From Desulforhabdus amnigena (GTDB lineage: Bacteria; Desulfobacterota; Syntrophobacteria; Syntrophobacterales; Syntrophobacteraceae), in contig NZ_BSDR01000001.1 of assembly GCF_027925305.1 (NCBI RefSeq), positions 709,001-773,000 on the forward strand: a stretch of 64,000 nt of DNA. Reading direction: 5' to 3'. Both the position numbers and the translations under genes were made by a program. Shown in pieces: positions 1 to 64,000 of this stretch; the first letter of the stretch is position 1; each line of letters opens with the position of its first letter. The notes under the pieces were generated by a model. That model made no database searches. It saw only the letters and a list, made by a program, of their open reading frames with translations, and had not been told where the DNA came from.

Positions 1-349
1 CCAGGGCCTGTCGAGCCACTTCAGCCGAGGTGGTGTCGATGGAAATGGGAATATCACTGCTCTCGCGGATGGCTTCAATTACCGGGATCACTCTCTCCAA
101 TTGAACCTCCGGTGAAACAGGATCCGAATTCGGTCGCGTAGATTCGCCACCGATATCCAGAATATCCGTACCTGCGACGATCATGTCGAGTGCCTGCTGC
201 ACAGCGGAGTGATAGTTATAATACTTGCCGCCATCGGAAAAGGAGTCGGGGGTCACGTTGAGAATGCCCATGACCCTTGTGTATTCCCCCAATTCTATCG
301 GCTCTGATTTTGTTTGAATCGTATAGTTCTTGCGTGGAAAAACACCCAT
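1..349 (-). CDS. folP: Dihydropteroate synthase, N-terminal part (cut by window edge)
   Basis: Dihydropteroate synthase joins p-aminobenzoate to the pterin pyrophosphate in cytoplasmic folate synthesis. The 116 visible codons carry the family signature GILNVTPDSFSDGG at residues 28-41, then DIGGESTRPNS and ISIDTTS, which are pterin and substrate-binding loops. The ATG at 349 lies 4 bases after the ftsH stop, so it is probably translated from the same message. The order ftsH-folP is common in proteobacteria. The C-terminal half lies outside the window. The family call is firm. Confidence 0.95.
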   Translation of the reverse strand, partial: MGVFPRKNYTIQTKSEPIELGEYTRVMGILNVTPDSFSDGGKYYNYHSAVQQALDMIVAGTDILDIGGESTRPNSDPVSPEVQLERVIPVIEAIRESSDIPISIDTTSAEVARQAL

Positions 350-353
350 CCTG

Positions 354-2324
354 TCATTTCTCCGGTGAATTCGTTGTACTTTCCTTTTTGGAAGGGTCCT
401 CTACTTTTTCGGATACTTTCATCCCCTCAGGGTTTTGAACAAATGCAGGATTGGATGCAGGTGCTTCAAAAGATTCGGGAGCTATCGGTTCAGGTTCCTC
501 CTCCTTTGGCGGTAACCGCTCTAAGAGCTCAGGTTTGACCTCTGCAATGATCTTGTCCATATCCCGAAGATCAAGGGTTTCCCGTTCAAGAAGAGTGTCG
601 GCAATCCGAACCAAAACTTCCATATGCTCTTTCAGGATGTTTTTGGCACGCTGATAGTTTTCTTCGACGATTCGGCGAACCTCCCTGTCGATTTCGATGG
701 CTGTCGATTCACTGTAATCCCTGTGCTGAGCGATTTCCCGTCCCAGGAAGACCTGTTCCTCTCTTTTTCCAAAACTGAGAGGTCCCATCACTTCACTCAT
801 CCCCCATTCGCACACCATGCGACGTGCCATTTGAGTGGCGCGCTCAATGTCATTGGATGCACCCGTGGTGCGCTGGTTGAAAACCACCTCTTCCGCTACT
901 CGACCTCCCATCAAAATGGCGATGCTATCGAGAAGATAATCCCTTGAATAAGTGTGGCGGTCATCCTGAGGAAGCTGTTGAGTGAGCCCCAGTGCGCGTC
1001 CGCGTGGTATGATGGTGACCTTGTGCAGGGGATCTGCGTGGGGCAGGAGCCTTGCCACCAGGGCGTGACCGGCCTCATGATATGCAGTGGTACGTTTTTC
1101 TTCTTCACTCAAGATCATACTCTTGCGTTCAAGCCCCATCATGACCTTGTCTTTGGCCGATTCAAAATCGGACATATCGATCTGGTCTTTATTTTTTCGG
1201 GCTGCCAGGAGGGCAGCCTCGTTGACGAGATTTTCGAGATCGGCCCCTGAAAAGCCGGGGGTTCCCTTAGCCAGGGTTTTTGTGTCCACGTCCGGGGCAA
1301 GAGGTTTCTTCTGCATGTGAACCTTCAAGATTCCGATACGACCACGAATATCCGGTACGGGAACCACGACCTGGCGATCGAATCGACCCGGGCGCAATAA
1401 AGCGGGATCCAGAACATCGGGGCGGTTGGTTGCAGCGATGAGGATCACGCCTTCGTTGGATTCGAAACCGTCCATTTCAACGAGGAGCTGGTTAAGAGTT
1501 TGTTCCCGTTCATCATGGCCGCCACCGAGTCCGGCGCCGCGGTGACGCCCCACGGCATCTATTTCGTCAATGAAGATGATGCAGGGAGCATTTTTTTTGC
1601 CTTGCATGAAGAGATCTCGGACACGGGATGCTCCGACGCCTACGAACATTTCGACAAAGTCCGACCCGCTGATGCTGAAGAAGGGAACGCCGGCTTCCCC
1701 TGCAATGGCTCGCGCCAGAAGCGTTTTTCCCGTTCCCGGCGCACCCACCAGGAGAACCCCCTTGGGGATTCTGCCTCCCAATCGAGTGAATTTCTTGGGA
1801 TCTTTTAAAAATTCCACAATTTCCTGCAGCTCTTCCTTGGCTTCATCCACACCGGCTACATCATCGAACATGACTTTCTTTGCGGTTTCATTGAGCAACC
1901 GGGCGCGGCTCTTTCCAAAGCTCATGGCTTTTCCACCACCCATCTGCATTTGGCGCATAAAGAAAATCCAAACTCCAATCAATAGAAGCATTGGGAACCA
2001 ACTGATCAGTATGGTCATGTACCAGGGGGATTCCTCTTCGGGCTTTGCCTGAATATCTACACCGTGTTCTCTCAGCGTGCGAATGAGATCTGAATCGCGC
2101 GGCATGAAAGTACGGAATGGTTTACCATCTTTGCTATATGTCCCGAGGATATGATCCCCTTGAATTGTTACCTGTGAAACTTCGCCTTTTTGAACTGCAG
2201 CGAGGAACTGGCTGTAGGTAGTTTCATCTCTAGAACGTTGAGGCTGATGAAACATGTTGAATAGGAGAATCACCATGAGGCTGATGACCAACCAAAGGGC
2301 TAAATTCTTATAAAACGGACTCAA
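354..2324 (-). CDS. ftsH: ATP-dependent zinc metalloprotease FtsH (TTG start)
   Basis: Membrane AAA+ protease that extracts and degrades membrane and short-lived cytosolic proteins as a hexamer. I start it at the TTG at 2324: a perfect AAGGAGG lies 8 bases upstream (2333-2339), and the product then begins [11 protein letters not shown], the usual FtsH N-terminus. The longer frame from the ATG at 2378 would add 18 residues with no ribosome site. In the 656-residue form there are two membrane segments (about 6-25 and 105-125), Walker A GAPGTGKT at 194-201, a second-region-of-homology arginine finger, and the zinc site HEAGH at 416-420. The C-terminal tail is rich in Pro and Glu. Next to folP. 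Confidence 0.96.
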
Positions 2325-2834
2325 GAGACAAGCCTCCTTAAAAATGATGCGGTTGAGTTGACGAGCAGGGGCTTTCAAGAATCAGACCTGGAAATCCTCT
2401 ATACGGAATGCAAGTCTTTTCTGTACAACCCATTGACCCCGCAGGGGAATAGAACGCAATATTGGCGTACTCAGATCAAATATTTAAAGGTTTAGCAATA
2501 CTTTAATCTGAAGAACTCAATATAGTCATGTAGATACCGATTGGAAAGCCCAACATTTCCAAGCTTACGTCGATTCTATAGCAGATTCCGTTTCAATGGA
2601 AAAGGACCATTCTTACTAAAGAAGGGGAAATCCTCAACTCGGCTGTAGGCGTTATTCTCATTTTCAGTGCAGTTATTACAGAAGCACACTCGAAAAATGG
2701 TTCATTCGTAGCCGTTCAACCCTCTTTGCCTAAATCCGCAGATTATGTAGATGCCGCAGAAAGGGAAAAACAGCCGATTTTTGAACTTTTCTTATTCTCT
2801 GCGGTGGATGGTTACGTTCGTTCCACCAAAATGA
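2325..2834. other. Intergenic region without a supported gene
   Basis: About 510 bases, AT-rich, between the ftsH start and the end of the amidohydrolase gene, both on the minus strand. It should hold the ftsH promoter, but I could not pick one with confidence. Short open frames here lack ribosome sites and protein-like composition. Confidence 0.5.
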
Positions 2835-4040
2835 TCAATGTGCTCCACTTATCATGTTTCCGTTTACATAAACCCTCTCGGGTTTGTTCAATGCGTCCGG
2901 CAAACAGGATGGGGGTCCTGCGGTGATAACAAAGGTCGCAGCTGCGCCTGATCTTATTTCACCGAGCACATCGGATAATCCTATCAATTTTGATCCATTG
3001 GCGCTGCAGCATTGAATCACTCCTTCAAGGGAAAATCCTGCGGCGATAAATAGCTTGAGTTCTTCAACAATCGATGCGCCATGATGAATTCCTAGTCCTC
3101 CACTGTCGGTTCCCACCGCCAGCAAAACCCCAGTCTTTCGAGCATAGGCAATTTGGTCCAACTGGTGCTCGAGGTTTTGGCGCGCAATATCCAATTCCTG
3201 TGCCCCGGCGGGCAATTCTTCTGAATAAGCCTTCATCGTACAGGCTGTGGGAACCCAGAATCTGCCCATCTCCGCCATTTTTTCAAGATTCGTCTTGCCC
3301 ATGAAAAATCCGTGCTCTATGGAATGGCAGGCAGCTTCGAGAGCCTGTGCAACGGGGAGTATCCCGTTAGCGTGGACCATGGTTTTCAAATGATGTTCCA
3401 GGCCAGCCTGGACTGCCGCCTTCAGTTCCGAGACATGAAACTGTGGAGGTGTTTCTTTGCCGAAATGCTTTAAACTGTTCAAACCCGAATTGATGATCTT
3501 GATGTGGTCGGATTGTCTGTTTTCCTGGGTGATGGATTCCGCCAATGTGAGTCCTTCCAGGGGCGTGCGTCCGATAAGCCTTCCATAGCGGCCGGGAGCG
3601 TGCCAGGCTTTGCCTGCCGCTTTGAGATGGATTGGATAACCTTTAAAAAGAGGGTCTTCGAGTTTATAACGCAATGTATGGCCGTTTGAATCCCCGCCGT
3701 CTCTCACGGCCACTATTCCGTGCGAAAGATGTTGATGGAGATGCTTTGAAATGAGAGGGGCTGCCTCCGTATAGCCGAAGGTCAGTTGTTTTTGGCGAAA
3801 CTGCATATCATTCGTTCCCGACATGGTCAGGTGAACATGAGCATCGACCAGGCCGGGCAAAAGGGTGCAGTGAGACAGATCTTCAATGGCGGTATCTTTG
3901 ACTTTGGCCAAGGCTTCCGGTCGCATCTCTTTTGCTGAACGGATGCAGTCTTCCTCAACGGACAAAAGCACATTGCGTTTTATGGGACCGCCTGTCCCGT
4001 CAATAAGATGACCCACCAGGAGGTGAAATATTTTACTCAT
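2835..4040 (-). CDS. Amidohydrolase-superfamily metal hydrolase
   Basis: Cytosolic TIM-barrel metallohydrolase related to imidazolonepropionase-like and prolidase-like amidohydrolases; the substrate is unknown. In the 401-residue form (ATG at 4040, AGAAGGG about 9 bases upstream) the metal ligands are visible: HVH at 68-70, a Lys in HIKIINSG at 181 that may be the carbamylated bridge, His223 in MVHANG, His243 in SIEHGF and Asp312 in GTDSGG. The N-terminal strand DGTGGPIKRNVLLSVEED and the late VYVNGNMI strand form the usual small beta-sandwich. A longer frame to 4184 exists, but its extra 48 residues are not like the family. It stands alone in its transcription unit. The family is firm and the reaction unknown. 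Confidence 0.88.
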   Translation of the reverse strand: MSKIFHLLVGHLIDGTGGPIKRNVLLSVEEDCIRSAKEMRPEALAKVKDTAIEDLSHCTLLPGLVDAHVHLTMSGTNDMQFRQKQLTFGYTEAAPLISKHLHQHLSHGIVAVRDGGDSNGHTLRYKLEDPLFKGYPIHLKAAGKAWHAPGRYGRLIGRTPLEGLTLAESITQENRQSDHIKIINSGLNSLKHFGKETPPQFHVSELKAAVQAGLEHHLKTMVHANGILPVAQALEAACHSIEHGFFMGKTNLEKMAEMGRFWVPTACTMKAYSEELPAGAQELDIARQNLEHQLDQIAYARKTGVLLAVGTDSGGLGIHHGASIVEELKLFIAAGFSLEGVIQCCSANGSKLIGLSDVLGEIRSGAAATFVITAGPPSCLPDALNKPERVYVNGNMISGAH

Positions 4041-4177
4041 GTTCGAAACCCTTCTAAAATGTTCAGAATCTCTTTTCTTGTCTTCATGAGAGATTGAACC
4101 ATGTGATAATGCCAGACACCTTAAAAATTTTTTATTGATATTGTAGGCAGTCAGACATGCACGTGGTAGAAAAACAC

Positions 4178-4215
4178 GTTTCACCTTTTCGTATTCTCAA
4201 GGGCTAAGGTGAAAC
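4178..4215. repeat. Inverted repeat upstream of VKOR gene
   Basis: Perfect 10-base arms GTTTCACCTT (4178-4187) and AAGGTGAAAC (4206-4215) with an 18-base spacer. Outside them, a further GTAGAA near 4166 and TTCTAC near 4240 give a nested layout like a REP-type palindrome. It lies between the divergent amidohydrolase and VKOR genes. Confidence 0.5.
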
Positions 4216-4365
4216 CCGAGCAGGTCGGATGCCGCTCCTTCTACAAAAAAAATAAATTATTTTACCATAAAAGTAATAATGTTGGAGGTTCGATACGCTA
4301 CTTTGTCTTTTGAATTTGACCGTGAGGCCTCATGGCGCTAGATAGGGTTCTTCTTTTTTGTGGGC

Positions 4366-4380
4366 TTCTTGCATCAAGAA
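4366..4380. promoter_or_regulatory. Palindrome, candidate activator site for the 4459 sigma-54 promoter
   Basis: TTCTTG cat CAAGAA is a perfect 6+6 palindrome centred about 86 bases upstream of the -24 element at 4459. That is the usual distance for an enhancer-type site bound by a sigma-54 activator. The protein that binds it is unknown. Confidence 0.4.
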
Positions 4381-4458
4381 AGGGAGGTACAGGCGGTTGA
4401 AAATCGTGTTTTATTTTGTAAAGATAGTTGACCTGATGATGTAAGCGGTAGAAATATT

Positions 4459-4473
4459 TGGCAATGATTTTGC
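4459..4473 (+). promoter_or_regulatory. Sigma-54 promoter for the VKOR-DsbA gene
   Basis: TGGCAA-N5-TTGC at 4459-4473 matches the -24/-12 consensus TGGCAC-N5-TTGC at all but one position, with correct spacing. Transcription would begin near 4485, about 80 bases before the VKOR start codon. Confidence 0.65.
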
Positions 4474-4564
4474 TTTAACTTCGATTCACTTGCAGTTGCT
4501 CTCACGGGATGATCGAGAACTCCAATGCAAGGCAGGTGGCGAGGTTTCCGGGAGGTTTTTTTAG

Positions 4565-6013
4565 ATGGTTTTGGGTTTGAAGAAAGAAAATCTGTTATTG
4601 GCTTTAAGTATTCTTGGACTCATCGTTGCCGCAGTGGCGGGTCTGGCAGAATATGTGCAATGGATTGGTGCTCTTTGCTCCGGATTCTCTACGGGTTGTA
4701 AGGAAACAGCTCAGTTCACATTACTGGGGCTCCCATTGTGGATTTGGGGAGTCGGCTATTACCTGTCATTGTTGTTATTGCTCTTCTTCAAAGTGCGAGG
4801 CGCGATATTTTGGTGGGTTGCTCCAGCCATTGGAGTCGAATTCAGCCTGGTCTGGATCATGTATTCCATCAGTGCACTTTGCGTCTTCTGCCTTGCAAAT
4901 TTGTTGGTGGTACTTCTGATCCTGGTTGTCTTTTTGGAAAAAGAACGGCTGTGGCAAACGCTCGCCGTCAGTTTGCTTGCTTTTTTGATTTCCGTCTTTG
5001 TGATCACCAAAGAAAATCAAACCATGGCTTCCCCTATGACAAAAATGGAGGACCATGAGTCCGGGATTGCTGCGGTCGTAAAAGGACAAGCCATCACAAA
5101 CCGGGAGTTGGAAAATCCACTGGCTTTCAAAATTCTGGATTTGGAAAAGCAGATCTATAAACTGAAGCGGGATCGTCTGAATGATATGATCACCGAAATG
5201 CTTCTTGAGGGAGAAGCGCACAAAAAAGGTATTTCCATTCAGGAGTTGATAGATGACGCCATACTGTCCAAACCCATTGAAGTCAGCGATGATGAGGTAG
5301 AAAAATTCTATATTGAGAATCGTGCCAGATGGCCCGAATGGGATGGGTCTGAGGAGGATCTCAAGAAACAGATCAAGGCTTCTCTCACGCGCCAGAAAGC
5401 ATACGACAAAGCGAAGAAATTTGCATGGTCCCTAGCTAGCAAAGATGACGTGATCGTTTATCTCAAAGAACCGCAGCTTCCGAATGCGGATGTGAGTATA
5501 GGAGACAATATGTCGGATGGTCCTGCAGACGCTCCGGTAACCATTGTCGAATTTTCGGATTATGAATGCCCTGTCTGCCGTAAAACTCATGTTCTCACGA
5601 AAGAAATCAAGGAGATGTACAAGGGGAAAATTCGTTGGGTCTTCAAGGACTTTCCACTCAGACAGCACCAATGGGCTTCTCTGGCTGCCGAAGCTGCCCG
5701 TTGTGCCGGTGAGCAGGGGAAGTTCTGGGAATATCAGGATCGCTTGTATTCCAGTGATAAGGAGTTGACGGTTGAACAGTTGTCTTTCATTGCAAAAGAT
5801 CTGGGAATGAAACCGGAACCGTTTGCTGCATGCCTCAGCAACGGTAAGTATCGAAACGAAGTGGAAAAGGATCGCCAGGAGGGCAAAGTAAACGGCGTTT
5901 CCACGACACCCACTTATGTAATCAACGGCAAATTTGTTCCGGGTGCGCCAACCCTGGAACAATTCAAGGAGATGATCGAGGCCGAATTGGCTAAAACAAA
6001 ACCGAAAAGTTAG
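4565..6013 (+). CDS. VKOR / SurA-like / DsbA-like three-domain thiol oxidoreductase
   Basis: Membrane protein predicted to form disulfides in exported proteins and pass the electrons to quinone. Residues 8-148 are a VKOR-type membrane domain with the loop cysteines C38 and C45 and the active-site pair C106-VF-C109. Residues about 165-300 resemble the SurA N-terminal chaperone segment found with peptidyl-prolyl isomerases, although no isomerase domain follows. Residues 310-480 are a DsbA/thioredoxin domain with active site CPVC (C335, C338) and the cis-Pro loop TTPT (P449). The fusion would make a self-contained oxidase, substrate binder and thiol donor. Its promoter looks sigma-54 dependent. 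The J-like gene follows 65 bases later on the same strand. Confidence 0.9.
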   Translation: MVLGLKKENLLLALSILGLIVAAVAGLAEYVQWIGALCSGFSTGCKETAQFTLLGLPLWIWGVGYYLSLLLLLFFKVRGAIFWWVAPAIGVEFSLVWIMYSISALCVFCLANLLVVLLILVVFLEKERLWQTLAVSLLAFLISVFVITKENQTMASPMTKMEDHESGIAAVVKGQAITNRELENPLAFKILDLEKQIYKLKRDRLNDMITEMLLEGEAHKKGISIQELIDDAILSKPIEVSDDEVEKFYIENRARWPEWDGSEEDLKKQIKASLTRQKAYDKAKKFAWSLASKDDVIVYLKEPQLPNADVSIGDNMSDGPADAPVTIVEFSDYECPVCRKTHVLTKEIKEMYKGKIRWVFKDFPLRQHQWASLAAEAARCAGEQGKFWEYQDRLYSSDKELTVEQLSFIAKDLGMKPEPFAACLSNGKYRNEVEKDRQEGKVNGVSTTPTYVINGKFVPGAPTLEQFKEMIEAELAKTKPKS

Positions 6014-6077
6014 AATGGTTTGGCGCTTTGCGGCGTTCCGCTGAATGGTTAAGAGATGCAGGACTGAAGGGGAGGAC

Positions 6078-7472
6078 ATGAAAACTGTCCCGGCCAAGAG
6101 AACCATCGAACTCGTCAAGGGTGAACTCAATTATTATGAGGTTCTGTTGGTGAATGAAAGTGCTACTGCGCAAGAGATAGATCAGGCCTTCCAGCACTTG
6201 AGCAGGTTGTGGAGGCCTGATCTGAACGCAGATAGAGCCGAAGCCTTGGAACATTTTCAACTTATCTGCAGGGCTCACGACGTTCTGAGCAACCCTGAAC
6301 TGCGGCGTGCGTATGACCTGGAAAATCAAAGTTCGACCGAAGATCACGAGATCACGAAATTTGAGGATGGAATGGGTTCCCGACTGATCGAATGGTTCCG
6401 TGCAGATGTCTGGCGATCGAGGATGGTTGCGGGTGTACTTACTTTTTTGGGGTTTGTCATCGTTTCCTATGTTGGAGATTTTCTTACACCGGTTGAACAA
6501 GCCTCGAAGACAGAACCTGTCTTTTCCGGTTTCGCCTCATCCGATAAGGCGCTTCCACTCGATAGGGTGAAGAAGGGAAAAGAGAGTCCATCCTTGTTGG
6601 CTTCTGCAGAGAAAATTCTGGCTATCGACAGTTCTCTTCCTAAAGAAATAATGCCGGCGTCTCCTGCCGTGGAAGAACAAGCGCGAATTGAAAGCCCCAA
6701 AGGCGAGTTTTCTCCTAAAGAGACAAGTGGGCTTTTGGAATCAGTTCAAAAAACCTCGCAGGAGCCACAACCTGTAGTTCCGTCGGAACCAAAACAGGAA
6801 CCGTCCGCAAAACAGTCCTTGAAGACGAGTTCGAAAACAGGGGAGGGTGCCAAGCAATCTCCTTTAAAGGGGAAACCCGCAAAGGCTTCTTCAGGTATCA
6901 AGCCGACTGCGGGTTCGTCTTCCTCAAAAGTTCCTTTTTCGACGTCATTGGAAGCAATGAACGTTCAAAAGCGAAGTGCAGAGAAGAAACCGGACCTCAG
7001 CTCTTCTTCCGACGAACCGGATATGTCACCGAACGGATTTTCAGACTCTCGCAGCGAAACAACGCCTGAAATGAAGAATGACGTAAAGATTCAGGAAAAT
7101 ATGCTGCGCTTTCTCAATCGGTATACACAAGTCTATGAAAAGAAAAATATTAAAGCCTTGGAGGAGCTCTTTGAAAAGGATGCGTTGGAAAACGGTGAAG
7201 CTTTTTCAAGCCTTCGGCCGCTCTATCAGAATAATTTTCATCGAATAAAAAAATTTCGCTACGATATCGAAATCCTCAGTTGGAAGTCCATTGAAGGAGG
7301 ATTGGATGTAATGGGCAAATTTTCCCTGGATTCGGTGATAAATGAGAACATGCATAGAGAATCCAACGGTCCTCTTCATTTGATTCTGACTCGACATGGA
7401 GAGGATTTTCGAATTCGCACACTGGATTATCAGATCGAAGCGACAAGAGAATTTGTTGATACGGTCAAATAA
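6078..7472 (+). CDS. Membrane-anchored J-like domain protein with NTF2-like C-terminus
   Basis: A 464-residue protein of unknown function. The start at 6078 has GGGGAGG directly upstream. Residues 17-80 look like a DnaJ domain (NYYEVLLV..., ...NPELRRAYDLE), but the essential HPD tripeptide is replaced by RPD (46-48, in LWRPDL), so stimulation of DnaK is doubtful. One membrane helix lies at about 116-134, followed by a long Ser/Lys/Pro-rich linker. The last about 110 residues resemble the SnoaL/NTF2-like (DUF4440-type) fold. It follows the VKOR gene on the same strand, which hints at a shared envelope-folding role. Confidence 0.75.
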   Translation: MKTVPAKRTIELVKGELNYYEVLLVNESATAQEIDQAFQHLSRLWRPDLNADRAEALEHFQLICRAHDVLSNPELRRAYDLENQSSTEDHEITKFEDGMGSRLIEWFRADVWRSRMVAGVLTFLGFVIVSYVGDFLTPVEQASKTEPVFSGFASSDKALPLDRVKKGKESPSLLASAEKILAIDSSLPKEIMPASPAVEEQARIESPKGEFSPKETSGLLESVQKTSQEPQPVVPSEPKQEPSAKQSLKTSSKTGEGAKQSPLKGKPAKASSGIKPTAGSSSSKVPFSTSLEAMNVQKRSAEKKPDLSSSSDEPDMSPNGFSDSRSETTPEMKNDVKIQENMLRFLNRYTQVYEKKNIKALEELFEKDALENGEAFSSLRPLYQNNFHRIKKFRYDIEILSWKSIEGGLDVMGKFSLDSVINENMHRESNGPLHLILTRHGEDFRIRTLDYQIEATREFVDTVK

Positions 7473-7514
7473 GGGAGTTGGCGGATTCTAATATCCCTTT
7501 ACCACAGAGAGCAT

Positions 7515-8213
7515 TTATCCTTTTTCCAGCACATTGACAATGTACTTGTAAAGCTTCTGAGCATCGTTGTCCGGCAGAGCCGTTTTTGGAAACGAGGGCA
7601 TGGGAGCCTCGGGATTTCGAAGCCAATCAAGAAAAGTGTTGAAATTGGCGAGCTTGGAAGAGCCTTTCACGGGGTGGTCGGGACTGATGACGTTTCCTCC
7701 ATTCAAGTGGCATCCCGCACACTTTGCCTTGAAGATGTCTTGGCCCTCTTTGAAGCTTTCAGCGAGTGTGACATCTTTAGCACCGTACACCAGTTGTCCT
7801 CCAAAGTATCCGAGCCCACCCACCGTGAGGAAAGCCACGAAATAGATGGTCAGCAAAAAAGTGGATTTTTCTTTTCCTCGTCGGCCTACGATGAATCCAA
7901 GAAAAAGGAGTCCCAAAAGGATTCCAGCCAAGGCTAGTTTCACCATAATGGGAAACAGGAAAGTTCCCGAATAAAAATGCTGCCAATCCATGAAACCAAA
8001 AAGCACAGTGGGAAAGAAAAATGCAAAAGCTAATAAAAAACAATGCCGACCCGATTGTGCCAGGTTGGAGTACACCCTGAAGCGGTCCAAGGCAGCGAAT
8101 ATGAATGCTCCGGCAATCAATCCGATGACCAAATGAACTTGAGTGGGATGTATGGGATGGGAGTACCCCATAGTGGATAGAAAGGAATAAAATGAATTGA
8201 TTGCATCATTCAT
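7515..8213 (-). CDS. Membrane protein with C-terminal cytochrome c domain
   Basis: A 232-residue protein with about four membrane helices (residues 25-140) of DUF2231-like character, then a periplasmic class I cytochrome c domain. The haem-binding motif is CAGCH at 165-169, and M205 in APMPSFP is the likely axial methionine. It probably moves electrons at the membrane surface, but partners are not evident: both neighbours appear unrelated. It is convergent with the J-like gene, 42 bases apart. The cytochrome domain is certain and the membrane family is a weaker call. Confidence 0.85.
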   Translation of the reverse strand: MNDAINSFYSFLSTMGYSHPIHPTQVHLVIGLIAGAFIFAALDRFRVYSNLAQSGRHCFLLAFAFFFPTVLFGFMDWQHFYSGTFLFPIMVKLALAGILLGLLFLGFIVGRRGKEKSTFLLTIYFVAFLTVGGLGYFGGQLVYGAKDVTLAESFKEGQDIFKAKCAGCHLNGGNVISPDHPVKGSSKLANFNTFLDWLRNPEAPMPSFPKTALPDNDAQKLYKYIVNVLEKG

Positions 8214-8365
8214 AATTTTATCTCCCTATAACCGTCTTACCAACTGGTGCGGTTCTTTTTTGGCGACTCAAGGATCATCGTTCGAAAATGCCATTCCTCG
8301 AATGACAACTTTTATAAAAAATAATATTTAATTTCAATAGCTTAAAATTATAAATGGCGTGATTT

Positions 8366-8403
8366 GGTTTAGATTCTTCCCCTCTCGGGAAAGAATCTAA
8401 ACC
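8366..8403 (-). terminator. Strong stem-loop after the lipoprotein gene
   Basis: Perfect 13-base arms GGTTTAGATTCTT (8366-8378) and AAGAATCTAAACC (8391-8403), with CCC/GGG extending the stem inward. It sits 44 bases past the end of the minus-strand lipoprotein gene. There is no T-run, so it may stabilise the message end rather than act as a classical terminator. Confidence 0.5.
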
Positions 8404-8446
8404 TACGTTTTCATCCTTGGTTGTGGCTGTCCCAAGTTAATAGGAA

Positions 8447-8683
8447 TTAGTAACCATTTTTCTTGGACTGATCGTAAATATATCCTCCTGCTGCTCCCGC
8501 AGCACCACCGACGGCGGCGCCGACAGCCGGCGATCCCCCTGTGATAGCGCCAATTGCCGCCCCCGAACCTGCACCAATAGCTCCACCACTCAAAACGCGC
8601 TGTTGAGTTGTGCTCATTCCTGCGCAGGAAGTCAGTGAAAATAAGAGAGCAACAACAAGCATAACATATTTAATGGTATTCAT
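8447..8683 (-). CDS. Small glycine-zipper lipoprotein
   Basis: A 78-residue lipoprotein precursor. The start at 8683 has AAAGGAGG 6 bases upstream; an earlier in-frame ATG at 8701 lacks a site. The signal peptide ends in the lipobox LTSC, with Cys20 as the lipidated residue. The mature part is a glycine-zipper helix pair (GGAIGAGSGAAIGAITGG and AVGAAVGGAAGAAGG) as in the Rickettsia 17-kDa/OsmB-like family, which associate with the outer membrane. It is a single-gene unit and its role is unknown. Confidence 0.88.
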   Translation of the reverse strand: MNTIKYVMLVVALLFSLTSCAGMSTTQQRVLSGGAIGAGSGAAIGAITGGSPAVGAAVGGAAGAAGGYIYDQSKKNGY

Positions 8684-8815
8684 GAGATACCTCCTTTCCA
8701 CCTATTGTTTTAGTATAATTTTATTATTAAAAATAAGAACCCTCATCCTTGAGTGCAATGTCTATGATGTCAACTCTGGAATCCTTGATGCCGTTTGGTC
8801 GAGAACCGGAAGTGA

Positions 8816-9181
8816 ATGTCTTGGGGCATGACTCTCAAAGTAAGTGGAGGGGGCACCTGGTATAAGAGGTTTCTCGCCGGGATTTTTATAATGATTGGGC
8901 TGGGAATTATGGAACGCGAAGCATTCCAAGCTATTCAAATTCTTTTGCCAAATTTGTATAAAAATGATATGAACCCATCCGTTCGACAGAAGGAAGGGTT
9001 GAAGGGTACGCTCTCTGGGACCATGTGGTTGGAGTCGTCTTTGAGCCTACTTTTAATGTCATCGATTGATCCGGGTTTTGAGCGAAATTATCATTTCATA
9101 GGGTGGATCGGCTGTGTCGGTGTAATACAGTTTAGGGATTTGTCTTCAATCCTTCCAGAACAGGAAAAATCGGTAAAATGA
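8816..9181 (+). CDS. Possible small hypothetical protein
   Basis: An open frame of up to 121 codons with a weak ribosome site (GGAAG three bases before the ATG) and a hydrophobic stretch (RFLAGIFIMIGLGIM). I recognise no family. It is followed by a terminator-like hairpin at 9190-9225, the main reason to keep it. It could equally be non-coding leader for the caspase-like gene. Confidence 0.3.
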   Translation: MSWGMTLKVSGGGTWYKRFLAGIFIMIGLGIMEREAFQAIQILLPNLYKNDMNPSVRQKEGLKGTLSGTMWLESSLSLLLMSSIDPGFERNYHFIGWIGCVGVIQFRDLSSILPEQEKSVK

Positions 9182-9189
9182 AATGAGTT

Positions 9190-9225
9190 AGGGAGCTTAG
9201 CCTTTTGGGAAGACTCCCTTTTTTC
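9190..9225 (+). terminator. Rho-independent terminator-like hairpin
   Basis: AGGGAG (9190-9195) pairs with CTCCCT (9214-9219) across an 18-base loop and is followed by a run of T. It separates the possible ORF at 8816 from the caspase-like gene. Confidence 0.5.
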
Positions 9226-9255
9226 TTTTTGCTTGTAAGATCAGCGAGGAAAGTT

Positions 9256-10926
9256 ATGCAACGGTCTATAATTTCAATAGTTTTGGTCTTTTTCTGCATA
9301 AGCCTTTTTTGTTGCGGGCGGGTTTATGCCCAGGACCGAGGCATCATCATCACACAGAAGGCTACGCCTTCCCTCATGAAAACCGAACAACGTGTGGCGC
9401 TTGTCATCGGGAATGGCAATTATGAGTCCGCACCTCTTCGAAATCCTGTGAATGACGCTCGGGCAATGGGTAAGGCATTGAAGGATCTTGGATTTGATGT
9501 TGTGGAAAGGGAGAATCTCAATCAGAAAGATATGAAACGCGAGATCCAGGCATTTGGTGAAAAGCTTCAGAAAGGTGGGGTTGGCCTTTTTTATTACGCT
9601 GGACACGGGATGCAGGTGAGCGGGCGCAACTACTTGATTCCTGTCGGTGCCAATATCGAACATGAAAAGCAGGTGGAATATGAAGCGGTTGATGTCGGTT
9701 CCGTCCTGACGGAAATGGACTACGCCCGCAACCGCTTGAATATCGTGATTCTCGATGCTTGCCGCGACAATCCTTTCGCCAGAAGTTTCCGGTCTCAATC
9801 CCTGGGTCTGGCTTCAATCAATGCGCCGACTGGAACACTTATTGCCTATGCCACTGCACCGGGTTCGGTGGCCAATGACGGCCCTCAGGACAATGGCGTC
9901 TATACGGGCGAACTCATTAAAGTCATGCTGCAACCCGGGCTGAAGATCGAGGATGTCTTCAAGCAGGTTCGATCCGCCGTGAGGGAATCGACGGGCGGAA
10001 AACAAGTTCCCTGGGAGTCTTCTTCCCTGGAAGGCGATTTCTACTTCCAATTGCCGTCCGGGGATGTCGCTCCCACGTATGCAACGGAGCGCACGGCGCC
10101 TGTGAGTGTTCCTCAAGTCCCCAGAGGTGATAGCGCTCCTCATACTGCTCCCAAAATCTGGAAAGAGCCAGTTACCGGAATGGAATTTGTTTGGATTCCG
10201 GGTGGCTGTTATCTCATGGGGAGCCCTCAAAACGAGAAAGGAAGGGAAGCCGATGAGGGGCCCGTGCACGAGGTTTGTGTCGATGGATTTTGGATGGGCA
10301 AGACAGAAGTGACCAATGGTGAATTCCGGAAGTTTCAGCCCACTCATGACAGTAAAGATTACCAGGGATATTCTCTCAACGGGGATGATCAGCCTGCGGT
10401 TTATGTAAGTTGGAAGGATGCCAACGCCTTGGCCCAGTGGCTGGCAAATAAGAATGGCGGGCAGTATAAGTTCAGACTCCCTACGGAAGCGGAATGGGAA
10501 TATGCCTGCAGAGCCGGGACGGAAGGCTCTCATTATTGGGGAGACGACCCCAGTCGAGCCTGCAGTTATGAAAATGTCGGTGATCAGACCACTGGTCGCC
10601 AGTGGAAGATGGAGAATGTGCATGACTGTGAGGACGGTTATGCTGTGGTGGCTCCTGTCGGCAGTTTTCAGCCGAATGCATTTGGCCTGTATGACATGCT
10701 GGGGAATGTTTGGGAGTGGTGTTCCGACGTTTATAGTGCTGACGCATATTCGAAACACGATAAAAACAATCCTGCGTTTTCCGGCGGTAACCCCGGTGCC
10801 GAACGAGTGATCCGCGGAGGGTTCTGGCATGGAGGGCCTGATAAGGTGCGGTGCGCTCTTCGTGGTGCAGGTTTACCTGGGGGAATGAATGACGACTTGG
10901 GGTTTCGGCTGGTGCGAGAACCCTGA
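9256..10926 (+). CDS. Secreted caspase-like peptidase fused to FGE/sulfatase-modifying-factor domain
   Basis: A 556-residue exported protein. The start at 9256 has AGGAAAG just upstream, and residues 1-25 form a signal peptide ending VYAQ. Residues 45-265 are a caspase-like (peptidase C14) domain with the catalytic dyad visible: H117 in YYAGHGMQ and C169 in DACRDNPF. Residues 305-554 are a formylglycine-generating-enzyme/sulfatase-modifying-factor fold (FVWIPGG..., RLPTEAEWEYACRAG, GNVWEWC, GFRLVREP). Many FGE-fold domains of this type are non-catalytic binding modules. It is first in an apparent operon with a DUF4384-like protein and a CHASE2 cyclase. The target and cleavage specificity are unknown. 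Confidence 0.9.
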   Translation: MQRSIISIVLVFFCISLFCCGRVYAQDRGIIITQKATPSLMKTEQRVALVIGNGNYESAPLRNPVNDARAMGKALKDLGFDVVERENLNQKDMKREIQAFGEKLQKGGVGLFYYAGHGMQVSGRNYLIPVGANIEHEKQVEYEAVDVGSVLTEMDYARNRLNIVILDACRDNPFARSFRSQSLGLASINAPTGTLIAYATAPGSVANDGPQDNGVYTGELIKVMLQPGLKIEDVFKQVRSAVRESTGGKQVPWESSSLEGDFYFQLPSGDVAPTYATERTAPVSVPQVPRGDSAPHTAPKIWKEPVTGMEFVWIPGGCYLMGSPQNEKGREADEGPVHEVCVDGFWMGKTEVTNGEFRKFQPTHDSKDYQGYSLNGDDQPAVYVSWKDANALAQWLANKNGGQYKFRLPTEAEWEYACRAGTEGSHYWGDDPSRACSYENVGDQTTGRQWKMENVHDCEDGYAVVAPVGSFQPNAFGLYDMLGNVWEWCSDVYSADAYSKHDKNNPAFSGGNPGAERVIRGGFWHGGPDKVRCALRGAGLPGGMNDDLGFRLVREP

Positions 10927-11014
10927 AAACATAAGTGAAACGAGATTATCAGTAAAAAGGCATCTGATCTCCACTTTTGGCAAGTCTGCCGAAAAACCGA
11001 AAGGAGAGGAGAGT

Positions 11015-11737
11015 ATGTTCTCTTTGAGTGGTAAATTGAAACAAATGAAATGGATGACATGCGGACTGACGCTCTTGATCTTGGGGCTGATGTTCTGCCT
11101 GGAGGGCGGAATCGCTTCCGCCTCTGGTGTACAGGCTGGAGAGGTCATTGGCTTTCGTTGGGCATTTGGTGCTTTGTTGGGAAATAACAATGAGCGCAAG
11201 CTCGAGCGCGTTGCCGAGGAAGCAACGCTGAAAACCGGGGATCAGTTCAAGATGATGGTCGAGCTCGAGAAGCCCTGTTTCGTCTATGTGATCTATTATA
11301 ATTCTAAAGACGGAGTGAAGATGCTCTTCCCCTATGATATCAACCAATTCCAAACCGACTATCAGGTCGCTAAAAAGTACTATATCCCTCAGGGGGATGC
11401 CTGGTTTGAGCTTGATCAACATGTGGGGCGGGAGACTTTTCATCTTCTCGCTTCCGCACAGAGGCTCACCGCCATGGAGGAATTGTTCAACGAGTATGAA
11501 ACGGCCGATGCAGCCAAAAGGTCCGAACTCATAAAGCGAATCCTTTATGAAATCCAGAGCATCAAGAATATAAATCGTGAACTGGCTGCGCCCGCTGAAC
11601 GTCCCGTGCCCATAGGAGGGGCCATTAGGGGCATGGAAAAAATTCAGGGGAACAATCTCCCCGATGTGGCTTCTATAGCCGAAGATATTGCGTGTACTGG
11701 TTCCATTGCGAGGACCTACAACATTGAGCACCAATAG
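11015..11737 (+). CDS. Secreted DUF4384-like protein
   Basis: A 240-residue protein with a start at 11015 behind AAAGGAGAGGAG. Residues about 10-38 are a signal peptide or membrane anchor. The mature part has the strand pattern of DUF4384 (TGDQFKMMVELEKPCFVYVIYYN, then KMLFPYD and YYIPQGDAWFELDQ), a domain often found with caspase-like proteins and surface kinases. The family assignment is by pattern only. It ends 50 bases inside the longest reading of the cyclase gene, which argues for translational coupling with it. Confidence 0.7.
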   Translation: MFSLSGKLKQMKWMTCGLTLLILGLMFCLEGGIASASGVQAGEVIGFRWAFGALLGNNNERKLERVAEEATLKTGDQFKMMVELEKPCFVYVIYYNSKDGVKMLFPYDINQFQTDYQVAKKYYIPQGDAWFELDQHVGRETFHLLASAQRLTAMEELFNEYETADAAKRSELIKRILYEIQSIKNINRELAAPAERPVPIGGAIRGMEKIQGNNLPDVASIAEDIACTGSIARTYNIEHQ

Positions 11738-13685
11738 TAGAAAAAAAAACGGGGTTGCTGTCACACTGATTGTGACCTCGTTTTTCATGGCGCGTCTATG
11801 TTTTCTTCTACTTCCCCACATCTTTGAACCCTGGAATGCCAAGGCGATCGACCAGCTCTTTATGCTCAGATCGTCTTACGATTTTCTTCAACCAACATAT
11901 GACAATACCATTGTCCATGTCGATCTCAATAATACGACTATCCAGAAATTCAATAACTTTTATCTGAATCGGTCCCATTACGCTCGCGTCATCCGAAATC
12001 TTGGGGAAATGGGAACGGCAATGCAGGCTTACGACTTTATTTTCGCCGCACCATCCAACGAATTGGATGATGCGGCGTTGATAGATGCAACGACTCACGC
12101 CGGAAACGTATATTTCGGAGTAGCTTTCGCCTTGTCTGATGGAAATGGTGAGGTGGACAGACAGCCTCCCGATCGTAAGGCCTTGGAATATCTCAAGGCA
12201 ACAAACTGGCATGTGAAGGCACAGGGCGAAACTTCGAAATTCTTTGTGGGCTCTCAGCCACTGCTCACTTTTTCCGGCCTCGCCACAGCATCCAGGGGGG
12301 TGGGATTTCTAAGTATCCAAAGTGACATGGATGGTGTCTTCCGGCGTGCTCCGCTGCTGGTGAAATATGAAAAAGGCTTTTATCCCAGCCTGCCATTTCG
12401 CGTTGCCTGTGATTATCTCGGAGTTTCATCCGAAAACATTGTCATCGGTTCCGGGAAGATCGTTCTGAAGAAAGCCCATAAACCGCAAGAAAAAGAGATT
12501 CATGATATAATCATTCCCATTGACGACCATGGCAACATGCTGATGAATATTATAGGTCCGTGGGAAGCGATGAAGCATTATAATTTTGCCGATGTTTATC
12601 GTGCCTCGGATGATCCCCTTGAAATGGAACTTTGGAAAAAAGAATTGAAAGGAAAAATAGTTGTAGTTTCCGATGTTTCCACTGGTTCTACAGACATTGG
12701 TCCCGTGCCGACGGACATCAATTTCCCTTTAAGCGGTCTTCATGCAAACGTCATTCATACTATTTTGACTGAAAACTTCTTGAAGGAGCTTTCAGAAGCT
12801 CAGATGACTTTGTTGGAAATGGGGATTGGGGTCTGTCTTGTGATCCTCGCCATTTGTCTCTCCCCCATAACTTTCGTCATGGGAAGTGTGGGATTGGCTG
12901 TGGCTTACAGTTCAGCTGTGGCTCTAAGTTTTTTTCTCGCCGGCACCATACTGCACTTGGTGCGCCCCCTTTTTCTCATAGGAATTTCAACAGCCCTCAT
13001 CACTGCCTACCGCTATGTCAGCGAGGAAAAAGAAAAGCTTGTCTTACGCAAGTCCTTCGAGGCTTATTTCCCACCTTCCGTCGTCAAGAAGATTATGGCC
13101 AACCCGGAAATGATATCCAACAAGGGGCAGAAAAAAGAACTGACGATACTTTTCAGTGATATTAAAAGTTTTACCACTTATTCCGCATCTCTCACTCCCG
13201 ATGAGATACGGAGAGCCCTCAATGAATATTTTGAGGCAATGGTCGAGATTGTCTTTAAATATGAAGGCACAGTGGACAAATACATCGGTGATGGCCTTAT
13301 GGTGTTTTTTGGAGATCCTGAACCCCAGAACGACCATGCATTGCGTTGTGTTCGTTCAGCTATCGAAATGCAGAAAAAAGTCAGAGAATTGAAGCAAAAG
13401 TGGGAAGGAGAAGGGGGGATACCCCTTCAAATTCGCATCGGGATCAATACGGGTGAGGTTGTGGTGGGCAACATGGGGTCGTCCAAGCGTCTTTCTTATA
13501 CAGTGCTTGGTTCGGCGGTGAACCTGGCACAACGTCTTGAATCCAATGCTCCCGTAGGAGGGATTCTCATTTCAGACCGCACCCATGAACTGGTTAAAGG
13601 CAAAGTGCCCACCGGTGATTTAAGAGAAATTCAGGTGAAGGGAATAGATATGCCCGTGAGAGTCTGCGAAGTCTATGTTGAATGA
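11688..13685 (+). CDS. CHASE2-domain class III adenylate cyclase
   Basis: Membrane receptor that should make cyclic nucleotide in response to a signal outside the membrane. An N-terminal helix is followed by a CHASE2 sensor (about 40-330), then about three clustered helices (365-440) and a class III cyclase domain (about 480-660). The metal-binding aspartates are D491 (LFSDIKSFT) and D535 (YIGDGLMVFFG). K530 (TVDKY) and the YT of LSYTVLG are the adenine-selecting residues typical of class IIIb, so cAMP is the likely product. The start is uncertain: TTG at 11688, or TTG at 11724 with GCGAGGA upstream; both overlap the previous gene. A CRP-type site occurs elsewhere in the window at 34276. Confidence 0.88.
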   Translation: MRVLVPLRGPTTLSTNSRKKNGVAVTLIVTSFFMARLCFLLLPHIFEPWNAKAIDQLFMLRSSYDFLQPTYDNTIVHVDLNNTTIQKFNNFYLNRSHYARVIRNLGEMGTAMQAYDFIFAAPSNELDDAALIDATTHAGNVYFGVAFALSDGNGEVDRQPPDRKALEYLKATNWHVKAQGETSKFFVGSQPLLTFSGLATASRGVGFLSIQSDMDGVFRRAPLLVKYEKGFYPSLPFRVACDYLGVSSENIVIGSGKIVLKKAHKPQEKEIHDIIIPIDDHGNMLMNIIGPWEAMKHYNFADVYRASDDPLEMELWKKELKGKIVVVSDVSTGSTDIGPVPTDINFPLSGLHANVIHTILTENFLKELSEAQMTLLEMGIGVCLVILAICLSPITFVMGSVGLAVAYSSAVALSFFLAGTILHLVRPLFLIGISTALITAYRYVSEEKEKLVLRKSFEAYFPPSVVKKIMANPEMISNKGQKKELTILFSDIKSFTTYSASLTPDEIRRALNEYFEAMVEIVFKYEGTVDKYIGDGLMVFFGDPEPQNDHALRCVRSAIEMQKKVRELKQKWEGEGGIPLQIRIGINTGEVVVGNMGSSKRLSYTVLGSAVNLAQRLESNAPVGGILISDRTHELVKGKVPTGDLREIQVKGIDMPVRVCEVYVE

Positions 13686-13688
13686 AGA

Positions 13689-13715
13689 GGTGGGCAAAGT
13701 GGAATTTTACCCACC
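13689..13715. terminator. Hairpin between convergent cyclase and qrcD genes
   Basis: GGTGGG (13689-13694) and CCCACC (13710-13715) can pair across a 15-base loop, in the 50-base gap between convergent genes. There is no strong T-run, so a two-way terminator is only likely. Confidence 0.4.
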
Positions 13716-13735
13716 CGACGGTAGAACTTTTATTT

Positions 13736-14983
13736 TCAAGAAATGGTGTTGAGTTCCTTCTCTCTTGGGAACAAGGGCAGGTAGCGGTAAGAAAGGGATA
13801 GAATCAGCGCACAGTAAGCGAGCATTGCAATGATGGGAGCCCATTCGTATATGGTGGGGACATAGACTTCCCATTTATCGAAAGGCATCACGGGGGTTGC
13901 CAGGGTCTGGACCGTCATTACGAAACGATTGATGATAACGCCGATACAGACCAGCAGGAAACTGCTAAAGACGATGAAATGGTTTTGCCTGCCCCTGGAA
14001 GCCGTCAAAAGGATTGCGGGCAGCACTCCACAAAGGATGATCTCGGTAAAGAGGAGCCACATGCCGTAAGGCGCCCGGTAATAATCGCCCAGCTTGAAAC
14101 CCAGTTCAGGAGAGAGAAAGAAGGCCCAATAGACTGTGTCGGCGATCTTCAGAAGAATATAGATGGAAAGAAGCGTACCGACGATTTTGGAGATGAGTTC
14201 GTATACACTTCGATCCACCAATTTTTTGCGGGTGACGATTTCCATCGAACGGCAAACGAGTGCAGTAAACGCAGGGCCGGAAGCGATGGCGGAGAGGATG
14301 AAGAGGAAAAAAGTCCAGGGCCAGACAAAAAAGCCGGTCCGGTAGGCGAAGGGACGCGCAAAAAGCACGCCGGCCACACCTCCAAGAGAACCCTGATGGA
14401 AGAAACTCAAGAAGGTTCCGGTGAGAGCAAAAATGGCCATCATGTCGTGTAGAGTGTGCCCGAAGATGCGTACCGGATGAATAGCATCCAGCTTACGGTT
14501 CTTGAGAACAATAGGAACATACTCTATGACCAGAACGATGGCATAACAGGTGATGCAAAAGATCACTTCCGTCAACATGGAATGAACATTGGCATGCCAG
14601 TAGCCAAACCATCCGCGAAGAGGCTGCCCTATTTCCAGAAGCAATACGGCAAGTGCTCCAGTATAGCAGACAAACCCCACGATGACCGCAAGATTGATGA
14701 TCTTGTGAAGTTCTCTAAGCGCGGGGAAAAATCTCGATAACCCGTAATATAGGAAGCCTGAAAAAAAGGCGCCGGCTCCCAGTGCGATGATGGCCAAATC
14801 TGCCGTAATATAAAGTCCGAATCCAAAATGGTTATTCAAACCCGTAACGTTCAGCGCCTGTATGAGGACAACCACTCCTGCGTATACTCCCCATCCTATG
14901 AGAGCGGCGAGTACCAGAATCCAGATCCCAAACGCAGGAAGCGAACACCGCCTAACTCCTTCGGGAATCAACGCCTTATCCAT
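13736..14983 (-). CDS. qrcD: Qrc complex membrane subunit, NrfD/PsrC family
   Basis: Integral membrane quinone-binding subunit of the Qrc complex, which in sulfate reducers moves electrons from periplasmic cytochrome c3 to menaquinone. The 415-residue protein has about ten membrane helices typical of NrfD/PsrC. The start at 14983 has GAGGGA about 9 bases upstream; the frame is open to 15043. The naming rests on gene order: a multihaem cytochrome, molybdopterin-like protein, Fe-S protein and NrfD protein in the order A-B-C-D, as in Desulfovibrio. The related alternative complex III has extra subunits not seen here. Confidence 0.85.
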   Translation of the reverse strand: MDKALIPEGVRRCSLPAFGIWILVLAALIGWGVYAGVVVLIQALNVTGLNNHFGFGLYITADLAIIALGAGAFFSGFLYYGLSRFFPALRELHKIINLAVIVGFVCYTGALAVLLLEIGQPLRGWFGYWHANVHSMLTEVIFCITCYAIVLVIEYVPIVLKNRKLDAIHPVRIFGHTLHDMMAIFALTGTFLSFFHQGSLGGVAGVLFARPFAYRTGFFVWPWTFFLFILSAIASGPAFTALVCRSMEIVTRKKLVDRSVYELISKIVGTLLSIYILLKIADTVYWAFFLSPELGFKLGDYYRAPYGMWLLFTEIILCGVLPAILLTASRGRQNHFIVFSSFLLVCIGVIINRFVMTVQTLATPVMPFDKWEVYVPTIYEWAPIIAMLAYCALILSLSYRYLPLFPREKELNTIS

Positions 14984-15120
14984 TATATATATCCCTCGCA
15001 TTTCCATTGTGATATTAGGTTGAGTCTGTAGATGCAAAAACATTTATGCTTTTACATACTCTTATGCTTATGCTTTCAGCTTTGCTTTTTTGCCCGCCAT
15101 GCCGGGGGGAGTCACCCGAT

Positions 15121-15873
15121 CTAAAACCCCTTGTCCGCCTGCTTTCTTACCCAGTCATGCTTGCTGAGGTAGTAAACCTTTGGTTCCGTGTGTAATTTGC
15201 TCAAAAGTCTGAAAGCACGGGGATCCTTGATGAGTGCTGCGACCTCCGATTCAGGATCGTTTAGATTGCCGAAGGAAATCGCCTTGGTTGGGCAGGCTTC
15301 GGCACAAGCAGGAAGGTAGGTGGCCTTGTCGGGATCGGTCTCTTCAAGGTAGGCTTTGGCACGGGCATTGAGAAGTCGATGGTGGCAGAAAGTGCACTTT
15401 TCCACCACGCCTCGCATGCGCGTGCTCACTTCAGGGTTCAACATGGATTCCATGGACTTTGGCCAGGAAGGATCCCACCAGTTGAAATCGCGAGCATGGT
15501 ACGGGCAGGCCACGATGCAGTACCGGCAACCGATGCAACGGGGATAAATGTGTTCGACAATGCCGTTTTCCTCATTCCGTGTGGTGGCGTTCACCGGGCA
15601 TACGAAGGTGCAGGGTGCATGGTGCGGTGCATCGCAATGCATGCAGGGACGTGGCAGATAAGTGTATTGATACTCCCCGTAATCCTTTCCATTTTGGAGA
15701 TAGAAGACCTCCATCCATGTAATGGAGCGCAGCTTGTTGGTTTCATCCGGCCGGAAGGAGATATTGTTTTCCGCCTGGCAGGCGACGCTGCAAGCCATAC
15801 AACCCGAACATTTATCAAGGTCGATTACCATTCCAAAGCGGACTGCACTTTGTTTTCGTTCTTCTTCACTCAC
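15121..15873 (-). CDS. qrcC: Qrc complex four-cluster iron-sulfur subunit
   Basis: A 250-residue periplasmic-side ferredoxin-like electron wire between the cytochrome and the membrane subunit. Four cysteine groups are visible: CSGCMACSVAC near the N-terminus, CMHC...CTFVCP, CIGCRYCIVACP, and CTFCHH plus CAEACP, as in the PsrB/NrfC/QrcC family. The start is GTG at 15873, with GGGGGT six bases upstream. It has no Tat signal, so it would be exported together with QrcB. It lies between qrcB (128-base gap) and qrcD. Confidence 0.88.
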   Translation of the reverse strand: MSEEERKQSAVRFGMVIDLDKCSGCMACSVACQAENNISFRPDETNKLRSITWMEVFYLQNGKDYGEYQYTYLPRPCMHCDAPHHAPCTFVCPVNATTRNEENGIVEHIYPRCIGCRYCIVACPYHARDFNWWDPSWPKSMESMLNPEVSTRMRGVVEKCTFCHHRLLNARAKAYLEETDPDKATYLPACAEACPTKAISFGNLNDPESEVAALIKDPRAFRLLSKLHTEPKVYYLSKHDWVRKQADKGF

Positions 15874-16001
15874 TGGTTACCCCCAATTTTGTTCAGGGCC
15901 GAGAAGGTTGTTTCATTGAATTCCTTCGGACCTCTCAATAGAGCCCAACGGAAAGATTACAGATCAAGGCTGAAAGCTGCGCGGATCGGGAGCGGGTATG
16001 A

Positions 16002-18416
16002 TCATGCGCGACGCAACTGTGCACGAGCAGCCCAGGCAGTTCCGAGCCCTGATACGGGATCCATCTGAACCTCCAGCAGCTCATTGGGATTGGCTCCCTT
16101 GCTCTGGATGTATTGATCGTAAGCCTTGTGGCCCAGGCCCTGTGGCATATAGATGACATCCAGACGTGCCCCGGGGAAGAGATGAACCCTGACAATACAC
16201 TCTCCTGCAGGAGTTTTGAGTACTGCGCGATTCCCTTCATCAAGCCCCAAGGATCGAGCGGTCTCAGGATGCAGCTCCACAAAGGAGTCGTCGTTTCTTA
16301 AAATAAAATCCCATAATGTTTTGGTCATGAAAGGAGGATTCGGCAAATATCCATGAGAGAGAAACAAAGCTTGATAGGAAACCAGCGTCAAGGGGTACTC
16401 TTTTTCATTTCCCGAGAGAGCGATGGAAGAGAAATTCGGCAAGCATTGTTCATCCTTTCCTGCCTCTAGCTCCTTTGACTGCAGTGATTGAAAAGCGAGC
16501 TCTATTTTCCCGGATGGGCTTTGCACAAGCTGAAGCGGATTTTGAGGCGCATCATACCAGCACTGTCCCGAAGCGAGCTTCTTCCACAGATCGGCTCCAT
16601 CCTTGTAATTGGCCTTCGGGGATGCTCCCTCCGGGGTTTCCTGCAGTTGCCTCGCTGAGGTCTGGGCAACCGCACCTCTTCCGGATGCAGCCAACCCCTT
16701 TACCCGATCCTGAAGAAATGCATCATAGCTTTTCCATGGCAGGGCATCGGCGACCGACCCGCCCATGTTTTTTGACATTTGAAGGAGAACATCTCCAGAG
16801 TGGCGGGTATTCCATTGAGGGGGCAGAATGGGAGCTGCGACTGCGTAATAAGCCTGGGGCAGTCCGGGAACACCGATGACATCGTCATACCGTTCGAAGG
16901 CAGTATGGTTGGGAAGGATAATGTCGGCCTGCAGGGAAGTTTCATCCATGTAGGAAGAAAAGGATACGACCCACCCTACCTTTTGAATAGCCTTCTGAAA
17001 GACCTGATTGCCTGGAAGGCTATAGGCCGGATTGGCTTCATGGATCATCAAGACTTCGATGGGATAAGAGGGAGCCTCGGACAGATTTTTAAGGAACCCA
17101 TAGAGGCTCTTGCGGGAAAGAGGAATATCCTGAGCTTTGACCTGGTCAAGGCTCTTCCGAGCCAGCCCTTGTTGTGCCACTTCGTCTGCAAGGACCTGGG
17201 GCATGGGTCCAAGCGGTACAGATGGGGCGAGGGATATCATGCCCTGGGATTTCAGATTGCCTTTGAGTACATTGAGGGCAAGAAATGCCAGTTCATGATG
17301 GACTTTTTCCGGGAGGTCCCGGCTTTTTCCCCATACTGCGACAGCGTTGGGCTGTGTGGCAAAATCTTTGGCCAGTTCGACGATCTTGGCTGGTTCAAGA
17401 CCGGTGCGCCTGGATGCCTCTTCAAGGGAGTTTTCCGAAGCCAGAAGGAAACTCTTGAATCCTTGCCTCGCTTTCCCCTGACTGTCGGTCCAGTCCTCGA
17501 AGCCAAAAACGTTTGTAGCCACGTAGGATGTGTCATAGAGGTTTTCCTTCACCATCACATGGGCAATTCCAAGAGCAAGAGCCGCCTCGCTGCCGGGAAT
17601 GATCGGGATCCACCGGTCGGCTTTTGCTGCGGACATGGAACAGCGCGACTCGATCTGGATGATTTTGGCTGAAGGGGTTTTGTTCTCACTCTGTGCCGCA
17701 TTCCAGTCTCCCCAAAGGGCCAGCATACGTCCGGGGCTTCCCCAACCTCCAATGAGATCGGATCCAAAGCTGAGGATATAAGATGCTTTCTCCAAAGCAA
17801 ATGCCAGAGGCTCCTCTTTGCCCAGCGTAAGAAAGGCTGCAAGCTTGAGGCTATCGGAGTGGGAGGGCATTTGGAAAAAGTTGGGAGACCCGTAGGCGTC
17901 GAAAAATTGTTGCCATAAATCCCTCATGCTGCCTTGTCCCTGCCCAGTGATGCAGGCCACTGCGTGAGGAGTCCCCCCCGTTCTGAGATTCACCAGTTTG
18001 TCGAGCAGTTCACTCATCGCTTCATCCCAAGGGATGGGTTTGAAGCCGGAGGCTTCCCCTCTCTTCTGAGTCTGCTTTATGGGTTGAGTGATCCGGTAGG
18101 GAGCGTAAAGGAACTGAAGTCCTGAAGCAGCAAGTGGACATATTCCTCCTCGATTGATGGGATGCTCCGGGTTTCCTTCCAGCAAAACGGCCCGGTTGCC
18201 ATTTACCAGGCGAGCCCGAATGCCGCAACCTCCTTCACACAAAGTGCAGATGGTGGCTTTCTTAGTAATCGGCCCACGTTCCGGCGATGGACGCCATGAC
18301 CAGTTTTGGCTCCAGATGGCGGAATCATCGGCCAATTTCCATGGCAAAGGTGAAAGCAAAGTACCTCCTACCGCGCCGGCAGCAAACTGTAAAAAAGCTC
18401 TCCTACCAAACATCAT
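16002..18416 (-). CDS. qrcB: Qrc complex molybdopterin-oxidoreductase-family subunit
   Basis: An 804-residue protein of the molybdopterin oxidoreductase family, exported by Tat (GRRAFLQF at residues 4-11). C57, C60, C64 and C93 form the N-terminal 4Fe-4S site. In the Desulfovibrio Qrc complex this subunit has no molybdenum and probably no catalysis. Here, too, the stretch where catalytic relatives carry a Cys, SeCys or Ser ligand reads QMPSHSDSLKL with no cysteine, which fits a structural or electron-wire role. It lies downstream of qrcA with a 68-base gap. Confidence 0.87.
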   Translation of the reverse strand: MMFGRRAFLQFAAGAVGGTLLSPLPWKLADDSAIWSQNWSWRPSPERGPITKKATICTLCEGGCGIRARLVNGNRAVLLEGNPEHPINRGGICPLAASGLQFLYAPYRITQPIKQTQKRGEASGFKPIPWDEAMSELLDKLVNLRTGGTPHAVACITGQGQGSMRDLWQQFFDAYGSPNFFQMPSHSDSLKLAAFLTLGKEEPLAFALEKASYILSFGSDLIGGWGSPGRMLALWGDWNAAQSENKTPSAKIIQIESRCSMSAAKADRWIPIIPGSEAALALGIAHVMVKENLYDTSYVATNVFGFEDWTDSQGKARQGFKSFLLASENSLEEASRRTGLEPAKIVELAKDFATQPNAVAVWGKSRDLPEKVHHELAFLALNVLKGNLKSQGMISLAPSVPLGPMPQVLADEVAQQGLARKSLDQVKAQDIPLSRKSLYGFLKNLSEAPSYPIEVLMIHEANPAYSLPGNQVFQKAIQKVGWVVSFSSYMDETSLQADIILPNHTAFERYDDVIGVPGLPQAYYAVAAPILPPQWNTRHSGDVLLQMSKNMGGSVADALPWKSYDAFLQDRVKGLAASGRGAVAQTSARQLQETPEGASPKANYKDGADLWKKLASGQCWYDAPQNPLQLVQSPSGKIELAFQSLQSKELEAGKDEQCLPNFSSIALSGNEKEYPLTLVSYQALFLSHGYLPNPPFMTKTLWDFILRNDDSFVELHPETARSLGLDEGNRAVLKTPAGECIVRVHLFPGARLDVIYMPQGLGHKAYDQYIQSKGANPNELLEVQMDPVSGLGTAWAARAQLRRA

Positions 18417-18484
18417 CCCTTTGAACCTCTCGTCGATGCCATTTTGTTGGAACTTCTTGCCACTGGAAAATCTTATGAATGCTT

Positions 18485-19042
18485 CTATTTATGGCAGGTA
18501 TTGCAATTATTGCTGATCCCCCGGTCGGCATGGCACTTCTCACAGGCATCCATCTTCATGGTATTTTTGCTGTAGCCGGTCAAACGGTTCTCTTGGTAAG
18601 GGGGAAGCTTTTCCTCGGAAGAGACGTCGCGATGGCATGCCACGCATTCCATTCCCCCAGCTTTATGAGGGGCATGAGAAAAGTAGACATTGTCCGGTTG
18701 CCAGGCATAAACCCGCCAGGGAATTTCGCGGTCCTTTTGAATATACTCTTCCACAAGGATTCGCTCGTCTTCTGTCTCTCCCATGGGCGCCTCGTGGCAT
18801 TCCTTGCACTTTTCAATCCTGGGAATTCCCGAATATGTTCCATCCTCTCTAAAAAAATGACAATCCTCGCAACTACTGTCTTGATGGGCAACATGACTGA
18901 ATTGCATCGGCTGCATGCGTTGCGAATAGATGAGATTAGGAGAGAGAACCCAGCCGAAGACCAGGGCAACGATAAAGCCGGCAAAGAAAATGGCGCCGCC
19001 AACCCTGCTTTTACCGGAAGTATTTTTTTTCTCTTCATTCAT
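18485..19042 (-). CDS. qrcA: Qrc complex multihaem cytochrome c (five CxxCH motifs)
   Basis: A 185-residue membrane-anchored periplasmic cytochrome that would accept electrons from type I cytochrome c3. One N-terminal helix (about 16-36) is followed by five haem motifs: CEDCH, CKECH, CVACH, CEKCH and CNTCH, with extra histidines in FSHVAH and FSHAPH as distal ligands. The Desulfovibrio protein is described as hexahaem, so one haem is missing or bound differently here. The start at 19042 has TGAGG upstream; the frame is open to 19066. It is first in the qrcABCD unit, with two palindromes upstream. Confidence 0.87.
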   Translation of the reverse strand: MNEEKKNTSGKSRVGGAIFFAGFIVALVFGWVLSPNLIYSQRMQPMQFSHVAHQDSSCEDCHFFREDGTYSGIPRIEKCKECHEAPMGETEDERILVEEYIQKDREIPWRVYAWQPDNVYFSHAPHKAGGMECVACHRDVSSEEKLPPYQENRLTGYSKNTMKMDACEKCHADRGISNNCNTCHK

Positions 19043-19094
19043 AAGACAAGCCTCAGTTGCTCCCATTTGACGATCCTGATGTTTTACCCTGAAA

Positions 19095-19124
19095 ACATAG
19101 ATGATTTTCGTGTAACATCTATGT
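19095..19124. promoter_or_regulatory. Palindrome upstream of qrcA
   Basis: ACATAGATG (19095-19103) and CATCTATGT (19116-19124) are perfect 9-base arms with a 12-base spacer, 53 bases upstream of the qrcA start. It may be an operator for the Qrc operon or a leader hairpin. Confidence 0.5.
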
Positions 19125-19244
19125 CACTATTAGGGTGGAATCTTATTGCCCTTGGAATTCAGAGCAACATGGACAACTATTTTTTTTACGAATGATTTGT
19201 CTAGTAAACGCTCTTGAATTGCCTTGTCAAGCGAAAAGGAACAT

Positions 19245-19269
19245 ATCGATATTATTAAATAATATTGAT
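19245..19269. promoter_or_regulatory. AT-rich 25-base near-perfect palindrome in the qrcA/nuclease divergent region
   Basis: ATCGATATTATT (19245-19256), one centre base, then AATAATATTGAT (19258-19269); 11 of 12 positions are complementary. It lies in the 489-base gap between the divergent qrcA and nuclease-fold genes, the rest of which holds no supported gene. Confidence 0.45.
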
Positions 19270-19531
19270 TTATTTTGCACAAGAATCCCTAAATCATGTG
19301 CCATTTGTCACAACGTGGCGCAACGAAATGAAACAGCTTTTCTGTCATGCTGAAACAATCTGGTGACAATTCGCTTGATTCGTATTCGCCATTTTATACA
19401 AAAGCGGGTAAAGAGACTGCTTCGAAAAAATCGAAAGGGAATGTTCCCGTTTGTCTTGAATCTTGTACCTGCTAGCCCATAGCATGGGTTCGATCACAAC
19501 TCAAAAGATCCTGGAAAGGGGTGAACACTCC

Positions 19532-20299
19532 ATGAAAGTGATGACTTTCAATCTCCGTTTTGAAAACGACCATGATGGTGAAAACGCTTGGGTCTACCGC
19601 CGGCAGGTGGCCCTTGACCTGATTCAAAAGTATCGTCCTTCCATATTGGGAACCCAGGAGGGCACCAGGAAGCAACTGGATTATCTCCAGAAATACCTGT
19701 CGGGATACAGGATGCACGCTCCAGAGAGAACCTGGGACGATACCTGCCAATATCCCACCCTTTTTTACAGGGAGGATGGGTTCGAAGTGATGGAAGGTGG
19801 GGAATTCTGGCTTTCGAAAACCCCGCAAACTCACAGAAGCAAGGACTGGGATAGTGCTTTCCCGAGAATGATGAGTTACGCTTTGTTTCATGATCGGGCT
19901 GATTCAGGTTCTTTTTGGGCTGTTGTCACGCACCTGGATCATATAGGAAGTCGGGCGCGTATCGAGCAAAGTAAAATGATTGCGGCCTGGCTGGGAAAAC
20001 ATTCGAGGCCCCGCATTCTCATGGGTGATTTCAATGATCGGCCTGACTCTTCGGTTCACCACATACTGACGGAACCTGCCGAGAACATGAAGGATACGTG
20101 GGATGTGCGGGGTGGAGTGGAAAGTGAAGAGACCATGACGCACCATGATTTTCACGGGGTGCCGAACAAATTTCGAATGGATTGGATATTGGTGAGCTGC
20201 GAATTCCGGGTTCTGGATGTTCTAGTTATCCGGGATCACAAAGGAGGGCGTTATCCATCGGATCACTTTCCCTACCTTGCGGAATTGACATGGGCATGA
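19532..20299 (+). CDS. Endonuclease/exonuclease/phosphatase-family hydrolase
   Basis: A 255-residue cytosolic phosphoesterase of the EEP fold. Visible motifs are MTFNLRFEND at the N-terminus, E43 in GTQEGT (metal ligand), the MGDFNDRPDS motif, and the C-terminal SDHFP with H245 as catalytic histidine. There is no signal peptide. The substrate could be a phosphoester, sugar phosphate or nucleic acid; the sequence does not decide. The start at 19532 is chosen because the fold begins there; a longer frame from 19463 is not supported. Confidence 0.85.
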   Translation: MKVMTFNLRFENDHDGENAWVYRRQVALDLIQKYRPSILGTQEGTRKQLDYLQKYLSGYRMHAPERTWDDTCQYPTLFYREDGFEVMEGGEFWLSKTPQTHRSKDWDSAFPRMMSYALFHDRADSGSFWAVVTHLDHIGSRARIEQSKMIAAWLGKHSRPRILMGDFNDRPDSSVHHILTEPAENMKDTWDVRGGVESEETMTHHDFHGVPNKFRMDWILVSCEFRVLDVLVIRDHKGGRYPSDHFPYLAELTWA

Positions 20300-20447
20300 T
20301 TGCCTGCCGTCCCCTATTGTACGCGGTTCGCTTGGGAAATGGCTCAGTGTAAATTGGATTTCTTTCCGGCTGCATGTAGAGGGGCGCCGGGCATCTTTAG
20401 ATATCGATTTTTTCGTTACAGAGGATACGGTTTATACAGGAGGAATG

Positions 20448-21260
20448 ATGCAGGACACAATTCGAGTGGCTTTGATTCAACCCAAGCCTTACCCTTCACT
20501 TGACGATCCCAGGAATATCGGTCATGCCATGCAGTTACTCGAACGCTGCCGCGGAGAAAGGCTGGATGTCATTTGTTTCCCTGAATATTTTCCCTATCAG
20601 GGTGAACGTGAGCTCGCCGGGGCGGCGAGACAGCACAAGGCTTATATCATAGCGGGTCTTGTGGAAGCTGAAGGGGAAAAGCTCTATAATACCGCAACCC
20701 TCTTCGATAGGGCCGGACGCCTTCTGGGGCGGCAGCGCAAGCGCAATGTGAGCGTGCTGGAACGGGAGCAGCTGGGAATCTCTGCGGGAGATGGCGTCTT
20801 CCGAGCTTTTGCCACGGATTTTGGTAAAATCGGCATACCGGTCTGCATCGATTTCTGGGGACAGCCCGAAGCGGGCAAGCAGTTGGCCGAACAGGGTGTC
20901 GACGTGGTTTTTAATATAAGCCTTTTTCCTGTTCTACGTGGCCACTGGAAAGTAGGGGTCCTTACCAGAGCTTTTGACAACTTCTTCGCAGTAGCGGGAG
21001 TGAACACCGCAGATTACAATGCATTGTTTGGTGAAAAGCGAATACACCATCACGGAGGGGGAAGTTTCGTAATCTACCCGCCCAAGATGCTCGACAAACA
21101 GGATTTTCGCCGCTGGATAAAGAGCTTGAATGACATCGAAGACTGGGTGCGGGTAAAGCTGGATGGTTTGGAACAGGTTCATTTCGTGGAGATCCATCTC
21201 GGCACTGTGAGGCGTTTCCGTGAAGACTTTCGAAATCGCTTCGGTTTCCGGCAGTACTAG
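20448..21260 (+). CDS. Carbon-nitrogen hydrolase (nitrilase superfamily)
   Basis: A 270-residue cytosolic amidase/nitrilase-fold enzyme. The Glu-Lys-Cys triad is visible: E46 in CFPEYFP, K98 in RQRKRN and C133 in IPVCIDFW. The last about 40 residues are extended beyond the core. Two adjacent ATGs (20445 and 20448) follow AGGAGG; the second has the better spacing. It lies between the EEP hydrolase and the MoeA fusion on the same strand, but the gaps (148 and 77 bases) do not prove an operon. The substrate is unknown. Confidence 0.85.
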   Translation: MQDTIRVALIQPKPYPSLDDPRNIGHAMQLLERCRGERLDVICFPEYFPYQGERELAGAARQHKAYIIAGLVEAEGEKLYNTATLFDRAGRLLGRQRKRNVSVLEREQLGISAGDGVFRAFATDFGKIGIPVCIDFWGQPEAGKQLAEQGVDVVFNISLFPVLRGHWKVGVLTRAFDNFFAVAGVNTADYNALFGEKRIHHHGGGSFVIYPPKMLDKQDFRRWIKSLNDIEDWVRVKLDGLEQVHFVEIHLGTVRRFREDFRNRFGFRQY

Positions 21261-21337
21261 TGGGAATCTTCAAGACTTGCTGCAAAAGTCGGAGAGAATT
21301 CCATTTGGCAAGAATCCGTGAATAGGGGTTGCTCGAT

Positions 21338-23308
21338 ATGGAAAGACCTAAAAGAAACATCTACTTGAAAATGCGCACCCTTGAAGATGCCAGAAGCATT
21401 TGGGAAGAAAGAACGTCGGGCATCCGCTCTTCCATGGCGGTTGTCTCGACACTGGACGCCTTGCACCGGGTCACGGCTCGGCCCGTGATTGCATGCCGGT
21501 CGGTTCCCCACTATCACGGGGCAGCCATGGACGGCATTGCGGTGAAAGCTCAGAGCACCTTCGGAGCCAGTGATGTCCATCCGCTTCGCCTTCAAATCGG
21601 AAAGAAGGCATTTCCCGTAGATACAGGAGATCCCCTACCACCGGAAACGGATGCAGTGATTATGATCGAGTACGTGGAACAAGTTGGGGAAGGGGAAGTG
21701 GAAATTCGTTCCTCCGCATTCCCCTGGCAACACGTTCGAAAAGTGGGTGAAGACATTGTGGCAGGCGAACTGCTGCTCCCGGTGAACCACAAGCTGAGAC
21801 CGGCAGACCTCGGTTCTCTGCTTGCAGCCGGCGTTCTTCAGGTTACGGTATATGCTCCACCCAAGGTCTGGATTCAGCCCACAGGAACCGAACTCATTCC
21901 TGCCACCCTGGCACATGAGGCTGCGCCCGGGCAAATCATCGAGTTTAACGGCACCGTTCTTTCCGGCCTCGTCAAGGAATGTGGTGGCGAACCCATTCTG
22001 CGCGACATTATCCCGGATGAGTACGAGCACATCAAGAAGATGCTTCAGGAGGCTGTGGCCTCCTCCGCAGAGGTTGTCCTCGTCAATGCCGGTTCCTCGG
22101 CGGGGTCGGAAGATTACACGGCGGCTATCATCGACGAACTGGGAGAAGTCCTGGTGCATGGCGTCACGATGATGCCGGGGAAGCCGACCATCCTGGGATT
22201 TATTCAGGGAAAGCCGGTGATTGGAATTCCGGGATACCCCGTTTCAGGAATTCTGGCATTCGAACAGTTTGTCAACCCACTCCTCCATGCGCTGCAGGGC
22301 ATTCCCGCTCCTTCCTTTGCCCATGTGGAAGCCCAACTGGGAAGAAAGACACCTTCCAAATTGGGCTTGGAGGAATTTGTGCGTGTCATTCTGGGAAGAG
22401 TTCAAGGAGAGCTCATCGCCATGCCGCTTCAAAGGGGGGCGGGAGTGATCACATCTCTCACCCGTGCAGACGGATTGTTGCGCATTCCTCAGGATCTGGA
22501 AGGAGTGGATGCGGGTGAGAGAGTCCGAGTGCGGCTCCTTCGTCCTGAAGAGCAGCTGGATCATACCCTCATCATGATCGGAAGCCACGACAATACTCTT
22601 GATATACTTGCCAATGAATTGAAAAAGCGCGACAGCCGAGTTCACCTTTCATCCAGCAACGTGGGAAGTCTCGGGGGGCTTATAGCCATCAAGCGGGGAC
22701 AAACACATCTGGCTGGATCTCATCTTCTCGACACGGATAAGGGCGAATATAATTTTTCCTATATCGAACGCTATCTGAAAGGGACCCCTTTGAGGCTCGT
22801 ACAACTGGCTAACCGACAGCAGGGATTCGTGGTGGGCGCCGGCAACCCGAAAAACATTCAAGGTATCGGAGACCTCGCCCGGAAAGATGTGACATTCATC
22901 AACCGTCAGGCTGGTTCGGGTACACGTATTCTTCTGGATTATTCATTGCAGCAGGCGGGGATCGCTTCGGATTCCGTCCAGGGATATGACCAGGAGGAAT
23001 TCACTCATATGGCCGTGGCCGTTAATGTTCTAAGCGGTCGGGCCGACGCTGGCATGGCCATCTATGCCTCTGCAAAGGCTCTGGGGCTTGACTTCGTTCC
23101 CGTAGCCGAAGAGCGTTATGACCTGGTGATTCCTGAAACGAGCTGGAATGACCCTAAAATACAAATTCTCCTTGAAATCATTGTCTCAGAGTCCTTCCGC
23201 CGGATGGTTACCGATCTCGGTGGTTACGACGTCAGCGCTTCAGGCGCTCTTATGGGAATTTGGGATGGTGAGAAATGGATTCGGACAGAACACAGGGATG
23301 AGCGATAG
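21338..23308 (+). CDS. MoeA-type molybdopterin protein fused to a PBP-like substrate-binding domain
   Basis: A 656-residue cytosolic fusion. Residues 1-400 are a MoeA domain, which inserts molybdate (or tungstate) into molybdopterin: HYHGAAMDGIAV, PVDTGDPLP, NAGSSAGSEDYT and IPGYPVSG are typical. Residues about 415-620 are a periplasmic-binding-protein-like domain (IGSHDNTLDILA, INRQAGSGTR) known from MoeA fusions in anaerobes, which may bind oxyanion or cofactor. ATG at 21338 has TAGGGG 9 bases upstream. Its 3-prime end overlaps the radical SAM gene by 11 bases, so the two are co-translated. Such fusions are found in organisms rich in Mo/W enzymes. Confidence 0.9.
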   Translation: MERPKRNIYLKMRTLEDARSIWEERTSGIRSSMAVVSTLDALHRVTARPVIACRSVPHYHGAAMDGIAVKAQSTFGASDVHPLRLQIGKKAFPVDTGDPLPPETDAVIMIEYVEQVGEGEVEIRSSAFPWQHVRKVGEDIVAGELLLPVNHKLRPADLGSLLAAGVLQVTVYAPPKVWIQPTGTELIPATLAHEAAPGQIIEFNGTVLSGLVKECGGEPILRDIIPDEYEHIKKMLQEAVASSAEVVLVNAGSSAGSEDYTAAIIDELGEVLVHGVTMMPGKPTILGFIQGKPVIGIPGYPVSGILAFEQFVNPLLHALQGIPAPSFAHVEAQLGRKTPSKLGLEEFVRVILGRVQGELIAMPLQRGAGVITSLTRADGLLRIPQDLEGVDAGERVRVRLLRPEEQLDHTLIMIGSHDNTLDILANELKKRDSRVHLSSSNVGSLGGLIAIKRGQTHLAGSHLLDTDKGEYNFSYIERYLKGTPLRLVQLANRQQGFVVGAGNPKNIQGIGDLARKDVTFINRQAGSGTRILLDYSLQQAGIASDSVQGYDQEEFTHMAVAVNVLSGRADAGMAIYASAKALGLDFVPVAEERYDLVIPETSWNDPKIQILLEIIVSESFRRMVTDLGGYDVSASGALMGIWDGEKWIRTEHRDER

Positions 23309-24251
23309 AAAAATAGAGCGACCGGCTTATATCGAACTTTTCGAATCGGGAGTGCTTGCAGAGCGCTCTCGCATTCTGGATGACGCAATGGCCTGCTGCA
23401 ATATTTGCCCAAGGCAATGCGGTGTCAATCGTAAGGCGGGGAAAACAGGTTTTTGTGGAGTGGGTCCAGAAGCCAGGATAGCTGCCATGAGCATCCATCC
23501 CTGGGAAGAACCCCCCATTTCGGGAACGAACGGATCCGGAACGATCTTTTTCTCCGGATGTACGCTCAAGTGCCTTTTCTGTCAGAATTTTCCCATCAGT
23601 CAGATGGGGGTCGGGCGCAGCATGAGCCCCGAAGATCTTGCGGTTGGAATGATGAAGCTTCAGAAAAAGGGGGCGCACAATATCAATCTCGTGACCCCTA
23701 CGCACCAGACGCCGGTTTTTTTAAAGGCTCTCCTTCTGGCTATACCCATGGGGTTGCACATTCCCATCGTCTACAACTGCAGCGGTTATGAACGGGTGGA
23801 AACCCTGCGTCTCCTGGAGGGGGTGGTGGATATTTATCTCCCCGATATCAAATATGCCGATTCCAAAGTGGCGCAGACCCTTTCGGGAGCGGCGGACTAT
23901 GTGGAATTCAACCGGACGGCCCTGCGTGAAATGTGGCGCCAGGTGGGACTTCTCCAGATGGATGAGAAGGGGCTTGCGCGCAAAGGCATGATGGTTCGCC
24001 ATCTTGTTTTGCCGGAAGACCTGTCGGGAACTTTCGAGAATCTGTCCTTCCTGATGCATGCCATGGGGCCTGAAGTCTGGGTCAGCCTCATGTGCCAGTA
24101 TTTCCCGGCGCACAAGGCTTTTCAGGTTTCACCTTTGGACCGAAAAATCACTCTGGAAGAATATGAAAAGGCCTTCGATCACTTGATGGAACTGGGAATG
24201 CTGAATGGCTTCGTTCAGCGGCATTCCGAAGAGGAGGAGGTCTTTTGTTGA
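23298..24251 (+). CDS. PflX-like radical SAM protein
   Basis: A 317-residue protein of the radical SAM group often annotated PflX (related to pyruvate-formate-lyase activating enzymes). The radical SAM cluster is C88-x3-C92-x2-C95 (SGCTLKCLFC). A second cysteine group near the N-terminus (CCNICPRQC and FCGVG, residues 33-53) may bind another cluster. The physiological target of this family is not settled. ATG at 23298 overlaps the end of the MoeA fusion. The sigma-54 activator gene starts 31 bases downstream. Confidence 0.87.
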   Translation: MSDRKIERPAYIELFESGVLAERSRILDDAMACCNICPRQCGVNRKAGKTGFCGVGPEARIAAMSIHPWEEPPISGTNGSGTIFFSGCTLKCLFCQNFPISQMGVGRSMSPEDLAVGMMKLQKKGAHNINLVTPTHQTPVFLKALLLAIPMGLHIPIVYNCSGYERVETLRLLEGVVDIYLPDIKYADSKVAQTLSGAADYVEFNRTALREMWRQVGLLQMDEKGLARKGMMVRHLVLPEDLSGTFENLSFLMHAMGPEVWVSLMCQYFPAHKAFQVSPLDRKITLEEYEKAFDHLMELGMLNGFVQRHSEEEEVFC

Positions 24252-24282
24252 CCTTTAAAAAAAAGAGGTTTCCAACAATAAA

Positions 24283-25689
24283 ATGACCGTCTCCGAAGCA
24301 GCGAGAATTCTGGGTCTCTTCGAACACACCGTTTCTTTCCCCTTTATACTGGATGAAATTCCACTCGGTATCGCCGTGCTCGATGCCGAACGCCGCATTG
24401 TTTTGCTCAACAGAACGCTGGAGGGATTGACGGGGTTTGTGCGCCGGGAAGCGCACGGCATTCCCTGTGCTTATATCCTTCGCAATAATATCTGTCTTGA
24501 AAATTGCCCTTTCCTCAATATCCAGGAATCGTCCGAGCCCATTTCCCTGGAAGGAAACATCATCAACCGGGATCGCCAGAAAATTCCCGTGAGGATCACT
24601 TTCGCCCCTATCCGCGATTCGGTGGGTAAAATTGTCGGCTTTCTGGAAGCGGTGGAAGATATTCGGGCTCTTCGAGCCAAAGAGGGAAATATCGGGAAGG
24701 CCTACAGCTTCGGACACCTGATCGGGCGCAGCCCTCAAATGGAGAGGATCTTTCAGGTTCTTCCCGTCATCGCTCAATCCGATTCGTCCGTATTGATCAC
24801 AGGAGAAACCGGCACAGGAAAAGACTTCGTGGCTGAAGCCATTCATCAGGCATCCCCCCGAGCCCGCGATGCTTTCATTAAGGTCAATTGCGGAGCCCTG
24901 CCGGAAACCCTCCTGGAGTCGGAACTTTTCGGTCATCAGAAAGGGGCTTTCACGGGGGCTGTCGAAAACAAACCGGGGCGATTTCGGTTGGCGCACAACG
25001 GCACGCTTTATCTCACCGAAATTGGTGATCTTCCCCTCTCCCTGCAGGTGAAGATTCTCACCTTTCTCGATGACAAGGTTGTGTATCCTCTGGGGAGCAC
25101 CAAGGGCTTCCAGGTCAATGTTCGAATTATCGCCGCAACACACCGGAATCTCGAAAAAATGGTACGTGAGGGGCGGTTTCGTGAAGACCTTTTGTTCCGA
25201 TTGAACGTGGTTCGTCTGCAACTGCCGCCGCTGCGGGAGAGAGGCGACGACGTTCGCCTCCTCCTGGATCATTTTCTGCATGCGTATGTCTCGCAGTTCA
25301 AGAAACCGGTTCAAGGCTTTTCATCCAAGGCGCTCAAAATCCTGATCGATTACAGGTATCCGGGGAACGTGAGGGAACTTAAGAATATCGTGGAGTATTC
25401 CCTGAATATCTGCCAGGAAGATCGCATTCAGCCCAAGCATCTTCCCGCCTATCTTACCGAACCTGGAGTGGCTCACGAGATGAGGAGCGAGGAGACAGTG
25501 CCTCCCGCCTTTGCGGTACCTGTTCAAGGCAATGAGGAGACGAGTTGCGACTGGGCAGCCATGGAAAGAAAACTGATTTTGGATGCTCTCGTGCAGGCTA
25601 AAGGACGAAGAAGCAAGGCTGCGGAGCTCCTTGGATGGGGAAGAAGCACCTTGTGGAGAAAAATGAAACAATATGGGATGGATTCTTAA
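24283..25689 (+). CDS. PAS-domain sigma-54-dependent transcriptional activator
   Basis: A 468-residue enhancer-binding protein. Residues 15-130 are a PAS domain with three cysteines (C62, C71, C75), suggestive of a redox or Fe-S sensor. Residues 145-375 are the AAA+ domain with Walker A GETGTGKD (174-181) and a canonical GAFTGA loop (221-226). Walker B is odd: LYLTEIGD, with Thr245 in place of the usual Asp, while Glu246 is kept. Residues 425-466 are a Fis-type helix-turn-helix. It lies in a run with MoeA-PBP, PflX-like and NifX-like genes and probably regulates them or remote genes. It is not a two-component receiver protein. Confidence 0.92.
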   Translation: MTVSEAARILGLFEHTVSFPFILDEIPLGIAVLDAERRIVLLNRTLEGLTGFVRREAHGIPCAYILRNNICLENCPFLNIQESSEPISLEGNIINRDRQKIPVRITFAPIRDSVGKIVGFLEAVEDIRALRAKEGNIGKAYSFGHLIGRSPQMERIFQVLPVIAQSDSSVLITGETGTGKDFVAEAIHQASPRARDAFIKVNCGALPETLLESELFGHQKGAFTGAVENKPGRFRLAHNGTLYLTEIGDLPLSLQVKILTFLDDKVVYPLGSTKGFQVNVRIIAATHRNLEKMVREGRFREDLLFRLNVVRLQLPPLRERGDDVRLLLDHFLHAYVSQFKKPVQGFSSKALKILIDYRYPGNVRELKNIVEYSLNICQEDRIQPKHLPAYLTEPGVAHEMRSEETVPPAFAVPVQGNEETSCDWAAMERKLILDALVQAKGRRSKAAELLGWGRSTLWRKMKQYGMDS

Positions 25690-25738
25690 AAATGCTGTAC
25701 TTGAATGAAGCAATTTGGTACTCCATTGTGTGGCTGCT

Positions 25739-26095
25739 ATGGTAAAGAGAGTATTAATATCACTTTACGGGAATGATGTCGCTCCCAGGTTCGATCTGGC
25801 GACGGAAGTGTTGATCGCCGCAGTGGGAGAAGACGGAAAAGTGGTGGAGGAAAAGATTCTCGTTCTTCCCCAGGCTTCGGCGGAAAAGCTCTGCCACATG
25901 GTCCTCACGGAAGATGTCCAGGCGGTGATTTGCGGGGCTATTGAAGAAGAATATCACCAATACCTCACCTGGAAGCGCGTCCAGGTGTTTGATTCCGTCA
26001 TAGGTTCTGCAGAAGCGGTGTTGAACCGGTTTCGGCGGGGAATGCTGAAACCGGGAGACATCCTTTTTGAACGGGAGGTGAAGGGAGACAGATGA
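25739..26095 (+). CDS. NifX/NifB-like dinitrogenase cofactor-family protein
   Basis: A 118-residue single-domain protein of the NifX/NafY/MTH1175 fold (VKRVLISLYGNDVAPRFDLA, then AVICGAIEEEYHQYL). In nitrogen fixers this fold carries FeMo-cofactor precursors, but stand-alone relatives near sensors are common in sulfate reducers and have no proven role. No strong ribosome site is seen; a TTG at 25715 is an alternative start. Its stop overlaps the next start (ATGA), so it is coupled to the histidine kinase. Confidence 0.8.
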   Translation: MVKRVLISLYGNDVAPRFDLATEVLIAAVGEDGKVVEEKILVLPQASAEKLCHMVLTEDVQAVICGAIEEEYHQYLTWKRVQVFDSVIGSAEAVLNRFRRGMLKPGDILFEREVKGDR

Positions 26096-27813
26096 AGGTC
26101 CAGGAGTGGTTCAAGAGTTTTCATCTTTTGGATTTTCCTGAAGAAGGAGAATCCCCCGTACGCTACCGATTGCTCCGCCGTAATATGATGATCTTGATGA
26201 TCGTCATCACGATCGTTCCCCTCCTTTTTATGGCGATTATGAACTATCACCAGTATCAGTCCACTCTCAAAGACGAGATCGTCAATCCTTTGAGGGTTCT
26301 CGTGAACAAAACGAAACACTCTTTTGAGTTGTTTCTCGCTCAGCGGCTCTCCACGGTGAGTTTCATCGCTTCTGCCTATCCTCTTGAAGAATTGGCGGAT
26401 GAAAACGCTTTGAACCGTATCTTCAGGGTAATGCGGCAGGAGTTCGGAGGGTTCGTCGACCTGGGCCTCATCGATGACAAGGGGGTCCAGGTCAGCTATG
26501 TGGGGCCCTACGACCTCAAGGGGAAGAATTACGAAGAACAGAGCTGGTTTCATGAAGTGAGGATTCGGGGGACCTACATCAGTGATGTTTTTATGGGATA
26601 CCGAAAATTCCCTCACATTGTTATGGCGGTGCAGCGCCGGACGGACGGTGGGAGCGCCTGGATACTGAGGGCCACTATCGATACTGAAAAATTCAACGAC
26701 CTCATTGCCTCCATGCAGCTGGATCCCAGTAGCGATGCGTTTTTGCTCAACAAGAGCGGTGTTTTTCAAACCCCGTCCAAGCGGTATGGGGGGGTCCTGG
26801 ACCAGTTTCCGCTCGTTCTTCCCCCTTTCAGCAGTGAAGCCAATGTTGTGGAAGAAAAGGACCCGCAGGGTCGGGAAGTCTTGATAGCCTATACCTATTT
26901 TCTCCACTCCCCCTATATCCTGGCTGTTGTAAAGCCCCGGGGAGAAGTGTTGAAGGCCTGGTATACGCTCAAGACAGAACTCTTTTTTCTGTTTCTCTTC
27001 AGCGTGGTCGTCATTTTCCTTGTAGTTTTAAAGCTTACGGATGTCATGGTGCGGCGCATGCGGGAAAGTGACGAAAAGCGGGAAGCCGCATTCAGAGAAA
27101 TGGAGCACACGCATAAGCTTTCCTCTATAGGGAGGCTCGCTGCGGGAGTGGCTCACGAAATCAACAACCCACTGGCCATCATCAACGAAAAGGCGGGCCT
27201 GATGACTGACCTGCTCGAATACAGCGAGGATTTCCCGGAGAAGGAAAAGTTCAAGGCGCTGGCCGAGGTGATCCTTCAATCGATCAATCGGTGTCGTTCC
27301 ATTACGCATCGCCTTCTGGGATTTGCCCGCCGTATGGAAGTCCAAATCGAAGTGTTGGATCTCAACGAAGTAGTGAAAGAGACTTTTACTTTTCTTGAAA
27401 AGGAAGCCCTGTACCGGAACCTGGATGTCCGTCTTCAGCTGGCGGATAATCTTCCTAGAATCGCGTCCGACCGTGGTCAGTTGCAACAGGTCTTTCTCAA
27501 TCTGCTGAACAACTCCTTTGCTGCAGTGGAAGACGGTGGGATCATTACGGTCACCACTTACGAAAAGGACATGGATACTGAAGCGGTCTCCATTCAGGAC
27601 AATGGTTGCGGGATGTCCGAAGAAACCATCAAGCACATTTTTGAGCCATTCTTTACGACGAAGAAGGGGACTGGAACGGGCCTGGGGCTCCCCATCACCT
27701 ATGGCATCATCAAAAAGCTTGGTGGCGACATCGAGGTTCAGAGCAAAGAGGGCAAGGGAACGACCATGACGGTCTATTTGCCCAAGAAACCACGGAATGG
27801 ATCTGGAGTTTAG
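26092..27813 (+). CDS. dCache-type membrane sensor histidine kinase
   Basis: A 573-residue kinase. Membrane helix 1 is at about 30-48, an extracytoplasmic dCache-like sensor spans about 50-290, helix 2 is at about 292-313, and no HAMP is evident. The dimerisation helix carries the phosphorylated H355 in [12 protein letters not shown]. The ATPase domain is complete: N-box NLLNNSFAA, G1 DNGCGM and G2 GTGTGLGLPI. The start overlaps the NifX-like stop, and a receiver-only protein follows after 3 bases as probable partner. The sensor shares many stretches with the kinase at 47050 (VGPYDL/VGPYEL, YISDVF, ILRATIDT), so the two are paralogues. Confidence 0.93.
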   Translation: MKVQEWFKSFHLLDFPEEGESPVRYRLLRRNMMILMIVITIVPLLFMAIMNYHQYQSTLKDEIVNPLRVLVNKTKHSFELFLAQRLSTVSFIASAYPLEELADENALNRIFRVMRQEFGGFVDLGLIDDKGVQVSYVGPYDLKGKNYEEQSWFHEVRIRGTYISDVFMGYRKFPHIVMAVQRRTDGGSAWILRATIDTEKFNDLIASMQLDPSSDAFLLNKSGVFQTPSKRYGGVLDQFPLVLPPFSSEANVVEEKDPQGREVLIAYTYFLHSPYILAVVKPRGEVLKAWYTLKTELFFLFLFSVVVIFLVVLKLTDVMVRRMRESDEKREAAFREMEHTHKLSSIGRLAAGVAHEINNPLAIINEKAGLMTDLLEYSEDFPEKEKFKALAEVILQSINRCRSITHRLLGFARRMEVQIEVLDLNEVVKETFTFLEKEALYRNLDVRLQLADNLPRIASDRGQLQQVFLNLLNNSFAAVEDGGIITVTTYEKDMDTEAVSIQDNGCGMSEETIKHIFEPFFTTKKGTGTGLGLPITYGIIKKLGGDIEVQSKEGKGTTMTVYLPKKPRNGSGV

Positions 27814-27816
27814 ATA

Positions 27817-28194
27817 ATGAGCAAATGGAAAGTGCTGCTGGTTGACGATGAGGTGGAGTTTGTCACGACCCTTTCCGAAAGACTGAATCTGCGGGGAGTT
27901 CATGCCCAAACGGCATTCGACGGCGAGGAGGCGTTGCGGTGCCTTGAGGAGGATCCTCCGCAGGTGGTGGTGCTCGACATGATGATGCCGGGTTTAGGAG
28001 GATTGGAGGTCCTTCAAAGGATCCGAAAAGAATATCCGCAGATTCCGGTGATTCTGCTTACGGGGCACAGTTCCACCAGGGATGGAATGGAAGGGATGCG
28101 GCTGGGGGCCTTCGATTATTTGATGAAGCCCCTGAACATTGGCGAACTCATAGAGAAAATAGGCAAGGCGTTGGAATCGGTGGGTGGGAAATGA
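27817..28194 (+). CDS. Receiver-only response regulator
   Basis: A 125-residue CheY-like protein with the acidic pair in LVDDE, phospho-acceptor D54 in VVLDMMMPG, the Thr of LLTGHSS and the Lys of LMKPLN. It has no output domain. It lies 3 bases after the histidine kinase and 66 before the SulP gene, so it probably receives phosphate from that kinase and passes it on, or acts on a protein such as the permease. Confidence 0.92.
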   Translation: MSKWKVLLVDDEVEFVTTLSERLNLRGVHAQTAFDGEEALRCLEEDPPQVVVLDMMMPGLGGLEVLQRIRKEYPQIPVILLTGHSSTRDGMEGMRLGAFDYLMKPLNIGELIEKIGKALESVGGK

Positions 28195-28260
28195 GAGAGA
28201 TCTTTGCGATTCCACAGGGAACGGTTCTTTGTAAATGAGGGTGTGGAGGAAGGTAGATTT

Positions 28261-30393
28261 ATGATTCGGCGAATATTACCGTTTGTTGACTGGATTAAGG
28301 ACGTGAACCTCATGACGCTCAGAGTGGACTTTCTGGCCGGCCTGACCGTTGCCTTGATCCTGATTCCTCAATCCATGGCATATGCACAGCTTGCGGGAAT
28401 GCCTGTTCATTACGGGCTTTATGCATCTTTGCTTCCACCCCTTTTGGCGGCTCTGTTTGGTTCCAGCCGTCAACTGGCCACGGGTCCCGTGGCGATCGTT
28501 TCTCTCATGACCTCGGCGGCCCTGGGTCCCATGGCGACAGCGGGAAGTGACGCCTTCATAGGGTATGCGATCCTGCTTGCCCTGATAGTGGGTCTGTTTC
28601 AGCTCTCTTTGGGGGTTTTGCGCTTAGGCCTCGTGGTCAATTTTCTTTCCCACCCTGTTGTGAACGGTTTTACCAATGCTGGTGCCATCATTATCGCCAC
28701 ATCGCAGTTGTCCAAGATGTTCAATGTTTCCGTCGACAGCGCGGAACATCATTACGAAACCGTATACAAGGTCATCCTCGCAGCGCTCAACTATACGCAC
28801 TGGCCCACATTGGGACTAGGGGTCTTGGCCTTCGTGATCATGTATGGCCTGAGGCGCATCGACAAGAGGATCCCGTATGTGCTCGCAGCCGTAGTGGTGA
28901 CAACGATCATTTCGTGGGCTACGGGGTATGAGCGCAACGTGAAGGCCCCTGTCAGCGCCATCGTTTCCGGGGACGTTCAACGATTGATCCACGATTTCAA
29001 CGCAGCCGTGAATGAAAACAACAGGCTCGCCGCTGAAAGGACCAACCTCACTCCCAGGATTACGGAAGCTGAGGAAACCCATGGTGTTCATTCGCCTGAG
29101 TTCCTGAATCTGCAACACGAAGCCAATTTGATGACCGCCAGGATGGATCAGCTCAAAGAGGAAGCCAGCACCATCAGGGAAAAGCTGCGTGCATGCCTCT
29201 TTACAGGAGTTGAAGGGCCCGATGGCAACCGCGTCTATTATTTAAAGAAAGATCTACCGGCGGACATGAAAAGTGACGGGCGCATTTGGAGAATCAAGGT
29301 AGGCAACAAGCCGCTGGATGAAAACGCCTTGTCCATGATGGGTGGGGGAAGCGTTGTCGGAAGCATTCCTGCAGGCCTTCCCGCTCTCACGGTTCCAAAA
29401 GTAGACATAAAGATCGCTCTTCATCTCCTTCCCATCGCAGCCATCATCTCCTTGCTGGGATTCATGGAAGCCATCTCCATCGCCAAGGCCATGGCCGCCA
29501 AAACAGGGCAGCGCCTCGATCCCAATCAGGAACTCATCGGACAGGGGATTGCCAATATCCTGGGAGCCTTCGGGAAGAGCTTTCCCGTTTCCGGGTCTTT
29601 TTCCCGTTCAGCGGTGAACATTCAAGCTGGGGCCGTCACGGGACTTTCCAGCGTTTTCACCAGCATCACGGTAGGGGTCGTGCTCCTCTTCTTTACCCCC
29701 CTTCTCTACCATTTGCCCCAGTCCGTTTTGGCCGCCGTCATCATGATGGCGGTCATGGGATTGATCAACGTCAGCGGTTTCATTCATGCCTGGAAGGCCC
29801 AGTGGTACGATGGGGTTTTTTCGGTCATCACATTTGTGGCCACCCTCATTACGGCTCCCCATCTGGACAAGGGCATCATCATCGGTGTGTTGCTCTCGCT
29901 TGGAATGTTCCTTTACAAGAGCATGCGGCCCAAAGTCACGACGCTCTCCATGTATCCCGACCGTTCCTTCCGGAGCGCGAAGGACTTTGGTCTCAAGGAA
30001 TGTAAACACATCGCCATGATTCGTTTTGACGGGCCTCTCTTCTATGCCAACGCGGGGTATCTGGAAGATCAGATTTCCGACCTGATGCTGAACAAAGAGG
30101 ATCTCAGACACATTTTGATCGTGTCCAATGGAATCAATGACCTGGATGCCTCCGGTGAAGAAATGCTCTCTCTCATTGTGGACCGCGTCCGAAGCGCTGG
30201 GTATGACATATCCTTCTCGGGTATCAATGAAAAAGTCCTTGCAGTAATGAGACGTACCCATTTATATGAAAAAATCCGTGAGGAAAACATATTCCCCACC
30301 ATGGTGCAGGCGGTCGAGGTGATTCATGGGAGAGCGCATACGCAGTGCCATGAAGAGGAATGTCCGCTGATGTCGGTTTGTTTTCTTAAATAG
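28261..30393 (+). CDS. SulP-family anion permease with inserted coiled-coil domain and STAS domain
   Basis: A 710-residue inner-membrane permease, most likely for sulfate or a similar anion. The SulP signature is near the N-terminus (VALILIPQSMAYAQLAGMP...). The C-terminal STAS domain spans about 575-690. Between membrane segments, residues about 225-370 are a hydrophilic insertion with a heptad-like helical stretch (LIHDFNAAVNENNRLAAE..., NLQHEANLMTARMDQLKEEAS) that SulP proteins do not normally have. ATG at 28261 has GGAGGAAGG upstream. It is flanked by receiver-type genes, suggesting control by the local phosphorelay. Confidence 0.92.
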   Translation: MIRRILPFVDWIKDVNLMTLRVDFLAGLTVALILIPQSMAYAQLAGMPVHYGLYASLLPPLLAALFGSSRQLATGPVAIVSLMTSAALGPMATAGSDAFIGYAILLALIVGLFQLSLGVLRLGLVVNFLSHPVVNGFTNAGAIIIATSQLSKMFNVSVDSAEHHYETVYKVILAALNYTHWPTLGLGVLAFVIMYGLRRIDKRIPYVLAAVVVTTIISWATGYERNVKAPVSAIVSGDVQRLIHDFNAAVNENNRLAAERTNLTPRITEAEETHGVHSPEFLNLQHEANLMTARMDQLKEEASTIREKLRACLFTGVEGPDGNRVYYLKKDLPADMKSDGRIWRIKVGNKPLDENALSMMGGGSVVGSIPAGLPALTVPKVDIKIALHLLPIAAIISLLGFMEAISIAKAMAAKTGQRLDPNQELIGQGIANILGAFGKSFPVSGSFSRSAVNIQAGAVTGLSSVFTSITVGVVLLFFTPLLYHLPQSVLAAVIMMAVMGLINVSGFIHAWKAQWYDGVFSVITFVATLITAPHLDKGIIIGVLLSLGMFLYKSMRPKVTTLSMYPDRSFRSAKDFGLKECKHIAMIRFDGPLFYANAGYLEDQISDLMLNKEDLRHILIVSNGINDLDASGEEMLSLIVDRVRSAGYDISFSGINEKVLAVMRRTHLYEKIREENIFPTMVQAVEVIHGRAHTQCHEEECPLMSVCFLK

Positions 30394-30429
30394 GGTCGTC
30401 CCCCTCTCGAACTTGGAGGAAAAGATACC

Positions 30430-31659
30430 ATGCCTGTAATCACACTTTTTAGCGGTTCCTATTGTCAGGAAGCGGATGTCATCCGGAAAGTCGTTGAAAT
30501 GTCCGGGTACACTTTGGTGGATGAACCTTCTTTGATTGCTGAAGCCGGCAAACAGTTTCAAATGGATGAGAGCAAGCTGATCAAGGCGCTGAGGGGAAAA
30601 ACATCTGTTTTCAATAAATTCACTCATGAAAAAGAACGTGCGCTTGCCTGTCTGAAAATGACGCTTGCCAGCCTGCTCAAGCAGGACAACCTGCTCATCT
30701 CCGGTTTTCCGGCTCTGATGGTCCCCCCCGACATTTCTCACGTTTTGAAGGTTTGCATCATCGCGGACCTGAAATACCGTGCCGGAATCGCTGCCCAAGT
30801 CGAAGGGCTTTCGGAGAAGGATGCCGTCAAGAGGGTCCACAAAGAAGACGAAAGCAGTGTGCTCTGGGTGGACTACCTGTTCGGTCGAAAAGACCCCTGG
30901 GACCCGGAACTCTATGATATGCTCATTCCCATGGACAAGAACAGTGTGGATGAAGCGGCCGCTCTGATTTTTACCAATGTGAAAAAAGACGTGCTGAGGG
31001 TGACGGAAGCGTCCCGCAAGGCTGTGGAAGATTTCATCCTCGCTGCTCAGGTGGACATGAAGCTGGCCAAAGAGGGTCACAATGTTTCTGTTTCGGCAAA
31101 AGACGGCTTGGTCACCCTGGTCATCAACAAACACGTACTGATGCTCTCTTCTCTGGAAGAGGATCTGAAAAGGATTGTTCAGACGGTGCCGGGAGTGAAG
31201 GACATTGAAACGAAAGTGGGCGCCGGATATTATCAGACGGATATCTATCGCAAATTCGACTTTGAGGTGCCTTTGCCCAGCAAGGTGCTGCTCGTGGATG
31301 ATGAACGCGAATTCGTGCAGACCCTATCTGAAAGGCTCGAAATGCGTGATCTGGGCACTGCTGTAGTTTATGGCGGTGAAGAAGCCCTCAGCGTGGTGGC
31401 CGAAGAAGAACCGGAAGTCATGGTTCTCGACCTCAAGATGCCCGGCGTGGATGGATTGGAAGTTTTGCAAAGGGTGAAGTCGGAACATCCCAACGTGGAA
31501 GTCATCGTCTTGACCGGTCATGGTTCCAGCGAGATCGAAAAGAAGTGTATGGAGATGGGGGCCTGTGCTTACCTGGAAAAACCGGTGGATATTGACACCC
31601 TCACCAGGACAATGAAAGAAGCGTATGCCAAGATCAAAGCGAGAAAGAAAGACGAATGA
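30430..31659 (+). CDS. Cytidylate-kinase-like / BON / receiver fusion protein
   Basis: A 409-residue cytosolic fusion. Residues 1-190 resemble the cytidylate-kinase-like family (AAA P-loop fold; TLFSGSYCQEADVI in the nucleotide loop, LLISGFPALMVPP, ADLKYRAGIAAQ and KEDESSVLWVDYLFG). Residues about 193-262 look like a BON domain (VSVSAKDGLVTLVINKHV, VPGVKDIETKV). Residues 276-400 are a receiver with the acidic LVDDERE, D334 in MVLDLKMPG, Thr in VLTGHGS and Lys in YLEKPVD. The P-loop lacks a classical GK(S/T), so kinase activity is doubtful. It is flanked by the SulP permease and a HisKA protein. Confidence 0.8.
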   Translation: MPVITLFSGSYCQEADVIRKVVEMSGYTLVDEPSLIAEAGKQFQMDESKLIKALRGKTSVFNKFTHEKERALACLKMTLASLLKQDNLLISGFPALMVPPDISHVLKVCIIADLKYRAGIAAQVEGLSEKDAVKRVHKEDESSVLWVDYLFGRKDPWDPELYDMLIPMDKNSVDEAAALIFTNVKKDVLRVTEASRKAVEDFILAAQVDMKLAKEGHNVSVSAKDGLVTLVINKHVLMLSSLEEDLKRIVQTVPGVKDIETKVGAGYYQTDIYRKFDFEVPLPSKVLLVDDEREFVQTLSERLEMRDLGTAVVYGGEEALSVVAEEEPEVMVLDLKMPGVDGLEVLQRVKSEHPNVEVIVLTGHGSSEIEKKCMEMGACAYLEKPVDIDTLTRTMKEAYAKIKARKKDE

Positions 31660-31700
31660 TTTTTTAGGGCAGCGGACCGTCGGACTGCGGGAGGATGGCA

Positions 31701-32360
31701 ATGGAAGGGAAGGAAGCAGCATTCCTGGGTAAAGTCACTGCCGGTTTTACTCACGAATTGAAAAACGTCCTGGCTATCATCAAGGAATCGGCGGGACTTA
31801 TGGAAGACCTGCTTTCCGTCACTCCTGCAGGGGCTTTTCCTCACCAGGAAAGGTTTTCCCGGGCTTTGACGCGTATTCTGGAGCAGGTGGAACGCGGAGT
31901 GGATCTGTCGACACGGCTGAATCGCCTGGCCCACAGTCCGGATTTTCCCCTGGCTACGATCGATCTCAATGATACATGTCGGCAGATGGTCCTCCTTTGT
32001 GAACGTTTTGCAAGGCTCAAGGGCGTCGTTCTCAGGTGTACTCCCTCGGACACGAATCCTACGACGATGACCTCCCCACTCCACTTTCAGATGTGCCTGT
32101 TTTGGGCCCTTGAATCTTTATGGAATCAGATGAAAAACGGGGGAGAAATCACGCTTCTGGTAGAACCCAAAGGGGAAGATGTCAAAATTTGCGTGGTATG
32201 TTCCGGAGAGCTTGGCAGCGAAGATGCTTTTCATGAAGATGTCACGTGCGCTGAAAACTGGATGGTCGCTGTAAACACTATGGAGCACCTTGGGGGGAGG
32301 ATGGAGAAGGGCCATGGCAGTTTTAGTTTTACCCTAGCATTGCCCGCAGAGACGAAATAA
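31701..32360 (+). CDS. Small soluble HisKA protein with degenerate ATPase part
   Basis: A 219-residue protein. The ATG at 31701 has GGGAGG 6 bases upstream; an ATG at 31695 is closer. The N-terminus is a dimerisation/phosphotransfer helix with H18 in GFTHELKNVLAII. The C-terminal about 120 residues align loosely with HATPase_c (ending GHGSFSFTLALPA) but lack clear N, G1 and G2 boxes, so it probably does not bind ATP. It has no sensor or membrane segment. It may act as a phosphotransfer protein between the neighbouring receivers. Confidence 0.75.
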   Translation: MEGKEAAFLGKVTAGFTHELKNVLAIIKESAGLMEDLLSVTPAGAFPHQERFSRALTRILEQVERGVDLSTRLNRLAHSPDFPLATIDLNDTCRQMVLLCERFARLKGVVLRCTPSDTNPTTMTSPLHFQMCLFWALESLWNQMKNGGEITLLVEPKGEDVKICVVCSGELGSEDAFHEDVTCAENWMVAVNTMEHLGGRMEKGHGSFSFTLALPAETK

Positions 32361-32374
32361 AATTTTCGTGCTAT

Positions 32375-32419
32375 ATTGTTTCAATTTGTCTTATTCTTAT
32401 TGTTTTAAATTGTTTCAAT
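32375..32419. promoter_or_regulatory. Two copies of palindrome ATTGTTTCAAT upstream of a sigma-54 promoter
   Basis: ATTGTTTCAAT at 32375-32385 and again at 32409-32419. Each copy is itself a palindrome (ATTG ttt CAAT), and they are 34 bases apart, about three helix turns. They lie 70-115 bases before the -24 element at 32489, typical of tandem activator sites. A third, weaker match (ATTGTTTTAAAT) lies between them. Confidence 0.5.
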
Positions 32420-32450
32420 ATGGCTTGATCGTGAACTTTCTTTAACGAAA

Positions 32451-32480
32451 TTAGCTGTAAGTTATTGTAATTGCAGCTAA
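32451..32480. promoter_or_regulatory. Inverted repeat just upstream of the 32489 promoter
   Basis: TTAGCTGTAA (32451-32460) and TTGCAGCTAA (32471-32480), 9 of 10 complementary, with a 10-base spacer, ending 8 bases before the -24 element. It could be a repressor or architectural-protein site. Confidence 0.4.
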
Positions 32481-32488
32481 GTTAAAAA

Positions 32489-32503
32489 TGGCACAATCAT
32501 TGC
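32489..32503 (+). promoter_or_regulatory. Consensus sigma-54 promoter
   Basis: TGGCAC-AATCA-TTGC is an exact match to the -24/-12 consensus with correct spacing. Counting the last C as -12, transcription starts near 32515, right before a terminator-bounded stretch and about 160 bases before the next gene. Confidence 0.8.
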
Positions 32504-32514
32504 CAATTAAAGGG

Positions 32515-32560
32515 AGACTGAAGGGACCTGTGTGAAGGGACCCCGACGCTCCCTTTTTTT
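32515..32560 (+). ncRNA. Candidate short sigma-54-dependent RNA or attenuator leader
   Basis: The predicted transcript starts near 32515 and meets an intrinsic terminator within about 46 bases. GAAGGGACC occurs twice (32521-32529 and 32535-32543), and the second AAGGGA can pair with TCCCTT (32550-32555) followed by T residues to 32560. The first AAGGGA can pair with the same strand, so two structures compete. This could be a very short regulatory RNA or an attenuator controlling the receiver genes downstream. I know no family for it. Confidence 0.4.
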
Positions 32561-32672
32561 ATGTCCATTTTCTGAAAAACAGGAATCTTGGGTGTCTCTT
32601 CTGAATGTGAAATACTCTTAAAGATGTTCGTTGTGCTTTCACAGCAAACGGACGGGATGCAGGGATACTGGT

Positions 32673-33143
32673 TTGCCTCGACCCGTGGAAGTAAGGTTGC
32701 TGATCATTGAAGCGGATGACTTGTTTCGCCGGAATATCTCCGAGCGACTGCGCCTCGAAAATTATGAGATCTTCGAGGCGAACGGAGAAACCGAGGCAAA
32801 GAACATTATTCGAAGAACCGACGTGGATGTCGTCTTGCTGGGGTTGGCTTCCATCAAAAAGCGGGGTTTGGCCCTGCTGAAAGAAATCAAAGAATTGAGG
32901 CCACTGACTGAGGTCATTCTCATGACCCCTTCTGAAGGTCTCTCCCTCACACTTTCCATCGAAGGGATGAAGTTGGGCGCTTTTGACGATCTTCTGGTGC
33001 CCTTCGATATGGAAACTCTGCTGGAACGCGTGGAAGAAGCATTCAGGCAGAAAAAGAGGAAAAGCGGTCGGCGAAGATCAAGTACCGAAGTTGCCGAAGA
33101 AGAGCGAAGCAATGAAGATCTTTCGGGGAAAGCCAAGATTTGA
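32673..33143 (+). CDS. Pseudo-receiver response regulator
   Basis: A 156-residue receiver-fold protein with key residues lost. The phospho-acceptor Asp is Gly (VVLLGLASI where VVLLDLxMP is expected) and the conserved Lys is Val (LLVPFDM), while the Thr of LMTPSEG remains. It therefore cannot be phosphorylated in the normal way and may be a docking partner or decoy. The tail is basic then acidic (KKRKSGRRRSS...). The start is uncertain: TTG at 32673 with AGGGA 7 bases upstream is my choice; GTG at 32685 and TTG at 32631 are alternatives. It lies downstream of the sigma-54 promoter at 32489. Confidence 0.75.
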   Translation: MPRPVEVRLLIIEADDLFRRNISERLRLENYEIFEANGETEAKNIIRRTDVDVVLLGLASIKKRGLALLKEIKELRPLTEVILMTPSEGLSLTLSIEGMKLGAFDDLLVPFDMETLLERVEEAFRQKKRKSGRRRSSTEVAEEERSNEDLSGKAKI

Positions 33144-33271
33144 TCCATGGGAAGGGCTACTGAATTGTATTAAAATCAGAGACATGAAAGGACTCTTGTG
33201 CGGATTGCATGTCGTTGGGTCCGAAAAAGAATAGATTGTTGAAAAGCTTGTCAAAGACAGAAGGGCGGATC

Positions 33272-33643
33272 ATGGGGAAATTCAGAGTACTGCTGGTGGA
33301 CGATGAGGAAGAATTGGTCAAGGCTTTGGCGGAGCGTTTGGAAATTCGCAAGCTCTCCTGCCAGATTGCTTTGAATGGAGAAGAAGCCCTGCGGATTGTC
33401 GAGGATAGCCCTCCCGACGTCATGGTGCTGGACCTCAAGATGCCGGGTATGGACGGGATGGAGGTGCTGAGGCGGGTGAAAAAATCGCACCCTGAAATTG
33501 AGGTGCTCATTTTGACGGGGCATGGTTCGGAAAGCGACGAGCAAATCGCAAGGAGACTGGGGGCCTTTGATTATCTGCAAAAACCCGTGGATATCCGGGA
33601 GCTGGTCAGTGCTTTGGAAAGAGCCTACGGAGCGAAGTCCTGA
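33272..33643 (+). CDS. Receiver-only response regulator
   Basis: A 123-residue CheY-like protein with a start at 33272 behind AGAAGGG. The acidic pair is in LVDDEEE, the acceptor is D54 in MVLDLKMPGMDG, Thr is in ILTGHGS and Lys is in YLQKPVD. It closely resembles the receiver of the kinase-like fusion at 30430 (DDERE/DDEEE, LDLKMPG, LTGHGS), suggesting local duplication. It has no output domain. Confidence 0.92.
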   Translation: MGKFRVLLVDDEEELVKALAERLEIRKLSCQIALNGEEALRIVEDSPPDVMVLDLKMPGMDGMEVLRRVKKSHPEIEVLILTGHGSESDEQIARRLGAFDYLQKPVDIRELVSALERAYGAKS

Positions 33644-33752
33644 AGGATTGAAAGAATTGTTGTCACGTGTTTGGAAAACGTGGAGGAGTTCGGATAATGG
33701 ATGAGAGAAATCAGAGAAGAAGGGTGCAACAAAAACCGAAGGAGAGAGATAG

Positions 33753-34184
33753 ATGAAAATCAGGGTTCTTTTGGTAGATGATGAAAAAGATTTTGTGGAT
33801 GTTTTGGCCGAGCGATTGGAAACGCGCGATTTTGAAGTTTCCATTGCTTACAATGGCGACGAAGCCATCGAAAAGATTAAGGAAAAGGAAATGGATGTCG
33901 TGATTCTGGACGTGCTCATGCCCGGAAAAGATGGCATCGAAACACTGATGGAAATCAAGAAAATCAAACCTATCCTGGAAGTCATCATGCTCACCGGGAA
34001 TGCCACGGTGGAATCTGCTGTGGAAGGGATGAAAATCGGGGCCTTCGACTACCTCATGAAACCCACCGAGACCAAGGATCTGGTGGCGAAGATCGTCAAG
34101 GCCTACAAGCGCAAAGCGGAACAGGAGGAACGCATTCGCCAGGCCGAAATCGAGCGCATCATGATGACGCGGGGATGGGGTTGA
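33753..34184 (+). CDS. Receiver-only response regulator with helical tail
   Basis: A 143-residue CheY-like protein: acidic LVDDEKD, acceptor D53 in VILDVLMPGKDG, Thr in MLTGNAT and Lys in LMKPTET. The last about 25 residues form a charged helix (YKRKAEQEERIRQAEIER) that may mediate binding to a partner. It is the last gene before a terminator-like hairpin at 34230. It is one of several related receivers in this block. Confidence 0.92.
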   Translation: MKIRVLLVDDEKDFVDVLAERLETRDFEVSIAYNGDEAIEKIKEKEMDVVILDVLMPGKDGIETLMEIKKIKPILEVIMLTGNATVESAVEGMKIGAFDYLMKPTETKDLVAKIVKAYKRKAEQEERIRQAEIERIMMTRGWG

Positions 34185-34229
34185 GGCCGGGCGGGACATC
34201 TTGCTTGGATAGGGGGTGTTGGACTGCCG

Positions 34230-34266
34230 GGCAGCCGGGAAAAAGAGACAGCTGCCTTTTATTTTT
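34230..34266 (+). terminator. Rho-independent terminator after the receiver cluster
   Basis: GGCAGC (34230-34235) pairs with GCTGCC (34251-34256) across a 15-base loop, followed by TTTTATTTTT. It separates the receiver genes from the CBS/DASS unit. Confidence 0.65.
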
Positions 34267-34275
34267 CTCATCTTA

Positions 34276-34291
34276 TGTGAGCACATTCACA
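34276..34291. promoter_or_regulatory. CRP-type site TGTGA-N6-TCACA
   Basis: TGTGAgcacatTCACA is an exact copy of the CRP-family consensus, 85 bases upstream of the CBS gene start. A CRP/FNR-family activator is the likely binder; none is encoded in the window, although a cAMP-type cyclase is (11688). Confidence 0.55.
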
Positions 34292-34375
34292 TGATTTGGA
34301 AGCTTAGATGCGCCGAACAGTGCGTAATATATGGGGTTTATTTTTCGAGGAGTTTCCCTTTGTGAGGAGGGTGGT

Positions 34376-34930
34376 ATGAAGTCTATTCAGGTCAAAGAAT
34401 TGATGGTTCCTCTGGCGCAGTATGCCACAGTTTCTGAGGATGCGACTCTTTATGAGGCGGTCGTTGCACTCAAGGCGGCACAGGAGTGTTTAGATCCTTC
34501 GCGTCACAAGCACCGGGCCATTCTCGTCTATGACGCGAAAAAGCGGATTGTCGGAAAGCTCAGTCAATTAGATGTGTTGAAAAGCCTGGAACCCAAATAC
34601 GAAGACATCGGGAAACTTGATGCCATTTCCCGCTTCGGCTTCAGCAGGGAATTCGTGAGTTCCATGCTCAAAAACTACGGTCTCTGGGAAAAGCCCCTCC
34701 AGGATCTTTGCAAGAAAGCCGCTCAAAAGAAGGTCAAGGATATTATGTACACTCCGGGCAAGGGAGAATATATCTCGGATGAGGATTCTCTCGATGCGGC
34801 CATTCACCAGTTGATCATGGGGCAACATCAATCTCTGCTGGTCACGCATGGAGAGGAGATTGTGGGAGTTTTGCGGCTTACCGATGTCTTTGAAGCCGTG
34901 TGCGATGCCATGAAAGCCTGTGCTCTTTAA
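34376..34930 (+). CDS. CBS-pair regulatory protein
   Basis: A 184-residue cytosolic protein made of two CBS motifs (about 1-65 and 118-184) that normally bind adenine nucleotides and act as an energy or ionic sensor. The middle (about 75-115) is a helical insert. The start at 34376 has GAGGAGGG upstream. It is 80 bases before the DASS permease on the same strand, so it may gate or regulate that transporter. It starts just downstream of a CRP-type site. Confidence 0.87.
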   Translation: MKSIQVKELMVPLAQYATVSEDATLYEAVVALKAAQECLDPSRHKHRAILVYDAKKRIVGKLSQLDVLKSLEPKYEDIGKLDAISRFGFSREFVSSMLKNYGLWEKPLQDLCKKAAQKKVKDIMYTPGKGEYISDEDSLDAAIHQLIMGQHQSLLVTHGEEIVGVLRLTDVFEAVCDAMKACAL

Positions 34931-35010
34931 AGTCCTGTCGGTTGAAATTTCATTTGCTGAATTTTTGAGTGATTCGAGGCATCGAAGGATGCATAGAGTA
35001 AGGAGTCTTT

Positions 35011-36492
35011 ATGAGTGCTGAGGTGAGTGCTTCTCGCAAGGAGAGCAGTATCAACTGGAGCCGCATCATTTTTCTTTTGGTTGGAATCGCCATTTTTGCA
35101 GGGGTCTATTTTTCTCCACCCTGGCCGGATGCCATCGATCCCATGGGCAAACATTTTCCTCTCTCCAAAGAAGGGAAGGGGGCCCTTGCGGTGTTTCTGC
35201 TGGCGGGCACCTGGTGGGTCTTTGAAGTGCTGCCCATTGGCGTGACGAGTCTTGCCATCGGGGTGCTTCAGGTGCTTTTCATGGTCCGCCCGGCCAAAGA
35301 GGCCTTCCGGGATTTCATGGACCCTTCGGTCTTGTTCATTTTCGGCTCCATCGTTATCGGCATGGTTTTCACCAAAACGGGTCTCACCAAGCGTCTGGCT
35401 TACAAAATGCTCATCATTGTGGGGGAGAAGACGAGCAACATCCTGCTGGGAGCCTTTGTCGTTACAGCGGCACTAACCCATATCATGGCTCACACGGCCG
35501 TTGCCGCCACGGTTTATCCGCTCTTCCTCGTCATCTATGCGCTTTATGGGGAAGGAAACAAACCCTCCAAGTTCGGCAAGGCCCTCTTCATTGGAATGGC
35601 CTATGTTGCTGGTGCCGCCAGTATCATCACGCTTCTGGGTGCGGCACGTGGTGCGGTCGCTGTCAGCTTTTTCAAGGAAATCGCCGGAAAAGACGTGAGC
35701 TTTTTCAATCTTACGTACTACATGTTCCCCATTGGCTGGTTGATGGTATTTCTGCTTTGGGGCTTTTTCATGGTTTTTCTGAAGCCTGAGAAAAAGACCA
35801 TTCCCGGGTTGAGGGAACGGGCCAAGGAATTGTATGCGGACCTTGGCTCCGTAACCCAGAGAGAAATTCTTGCCGGGCTCATCATCTTCGGTGTCATTCT
35901 TGTCATGTCCCTGCAGTCTTTTGTCCCTGCCCTTCAACCCCTCAACAAGTCAGCCGTTCTATTGGTTTCAACGATTCTTTTCTTTGTCGTGAAAATTCTG
36001 GATATACAGGACCTGGAGGCTATCCCCTGGAATATTATTCTGCTCTTCAGCGGGGCCATGAGCATCGGTTTTTGCCTCTGGCAGACGGAAGCGGCAAAAT
36101 GGCTGGCAGTCAACTGGCTGGTGCTTTTCAAGAAAGCCAACTGGTTTGTGTTTGTCATGGGCATTGCTTTCTTTGTCATGGTCATGACCAACTTCATCAT
36201 GAACGTGGCGGCCATTGCCATTTCCCTTCCCGTGGCGCTGGTCATAGCTCCCTATCTCGGAGTAGCCCCTGAAGTGATCCTGTTTGCCTCTCTGGTGACG
36301 GCGGGCATGCCTTTTCTTCTTCTCGTCGGAGCGGCACCCAATGCCATCGCTTATGATTCCAAGCAGTTTACCAGCGGAGAATTCTTTATGTACGGCATTC
36401 CAGCGAGCCTGATACTCATGGCCGTAGTCGCTCTTGCAGCCCTGGTGATCTGGCCCATCATGGGAATGCCCGTCACTCTTGCCGCCGGGTAA
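35011..36492 (+). CDS. DASS/SLC13-family sodium:anion symporter
   Basis: A 493-residue inner-membrane transporter with about 12 helices. Typical SLC13 elements are the hairpin regions (FGSIVIGMVFTKTGLTKRLA..., VVTAALTHIMAHTAVAATVYP) and the C-terminal repeat (MVMTNFIMNVAAIAISLP...). Members carry di- and tricarboxylates or sulfate with sodium; the substrate is not decided here. AAGGAG lies upstream of the ATG. It probably forms one unit with the CBS gene and ends in a stem-loop at 36580. Confidence 0.9.
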   Translation: MSAEVSASRKESSINWSRIIFLLVGIAIFAGVYFSPPWPDAIDPMGKHFPLSKEGKGALAVFLLAGTWWVFEVLPIGVTSLAIGVLQVLFMVRPAKEAFRDFMDPSVLFIFGSIVIGMVFTKTGLTKRLAYKMLIIVGEKTSNILLGAFVVTAALTHIMAHTAVAATVYPLFLVIYALYGEGNKPSKFGKALFIGMAYVAGAASIITLLGAARGAVAVSFFKEIAGKDVSFFNLTYYMFPIGWLMVFLLWGFFMVFLKPEKKTIPGLRERAKELYADLGSVTQREILAGLIIFGVILVMSLQSFVPALQPLNKSAVLLVSTILFFVVKILDIQDLEAIPWNIILLFSGAMSIGFCLWQTEAAKWLAVNWLVLFKKANWFVFVMGIAFFVMVMTNFIMNVAAIAISLPVALVIAPYLGVAPEVILFASLVTAGMPFLLLVGAAPNAIAYDSKQFTSGEFFMYGIPASLILMAVVALAALVIWPIMGMPVTLAAG

Positions 36493-36579
36493 TTCGGGTC
36501 TCATGCTTTTGCCGGGTTCACGGTCCCAGTTCATTGTAAAGAGATCATATTTTCCCTGGCTCTATTGAGGAGAGATCCA

Positions 36580-36605
36580 GGAGGGTGAATTTTAATCCAC
36601 CCTCC
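36580..36605 (+). terminator. Stem-loop after the DASS gene
   Basis: GGAGGGTG (36580-36587) and CACCCTCC (36598-36605) form an 8-base stem with a 10-base AT-rich loop; flanking GAGAG/CTCTC can extend it. There is no T-run. The rest of the 323-base gap to the next gene holds no supported gene; a CCGATCGG palindrome occurs near 36767. Confidence 0.45.
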
Positions 36606-36815
36606 GCCTCTCCATTCAAGAGCGAGTTAAGTCTGAACAGAATTTTCTCAACAGTCTCACAACCTGCAAAAGCCGGTATCCAGAGAATTTGCCGTCTGGC
36701 TGGATTCCGGTTAAAAGCATGCCGAAATGACGTAGGCGGTAACTACCAAAAATGTTAGATAACTTCCGATCGGTTATTTGATCAAGAGTGCAACATACCA
36801 GGAAGGAAACAGTCG

Positions 36816-38546
36816 ATGAAAAGAACCGCGCTCTTTTGTTATCTTCTCTTTATGTTTTTTGTGTTTGTAATTCCGGCCGGCGCAGCTGAAGAGGAGAAAT
36901 CCCAGGGTCCTCATGATATTCTGGTTGTTTCGGGAACCATCCTCAATGCGCAAAGCAAACCTGTCAAAGAAGTCGAAGTGAATTTCTATGTCAACGGTGC
37001 AAAGGTACAGCTGGAAGAGGAAGTGATTACTTCCAAGGCTGGAAGGTATGAAGCGGAACTATTGCTTCCCCCAGGCACTCTGCCGGGAGCAAAAGTGGAG
37101 ATAGAAGCGGATAAACCGGCGTATAAATCCTCCGGCCATATCCTGCTGGAGGATGTTGTCCAAGAGAAAACAGATGCAGAAGGAAACGTGAACTATCTTG
37201 CACACTACAATCTCACTCTCATGCGCGCCATCACCCCGGGCTTCTGGATCGCCACTTTCGTTTTGATCGCTGTTTATGCTCTGATCGCTCTCGAACTCAT
37301 GCACAGGACCCTGGCGGCATTCCTGGGAGCAGCCCTCCTTCTTTTCATTACCTACACCGCTGGGACTTTTAATGATGATTACGTCATTCTGAGTTTTGAA
37401 GATGCCATACACGCCATCGATATGAACGTTATTTTCCTTCTCATGGCCATGATGATGATTGTGGGCATTCTCAAAAAAACCGGAGTCTTCCAATGGACGG
37501 CCTACAAAGCCTATCAGATGGCCAAGGGGAATGTCTATGCTCTCTCGTGCATCCTCATGGTCATCACGGCTGTCTCATCGGCATTTTTGGACAATGTCAC
37601 TACCATGCTTCTCATTATCCCCGTAACTGTTGAAATCGCCTTGACTTTGAAAATCAATCCCATCGCATTTCTCATGCCTGAGGTCTTCGCTTCCAACGTG
37701 GGGGGGACCGCCACCCTCATCGGTGACCCGCCCAATATCATGATCGGATCTTATGCCAAACTCTCTTTTGTGGATTTTGTGCAGAATCTCACCGCTATCT
37801 GTGCCATAGGGCTGGTCTTCAGTCTAGTTTACTTCATCTTCTTATACAAAAAGGATTATCTGAAAGCCCAAGTGGGAGATGTTCAGAAAATGATCGATCA
37901 CCTGAGAGAGGAATACAGGATCACAAACAAGACCCTGCTCACTCAGGGCTCCATTATCATGGGAATCGTGATTCTGCTTTTTATCGCTCACGGCGCCCTC
38001 CACATGGAACCGAGCATCGCGGCGATGATAGGCGCCGCAGTGCTCATGGCCATGAGTCGTGTGGACATCGTGGAGATGATCGAGCATGAAATAGAGTGGC
38101 CGACGCTGATTTTTTTCATCATGCTTTTCATGGTGGTGGCGGGGGCTGAGGAAACGGGGCTGATTCAAGTGATCGCGGAGTGGGTGAAGGACATGTCCCA
38201 GGGCTCCCTTGTGACGGCAATTGTAATGATCCTCTGGGTTTCCGCCATCGCATCGGCGCTCATAGACAATATCCCCTTCACGGCCACCATGCTTCCCATT
38301 GTCGGCTATCTCACCGTGGTGATACCGGGTGCAGAGCACGGCATTCTCTGGTGGGCGCTGGCATTGGGAGCCTGCCTGGGTGGGAACGGCACCATGATTG
38401 GAGCCAGCGCCAACGTGGTCACCGTGGGCATGGCCGAACGCGCCGGATATAACATCTCTTTCATGAAGTATATGAAGATCGCTGCATTTCCCACCTTGAT
38501 CACGATCATCCTTTGTACCTTCTGGTTGCTCGTGGTGGAAATTTAG
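36816..38546 (+). CDS. SLC13/ArsB-NhaD-type permease with periplasmic Ig-like domain (copy 1)
   Basis: A 576-residue protein. Residues 1-22 are a signal peptide ending AGAAE. Residues 30-130 are a beta-sandwich domain of the carboxypeptidase-regulatory type (SGTILNAQSKPVKEVEVNF..., SKAGRYEAELLLPPG). Residues 140-575 are about 11 membrane helices of the ion-transporter superfamily (ArsB/NhaD, COG1055-like) with FLDNVTTMLLIIPV and GGTATLIGDPPNIMIG. The substrate may be Na+/H+ or an oxyanion. A near-identical copy lies at 42792, with a stress protein and NarX/NarL-type pair between them. The start has AGGAAGGA upstream. Confidence 0.88.
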   Translation: MKRTALFCYLLFMFFVFVIPAGAAEEEKSQGPHDILVVSGTILNAQSKPVKEVEVNFYVNGAKVQLEEEVITSKAGRYEAELLLPPGTLPGAKVEIEADKPAYKSSGHILLEDVVQEKTDAEGNVNYLAHYNLTLMRAITPGFWIATFVLIAVYALIALELMHRTLAAFLGAALLLFITYTAGTFNDDYVILSFEDAIHAIDMNVIFLLMAMMMIVGILKKTGVFQWTAYKAYQMAKGNVYALSCILMVITAVSSAFLDNVTTMLLIIPVTVEIALTLKINPIAFLMPEVFASNVGGTATLIGDPPNIMIGSYAKLSFVDFVQNLTAICAIGLVFSLVYFIFLYKKDYLKAQVGDVQKMIDHLREEYRITNKTLLTQGSIIMGIVILLFIAHGALHMEPSIAAMIGAAVLMAMSRVDIVEMIEHEIEWPTLIFFIMLFMVVAGAEETGLIQVIAEWVKDMSQGSLVTAIVMILWVSAIASALIDNIPFTATMLPIVGYLTVVIPGAEHGILWWALALGACLGGNGTMIGASANVVTVGMAERAGYNISFMKYMKIAAFPTLITIILCTFWLLVVEI

Positions 38547-38563
38547 GTTTTTTTCGAAAACCT
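38545..38563 (+). terminator. Hairpin overlapping the stop of permease copy 1
   Basis: AGGTTTT tttcg AAAACCT spans the stop codon region. It has a 7-base stem and no T-run after it, so it is a weak terminator candidate. Confidence 0.3.
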
Positions 38564-38602
38564 TCCCCGGCAGCGGACACCCCTCTTCAATTCCACCCTC
38601 AA

Positions 38603-38623
38603 GAGGGGACTAAGGGGGTGTTC
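38603..38623. repeat. Dispersed G-rich repeat, copy 1
   Basis: GAGGGGACtaagGGGGTGTTC, closely matched at 49378-49400 (GAGGGGGGACatgaGGGGTGTTC). A reverse-oriented ACACCCCTCTT lies just upstream near 38578. Both copies sit in intergenic DNA of the signalling island. Confidence 0.4.
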
Positions 38624-38718
38624 GAAAGTCTACAGGAAATTTTCGGAGAGGTTGTAAGCGTTCAGACCGATCGAAAAGTGAATAGAATTGAATGACCCTC
38701 TAAATGCAGGAGTAATTT

Positions 38719-39162
38719 ATGCCCTATAAAAGTATTGTTTGTGGTGTAACGGGTTCTGCTCACGCTCAGAAGGCAGCTTTACAGGCGGCGGTAATCGCCA
38801 AAGAGAACAATGCCAATTTGGTTTATGTTTATGTTATCGATACCGAGTTCTTTCATAAAGGCATAGCTGTTGAACTGTCTTCCAAAACCATCACGGAAAC
38901 ACTGCAGCATTTGGGAACACATATATTGGAAATGGCGGAGCAGTTGGCTCTCTCGCAGGGAGTGACGCCCAAGAAGGTCTTGAAAACTGGGAAGGTATTG
39001 AAATCCCTGCAGGAGGTTGTGGCTGAAGAAAATGCGGACCTGCTGATCCTGGGGCATGAAGAGCGGACATTCTTTGAAAAGGCATTGTTCAAAGGAGATG
39101 TAGAATCTCACGTGCAGGAACTGAAAAAAAAGACGGGCATCGATGTCTCTGTGGTTGGTTGA
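38719..39162 (+). CDS. Universal stress protein (UspA family)
   Basis: A 147-residue single-domain Usp: N-terminal YKSIVCGVTGSAHAQKAALQAA, and C-terminal LLILGHEERTFFEKALFKGDVESHV where ATP-binding members have G-2x-G-9x-G(S/T). The glycine pattern is only partly kept (the GS step is GD), so ATP binding is uncertain. It follows permease copy 1 by 172 bases; such Usp proteins often regulate nearby transporters. Confidence 0.88.
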   Translation: MPYKSIVCGVTGSAHAQKAALQAAVIAKENNANLVYVYVIDTEFFHKGIAVELSSKTITETLQHLGTHILEMAEQLALSQGVTPKKVLKTGKVLKSLQEVVAEENADLLILGHEERTFFEKALFKGDVESHVQELKKKTGIDVSVVG

Positions 39163-39212
39163 ATGCAAAAGGTTGTAATCATACAGCAAAAAGTGCTTCC
39201 GATCACTAATAA

Positions 39213-39407
39213 GGGTAGCGCCGCTTTCCATGACGCCGTTTTTTAAGTGCGTAGGTTGCGTTGAATGGAATGAAACGCAACGGACAATAATAGACAATGT
39301 CGCGTTTCGAGACTCAACGCGACCTACGTGCTTTTTGAGTTGTGGAGATTGCAACGTAGATTTTCCCCGTCCATGTTCAAGCGCTGCTGTGGAAGGCGGC
39401 GCTACCC
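39213..39407. mobile_element. Terminal-inverted-repeat element with nested palindrome (MITE-like)
   Basis: GGGTAGCGCCGCTTTCC (39213-39229) is matched in reverse by GGAAGGCGGCGCTACCC (39391-39407), 16 of 17 positions. Inside, CGTAGGTTGCGTTGA (39250-39264) is matched in reverse by TCAACGCGACCTACG (39314-39328), and GAAACGC/GCGTTTC form a further inner stem. There is no coding capacity. The inner motif resembles palindromes dispersed in many genomes; I could not test copy number. Confidence 0.5.
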
Positions 39408-39550
39408 ATTTTGGATCATCAAAATCATTCAAGTCATTCCAATGGATTCCAAGCCTGGGCTGCCGGCCGCTGATTTTCGGATTCGACCGTCGTTCCCAAA
39501 AAGCCGCACTCTAGTTCTGTTTGTTGTAATTATGCAACCCGCTTACAGTG

Positions 39551-39590
39551 CAAGGATGACCCAGGCAACTCATTGCCTGGGTCATCCTTG
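39551..39590 (+). promoter_or_regulatory. Perfect 18-bp leader hairpin before NarX-type kinase
   Basis: CAAGGATGACCCAGGCAA (39551-39568), loop CTCA, then its exact reverse complement (39573-39590). The stem ends 3 bases before the ribosome site AGGAGAA and 17 before the ATG at 39608. In RNA it would be very stable and could control translation or act as an attenuator; it lacks a T-run. Confidence 0.55.
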
Positions 39591-39607
39591 GCCAGGAGAA
39601 CTTCCTC

Positions 39608-41380
39608 ATGTCCCGGATCTTATTCGGCCTTCGTTTTCGTCTGATTCTTCTTGTTACTATAGCCATATTGCCTGCTCTGGGCGGTGTCATCTACAGTGCC
39701 TCAAAGCAGAGACAATGGATGGGAAAAGCGGGCGAACTGGAGGCGCTGAGGTTGGCTCGCCTGGCCGCCACAGAGCAGAACCGGCTCATTGAGGGTACAC
39801 GGCAGATGCTGATTGTTCTTGCTCAACTCCCTATGGTGCGCGAGCGCGATTCCGAAAAGTGCAACGCACTGTTTGGTGCGTTGGTGGCCGAATCTCCTCT
39901 TTACGGAAACCTTGGTGCTATTGAAGCGGATGGGCATCTTTTCTGCGGTGCGTTTCCCGTCAACGAACCCATAGATACCGAGGATCTCACATACTTCAAA
40001 AGGGCCCTGCTGGATCGGGATTTTGCCATTGGAGATTTTCATATCAGCCCTGTTACAGGTAAAGCATCTCTCAATTTTGGGTATCCGGTCCTCAGCAAAA
40101 CGGGAGATGTTCAGTCCGTCGTTTTTGTAACCCTGGATCTGGAGTGGCTGAATGGAATGGTGGGGAATGCAAAGCTGCCTGCCGGTTCCACATTCACTGT
40201 CATTGATTCTCAGGGCATGGTTCTGGCCTACTACCCCGATGGTACGGAGCACGTGGGGAAAATTCTGCCTCAATCCCCTGTGGTTCGTGCGATCCTCGCG
40301 CATCAGGAGGAAGGGACCATAGAAGGGGTCGGGGAAGACGGCGTACCTCGGCTGTATGCATTCACACCTCTTGCGGGAGACGTAAACGGCAGGGTCTATG
40401 TGGGCATCGGAATCCCGTCCGAAGTGGCTTATGCTCCCGTAAACCGCGCCCTGGTTTTCGACATCGTTCTTCTGGGCGGTGTCATGCTGCTCTCCACCCT
40501 TGCAGCCTGGTTTGGTGGAGACATATTCCTTTTGCGCAGATTGAATAAACTGGTTCACGCTACACAACGTTTGAGTTCGGGGGACCTGAGTGTTCGCACG
40601 GGGATTCCCAAAGGGCCGGGGGAACTGGGGCAATTGACCACGGCATTCGACCAGATGGCTGAGGCTCTCGAGAGGCGTGAAAAGGAGCGCCAGGAAGTGC
40701 AGGAAGCTCTTCAACGTTATGCGGACCGGCTCAGGGCGCTGGCCACCCGCTTGGCGGAGGCCGAGGAGGCGGAGCGGCACAGGCTTGCGTGTGAGCTGCA
40801 TGACCGGGTGGGTCAGAATCTCACCGCTTTGAGCATCAACCAGAGCATCATGATCAACCTGTTGTCACCGGAGTCCAGAGGAAAGCTGGGAAGCCGCCTG
40901 GACGATTCAGTCACCCTCCTGGATGAAACCATGCAATGTATCCGGGACATGATGGTGGATTTGAGGCCTCCTGTGCTGGATGACTACGGACTGGCTGCCG
41001 CTCTGCGCTGGTATCTCGAAAGGTTTTCAGAGCGTACGGGGCTAAAGACGATTTTTGATGGTGAGGAATTCAATCCGCGGCTCCCTCCGTTGGTGGAGAC
41101 AGCCCTCTTTAGGATTGCTCAGGAGGCCCTCACCAATGTGGTCCGGCATGCCCATGCGGATCGTGTGACCGTGACGCTGGGAGATGAAATGGGCAGTACC
41201 CGTTTGACCATCTCGGATGATGGAGTGGGATTCGATCCCAAGATTTCCCATAGCTACAATGAACACCCGAGCTGGGGACTCATTACCATGCGTGAACGTG
41301 CCATGGCCATAGGTTGCCATTTGCGAGTGGAATCCGGTCCCGGGACGGGGACAACCGTATTCGTTGAAATGACGGGGTGA
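39608..41380 (+). CDS. NarX-type membrane histidine kinase
   Basis: A 590-residue kinase of the HisKA_3 class. Membrane helix 1 is at about 12-30, an extracytoplasmic dCache-like sensor at 40-280, helix 2 at 285-307, HAMP at about 308-360, a coiled coil at 355-390, then H398 in CELHDRVGQNLTAL and a HATPase domain ending GTGTTVFVEM. It forms a clear pair with the LuxR-type regulator 3 bases downstream. The sensed ligand is unknown; flanking anion permeases suggest their substrate. Confidence 0.93.
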   Translation: MSRILFGLRFRLILLVTIAILPALGGVIYSASKQRQWMGKAGELEALRLARLAATEQNRLIEGTRQMLIVLAQLPMVRERDSEKCNALFGALVAESPLYGNLGAIEADGHLFCGAFPVNEPIDTEDLTYFKRALLDRDFAIGDFHISPVTGKASLNFGYPVLSKTGDVQSVVFVTLDLEWLNGMVGNAKLPAGSTFTVIDSQGMVLAYYPDGTEHVGKILPQSPVVRAILAHQEEGTIEGVGEDGVPRLYAFTPLAGDVNGRVYVGIGIPSEVAYAPVNRALVFDIVLLGGVMLLSTLAAWFGGDIFLLRRLNKLVHATQRLSSGDLSVRTGIPKGPGELGQLTTAFDQMAEALERREKERQEVQEALQRYADRLRALATRLAEAEEAERHRLACELHDRVGQNLTALSINQSIMINLLSPESRGKLGSRLDDSVTLLDETMQCIRDMMVDLRPPVLDDYGLAAALRWYLERFSERTGLKTIFDGEEFNPRLPPLVETALFRIAQEALTNVVRHAHADRVTVTLGDEMGSTRLTISDDGVGFDPKISHSYNEHPSWGLITMRERAMAIGCHLRVESGPGTGTTVFVEMTG

Positions 41381-41383
41381 AAT

Positions 41384-42055
41384 ATGCCTATCCGCGTGTT
41401 TCTGGCCGACGACCATGCGGTCGTACGTGACGGATTACGATTTCTGTTGGAGGTGGAAGGCGATATCTCCGTTGTGGGTGATGCTTCCAACGGTCGCCAG
41501 ACGGTGCAACAGGTTATGGAATTGCATCCGGATGTGGTCATCATGGACATTGCCATGCCTGACCTCAATGGAATTGAAGCAACCAAACAGGTTTCACAAA
41601 ACTGTCCGGAAGTGCTTGTTATCATCTTGTCGGTATATGCCACCTCGGAACACATTTTTCGAGCTCTGCAGGCGGGCGCTCAAGGGTATCTGCTCAAAGA
41701 GTCGGCGGGAAAGGAAGTGGTAAAGGCCGTTCGAGCTGTTTACTCTGGCAGGAGGTATCTGAGCCGCAAAATCGAAGATACTCTCATAGAAGATTACGTG
41801 CTCCAGCGGCAGGCTTCTTCTAAAAGTCCCCTGGAACGCCTCAGCGCCCGTGAACGTGAGGTGCTGCAGCTGGTGGTGGAAGGCAACTCCAGTGCTGTCA
41901 TCGCAGAAATCCTGAACCTTTCCGTCAAATCGGTGGAAACGTATCGCAGCCGGCTGATGCAAAAACTTGGAATCAACGACTTGCCGGGACTTGTAAAGTT
42001 CGCCATCCAACATGGATTGACCCCCCTGGAAACCGGCCCGCCGGCACAGAAATAG
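41384..42055 (+). CDS. NarL/LuxR-type response regulator
   Basis: A 223-residue DNA-binding regulator. The receiver has acidic LADDHAV, acceptor D55 in VIMDIAMPDLNG, Ser in ILSVYAT and Lys in LLKESAG. The C-terminal LuxR helix-turn-helix is at about 148-210 (LSAREREVLQLVVEGNSS..., SVKSVETYRSRLMQKL). It is partner of the kinase immediately upstream and one of only two DNA-binding response regulators in the window. Confidence 0.94.
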   Translation: MPIRVFLADDHAVVRDGLRFLLEVEGDISVVGDASNGRQTVQQVMELHPDVVIMDIAMPDLNGIEATKQVSQNCPEVLVIILSVYATSEHIFRALQAGAQGYLLKESAGKEVVKAVRAVYSGRRYLSRKIEDTLIEDYVLQRQASSKSPLERLSAREREVLQLVVEGNSSAVIAEILNLSVKSVETYRSRLMQKLGINDLPGLVKFAIQHGLTPLETGPPAQK

Positions 42056-42190
42056 GCTCCGGCGGTTGTGATCCATTGTTCAATATACCCCACACGCATT
42101 GTCATAGTTTCCCTACAGACGCGTTTTCTCAAAAAGATTATAAAAAACTTCGAATTCATTTTCTGCCCTTATTCATTTTTTAACCGAGAG

Positions 42191-42616
42191 ATGACCGAGT
42201 CCAACATCGGGACGGAGAGAACGGACATTTTGGCCCCAAGAATATTGATAGCGGAAGACAATGAAATTTTAAGAAAATCCCTTCTTGACTGGATAAACGT
42301 ATCCTTCCCCTGCTGTGATGTGTTGGAGGCAAGAGATGGAGAAGAGGCTGTACTTGTGGCACTTGGAAAATTGCCGGATGTCGTCGTCATGGACATTGCT
42401 CTTCCGAAAATGAACGGCATTGAAGCGACCCGAAAGATAAAAAAGGAGACTCCGGACATTCGTGTCGTGGTGCTGACCATTCATGAAGCATCTCAATACA
42501 GGACCGATGCTGTTACCGCAGGTGCGGATGCTTACATTCTCAAACGCAAGATGCACTCGCAGCTTATACCGGTATTGGCTGTGTTGTTGGACTCCGCAAG
42601 GGCAAAGACTTCATGA
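42191..42616 (+). CDS. Receiver-only response regulator, NarL-like receiver
   Basis: A 141-residue receiver with the NarL-type core (ILIAEDNEILRKSLLDW, D68 in VVMDIALPKMNGIEATRKI, Thr in VLTIHEA, Lys in ILKRKM) but no helix-turn-helix. The start is taken as 42191, the first ATG before the domain, with GAGAG upstream; the frame is open to 42068. It may compete with or modulate the NarX/NarL pair just upstream. Confidence 0.87.
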   Translation: MTESNIGTERTDILAPRILIAEDNEILRKSLLDWINVSFPCCDVLEARDGEEAVLVALGKLPDVVVMDIALPKMNGIEATRKIKKETPDIRVVVLTIHEASQYRTDAVTAGADAYILKRKMHSQLIPVLAVLLDSARAKTS

Positions 42617-42791
42617 ACACTCCAGGTTCAAAAGAATACGTCTCGGAAGATGCATCATAGAACGAAAAGATTCATTTATTGGTCATGTTATTCTTTTTGG
42701 CGGAGATGGAGGGAATGTTTTTTCAAGCCTTTTATGAATCGTATGCTGGATGAACCTTTTGAAATCAATGTATTCGAGAAGGATGAATAGA

Positions 42792-44525
42792 ATGAAAAAA
42801 ATGCTTTTTATGATTTTAACGTTCGCTATGCTGGCTCTTTTCGGTTCAGCACAATGTGGCGCAGCCGAGGCATCTCATGCAAAAGGACCCTCCGACATTC
42901 TAGTGGTTTCGGGGACGATTCTCAACGCCCAGGGTAAAGCCGTCGAAGAAGCTGAGCTGAAATTTTTCGTGGATGGAAAGGAAGTTGAACTTGAAGAAGA
43001 AGTTGTAACGTCCAAAGCGGGACGTTACGAGGCTGAAATCACCTTGCCCCCCGGCACCCTTCCCGGCGCGAAGATAGAAATAGAAGCGGACAAGCCTTCT
43101 TTCAAGAATACGGGTCTGGTTGTCCTGGACAAGATAGTCAAGGAAGATGTGGATGCATCCGGAAATACCTCGTACCTAGCGCATCACAGCTTCACATTGA
43201 TGAGGGAGATCACACCGGCATTCTGGATTGCCGCCCTAGTGCTCATAGCGGTCTATGCGTTGATCGCTCTTGAACTCATGCACCGAACCCTGGCGGCCTT
43301 CCTCGGTGCCGCAGTTCTCATGACCATTACGTACACGGCGGGTACTTTCAATCCGAATTACGTGATTCTCCCCTTCGAAGAAGCCATGCAGGCAATGGAC
43401 ATGAACGTCATTTTTCTTTTGATGGCCATGATGATGATCGTGGGCATACTCAAAAAAACCGGCGTGTTCCAGTGGATGGCCTATAAGGCCTACCAGATGG
43501 CCAGGGGCAATGTATACGTCCTCTCCTGCATTCTGATGACGATCACTGCGGTAGGCTCTGCATTTCTCGACAACGTCACCACGATGTTGCTCATCATTCC
43601 AGTGACGGTTGAAATCGCCCTGACTCTGAAGATCAACCCTGTCGCTTTTCTCATGCCCGAAGTTTTTGCTTCCAATGTGGGAGGCACCGCCACACTCATT
43701 GGAGATCCTCCCAATATCATGATCGGGTCTTACGCCAAGCTCTCATTCCTCGATTTTGTGCAGAACCTGAGCCTCGTGTGCCTGATTGGGCTGGTATTCA
43801 CCCTCGCCTACTTTGTTTTCATGTACAAAAAAGATTATCTGAAGGCCCAGGTGGGTGACGTGGATAAAATGATCGCGCACCTGAAGGAAGAATACAAGAT
43901 CACCAATACGACCCTGTTGGTTCAAGGCGGCGCCATCCTGGGGATCACTATTTTTCTTTTCATCATCCACGGAGCGCTGCACATGGAACCGAGTATTGCG
44001 GCCATGATCGGAGCAGCGGTGTTGATGGTGATCAGTCGAGTAGATATCGTCGAGATGCTGGAACACGAAATCGAGTGGCCGACACTCATTTTCTTCATGA
44101 TGCTCTTCATCGTTGTCGCCGGCGCCGAGGAAACGGGGCTCATTCAGGTCATCGCAGATTGGGTCAAGGATATGTCGGGAGGCTCGCTGGTGGTGGGGAT
44201 TCTCATGATTCTCTGGGTTTCGGCCATTGCCTCCGCCATCATCGATAACATTCCCTTTACAGCGACCATGCTTCCCATTGTGGCGTATCTCACCACTTCC
44301 ATACCGGGAGCGGAAGGCGGAATCCTCTGGTGGGCTCTGGCTTTGGGGGCATGTCTCGGAGGAAACGGCACTATGATCGGCGCCAGCGCCAATGTGGTCA
44401 CGGTGGGCATGGCCGAACGTGCCGGATACCATGTATCCTTCATGCAATATGTGAAAATCGCTGCATTTCCGACAGCCGTGACTCTGGTCATCGCTTCCAT
44501 ATGGTTGCTCATGGTTGAAATATAA
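42792..44525 (+). CDS. SLC13/ArsB-NhaD-type permease with periplasmic Ig-like domain (copy 2)
   Basis: A 577-residue paralogue of the protein at 36816, one residue longer and matching through most of its length, including the signal peptide, Ig-like domain (30-130) and the membrane core with FLDNVTTMLLIIPV and GGTATLIGDPPNIMIG. The ATG at 42792 has GAGAAGGA about 8 bases upstream. The two copies differ most in the signal peptide and in the C-terminal helices, so they may differ in regulation or affinity. A TIR element follows directly at 44530. Confidence 0.88.
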   Translation: MKKMLFMILTFAMLALFGSAQCGAAEASHAKGPSDILVVSGTILNAQGKAVEEAELKFFVDGKEVELEEEVVTSKAGRYEAEITLPPGTLPGAKIEIEADKPSFKNTGLVVLDKIVKEDVDASGNTSYLAHHSFTLMREITPAFWIAALVLIAVYALIALELMHRTLAAFLGAAVLMTITYTAGTFNPNYVILPFEEAMQAMDMNVIFLLMAMMMIVGILKKTGVFQWMAYKAYQMARGNVYVLSCILMTITAVGSAFLDNVTTMLLIIPVTVEIALTLKINPVAFLMPEVFASNVGGTATLIGDPPNIMIGSYAKLSFLDFVQNLSLVCLIGLVFTLAYFVFMYKKDYLKAQVGDVDKMIAHLKEEYKITNTTLLVQGGAILGITIFLFIIHGALHMEPSIAAMIGAAVLMVISRVDIVEMLEHEIEWPTLIFFMMLFIVVAGAEETGLIQVIADWVKDMSGGSLVVGILMILWVSAIASAIIDNIPFTATMLPIVAYLTTSIPGAEGGILWWALALGACLGGNGTMIGASANVVTVGMAERAGYHVSFMQYVKIAAFPTAVTLVIASIWLLMVEI

Positions 44526-44529
44526 AATG

Positions 44530-44654
44530 ATACAGTGAACGGATGAAACTGACCCCCTGGGAATGCGGCCATCTCAGCCGCCTTCTGCGGTGGGATGCCC
44601 GCACTCCCAGGAATCCACGAAATAAAGGCAATTGATCTCAACCGTTCACTGTAT
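44530..44654. mobile_element. 125-bp MITE-like element with perfect 13-bp terminal inverted repeats
   Basis: ATACAGTGAACGG (44530-44542) and CCGTTCACTGTAT (44642-44654) are exact reverse complements. Reading the repeat as CAGTGAACGG leaves TA on each side, as in TA-target (IS630/Tc1-like) elements. An inner palindrome has 21-base arms (CCTGGGAATGCGGCCATC... and its reverse, 18 of 21) typical of REP-like sequences. There is no coding capacity. Confidence 0.6.
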
Positions 44655-44694
44655 ACGAGAGTGGGCTTCTGGATAAAGTATCTCTGGACAGTGC

Positions 44695-46581
44695 ATGAGT
44701 TTTATGTTCAAAAAGGAGGGACTTTTTGACTTGTTCTGTGTCCCTTGCAGCTTTGCACTTGGGGGGGTAATGAGGTATCCGCTCTCTTTGATCTGGCTTC
44801 AGAAGCAATTCCTATCCGTTCTCCGGCGTCTTCGAATAAGCGACCAGACTTTTTTGATTCTATTGGCTGTGATTGTTGGTTTGGTGGTGGGAGGGGGATC
44901 CTTTCTTTTTGAAAAGATGCTGGAGTTTTCCAACGCCTTTTTCTGGGAGATCCTCCCCAAGTGGCTGGGCGAAAATAAATTATGGATTGTTCTCACTCCG
45001 TGCCTGGGGGCCTTTCTTTTAGTTCCCTTCATTTTGCTCTTTCCCGTGGATGCTACCAAGGACGGTGTTCCTGCCACGATGGAAGCCGTGGCTCTGAACA
45101 ACGGCCTGATGCGTTGGAGCAACTCCTTCCTTCGAATGTTCATGTCGGCCATCACTTTGGGTTCGGGAGGTTCGGGAGGCAGCGAAGGGCCCATCATCCA
45201 GATCGGATCTTCTCTTGCTTCGGGTGTGGGGCAGTTCCTTCGGGTTTCGGGGAACCGTCTGCGTGTCATTGTCGCCTGCGGTGCGGCTGCGGGACTGGCA
45301 TCCATTTTCAATGCTCCCATTGCAGGCGTTCTGTTTGCCCTTGAGGTCGTTCTGGGAGAATTCAACGTCCATTCCTTCAGCCCCATCGTGATATCTTCAG
45401 TGATAGCGACAGCTTTTTCCCGGGCTTATCTTAAGACCGGCAATGTTTTAACGGTTCTTCCCTATGAACTACACAGTGCTTGGGAGATCATTTTTTACGC
45501 TGTGATGGGGACTGTGGCCGGTCTCATTTCGGTCGGCTTCATTCGGTGGATGCAAATTGCAGAGCAATTTTTCCATCATAAGGTGCGACTCCCCAGAGCC
45601 GTGAAACCTGCGTTGGGTGGGCTTTTGGTGGGGGGGATCGGACTGTTCTATCCTCAGATTTTCGGCTATTCTTATGTGCCGATCACTGAAGCGATATACG
45701 GCCAATTCGTTCTGAGTACCCTGCTGGCGCTGGTCGTGTTGAAAATCGTGGCTACCGGGTTCACCATCGGTTCCGGGGGCTCCGGAGGCATCCTTTGTCC
45801 GTCTCTTTTTCTGGGCGCTGTGCTTGGAAGCGCCTGCGGGGATATTTTCAATCGGTTTTTTCCGCATATCGTTGTAACTCCCGGAGCCTATGGAGTTGTG
45901 GGCATGGGAGCCATGCTGGGGGCCGTGGTGCAGGCGCCCATGACGGCGATCATCATGGTGTTCGAACTGACCAATGCCTACACGGTCATCCTGCCCATGA
46001 TGACTTCCTGCATTGTTGCAACTCTGGTGCAGAAAAGCATTCTGCAGGGATCCATCTACACTCTGAGTCTCGCTCGCAGAGGGATTGACATCGAAGCGGG
46101 AAGGGAAATGGGCATTCTTTCCAGTCTTCAGGTGAAAGATATCATGGAATTTCAATTCATAAAGATTCCAGCTCATGCCACCTATGATGCGGTGTTGAAA
46201 CGCTGCCTCACCAATGCGGGAAACTATCTTTATATCGTGAATGACGATGACAACCTCGATGGAGTAGTCTCTTTTTCCGACCTCAAGGAATTTGTATTTG
46301 AAGAGGGACTGAAAGACATCGTGCTGGCAAGGGATTTGGCCAACCAAAATGTGGTCTACGTCACCCCGGATGAATCCCTCGCTTCGGCCCTCAATAAGTT
46401 CAGTTTTATCGATATGGAACAACTGCCCGTAGTGGAGGCCAATGGTACCTCGCGAATAATCAAAGGGATCATCACCCGTAATCATCTTTTGAAGGCATAC
46501 CGACAGGAAATGTTGAAACGCGTCATGATCCAGGAAAAACATTGGAATGTTTCCGCTATGGATGATCACCCCTTACCATAG
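44695..46581 (+). CDS. CLC-family chloride channel/transporter with CBS pair
   Basis: A protein of up to 628 residues. The CLC core has about 16-18 helices: the second anion motif reads GSEGP (gating Glu kept), the third reads GILCP within GSGGSGGILCPSLF, and the GSGIP motif is changed (KDGVPATM region). In FALEVVLGEF the position of the E. coli proton glutamate (E203) appears to be Val, so it may be a passive channel. C-terminal residues about 475-605 hold two CBS motifs. The start is uncertain: ATG 44695, TTG 44731 (AGGAGGG 10 bases upstream) or ATG 44770. It stands alone. Confidence 0.88.
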   Translation: MSFMFKKEGLFDLFCVPCSFALGGVMRYPLSLIWLQKQFLSVLRRLRISDQTFLILLAVIVGLVVGGGSFLFEKMLEFSNAFFWEILPKWLGENKLWIVLTPCLGAFLLVPFILLFPVDATKDGVPATMEAVALNNGLMRWSNSFLRMFMSAITLGSGGSGGSEGPIIQIGSSLASGVGQFLRVSGNRLRVIVACGAAAGLASIFNAPIAGVLFALEVVLGEFNVHSFSPIVISSVIATAFSRAYLKTGNVLTVLPYELHSAWEIIFYAVMGTVAGLISVGFIRWMQIAEQFFHHKVRLPRAVKPALGGLLVGGIGLFYPQIFGYSYVPITEAIYGQFVLSTLLALVVLKIVATGFTIGSGGSGGILCPSLFLGAVLGSACGDIFNRFFPHIVVTPGAYGVVGMGAMLGAVVQAPMTAIIMVFELTNAYTVILPMMTSCIVATLVQKSILQGSIYTLSLARRGIDIEAGREMGILSSLQVKDIMEFQFIKIPAHATYDAVLKRCLTNAGNYLYIVNDDDNLDGVVSFSDLKEFVFEEGLKDIVLARDLANQNVVYVTPDESLASALNKFSFIDMEQLPVVEANGTSRIIKGIITRNHLLKAYRQEMLKRVMIQEKHWNVSAMDDHPLP

Positions 46582-46710
46582 TGAGTTGGAACTCCAAGTT
46601 TGATGATGAGAGTCGTTTCCGCCTGTCCACAAAACCCTATGAATGTTTGGTATGGTACCGGTTCGGCAATCCAATTGTTTATAACCCTCCCCATCATCCT
46701 CCACTTGAAC

Positions 46711-46810
46711 ATCCGCAGGTTACACAGATTTCGCAGAGAGGTGAAAACAGCCGGCTTTTAAATTTTGTTTATTCCCTGCGCTCTTTGTTTTCCCTACGAT
46801 GAGCGGTTAT
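46711..46810 (-). repeat. Dispersed intergenic repeat, copy A
   Basis: The reverse complement of this stretch aligns with 62180-62262: both start ATAACCG, share AGAGxGCxGxGAATAAA and AAAATT, and end with CTGCGxAATCTGxGTAA-type sequence and CTGCGGAT. The copies are diverged and carry no open frame. Confidence 0.45.
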
Positions 46811-46832
46811 GGTAGAGCCGATGCACACAATC

Positions 46833-46849
46833 TTTTACAGTCTGTAAAA
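46833..46849. promoter_or_regulatory. Perfect 17-base palindrome, candidate activator site
   Basis: TTTTACAGTCTGTAAAA, 8-base perfect arms around one T, centred 128 bases upstream of the sigma-54 promoter at 46969. It is a good candidate enhancer site for the kinase gene at 47050. Confidence 0.5.
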
Positions 46850-46968
46850 AAGCTCGACAGCAATTTCGGGAGTATCGCTTTCGCACAATTCCATCTTCAT
46901 AGATAATATCATGTGTTTTTAGATGGTTAACGGAATATGTTCCCCTTATTCCATCTGCATGTGCCTTT

Positions 46969-46983
46969 TGGCACGACCATTGC
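46969..46983 (+). promoter_or_regulatory. Consensus sigma-54 promoter for the kinase at 47050
   Basis: TGGCAC-GACCA-TTGC is an exact -24/-12 match. The start of transcription would be near 46995, 55 bases before the kinase start codon. Confidence 0.78.
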
Positions 46984-47049
46984 CAACTTCTTCCCGTGCC
47001 CGTTCTTCTCGATCGGTATGTTCTTCTTCTCAGTATTTAAGGTGCCCAG

Positions 47050-48714
47050 ATGGAAGAAAAAGGTTATAGAAAGCTGTATCTTAAGATCGTTCTCACGACA
47101 CTTGGTTTTTCGCTCATCCCTCTCCTCGCTTTGGGCTTGAGCATGTATTACCAATTCAGTGTGTCTTATACGGCCAAGATAATGGAAAATCTAAGAACTC
47201 TGGCCGAAAACAGGCGTGCCGCGATAGACCTCTTTTTTGACGAACGTGTGTCTCAGTTGAATTCTCTCGCCTACACGCATACCTTTGATCAACTGACAAA
47301 CGAGGAGTATCTGAACAAGGTCTTTACTCTCATGCAGATGCGCAGCAGGTCGTTCGTCGATATTGGAATCATCGATCGCAATGGAACTCATGTCGCCTAC
47401 GTCGGACCGTATGAACTTAGAGGGCTCAACTACAAGAATGAAGCATGGTTCCATGAAACCATGCTGCGCGGTGTTTATATCAGTGATGTATTCACAGGAT
47501 TTAGAAAACTACCCCATTTCATTATAGCGGTCATGCGCAGGGAAGGTGACCGGACCTGGATTCTTCGGGCCACCATCGATACGGATATCTTTGATTCCAT
47601 GGTGAAAGCCGCCCAGGTGGGAAAGAAGGGAGACGCCTATGTCCTCAACGGAGATAACATCCTGCAGACAAAGCCTCGCTTCAGCGGAGATCTATTGAGC
47701 AAGGTCGATTTTTTCGATCTACCCAAGTTTGCCGGCACGCATGTCGAGGACATGCAGATCAATGGAGATAAGGCTCTTTTTGCTACAACATGGCTCAAAA
47801 ACAAAGAATGGTTGTTGATCATCAAGGAAGACCCGCGGGAAGAGCTTCTGCCTCTCGAACATGCACGGTTTCTGGTTCTGGGAATGGGCGCCGCGGGTCT
47901 TGTGCTCATTATCATTGGAACCCTTTTTGTGGCTCGATCCATGATTGCTCAATTGGTTGAAAGAGATCGGGAAAAGGCCATACTGGATTCCAATCTCGTT
48001 CAATCCAGCAAGATGGCGGCCCTTGGGAAACTGGCGGCGGGCATTGCACACGAAGTCAACAATCCCCTGGCGGTCATCAAGGAAAAAGTGGGCTGGATCA
48101 GGGATCTTCTGGATGAGGAGGACATTTCCAAAAGCGAAAACTTCAGTGAGTTTGAGGACGCAGTTCGAAAAATCGATTTCCACGTGGACCGCGCAAAGAA
48201 AGTGACCCATCGATTGCTGGGTTTCGCCCGGCGCATGGAACCTGTCCAGGAGAATGTGGATGTCAATAAACTCTTGGATGGAACGATAGATTTCCTGCGG
48301 AACGAGGCTCATTACAGGAACATTGAAATCCAGACTGCCTATTCGGAAAATCTACCGGAAACAGTAAGCGATTCCGCTCAGTTACAGCAGGTATTCCTCA
48401 ATATCTTGAACAACGGGATCGATGCCGTCGGAAAGGATGGGGTTATCTCCGTCAAGACAAGTTTCAATTCCCGTGACCGGGAGATGGCAATCAGCATAAC
48501 GGATAATGGTCCCGGCATTCCCAACGATGTATTGAACAAAATCTTCGATCCGTTCTTTACGACCAAAGAGTTGGGTATGGGGACGGGATTGGGTCTTTCC
48601 ATCAGCTACAGTATCATGGAAAAGTTGGGTGGACGCATTCTGGTGGCCAGTGAAGTAGGGAAGGGTACTACTTTCACCATCTATCTGCCCATAGTCCGTC
48701 ATGAAAAGGTGTAG
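47050..48714 (+). CDS. dCache-type membrane sensor histidine kinase (paralogue of 26092)
   Basis: A 554-residue kinase: membrane helix 1 at about 12-32, dCache-like sensor about 35-275, helix 2 at about 278-300, H334 in GIAHEVNNPLAV, N-box NILNNGIDA, G1 DNGPGIP and G2 [10 protein letters not shown]. The sensor is similar to that of the kinase at 26092 (FVDIGIIDRNG, YVGPYEL, YISDVFTGFRKLPHF). Its own sigma-54 promoter lies upstream. A receiver-only protein follows at 48888. Confidence 0.93.
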   Translation: MEEKGYRKLYLKIVLTTLGFSLIPLLALGLSMYYQFSVSYTAKIMENLRTLAENRRAAIDLFFDERVSQLNSLAYTHTFDQLTNEEYLNKVFTLMQMRSRSFVDIGIIDRNGTHVAYVGPYELRGLNYKNEAWFHETMLRGVYISDVFTGFRKLPHFIIAVMRREGDRTWILRATIDTDIFDSMVKAAQVGKKGDAYVLNGDNILQTKPRFSGDLLSKVDFFDLPKFAGTHVEDMQINGDKALFATTWLKNKEWLLIIKEDPREELLPLEHARFLVLGMGAAGLVLIIIGTLFVARSMIAQLVERDREKAILDSNLVQSSKMAALGKLAAGIAHEVNNPLAVIKEKVGWIRDLLDEEDISKSENFSEFEDAVRKIDFHVDRAKKVTHRLLGFARRMEPVQENVDVNKLLDGTIDFLRNEAHYRNIEIQTAYSENLPETVSDSAQLQQVFLNILNNGIDAVGKDGVISVKTSFNSRDREMAISITDNGPGIPNDVLNKIFDPFFTTKELGMGTGLGLSISYSIMEKLGGRILVASEVGKGTTFTIYLPIVRHEKV

Positions 48715-48887
48715 TCTTTTCAGAATGCCTGGAGTGCACTGTTGACGCGCACCGGTCATCTTTTTTTGACGACAAGGATGTTGGGATATACTCGTAATGG
48801 TTGATAGTTGCGCTTTTGTACATGAGATGATCAAAAGTCTTAATTTTATCCGTGCGGAGTATAAATTCCTTGCAGTGAGGATGGATT

Positions 48888-49298
48888 ATGGAAGATTTTA
48901 GGGTGTTAGTTGTCGACGATGAGCCGGATTTTCTTGAGACCATTGTGAAGCGTCTCAAAAAGCGAAAGGTCGACGCTGCAGGAGTGGACAGCGGTAAAAA
49001 GGCGCTTGATTTGTTGGAGAGAGAACATTTTGATGTGGTCATACTGGATGTTCGCATGCCCGGAATGGACGGGATAGAAACGCTCAAGGAAATCAAGAGG
49101 ATCAGGCCGCTTATGGAAGTGATTATGCTCACCGGACATGGATCTGTTGAATCCGGGATGCAGGGAATGCAGTTGGGGGCCTTTGACTACGTGCTCAAGC
49201 CGGCGGCAATAGATGATCTTCTGGAAAGAGTCCACCAAGCTTACGAAAGGAAGTCCTTACACGAAAAAAAAATTCGCCAGGGCAAGGAAATCCTATGA
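48888..49298 (+). CDS. Receiver-only response regulator
   Basis: A 136-residue CheY-like protein: acidic VVDDEPD, acceptor D54 in VILDVRMPGMDG, Thr in MLTGHGS and Lys in VLKPAAI, with a short charged C-terminal tail. It follows the dCache kinase (173-base gap) and precedes a small kinase. It belongs to the same receiver group as those at 27817, 33272 and 33753. Confidence 0.92.
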   Translation: MEDFRVLVVDDEPDFLETIVKRLKKRKVDAAGVDSGKKALDLLEREHFDVVILDVRMPGMDGIETLKEIKRIRPLMEVIMLTGHGSVESGMQGMQLGAFDYVLKPAAIDDLLERVHQAYERKSLHEKKIRQGKEIL

Positions 49299-49377
49299 GT
49301 TTTTGTTTGAACAAGAGGGGAATTTTAAAGATAAATTCCCTCTTTGAAGGGGAACCATACCCCAGGAATTCCGCTTT

Positions 49378-49400
49378 GAGGGGGGACATGAGGGGTGTTC
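49378..49400. repeat. Dispersed G-rich repeat, copy 2
   Basis: GAGGGGGGACatgaGGGGTGTTC, related to 38603-38623. It lies directly before the small kinase gene, within a region of short G-rich direct and inverted repeats (49310-49400). Confidence 0.4.
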
Positions 49401-49410
49401 ACTTTTCAAA

Positions 49411-50403
49411 ATGAGAATTGCTGTATCATACCGGACCTCCTCTTTTGGACTGTGGGAAAAAATGAAGCCGATGATCGTGCAAACCGAGCGATTGTCCTTA
49501 TACCTTCAGCATGCCGCGCCGGCCTTCCTGACGGTGGCAATGTCCGTCCCCCTCTGGTTTGTGGGAAGTAAGATCCTGGCGTGTCTGGCTTTGCTGCTTG
49601 GAGCCCTTTCTATTGTCTCCACCTACCATCTCGTTTGCCTCATTACAAAGGCCAACGCGCAAAAATGCTATCTGGATGAACAGTTGATCCAATCCCAGAA
49701 ACTGGCTTCCATTGGCGAACTCTCTTCAGGAATCGCTCATGAAATCAACAATCCCCTCGCCATCATCGGCCAGGAAATAGAGTGGATGCGCCACCTTCTG
49801 AAAGAAAACGAAGAGAAGGGGTTGAAAGGGATTGAAGATCTCACGGATTCTATGCAGGAAATCGGCCGCCAGGTAAACCGGTGTAGGGAGATCACTCATA
49901 AGTTGCTTGATTTTGCAAGGAAAAAGGAGCCTCTCATTCAGGGCGTTGAAATCAACAAGCTCATAGAAGACATGGTGAAGCTGGTGGAAAAAGATGCTTC
50001 TCACAAGGATATCAAGATCATCCGAGCTTATCGCCAGGATATTCCTCTTGTCTACACCGATCCGCCCCTTTTGCGTCAGGTGATTCTGAATCTTCTGAAC
50101 AACGCCGCATACGCTATTGGACAAAATGGCAATATAACCGTGACCACTGCCATTTCAGAAAATCGCACTTTAGATATTGGCATTAGGGATACAGGCTGTG
50201 GTATTCCAAAAGAGGACATCAATAAGATTTTCGATCCGTTCTTTACGACCAAGCCTCCCGGTAAGGGTACGGGCTTGGGGCTTTCCATTTGTCACGGAAT
50301 CATAAGACGGTTGGGGGGTAAATTTTCTGTTGAGAGCACAGTGGGCAAGGGAACGACAGTCACCGTGCATCTGCCTTTGCAGCAAGGAGAAGGAGAAAAG
50401 TGA
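49411..50403 (+). CDS. Small membrane histidine kinase without a large sensor domain
   Basis: A 330-residue kinase with two close membrane helices (about 30-72) and no extracytoplasmic domain. H110 lies in [12 protein letters not shown]; the ATPase part has [16 protein letters not shown] and [10 protein letters not shown]. It may sense membrane state or be driven by another protein. The start is uncertain (ATG 49411, 49462 or 49471). The next receiver gene begins at its stop codon, so the pair is co-translated. Confidence 0.9.
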
Positions 50404-50405
50404 GC

Positions 50406-50834
50406 ATGGCTTCAAATCCCCGGGTGTTGATTGTTGATGACGAAGAGAGGTTCAGAATTACTTTGAGCAAACTGCTCAAAGCGAAGGGTGTCGATGTGAC
50501 GCACCTGGGCAGTGCGAAACTGGCTTTGGAAGAGTTGGAGAAGAATCCTTACGATGTCATTTTGCTGGATGTGAAAATGCCGGAAATGAATGGTATAGAA
50601 GCTCTGGCTGAGATCAAGAAGATCAAGCCGGGCATCGAGGTGATCATGCTGACGGGGCATGCTTCCGTCGATGTGGCCGTGGAGATCATGCGGCTCGGAG
50701 GCTACGAGTACCTCCTCAAACCTTGTCCCACCGATGAACTGATGGAAAAGATCGAGGCCGCTCACGAACGCAAGTTATCCCGTGAAGAACGTCTCAAGAA
50801 GGCTGTGGCTACTCAATCGGCTCAGACTTCCTGA
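50406..50834 (+). CDS. Receiver-only response regulator
   Basis: A 142-residue CheY-like protein with start ATG 50406 (AAGGAG upstream; GTG at 50400 also possible): acidic IVDDEER, acceptor D55 in ILLDVKMPEMNG, Thr in MLTGHAS and Lys in LLKPCPT, with a helical tail. It is coupled to the small kinase. Its last 26 bases overlap the end of the convergent NtrC-type gene. Confidence 0.92.
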   Translation: MASNPRVLIVDDEERFRITLSKLLKAKGVDVTHLGSAKLALEELEKNPYDVILLDVKMPEMNGIEALAEIKKIKPGIEVIMLTGHASVDVAVEIMRLGGYEYLLKPCPTDELMEKIEAAHERKLSREERLKKAVATQSAQTS

Positions 50835-52227
50835 AGGTTTTCGATTCCACTTTGTGGTCGCGAATGAGTCGGTGGAGGTATTGCCTCTTGAGGCCCGATT
50901 CTTTTGCAGCCTGGGATACGTTTCCGGAATGTTTTTCAAGCACTTTGGTGATGTATTGCGTTTGAAATTCCTCCATTAACCTGTCCTTGGCTTCCTTGAA
51001 CGGCAGTGAGAAAATATCTTCAGTAGGCATGGTAGCGAGGGAAGGAGGCGAGGAACCGGAGTCCGGGGTGGAAAGATCGCCCACCTCCAGGATATCACCC
51101 AATGCCATGATCACCCCACGCTCCATGACGTTTTCCAGTTCTCTCACGTTTCCAGGCCATTCGCGGCGGGAAAGATATTCCAGCGCATTTCTGGATAAGC
51201 CCTTTATATTCTTGTTGTAGAGTACACTGTATTTTTCAAGAAAGTGCCGAGCGAGGATGGGGATATCCTCCGGTCGTTGCCGGATGGATGGGAGGTGCAG
51301 GTTGATGACGTTCAAGCGGTAAAAAAGGTCCTCCCGGAATTCCCCCTTCTTGATTCTTTCCTGGAGATTTTGATTGGTTGCAGCAATGAAGCGGATATCG
51401 GCCTTCCGAATGGTGTTGGAGCCGATGACCTTGTATTCCCCTTCCTGGAGCAACCTCAGCAGCTTGACCTGCATGGTCGGGTTCAAATCCCCGATTTCGT
51501 CCAGGAAGAGCGTTCCTCCGTTGGCCTCTTCCACCAATCCTTTCTTGTCCTTGAGTGCCCCAGTGAATGAACCTTTCACGTGTCCGAAGAGTTCGCTCTC
51601 TATAATGGATTCCGGAATGGTGCTGCAGTCGATGGGGATGAAAGCCTTGTCCTTGCGAAGGCTGTGGGAGTGAATGGCGCGGGCCACAAGTTCTTTTCCT
51701 GTCCCGCTTTCTCCCGTAATCAGCACCGTAGCGGCAGTCTTGGCTACACGGTCGATCTGGCTCTTCAGCCTTTCCATGGCTATGCTGTTTCCGATGAGCG
51801 CCGGAAAAAGCGGCTTTCCCTCCAGCTGTTCCCGCAGGTAAAGGTTTTCTTTTTGCATGTGCCGCCACTTCAATGCCTGGTCCACGACATGCAGAATTCT
51901 TTCTTTGCGAAAAGGCTTGGTGATATAATCAAATGCTCCTTTTCGAGTGGCTTCGATGGCCGATTCAATGGTGCCGTAGGCCGTCATGATGATAACGGCG
52001 GTACTTGCATCGTGTTCTTTGACCATCTCCAGAACTTCGATGCCGTTGAGCTGGGGCATCTTGAGATCCGTGAGTATCACGTCATACCGATTTTTCTTGA
52101 GCAGATCAGGCACCCGAAGAGGATCATCCGTGGTGTCTATTGCGTGGGGAGTTTTACCCGACAAGATGCGTGTGATAAGGACAAGCATATCTTTTTCGTC
52201 GTCAATCACCAAAATTTTCCCCGGCAT
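50809..52227 (-). CDS. NtrC-family sigma-54 response regulator
   Basis: A 472-residue three-domain activator. The ATG at 52227 has AAGGAG 6 bases upstream. Receiver: LVIDDEKD, acceptor D54 in VILTDLKMPQ. AAA+ domain (about 135-370): Walker A GESGTGKE, Walker B GGTLFLDEIGDL, and the sigma-54 contact loop as GSFTGA rather than GAFTGA. The Fis-type helix-turn-helix is at the C-terminus (SGNVSQAAKESGLKRQYLHRL). It is divergent from the kinase at 52367, its probable partner. A 20-mer in that divergent gap recurs upstream of the sigma-54 promoter at 55350. Confidence 0.94.
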   Translation of the reverse strand: MPGKILVIDDEKDMLVLITRILSGKTPHAIDTTDDPLRVPDLLKKNRYDVILTDLKMPQLNGIEVLEMVKEHDASTAVIIMTAYGTIESAIEATRKGAFDYITKPFRKERILHVVDQALKWRHMQKENLYLREQLEGKPLFPALIGNSIAMERLKSQIDRVAKTAATVLITGESGTGKELVARAIHSHSLRKDKAFIPIDCSTIPESIIESELFGHVKGSFTGALKDKKGLVEEANGGTLFLDEIGDLNPTMQVKLLRLLQEGEYKVIGSNTIRKADIRFIAATNQNLQERIKKGEFREDLFYRLNVINLHLPSIRQRPEDIPILARHFLEKYSVLYNKNIKGLSRNALEYLSRREWPGNVRELENVMERGVIMALGDILEVGDLSTPDSGSSPPSLATMPTEDIFSLPFKEAKDRLMEEFQTQYITKVLEKHSGNVSQAAKESGLKRQYLHRLIRDHKVESKTFRKSEPIE

Positions 52228-52300
52228 GTGCATCTCCTTGGCGAAGAATCAATTCCTGATTGTTATTTTCACTCCCAAGAGGGCGACAAGTCAACAGGTA

Positions 52301-52320
52301 TGTCACCTGAAAGTTTCACT
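52301..52320. promoter_or_regulatory. 20-mer regulatory site shared with 55246-55265
   Basis: TGTCACCTGAAAGTTTCACT, identical at both places. It contains the palindrome TGAAA-g-TTTCA, and here CAGGT/ACCTG (52295-52309) adds another inverted pair. It lies between the divergent NtrC-type and kinase genes, fitting a self-regulatory binding site of the NtrC-type protein. Confidence 0.6.
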
Positions 52321-52366
52321 CTTGTGAATCCGTTTCGTCAACTTTTGACCAGGACTACCCGGAACT

Positions 52367-54637
52367 ATGGAAAGTAAAGAGAGAATCAAACTTCACAAGG
52401 TTTTGAAAATATTTGGTGGAATCACTTTGCTCCTCATGTGTGGAGCTTTGTATCTCGGCATTTCTACGGCGAGGTATATGAAGGATACCATACGCGATCA
52501 GTTCAACGAACAGCAGCTGGTTCTTGCCAAAGCCACGGCTCACCGGATCGAATCCACCATTCAGTCTGCCATTGCCGACCTGGTCCTCCTGAATTCCTTG
52601 CCCGCCATTCAATACTGCGATTCAGATGCCTATGAAATTCTCCTTCTGTCCACCCTGCCCGTGCTGAACCGGGACAATATCGTTGAAATTCGCCGGGTAG
52701 ACCGCGAAGGGAACACCCTCTTTGTGGCCAATGATCAGGGGATAGGCATGAAGCATTTCGGGTTGTTACATCAGGAGGCGGGGGTTTATCTTTCATGGGC
52801 TTCCGACTTGAACCATCGCGGAAAAACCATGGGAACGGGAGTTCGTTCCAAGGATCAAGCCAAAGACAAGAAGACCCTTGTATTCGATTTGATCACACCC
52901 ACCTACGAGGATTCCACGGATAGTGCGCATCCACGGCCTTCACACCGCTTCTCCGGCTACTTGAAAGTGACACTGGACGTGGCCCGCCTGTTTCACCAGA
53001 TCATCCCATCCATTCGATCAGGGAAAACGGGTTATGCGTGGGTTTTGGATTCTTCGGGAACTTTTCTTTATCATCCCGAGAGTTCCTTTGTGGGTGAAAA
53101 CGCTTTCGAAGTCCGCAGCAACAGGAATCAGGCCATCTCCTTTTCCAAGATCAACCAGATTCAGCGTGAAGAGATGCTCAAAGGCAAGGAAGGCAAGTCC
53201 GTCTACACCTCGGGTTGGCATCGGGATGTGGTGGAACCCATGGAAAAACTCATCGCTTTTGCACCCGTGCACATACAGGGGCCATATATGGATTATGCTT
53301 GGTCCGTGGCGGTTGTTGCCCCTTTGCAAGAAATCGAGGGAACCATCGGTATGGTCTACGAAAGGCAGATGGGACTGCAGGGGATTGTCATTCTAATCAT
53401 TCTCATTGGAAGCCTTACCGTCATCATCTATGAAATGAGATGGTCCACACTTCTCGAACATGAAGTGAACATAAAGACAGATCATATCCGGCATTATGCA
53501 GAACAGCTGGAACGGTCCGAGGCCAAGTACCGCTCTCTCATTGAAAGCGCGGAGGATCTCATCTTTACCCTGGATTCGGAAGGATTCATCAAAACGGCCA
53601 ATGAACATATGTCCCGGCTGTTCGGTATAGAAAGCGGCACACTGGTTGGGCAGAGCCTCTATAGCTTTCTTCCTAGGGAACAGACGGACGAACAGTTGAG
53701 GCTGATTCGAGAGGTGCTCGGTTCGGGAAAGGCCCAGAGAACCGAGATCCTCATCAACATTCAGAATGAAGATTTCTGGTTCAATATCCAGTATATACCC
53801 GTCAAAGGGGAAGGGAATGAAGATCGGGCCATCCTGGGGATCGGGCGGGACATCACGGACCGGAAAAGCCTGGAAAAGCAGCTCATCAACACGGAAAAAC
53901 TGGCCTCCCTGGGCACCCTGGCCGCTGGCGTAGCGCACGAAATCAACAATCCCATCGGGATCATGCTGGGGTTTTGCGATTTGCTGCTGGAAAAGATGGA
54001 ACCGGGCACGATGGAATACAACGATCTCAAGACCATTGAAAGGCACGGCCTTCATTGCAAAAGCATCGTGGAACGCCTCCTCAGCTTTGCCCGCATCAGT
54101 GAAGAAACCGAAGAAGGCTGCAATATCAATGAAAATGTGGAAGCCATCCTTTCCGTCGTGAAACATACCCTGGATATGAACAATATCAGGCTCGTCACGG
54201 AACTGGATGACGATCTCCCCATTGTGCGGGGAGACTCGCGAGGGCTGCAGCAGGTGCTTCTCAACCTGATCAGCAACGCCATTCATGCCATGAACGGGAA
54301 GGGCACCCTGACCGTTTCGACGCGGTTGGCTCCAAAGCCCGGCTGGGTGGAGACGATCGTATCGGATACGGGCTGTGGCATAAAGAAAGAGTTCCTTCAG
54401 AAAATATTCGATCCCTTCTTCACGACCAAGAAGGTGGGGGAAGGTACTGGACTGGGACTTTCTGTAAGTTATGGTATTATCACGAAATATGGTGGAACCA
54501 TTCAGTGTGAAAGTCATGTGGATGATGGAAAGCCCGGGCATGGAGGCACAACCTTCACGATCCTTCTGCCGGTACATGTGGAATCCCTCACCGAGGTCCC
54601 CCCTTCTGCTCGCGATGCAAACCCTCCCAAACCCTGA
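52367..54637 (+). CDS. dCache and PAS sensor histidine kinase
   Basis: A 756-residue kinase: membrane helix 1 at about 12-32, dCache sensor about 35-340, helix 2 at about 342-362, PAS domain about 385-505 (AEDLIFTLDSEGFIKTANEH), H524 in GVAHEINNPIGI, N-box NLISNAIHA, G1 DTGCGIK and G2 GEGTGLGLSV. It is divergent from the NtrC-type regulator and is its likely kinase. The next gene is a receiver-only protein. It has no clear sigma-54 promoter of its own. Confidence 0.93.
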   Translation: MESKERIKLHKVLKIFGGITLLLMCGALYLGISTARYMKDTIRDQFNEQQLVLAKATAHRIESTIQSAIADLVLLNSLPAIQYCDSDAYEILLLSTLPVLNRDNIVEIRRVDREGNTLFVANDQGIGMKHFGLLHQEAGVYLSWASDLNHRGKTMGTGVRSKDQAKDKKTLVFDLITPTYEDSTDSAHPRPSHRFSGYLKVTLDVARLFHQIIPSIRSGKTGYAWVLDSSGTFLYHPESSFVGENAFEVRSNRNQAISFSKINQIQREEMLKGKEGKSVYTSGWHRDVVEPMEKLIAFAPVHIQGPYMDYAWSVAVVAPLQEIEGTIGMVYERQMGLQGIVILIILIGSLTVIIYEMRWSTLLEHEVNIKTDHIRHYAEQLERSEAKYRSLIESAEDLIFTLDSEGFIKTANEHMSRLFGIESGTLVGQSLYSFLPREQTDEQLRLIREVLGSGKAQRTEILINIQNEDFWFNIQYIPVKGEGNEDRAILGIGRDITDRKSLEKQLINTEKLASLGTLAAGVAHEINNPIGIMLGFCDLLLEKMEPGTMEYNDLKTIERHGLHCKSIVERLLSFARISEETEEGCNINENVEAILSVVKHTLDMNNIRLVTELDDDLPIVRGDSRGLQQVLLNLISNAIHAMNGKGTLTVSTRLAPKPGWVETIVSDTGCGIKKEFLQKIFDPFFTTKKVGEGTGLGLSVSYGIITKYGGTIQCESHVDDGKPGHGGTTFTILLPVHVESLTEVPPSARDANPPKP

Positions 54638-54678
54638 ACTTTGGCGCGACTATTGAATAGGCTAAGCTCTGAGTTTAT

Positions 54679-54749
54679 ATGAAATGGCAGGTCGGCCTTC
54701 AAAGCCGGCGCCTTTCTGTCGGGAAGGGAATCCCGCCCTGCCGTTTCAT
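54679..54749. repeat. 71-bp palindromic element
   Basis: ATGAAATGGCAGG (54679-54691) and CCTGCCGTTTCAT (54737-54749), 12 of 13 complementary. Inside are two small hairpins (CGGC/GCCG and CGGGA/TCCCG). It resembles a REP/BIME-type unit or a strong terminator for the kinase gene; there is no T-run. Confidence 0.5.
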
Positions 54750-54824
54750 GTTTCGTTGTGATCCCTTGGATCCTGGGGAGAAGAGTGCAAGTATCGACTT
54801 GTTCATACTCAAGGTGATTTAAGC

Positions 54825-55211
54825 ATGAATGAAATGAGCCGCAAAAATATCCTCATTTTGGATCCCGAAAGAGACATCGGGGAACTCTTTGCCCGTGCTT
54901 TGGAAGCGCGCCGAGACTGCAAGTGTTACCTGGCAAGCAGACAGGAAGAGGTCGTCGACCTGTTGAAGGATATCTCCTTCGATCTTCTTCTGGTGGACCT
55001 GGGAACGGCTTTTGCCGAAGATTTTAAATTACTCAGAAAAATTAAAAACTTATATCCTCGCCTCATCCTCATCATCGATGCCTATCTTCACCAGAGAGAA
55101 CTCATCACCAAGGCTCTGAGCCTCGGAGCGCACGGCTATATCATCAAACCCATCAAGATCGACTCTTTCCGAAAGAAAATCGACGAATTTTACTGCCTTT
55201 CTTCCGTCTGA
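54825..55211 (+). CDS. Receiver-only response regulator (divergent)
   Basis: A 128-residue receiver: acidic ILDPERD, acceptor D58 in LLLVDLGTAF, Lys in IIKPIKI. The conserved Thr/Ser is replaced (LILIIDAYLH), and the loop after the acceptor lacks the usual MP. It may phosphorylate slowly or signal differently. It lies between the dCache/PAS kinase and the TauE operon promoter. Confidence 0.85.
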   Translation: MNEMSRKNILILDPERDIGELFARALEARRDCKCYLASRQEEVVDLLKDISFDLLLVDLGTAFAEDFKLLRKIKNLYPRLILIIDAYLHQRELITKALSLGAHGYIIKPIKIDSFRKKIDEFYCLSSV

Positions 55212-55228
55212 ATTCGCGAATCTGTCCG

Positions 55229-55265
55229 CTTTCAGATGACACTCCTGTCACCTGAAAGTTTCACT
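55229..55265. promoter_or_regulatory. Dyad activator site upstream of TauE promoter
   Basis: CTTTCAGATGACA (55229-55241) and TGTCACCTGAAAG (55246-55258), 12 of 13 complementary with a 4-base spacer; the right arm begins the 20-mer shared with 52301. The dyad is about 105 bases upstream of the -24 element, the normal place for an NtrC-type enhancer. Confidence 0.65.
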
Positions 55266-55349
55266 TTTCCTCCCGAATTTTTTCAAAACCTTAATCGCCA
55301 TACCTTCTAACATTCTGTAATTACCTATTTATTCAGCTTGTGAATTCTG

Positions 55350-55364
55350 TGGCACATGTCTTGC
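55350..55364 (+). promoter_or_regulatory. Consensus sigma-54 promoter for the TauE operon
   Basis: TGGCAC-ATGTC-TTGC is an exact -24/-12 match. Transcription would start near 55376, giving a leader of about 240 bases that contains a hairpin (GCATGAT 55391-55397 / ATCATGC 55407-55413) and several GGAGG-like motifs before the gene at 55616. Confidence 0.8.
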
Positions 55365-55615
55365 TCAAGTATCCTCACGACGGACGAAACGCATGATGGA
55401 AATGAAATCATGCAGAAATAATAAAAAGGAGGTGACTGCCGGGATCTGTGGTTCGAGGAGAGGAACGGGCAAGGAGGTCTCACTGAATTACTAGGGGGTT
55501 TCATAGATCGATGAATCATTCAATTTTTCAGTGAAAAAGCAAGTGGTTTGGAGTCGAAAGAAGTTGAAGGTTATGGGAGTCGGGGTTTGATCACTCAAAG
55601 CGGAGGTCGAGGGAA

Positions 55616-55915
55616 ATGAAAAAATTATGGGTAAAATTCTTGGGGTTGATCGCCATGGTATCCGTACTTCTGCCGGGAATCGCTTCTGCAGCCGGTGGGG
55701 GGGCTGCTGCGCCTCTTATCATTGTGGCGGATACGCGGAAGCTCAGCGGGATCCTGGCCTGGTGGGGGAATATGTACAATGAGAGTATGGTGGAATTCAC
55801 GGTTTTCACGGTTATTCTCATCCCGGCTATCGGAGTGGCTTTCGGGGTTCTTGCGGACCTCATCATGAGCCACATCGGGATCGATCTCAAATCGCGTGAA
55901 CTGTCGGAACATTAA
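55616..55915 (+). CDS. Small membrane protein of the TauE operon
   Basis: A 99-residue protein with an N-terminal signal-like helix ending SAAGGG and a second helix (FTVFTVILIPAIGVAFGVLADLIM). It is 46 bases before the TauE/SafE gene. Small proteins of this kind precede TauE-family genes in sulfate reducers; I infer an accessory subunit. No catalytic motif is visible. Confidence 0.8.
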   Translation: MKKLWVKFLGLIAMVSVLLPGIASAAGGGAAAPLIIVADTRKLSGILAWWGNMYNESMVEFTVFTVILIPAIGVAFGVLADLIMSHIGIDLKSRELSEH

Positions 55916-55961
55916 AAGACAGGGTGACGAAAATTTCCTTTACTAAACAGGAGGTAATCTC

Positions 55962-57032
55962 ATGGATTGGTTATATGTTCTTATGCCCATCGCGGGAGTG
56001 AAGATATTCTGGCCCGGTTTGATTATCTTGGGAATCGGGGTTGGCATCATCGGTGGTTTCTTTGGAATGGGCGGCGCCTGGATGGTGACCCCCGGTCTCA
56101 ACATTCTTGGCTTTCCCATGGCTTTCGCCATCGGAACGGACATTGCCCACATGGCCGGCAAATCCCTCATTTCGACCATGCGACATGGCAAATTCGGAAA
56201 CGTTGACTACAAACTGGGCCTGATCATGCTCGTCGGCACAGTCGTCGGTTTCGAAGTCGGCGCCCAGATGGTCATGTGGCTCGAACGCATAGGGAGTGTC
56301 GAGAAAACCGTCCGTATCCTCTATCTGGTGCTCCTTGCCTTCATCACATGGATGGTTTTCAACGACGTCGCCAAAAAGAAGAGAAAAGATAGAGAAGCCC
56401 GGGCTGCGGGCAGGGAAGTGGATCCTCTCTCCACCGGCGTGGAATGGCATAAGACTTTTCAGAAAATCAAGATCCCTCCCATGATCCATCTCAATGTCGC
56501 GCAGATCTACTGCTCCGCCTGGCTGCCCATCATGGTGAGTTTTCTAACGGGGTGGTTGGCAGGCATCCTGGGCATCGGCGGTGGTTTGATCCGCATGCCG
56601 TCCCTCATCTACATCTTGGGCTGCCCGACTCACGTCGCTGTTGGAACAGACCTTTTCGAAGTGGCCATCTCCGGTCTTTACGGCGCAGCCACTTATACCT
56701 TCAAGGGTCGTACGGAACTGGTGGCTGCGGTCATCATGCTGGTGGGCGCCTCCATTGGAGCTCAAGTGGGCACAGTCGCCACCAAGTACATCAAGGGCTA
56801 TGGAATCCGTATCGCTTTCGGTGTCGCGGTCATCGGCTGCTCCCTCTCCATCATTTTGAAGCTCCTCCCCAGCTATGTCTCGGTATCCAAGCAACTTTGC
56901 GATAACATCTCCACGGTTCTGGTTCTCGGCGTTGTGACCGCTCTTTCAGTCTACATCTTCGTAAGGATGCTCCAGGGCGCCAAGGCCGAAGTTGCCGCAA
57001 AGAAGGCGGTACTGGCAAGGCAAACCGCGTGA
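55962..57032 (+). CDS. TauE/SafE-family sulfite or anion exporter
   Basis: A 356-residue membrane protein with two four-helix TauE/SafE repeats (GIGVGIIGGFFGMGGAWMV... and GILGIGGGLIRMPSL...), and a charged cytoplasmic loop of about 35 residues between them (KKKRKDREARAAGRE). The family exports sulfite, sulfoacetate and related anions; in a sulfate reducer transport of a sulfur anion is a fair inference. CAGGAGG lies ahead of the ATG. It is probably driven by the sigma-54 promoter at 55350. Confidence 0.9.
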   Translation: MDWLYVLMPIAGVKIFWPGLIILGIGVGIIGGFFGMGGAWMVTPGLNILGFPMAFAIGTDIAHMAGKSLISTMRHGKFGNVDYKLGLIMLVGTVVGFEVGAQMVMWLERIGSVEKTVRILYLVLLAFITWMVFNDVAKKKRKDREARAAGREVDPLSTGVEWHKTFQKIKIPPMIHLNVAQIYCSAWLPIMVSFLTGWLAGILGIGGGLIRMPSLIYILGCPTHVAVGTDLFEVAISGLYGAATYTFKGRTELVAAVIMLVGASIGAQVGTVATKYIKGYGIRIAFGVAVIGCSLSIILKLLPSYVSVSKQLCDNISTVLVLGVVTALSVYIFVRMLQGAKAEVAAKKAVLARQTA

Positions 57033-57206
57033 GCAGGATGTCCGGAGTGTTGTGGCGCCTGTTTTGAAATGGATCAACGTGCTTTCGAGAATCCTCCCGG
57101 AAGGGCCGGTCATTGCATGGGGTACTCAGAACAGACCAGCTCCTCCGAGGGGGGGGGGAAGCACTCTAATGATGAATCTTAGGATTCAATGGATAGGGGG
57201 ACGGAT

Positions 57207-57803
57207 ATGTACAAGAAACGGAGTTTGCTCCTTTGCCTGCTGTTTGTAATTCCTTTGTTCCTGGTCGCCGGCTGTTCGGAATATGGCAAGGTGGACCAGG
57301 GGCGAGTGGTTAAATTCGATAAGGACAAAAAGACCGTAACGCTCATCCAGGATATGAAAGCGGACCCACAGAATCCAGACTACAGTCATCTGCCTGCGGT
57401 GACCTACGCGTTGCCCACAAATCCCAATGAAACGGGTGCCGAGCCGAAAGCCGGCCTCCGGATGAAGCTTGACACCAAGAATCGTCAGGTCGTTATCTAT
57501 GATCCTGCAACTCGGAGCTTCAAGAATATCGATTACACTCTGATCGACGAAAAAGACAACGTGGCCAAGACGGACGAATTGGTCAAAGACAAGAAATTCC
57601 CCATCGTGGACCGTGAGAAGAAAACGATCACGATCTATTCCGGTAGACAGAAGATTTTGGTGACTTTCTCTCTGCCTGAAGAATACTTTGCCCTGCCGGA
57701 TTATACATGGGATTCCGGCGACGAAGTCCGCATCTACTACAAAGAAGATGGAAAGGCCTTGAGATTCATGAACATCAGCAAGACGGATATTTACAAAAAA
57801 TAG
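57207..57803 (+). CDS. DUF4881-like lipoprotein
   Basis: A 198-residue lipoprotein: the start at 57207 has GGGGGA upstream, the signal peptide ends in lipobox LVAGC. The mature part is beta-rich (GRVVKFDKDKKTVTLIQDM..., DREKKTITIYSG) and matches my memory of DUF4881 proteins found beside TauE genes in sulfate reducers. The function is unknown. A stem-loop at 57825-57879 follows. Confidence 0.8.
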   Translation: MYKKRSLLLCLLFVIPLFLVAGCSEYGKVDQGRVVKFDKDKKTVTLIQDMKADPQNPDYSHLPAVTYALPTNPNETGAEPKAGLRMKLDTKNRQVVIYDPATRSFKNIDYTLIDEKDNVAKTDELVKDKKFPIVDREKKTITIYSGRQKILVTFSLPEEYFALPDYTWDSGDEVRIYYKEDGKALRFMNISKTDIYKK

Positions 57804-57824
57804 GCGAATTTGTTAACTTGATAA

Positions 57825-57879
57825 AAGAGAATCCTCTCCGGAATATTGAAACTGGAAACAATGCCGGAAGGATTCTCTT
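57825..57879 (+). terminator. Long stem-loop after the DUF4881-like gene
   Basis: AAGAGAATCCTCTCCGG (57825-57841) and CCGGAAGGATTCTCTT (57864-57879) pair over 15-16 positions with one bulge, followed by CTTTCCGTTT. It is probably a terminator or processing site between the lipoprotein and the downstream membrane genes. Confidence 0.55.
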
Positions 57880-57906
57880 CTTTCCGTTTGAAGGAGTGGA
57901 TAAGCC

Positions 57907-58122
57907 ATGAATATGAATTACTCCCAGAAAATAGCCGTTGCGTTGTTGGATGTCGCTCTCATCATAGAACTTTGCGTCAGCATCTATTTTGCCAACAAAG
58001 ACACTGAAATGTTTACTATTTTATTCATGAAGTACTTCTTTTCCATGCTTATTCCGACCCTCATTTTTGCCAGAATTGCAGTGAAGCGACTCCGGCTGAA
58101 GGAAACAGAGTTGAACGCATGA
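57907..58122 (+). CDS. Small two-helix membrane protein
   Basis: A 71-residue protein with two hydrophobic helices (about 8-28 and 37-57) and a basic C-terminus. Its stop overlaps the next start (ATGA), so the two are co-translated. I do not recognise a family. Confidence 0.75.
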   Translation: MNMNYSQKIAVALLDVALIIELCVSIYFANKDTEMFTILFMKYFFSMLIPTLIFARIAVKRLRLKETELNA

Positions 58123-58907
58123 CTTTAGATCAGACCAATCATTTGAGGAATCTGTTCGGGAAACTTGGTGCCTTCTTTTGCATCGTATTTCTCGTTGCCG
58201 CTGTAGATGGGCTCGTACTTCATTTCAGACAGCCTGAGAATATTTTTCATCTTCTTCGTGGAGAATCTGTCAAAGTGAATGGTTCCTTGAGGGGGGATGT
58301 AAATGATATCGGTGAGTTGACATATGTAAGCCCCTCTGATCGCATTCAGGTTGCTTTCGAGGACATTCACGCAGGTTTTTGGCTGGGCGGGAAAATGTGG
58401 CGCGGCTTGTTGACGGTGAGTCCCGATCAGGAACCGGGGAAATTTCGTGTGAGTGTGAATCTCAAAGGTGACAATTCCCCAAGGGCGACAACGGTGTTTT
58501 ATGTCCATGTTTACAACGATTCCGAAAGCATGCGCAAGGATGCCAAGTCTTTTATTCATCGGTACCTGGACATTTCTCCCTGGTTGGTCTTCGCTGCCTT
58601 TCTGCCGCTCACCCTGCTCACCTTCGCTTTTGTTTTTTATCTCTCACACCGCAGAGAACGCCTGTTGCTGGAACGGGGGATTGCCGATGTGTATCATATT
58701 GCAAGAAAGGAATCCGAATACGAGATTGCCTTCGGCATGGGAACGCTGCATGGCATCGAACCGGGAGCAACCCTCACCCTTCTGGACAAGGAGGGAAATC
58801 CCATCCGGAATATCACTGTGAAGAGTTGCTCCATGACCGATGCTGTTGCAACAGTGGATTTGGATTGCGCTGTTCAACCTGGATTCATGGTTTCCAGAAA
58901 TGACTGA
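58119..58907 (+). CDS. Membrane protein with periplasmic domain, conserved beside TauE genes
   Basis: A 262-residue protein: helix 1 at about 16-36, a periplasmic beta-rich domain (about 40-145), helix 2 at about 153-174, then a cytoplasmic domain (about 180-260) with MGTLHGIEPGATLTLLDKEG. No enzyme motif is visible. It forms an operon with the small protein before it; by position it may be part of the TauE-linked system. Confidence 0.78.
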   Translation: MTLDQTNHLRNLFGKLGAFFCIVFLVAAVDGLVLHFRQPENIFHLLRGESVKVNGSLRGDVNDIGELTYVSPSDRIQVAFEDIHAGFWLGGKMWRGLLTVSPDQEPGKFRVSVNLKGDNSPRATTVFYVHVYNDSESMRKDAKSFIHRYLDISPWLVFAAFLPLTLLTFAFVFYLSHRRERLLLERGIADVYHIARKESEYEIAFGMGTLHGIEPGATLTLLDKEGNPIRNITVKSCSMTDAVATVDLDCAVQPGFMVSRND

Positions 58908-58985
58908 GCATTTTCTGAATCCGACCGACCGATTGACCACGAAGTAGCGGACAAAGCCCGGGCTTCATTGGAGTAGGGCCAGGGC

Positions 58986-60152
58986 CTAACTTATAAATTT
59001 CAACATCATGGGAATGGCGACAAAAGTGCCTACCGCACTCCCCATGTTGGTCAATACGACCACCAGCAGAATCCGCGTGATCTTATTCCGCCAGAATCCC
59101 TTCAGAGAAGAAATATCTTCAGGCAATTCCTGAAAGTCTACGACTCTCGGTTTTCTCAGGAAAGCTTCCACCAGCCCCGATACCCAGCCTGCCGCGATCA
59201 TGGGATTGAGGGAAGTGATGGGAGCGGCAAAGGCAGCGGAAAGAATGGTCACGGGGTGTCCCAGGGCAATGGTTGCTCCGAGTCCAGCCAGTATGGCATT
59301 GGCCAGAACCCACCACTTGATCATATCCGTCCCTGAAGCGGTACCCGCACTGTAAAAGCCGGAAGCCATGAGTCCCAGGATCATGAGGGGAAGTCCCCAT
59401 TTAAGCACATTAAACAGCTTTCCTTTGGGGGGAATTTGTTCCAGTTCGTCCATGTCAATGGGTGCTTCCCAGTATTTTTGAATGCCGGGTACGTGGCCAG
59501 CCCCCACAACGGCCACAATCTTCCGGCCCGGGGCGGACCGGATCTTCTGGGCCAGGTACTGGTCCCTTTCGTCGATGAGAATACTCCTGATCTCAGGGAG
59601 GGCATCCCCTACTTCAGTAAGCAGAGTTTCCAGAACGTCCCTGTTCTTCATGTTTTCGATATCTTCTTCTTTGATATCGTCCAATGCTCCAAAGGAGGTC
59701 ATCAATTCGGCCAGCACTTTGATCTTGGACCTGAACCTCATGAGGCGCCATGTTCTGGAAAGGGTTGTCCGCACATCGCGGTCCGCGAGATGGACATGAG
59801 CCCCGATGGCTTCTGCGGAGTGAATGGCCTGGATCATTTCTTCGCCCGGCTTGACCCCGAACTTCTTGCCGATCCTTTTCTGAAAGGATGCGAGCATGAG
59901 ATTGGCGAGGAGGAGAAACGCCTTCTTTTCCTTGATCACTTTCAGGATATTGGTATTCTGCCATTGGTTTTCTTGCGTGATAGCCTGGTATCTGGACGCA
60001 CAAAGTTCTATGCACACGGTATCCGGCTTTTCTTCTTCGATCACTCTGGCGACGAGATCGACGCTTTCCCGCGAAACGTGAGCCGTCCCGACAAGGAGGA
60101 CTTCTTTTTCTTCGTATTGCAATCGATGTATGTTTTCAGACTCTGTGATCAT
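58986..60152 (-). CDS. TraB/PrgY-family membrane protein
   Basis: A 388-residue protein. The N-terminal about 240 residues are the TraB domain with GTAHVSRES near the start and VVGAGHVPGI at about 215-224, the two conserved histidine motifs of this EreA/TIKI-like family. The C-terminus has about four membrane helices (about 250-385). Members are thought to bind or cleave peptides; the bacterial role outside pheromone shutdown is unclear. No good ribosome site is seen near the ATG. Confidence 0.87.
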   Translation of the reverse strand: MITESENIHRLQYEEKEVLLVGTAHVSRESVDLVARVIEEEKPDTVCIELCASRYQAITQENQWQNTNILKVIKEKKAFLLLANLMLASFQKRIGKKFGVKPGEEMIQAIHSAEAIGAHVHLADRDVRTTLSRTWRLMRFRSKIKVLAELMTSFGALDDIKEEDIENMKNRDVLETLLTEVGDALPEIRSILIDERDQYLAQKIRSAPGRKIVAVVGAGHVPGIQKYWEAPIDMDELEQIPPKGKLFNVLKWGLPLMILGLMASGFYSAGTASGTDMIKWWVLANAILAGLGATIALGHPVTILSAAFAAPITSLNPMIAAGWVSGLVEAFLRKPRVVDFQELPEDISSLKGFWRNKITRILLVVVLTNMGSAVGTFVAIPMMLKFIS

Positions 60153-60253
60153 GAAGACTCTGTTCGCACTCCTTTCAGGATTGAATGGATCGGTACCTGA
60201 TCTATATCTTCAGCGATTAAATCCGCCCGTCTATTACGACATCGTCACATCAA

Positions 60254-60305
60254 CCACGGAGACACGGAGGGCACAGAGAAAGACCTTCCAATGAAATCTC
60301 CGTGG
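60254..60305. repeat. Dispersed-type sequence with inverted ends
   Basis: Starts with CCACGGAGACACGGAGGG, a phrase familiar as intergenic repeat remnants in many genomes, and ends TCTCCGTGG, giving 9-base perfect inverted ends (60254-60262 and 60297-60305). It lies upstream of the TraB gene. Confidence 0.35.
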
Positions 60306-60361
60306 TTCAGATAAAATCTGACAATGTTAAACCATGATATGTTTCATTATAAATAGTGCAA

Positions 60362-60404
60362 TAAAAAAACAAAGATGGAAGCGCTGCCGGAACTTCCATC
60401 TTTG
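60362..60404 (-). terminator. Rho-independent terminator of the eRF1-like gene
   Basis: CAAAGATGGAAG (60370-60381) and CTTCCATCTTTG (60393-60404) form a perfect 12-base stem. Read on the minus strand it is followed by a run of seven T, so it ends the transcript of the gene at 60444-61607. Confidence 0.8.
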
Positions 60405-60443
60405 TTCAAAATCAATTGGAATGAGTTGTTATTTTGAAGGCAT

Positions 60444-61607
60444 CTAACGCAGGTAAGCTCCGATTTGCCCTGCTCCGTTGAGAAGAGCAACCGCTTCCGC
60501 GCTTCGTATTTCTTCTATTCTTCCTCCCATGTCCAAGGCCCGTTCCGAGGCTGGCCATATGACATCTTCGATTTCCGTGAGGGGTTTTGAACAATAGGGG
60601 CATAGTTTATCCGATGGAGAATGGTCTAAAAGGACGTCGCATCCAGCGCAGTGATAGCCATTCATTCGAAGACCGTTTGGATAGACCAGCCGGTATACGC
60701 GCCCCTGATTGATGGCATCCAGCGTGGCGTCGAAGCCTAAAACAGCCTTCACTCCCGTGGCCTTGCTCTTGTGTGCGGTGGTGATGAGGTCCTGAACGAG
60801 GGACGCTTCCTGTTCCTTTTCAAGCTGTTCGATGAGCGGGAAGGCGGCATCGAAAACCTCATTGCTTTTGGCGGTGACGGAGACTCTGATTCGGTCCACC
60901 ACTCGTGCACTCACTGTTTTGGGGAGCAACCTCTGCAGCTCTGCCGTAACTTCCTCCGGCCCACCCAGCAAAATGCGGTCGATATCATATTCAAACATAA
61001 TATCGTGCAAGGTGTCTGAAACGTTTTTCAGAAACTCTTCACTCCACTTAGCGGCTCTTCTTTGGAAAATCATCTGAGATCGCATATGATCGCTTCCAGC
61101 CGCGCTGCGGTGTTTCACAGGAGGTTCCTGAAAAATATCGGAGATTTCATCGATTTCACCCATGGAAATCAGGAAGAACCGCGCCTTTTCGCGATCGGCG
61201 ACGACAACGCCGTACCGTTCATATTCGTTTCTTGCTTCCAGGAGGGGCCGAATATAGGGAGAACCGCCGTACCATGCCTGATTGGCAAAACGGATGGGAA
61301 GATCCTCTTCAAAAAAGAAGGATTCGGAAACGTCGCAAAAGAGTACAAGGCTTCTTCCCTTTGCAATGTGAAACTCGGTTTTGCGTCTGGCCCATTCAGC
61401 ATCTTCCTGGAAATGTCTAAGCTGGTTTTCATCTGTGATCTGAGATTCAAGGTTTTTCAAAATTCCATCCAGGGAGACCTTGTACCCCCCCCGCAGGTTG
61501 ACCGGATTTGCGGGGTCCAAGTTCAAATACAGACTCAATACAGGAGAATCCTCTCGACCCTTACGTTCCTTGAGTTCCTGAATCGTTTGCGGTTGAAGCA
61601 CCTTCAT
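60444..61607 (-). CDS. Bacterial eRF1-like protein (baeRF family)
   Basis: A 387-residue cytosolic protein. The middle (about 130-260) resembles eRF1 domain 2 (YGVVVADREKARFFLISMG), the C-terminal part resembles eRF1 domain 3 (DIDRILLGGPEEVTAEL, VKAVLGFDATLDAINQGRVYRLV), and a zinc-ribbon CAGC...CPYC lies at about 324-345. Such bacterial homologues of eukaryotic release factors are proposed to act on stalled or hibernating ribosomes, but are little studied. The start has GGGAGGA upstream; a clear terminator follows. Confidence 0.8.
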   Translation of the reverse strand: MKVLQPQTIQELKERKGREDSPVLSLYLNLDPANPVNLRGGYKVSLDGILKNLESQITDENQLRHFQEDAEWARRKTEFHIAKGRSLVLFCDVSESFFFEEDLPIRFANQAWYGGSPYIRPLLEARNEYERYGVVVADREKARFFLISMGEIDEISDIFQEPPVKHRSAAGSDHMRSQMIFQRRAAKWSEEFLKNVSDTLHDIMFEYDIDRILLGGPEEVTAELQRLLPKTVSARVVDRIRVSVTAKSNEVFDAAFPLIEQLEKEQEASLVQDLITTAHKSKATGVKAVLGFDATLDAINQGRVYRLVYPNGLRMNGYHCAGCDVLLDHSPSDKLCPYCSKPLTEIEDVIWPASERALDMGGRIEEIRSAEAVALLNGAGQIGAYLR

Positions 61608-62343
61608 CGCTTATTCCTCCCTCTGTTGAGTTGTTGGTCCTCCTGAATGCTTATCATGCATCCCTCTGCTCACGCCTTGCCCGTTGCATTTCTTCCGGCA
61701 GGCGCTTTTCTTAATGACCCATGAACATTCAGCGGTTCCCATTAGGGGGATTGTCCTTGCGGCAACGGGCCAACCCGCCCGTCTCGTCTCGATTTCCGAC
61801 CGAAGGAGAGATCCTTCTTCCATTTCAGGCAAAACTGCCTAGCGGCACCTCTGACAGCGTATTGAATCCCAAAATTTTTGCAGCCTCCTCTTTTGAAGTG
61901 GAAATCTGTTTGAGTGTTGAGATACGAAGAGATGTGAGACGTTTTTTGAGTTTACAAGATTCCTCCTTTATTCTAAACCCCTTGTGAACCAAAACGAGCT
62001 CCGTATCGAATGGGGCGGTTCATTTAAAATGGTCCAAAGAGAGAAGGGATTGTCAAAGAAGCTTTGTTTGTTCAACCTACCATAATCCGATTTAAAAATT
62101 CAGCTATATTTATCTGTATAATCACCATGATCACAGGCGCAATAGCAAGCAGAAGAACCTGCCGCCGTTCCTCGACTGATAACCGTTCGCTGCACAGGAC
62201 ACAGAGAGTGCGGAGAATAAAGAAAATTCAAAAACTTGCGATATCTGCGTAATCTGCGGATATGCCCATATCGCGTGTTTTGTTGAGAAGGACAGGGCGG
62301 AGCGTTTGAACCTTCATGAGTGGTAAGAGCCCAAAGGATACGG
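61608..62343. other. Long intergenic region
   Basis: About 735 bases between the divergent eRF1-like and MksF-like genes. Open frames here are short with no ribosome sites. The only structured part seen is the diverged repeat at 62180-62262 and an adjoining GCGATAT/ATATCGC pair. Confidence 0.5.
62180..62262 (+). repeat. Dispersed intergenic repeat, copy B
   Basis: Aligned with the reverse complement of 46711-46810: ATAACCGTTCGCTGC..., AGAGTGCGGAGAATAAAG, AAAATTCAAAA and ATCTGCGTAATCTGCGGAT. Copy A has an extra about 15 bases in the middle. It is non-coding. Confidence 0.45.
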
Positions 62344-63672
62344 ATGGCGGTCGAAACACCACAGGCAAATCAACACGGCATCGTACAAAAGTTGCACTTT
62401 CTTATGGGACGTTTCCCAAAGGGAATGGATTTGAGCCGGGAAGATCTTGCATTGGCCGGCTGGCTCTATTTCTATGAATTGGAAACACGGTCTCAGGGGA
62501 TCTCCGAATCGGACATCAGGTGGCTGATTCCAGAGGCGGGTAAGCACCTGAAGTTGAATATGGAATCTGCACAAATGCCTCAGGTGGTCCAGAGGTTGAT
62601 GCGGTTCGGTGTCTTGAGACTCACCATTACAGACAGTAAAAGGAAGGGATACTGCCTGACGCGACTGGGCCGAAGCCTGGCGAAAAACTTGATCGAAGAA
62701 ACGGATTATAGTTCTGAACAGTTGAATGTACTGTTGAATTCCGCCCTTCGTGAGGTGGATGCCATTCTGAAAGAAGGTGGAGGTACCCTCCTGCAATACC
62801 TGCAGCATGTTTTTCTGGGGACCATACGGGAAAAAGTGGAATTCAAACTCCTGGCCATCGAAGAAGATTTGGCGGAACGCAAAAGGGACGTACGACGAGC
62901 CTATTCAGGAAGGAATGAAACGGACTTTGAAAGTGCAATCAGGAATATACAATATTGTCGAACGGCTCTGACGGAGCTCGTGGATGCCGTGCAGGAGTCT
63001 TCGGCTTGTGTGCGTCTGGAAGGACTCTTGCACAGTTGTATGAATGAAGGACAGGCGCCTGAACTGAGTGATATCCTGGAGCAGTCTCTGCATTTCATTT
63101 ATATCCTTCGGAGCCGGGTGGATGTGATGTTGAAAGATGTCGTCCTTTTTATACACGACTGTGTCGCATTCCGCTCTCTTGCGTTTACGGTGGATTCCCG
63201 GGATCGCCTGCGGCGCATTCAGGAAAGGATAATCGCTCATGCCCTGGAGCATGAAATCCGTATGCCGCTCCTTGAACCTCCCCAGCTGCCTCGATTGGAT
63301 TTCAAGTGGAATCCTCAGGTTCGGGAAAGGCAAGTGGTTCTTGACGTTCAACGGTTAAAGACACTTGAAGCTTATTCCCCTCCTGAGCTGCCTCCCGTGG
63401 AGCCTGCCTGGAAAGAGCCCCTTCTGGAACTGGCCAGAAAAGAGTGGAAAACCTTGTCCCGGCATGGAAAGGTCGATTTTGGGGAATGGGTGCGAAGGCT
63501 TGGTGATAAGATACCGGAATCTTGTGAGAGCCCACCCCTTGCGGTCTGGTATCTCAGCCAGGATTGGCCGAAATGGATACCCAAAATCACGCTGGAGCAT
63601 CAAAAAGGTGTTTGGGTGCCGCTGGGTGAAGAGTGGATGATGGAGGCGTTTTTTATCGTTCCTGTCCCTTGA
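62344..63672 (+). CDS. MksF/JetA-like condensin kleisin subunit (probable)
   Basis: A 442-residue, mostly helical soluble protein. I read it as the kleisin-type first gene of an MksFEB or Wadjet (JetABCD) operon: winged-helix-like N-terminus (about 10-115; DLSREDLALAGWLYFY, LTRLGRSLAKNL), long helical middle, and a C-terminal part ending WVPLGEEWMMEAFF. The main support is the next gene, whose N-terminus resembles MksE/JetB. Start ATG 62344 has AAAGGA upstream (GTG 62320 also open). MksB/JetC and any JetD nuclease lie beyond the window. Confidence 0.6.
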   Translation: MAVETPQANQHGIVQKLHFLMGRFPKGMDLSREDLALAGWLYFYELETRSQGISESDIRWLIPEAGKHLKLNMESAQMPQVVQRLMRFGVLRLTITDSKRKGYCLTRLGRSLAKNLIEETDYSSEQLNVLLNSALREVDAILKEGGGTLLQYLQHVFLGTIREKVEFKLLAIEEDLAERKRDVRRAYSGRNETDFESAIRNIQYCRTALTELVDAVQESSACVRLEGLLHSCMNEGQAPELSDILEQSLHFIYILRSRVDVMLKDVVLFIHDCVAFRSLAFTVDSRDRLRRIQERIIAHALEHEIRMPLLEPPQLPRLDFKWNPQVRERQVVLDVQRLKTLEAYSPPELPPVEPAWKEPLLELARKEWKTLSRHGKVDFGEWVRRLGDKIPESCESPPLAVWYLSQDWPKWIPKITLEHQKGVWVPLGEEWMMEAFFIVPVP

Positions 63673-63760
63673 GGGTTCAAGGCGTGGGATGGATGAGTGG
63701 AGCGAAACCCAAAACAATGGAACTGATCATCTGACAATGTCGAATTAGGAGTGGTTCATT

Positions 63761-64000
63761 TTGGGAAGTTACGATCGAAAGGAGAACCCGCAGGAGGAAG
63801 ATGCTTTTCTGGTTCTATGGAAAAGGCCGGATTCCGCCCAAAAGGTCGTTCATTCATTGTTGGGAGGCAGGCATATCGATCCCTACCTGGCCGAGGAATT
63901 CCAATTCCTGGAAAACCATCCATCGGCGTGGGAAAAGTTTTTTCAATGGATGGGGTATAGATTGAGACGCAGTGAACTGGGTGGGAATCCTTTCTTTTAC
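63761..64000 (+). CDS. MksE/JetB-like condensin subunit, N-terminal part (cut by window edge)
   Basis: An open frame from TTG 63761 (AGGAGTGG upstream) to the window end, 80 codons. The stretch LLGGRHIDPYLAEEFQFLE and WEKFFQWMGYRLRRSELGG matches the start of MksE/JetB winged-helix (KITE-type) subunits as I remember them: a short GxxI motif, an acidic helix, then a beta-hairpin ending NPFFY. It follows the MksF-like gene by 88 bases on the same strand. The call cannot be completed without the rest of the gene. Confidence 0.6.
   Translation, partial: MGSYDRKENPQEEDAFLVLWKRPDSAQKVVHSLLGGRHIDPYLAEEFQFLENHPSAWEKFFQWMGYRLRRSELGGNPFFY

Follow-up and report, generated by a model that had tools for sequence, protein, structure and literature searches.

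Between a degenerate histidine kinase gene and a group of receiver genes, the genome of Desulforhabdus amnigena carries a sigma-54 promoter followed by a terminator-type hairpin, which raises the question of whether this promoter serves a short RNA or the receiver genes. The initial annotation of the window (the whole stretch of 64,000 nucleotides that was analysed; coordinates refer to it, and the genes and elements given here with both start and end are on its forward strand) had favored a tiny regulatory RNA or a two-state attenuator. Its layout of promoter, enhancer sites, and leader hairpin ahead of receiver genes holds up; the dedicated tiny RNA and the two-state repeat switch find no support.

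The sigma-54 promoter and its operon

The -24/-12 element TGGCACAATCATTGC lies at 32489-32503, as annotated, and matches TGGCAC-N5-TTGC exactly. However, since TGGCACN5TTGC has 12 matches in this genome and the reversed control also has 12, a bare match is weak evidence by itself, and the significance of this one derives from its conservation upstream of relatives of the pseudo-receiver gene. A near-perfect site (score of at least 13/14, no more than 450 bp upstream of the pseudo-receiver gene) is present in 19 of the 26 best relatives among many found by scanning genome contigs for pseudo-receiver homologues, where 0.27 are expected from shuffles; for more distant receivers the count is 5 of 47, with 0.53 expected. 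A composite pattern of the enhancer pair and TGGCA has one match in this genome and zero control matches there, and its strict form has six matches over 56 genomes, four of which are this locus in D. amnigena, G002, G001, and G010. The locus combines the -24/-12 consensus with upstream enhancer sites, and the genome encodes both RpoN, once (one Sigma54_DBD), and a candidate enhancer-binding protein. Other exact sigma-54 consensus sites occur in or near the signalling region, at 46969 and 55350 in the window and at C1:801243 in the genome.

In some of the relatives, a short plain leader separates the sigma-54 promoter from the pseudo-receiver gene. Because the promoter leads into the pseudo-receiver operon in the other relatives examined, we assign it to a protein operon; judged by sequence conservation, the element at 32489-32503 is the conserved promoter of a Desulfobacterota pseudo-receiver operon, shared by many sulfate-reducing relatives, rather than a peculiarity of a tiny RNA. 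The first gene of the driven operon (32685-33143) encodes a receiver-like protein in which the phosphoacceptor Asp is replaced by Gly, as it is in all four aligned Syntrophobacteraceae pseudo-receiver proteins. Elsewhere in the receiver family the position varies, with Ser or Asp in many Desulfobacterales (L048, L050, L059, L064, L090, and L113), which suggests repeated loss of phosphorylation. Comparison with the congener gives a dN of 0.17 and a dS of 2.5, indicating purifying selection on the pseudo-receiver gene, which is therefore presumably expressed. Two ordinary receiver-domain genes (33209-33643 and 33753-34184) follow in the same presumed operon.

The last gene ahead of the promoter (31695-32360) encodes a degenerate histidine-kinase-like protein with the H-box FTHELKN and a weak match to ZraS, in which no Pfam family and no recognisable Pfam ATPase domain were found; its orthologue in G002, L003, is 59% identical. 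A degenerate kinase thus adjoins a degenerate receiver. In L003, a large perfect inverted repeat, CAGCCTCCTGACCG...CGGTCAGGAGGCTG, stands right after the kinase-like gene and has no U-run. The leader of the operon in D. amnigena is about 170 nt long, and no sigma-70-like promoter was found in the part past the hairpin (32561-32684). Several Desulfobacterales have a leader of 300-440 nt with a small ORF (MKKWIEKxERTFAAVxFAEAGEH-like) ahead of the pseudo-receiver gene. This small protein of about 60-120 aa, with its repeat-like FAAVxFAEAGEH motif, opens the operon in L050, L051, L052, L055, L080, L090, and L113, and the two members scanned have no Pfam match.

The enhancer array and a candidate activator

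Both of the ATTGTTTCAAT sites that had been reported upstream of the promoter are exact. They lie exactly 34 bp apart, at 32375-32385 and 32409-32419, and are the only exact copies within the window. A degenerate copy, ATTGTTTTAAA, at 32399-32409, is placed 24 bp past the first site and 10 bp ahead of the second. The same spacings of 10, 24, and 34 bp separate TGTTTCA copies across the D. amnigena promoter and those of 22 relatives; in the enhancer zones of these 23 promoters, TGTTTCA was observed 24 times (0.3 expected), and its position in the relatives, counted from the -24 element, is about -112. A weak IHF-like element, TAAGTTATTGTAA, at 32458-32470, has two mismatches to YAAN4TTGATW; in several relatives an exact IHF-type sequence stands about 31 bp ahead of the -24 element, matching the distance in D. 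amnigena.

A gene for a PAS-AAA+-Fis enhancer-binding protein (24283-25689; Pfam PAS_9, Sigma54_activat PF00158, and the Fis-type HTH domain HTH_8) is located upstream in the window. Its orthologue is found upstream of the pseudo-receiver gene, on the same strand, in 14 of the 22 relatives, at 58-69% identity over near-full length; two further relatives have shorter matches at contig ends, and some of the loci that have no orthologue end early upstream of the gene. These orthologues keep the C-terminal LLGWGRSTLWRK unchanged or almost unchanged. Since the activator gene is conserved beside most of these loci, the most likely role of its product is to bind the TGTTTCA array and thereby activate the operon from 32685.

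This arrangement resembles sigma-54 promoters of the NtrC/NifA class in its -24/-12 elements, tandem enhancer sites about 80-110 bp upstream, an IHF-type bend, and an AAA+ activator with a Fis-type HTH encoded near its target. It differs from that class in that the target is a pseudo-receiver operon and in that the Desulforhabdus promoter has a putative terminator placed where transcription begins. Neither TGTTTCA nor the shorter GTTTCA occurs in the main text of the report on the Desulfovibrio vulgaris sigma-54 regulome (PMC4641369), and TGTTTC is absent from PMC3333781.

A leader hairpin in Desulforhabdus

The terminator-type hairpin that had been annotated before the receiver genes is present at 32509-32560. 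It pairs a 5' arm, AAAGGGAG (32509-32516), with a 3' arm, CTCCCTTT, that runs into the U-tract of an intrinsic terminator (32549-32560), and with its T7 run it folds at -19.2 kcal/mol (z of about -1.9 to -2.1 versus shuffles). Transcripts that contain the full 5' arm thus carry a G+C-rich stem with a U-run immediately behind it. An automated terminator scan that admits loops of up to 8 nt misses the hairpin for that reason.

Conservation in relatives had been expected for promoter and hairpin alike; it extends to the promoter, as described above, but the hairpin was not seen in the leaders examined beyond the genus and recurs in one congener, Desulforhabdus sp. TSK (G002), the only one found. 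There, the orthologous position reads TGGCACAATCCTTGC-6 nt-AAGGGAG...TTCCCTTTTTT, so that both arms, as well as their spacing from the promoter, match those of D. amnigena, with one G-C to G-U change. The congener hairpin folds at z = -3.6 versus shuffles, and in each of the two genomes the native sequence outperforms most or all of its shuffles. The loops are unrelated, differing in length and sequence, and the two leaders align poorly. The arm pattern AAGGGAG...(C/T)TCCCTTTTTT has one match in each Desulforhabdus genome, both at this locus. Elsewhere the hairpin arms are sporadic (20 matches listed over 56 genomes, about twice the reversed control); the one match on contig C328 of G009, which carries a related locus, appears to fall within a coding region. 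A survey of the 56 genomes for sigma-54 sites followed by a U-run yielded, by eye, the two Desulforhabdus leaders as the clear hairpin cases, a DNA-level search of 26 family genomes with the intergenic region returned no match beyond itself, and none of the other relatives' leaders examined has a start-site hairpin with a U-run directly after it. From these comparisons the hairpin is, unlike the promoter, lineage-specific, a putative leader terminator at the genus level. The congener also has a second pseudo-receiver gene (L191, G002 C15:55500-57500) with a diverged TGTTTCA array and a sigma-54-like site, TGGAACACTCTTTGC; its leader contains a very stable hairpin with T7 before the gene.

The doubled GAAGGGACC is likewise present, with copies at 32520-32528 and 32534-32542, each of which could serve as an alternative partner of TCCCTT. 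The doubling is only mildly unusual, since a direct repeat of at least 9 nt within 45 nt occurs in 0.4% of the window's stretches of that length and in 2.8% of the shuffled versions of this stretch. We rejected a switch based on it, because the doubling is not conserved: the congener lacks it, and no mutually exclusive pairings are shared.

Possible roles of the leader hairpin

The position of the transcription start relative to the hairpin bears directly on its role. Transcription is predicted to start near 32515 and to end by 32560. If the C of TTGC is taken as -12, the nominal +1 is A32515, inside AAGGGAG, and the geometry is the same in the congener; actual sigma-54 starts vary by a few bases. 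Because the 5' arm straddles the nominal +1, a point that the initial annotation does not mention, read-through RNA would form the full terminator and sigma-54-started RNA a weaker one. Read-through RNA folds at -20.5 kcal/mol in D. amnigena and -24.7 kcal/mol in the congener, compared with -12.1 and -9.1 kcal/mol for RNA from the nominal +1 and -17.8 and -19.7 kcal/mol for RNA from -3. According to these energies, it is RNA coming in from the kinase operon upstream that forms the strongest hairpin. In the congener, the stem of the +1 RNA no longer touches the U-run; in D. amnigena, a GAAGGGACC copy can replace the 5' arm in the sigma-54 RNA, giving a substitute terminator.

The best reading of the hairpin, as far as its sequence and folding indicate, is that of a leader terminator or attenuator. 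In the specific form that we propose, and to which we give about an even chance, the PAS-AAA+-Fis activator would bind the TGTTTCA array and switch on the pseudo-receiver/receiver operon from 32685, and the Desulforhabdus leader would open with an intrinsic terminator, its 5' arm lying across the point of initiation. Read-through RNA of the upstream kinase operon would carry the whole 5' arm and be stopped, while sigma-54-started RNA would carry part of the arm, form a weaker hairpin, and pass in part. The hairpin would thereby insulate the operon and partly attenuate its message, and short terminated RNAs, about 37-50 nt in length, would arise as by-products. One component of this proposal, that a start-site-embedded terminator stops read-through and passes new transcripts, is more tentative. 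Such a terminator would be a built-in discriminator of transcript origin, because the sigma-54 start point splits one hairpin arm. The presence of the hairpin at this locus in two genomes only and the substitute terminator formed with GAAGGGACC in D. amnigena both count against the proposal as a whole.

If transcription began 2-3 nt before the nominal +1, the sigma-54 RNA would contain nearly the whole hairpin, favoring simple attenuation. Transcripts would then begin at the G residues 32512-32514, form the full hairpin, and mostly stop near 32560, with relief by some factor or condition. The hairpins of RNA from -3 adjoin the U-run in both genomes, and in the paralogous congener leader, too, a terminator is present, some way downstream of the start; both observations are consistent with attenuation. 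However, this explanation requires the upstream shift of the start, the doubled repeat is not conserved, and Rfam searches turned up neither a known antitermination element nor an alternative structure that is conserved; we consider it rather unlikely. The leader shares with known intrinsic-terminator attenuators a terminator between the promoter and a first gene kept by selection, but no sensor, leader peptide, or conserved antiterminator is known for it, and the arm straddles the start.

Sigma-54-dependent small RNAs include Qrr, GlmY/GlmZ, and CrcZ. Precedents for a dedicated trans-acting tiny RNA also exist in D. vulgaris, where four ncRNAs are described as sigma-54-regulated (PMC4641369) and the small RNA Dv_sRNA2 is sigma-54-driven (PMC3333781). 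Like Qrr, GlmY/GlmZ, CrcZ, and Dv_sRNA2, the Desulforhabdus element has a sigma-54 promoter followed by a short RNA bounded by a terminator. Here, however, the promoter belongs to protein genes, which it feeds in the other relatives, the RNA body is not conserved, the loop being unlike that of the congener, and 46 nt is very short. Rfam gave no credible match for the leader at permissive or gathering scores, and no match to Hfq, which an Hfq-dependent sRNA would need, was found in the genome. Given that the promoter leads into an operon in the other relatives examined, that the loop differs between the two Desulforhabdus genomes, and that no Hfq was found, the tiny RNA of the initial annotation is unsupported and appears improbable; the hairpin is more likely a brake or an insulator, judging from these features, than a free-standing tiny RNA.

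We regard as similarly improbable that the hairpin is a stable 5' structure shielding the mRNA of the operon, with the U-run following it incidentally. Leaders of other Syntrophobacteraceae open with stable hairpins (z = -2.4 in L045 and -1.95 in L047) that have no U-run right after them, but those genomes are G+C-rich, L046 is not significant, and in both Desulforhabdus copies 6-7 U residues adjoin the stem, as is usual for terminators. Titration of CsrA by the AGGGA motifs of the short RNA is very improbable, since the congener retains one AGGGA only, partly upstream of the start, so that the several motifs (three within 51 nt) are in the D. amnigena sequence only and not conserved GGA sites, even though CsrA is encoded in the genome.

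An activator-driven operon with a leader hairpin that acts as insulator and partial attenuator remains our preferred reading. Across the Desulfobacterota, the analysis connects an activator with the DNA sites that it probably binds and with the operon that it probably controls. The predicted regulon would comprise the pseudo-receiver and single-domain receivers, which adjoin sulfate-permease-type and DASS-type transporter genes in the window. In Desulforhabdus, the leader offers a simple system in which to test whether a terminator can distinguish read-through RNA from newly initiated RNA.
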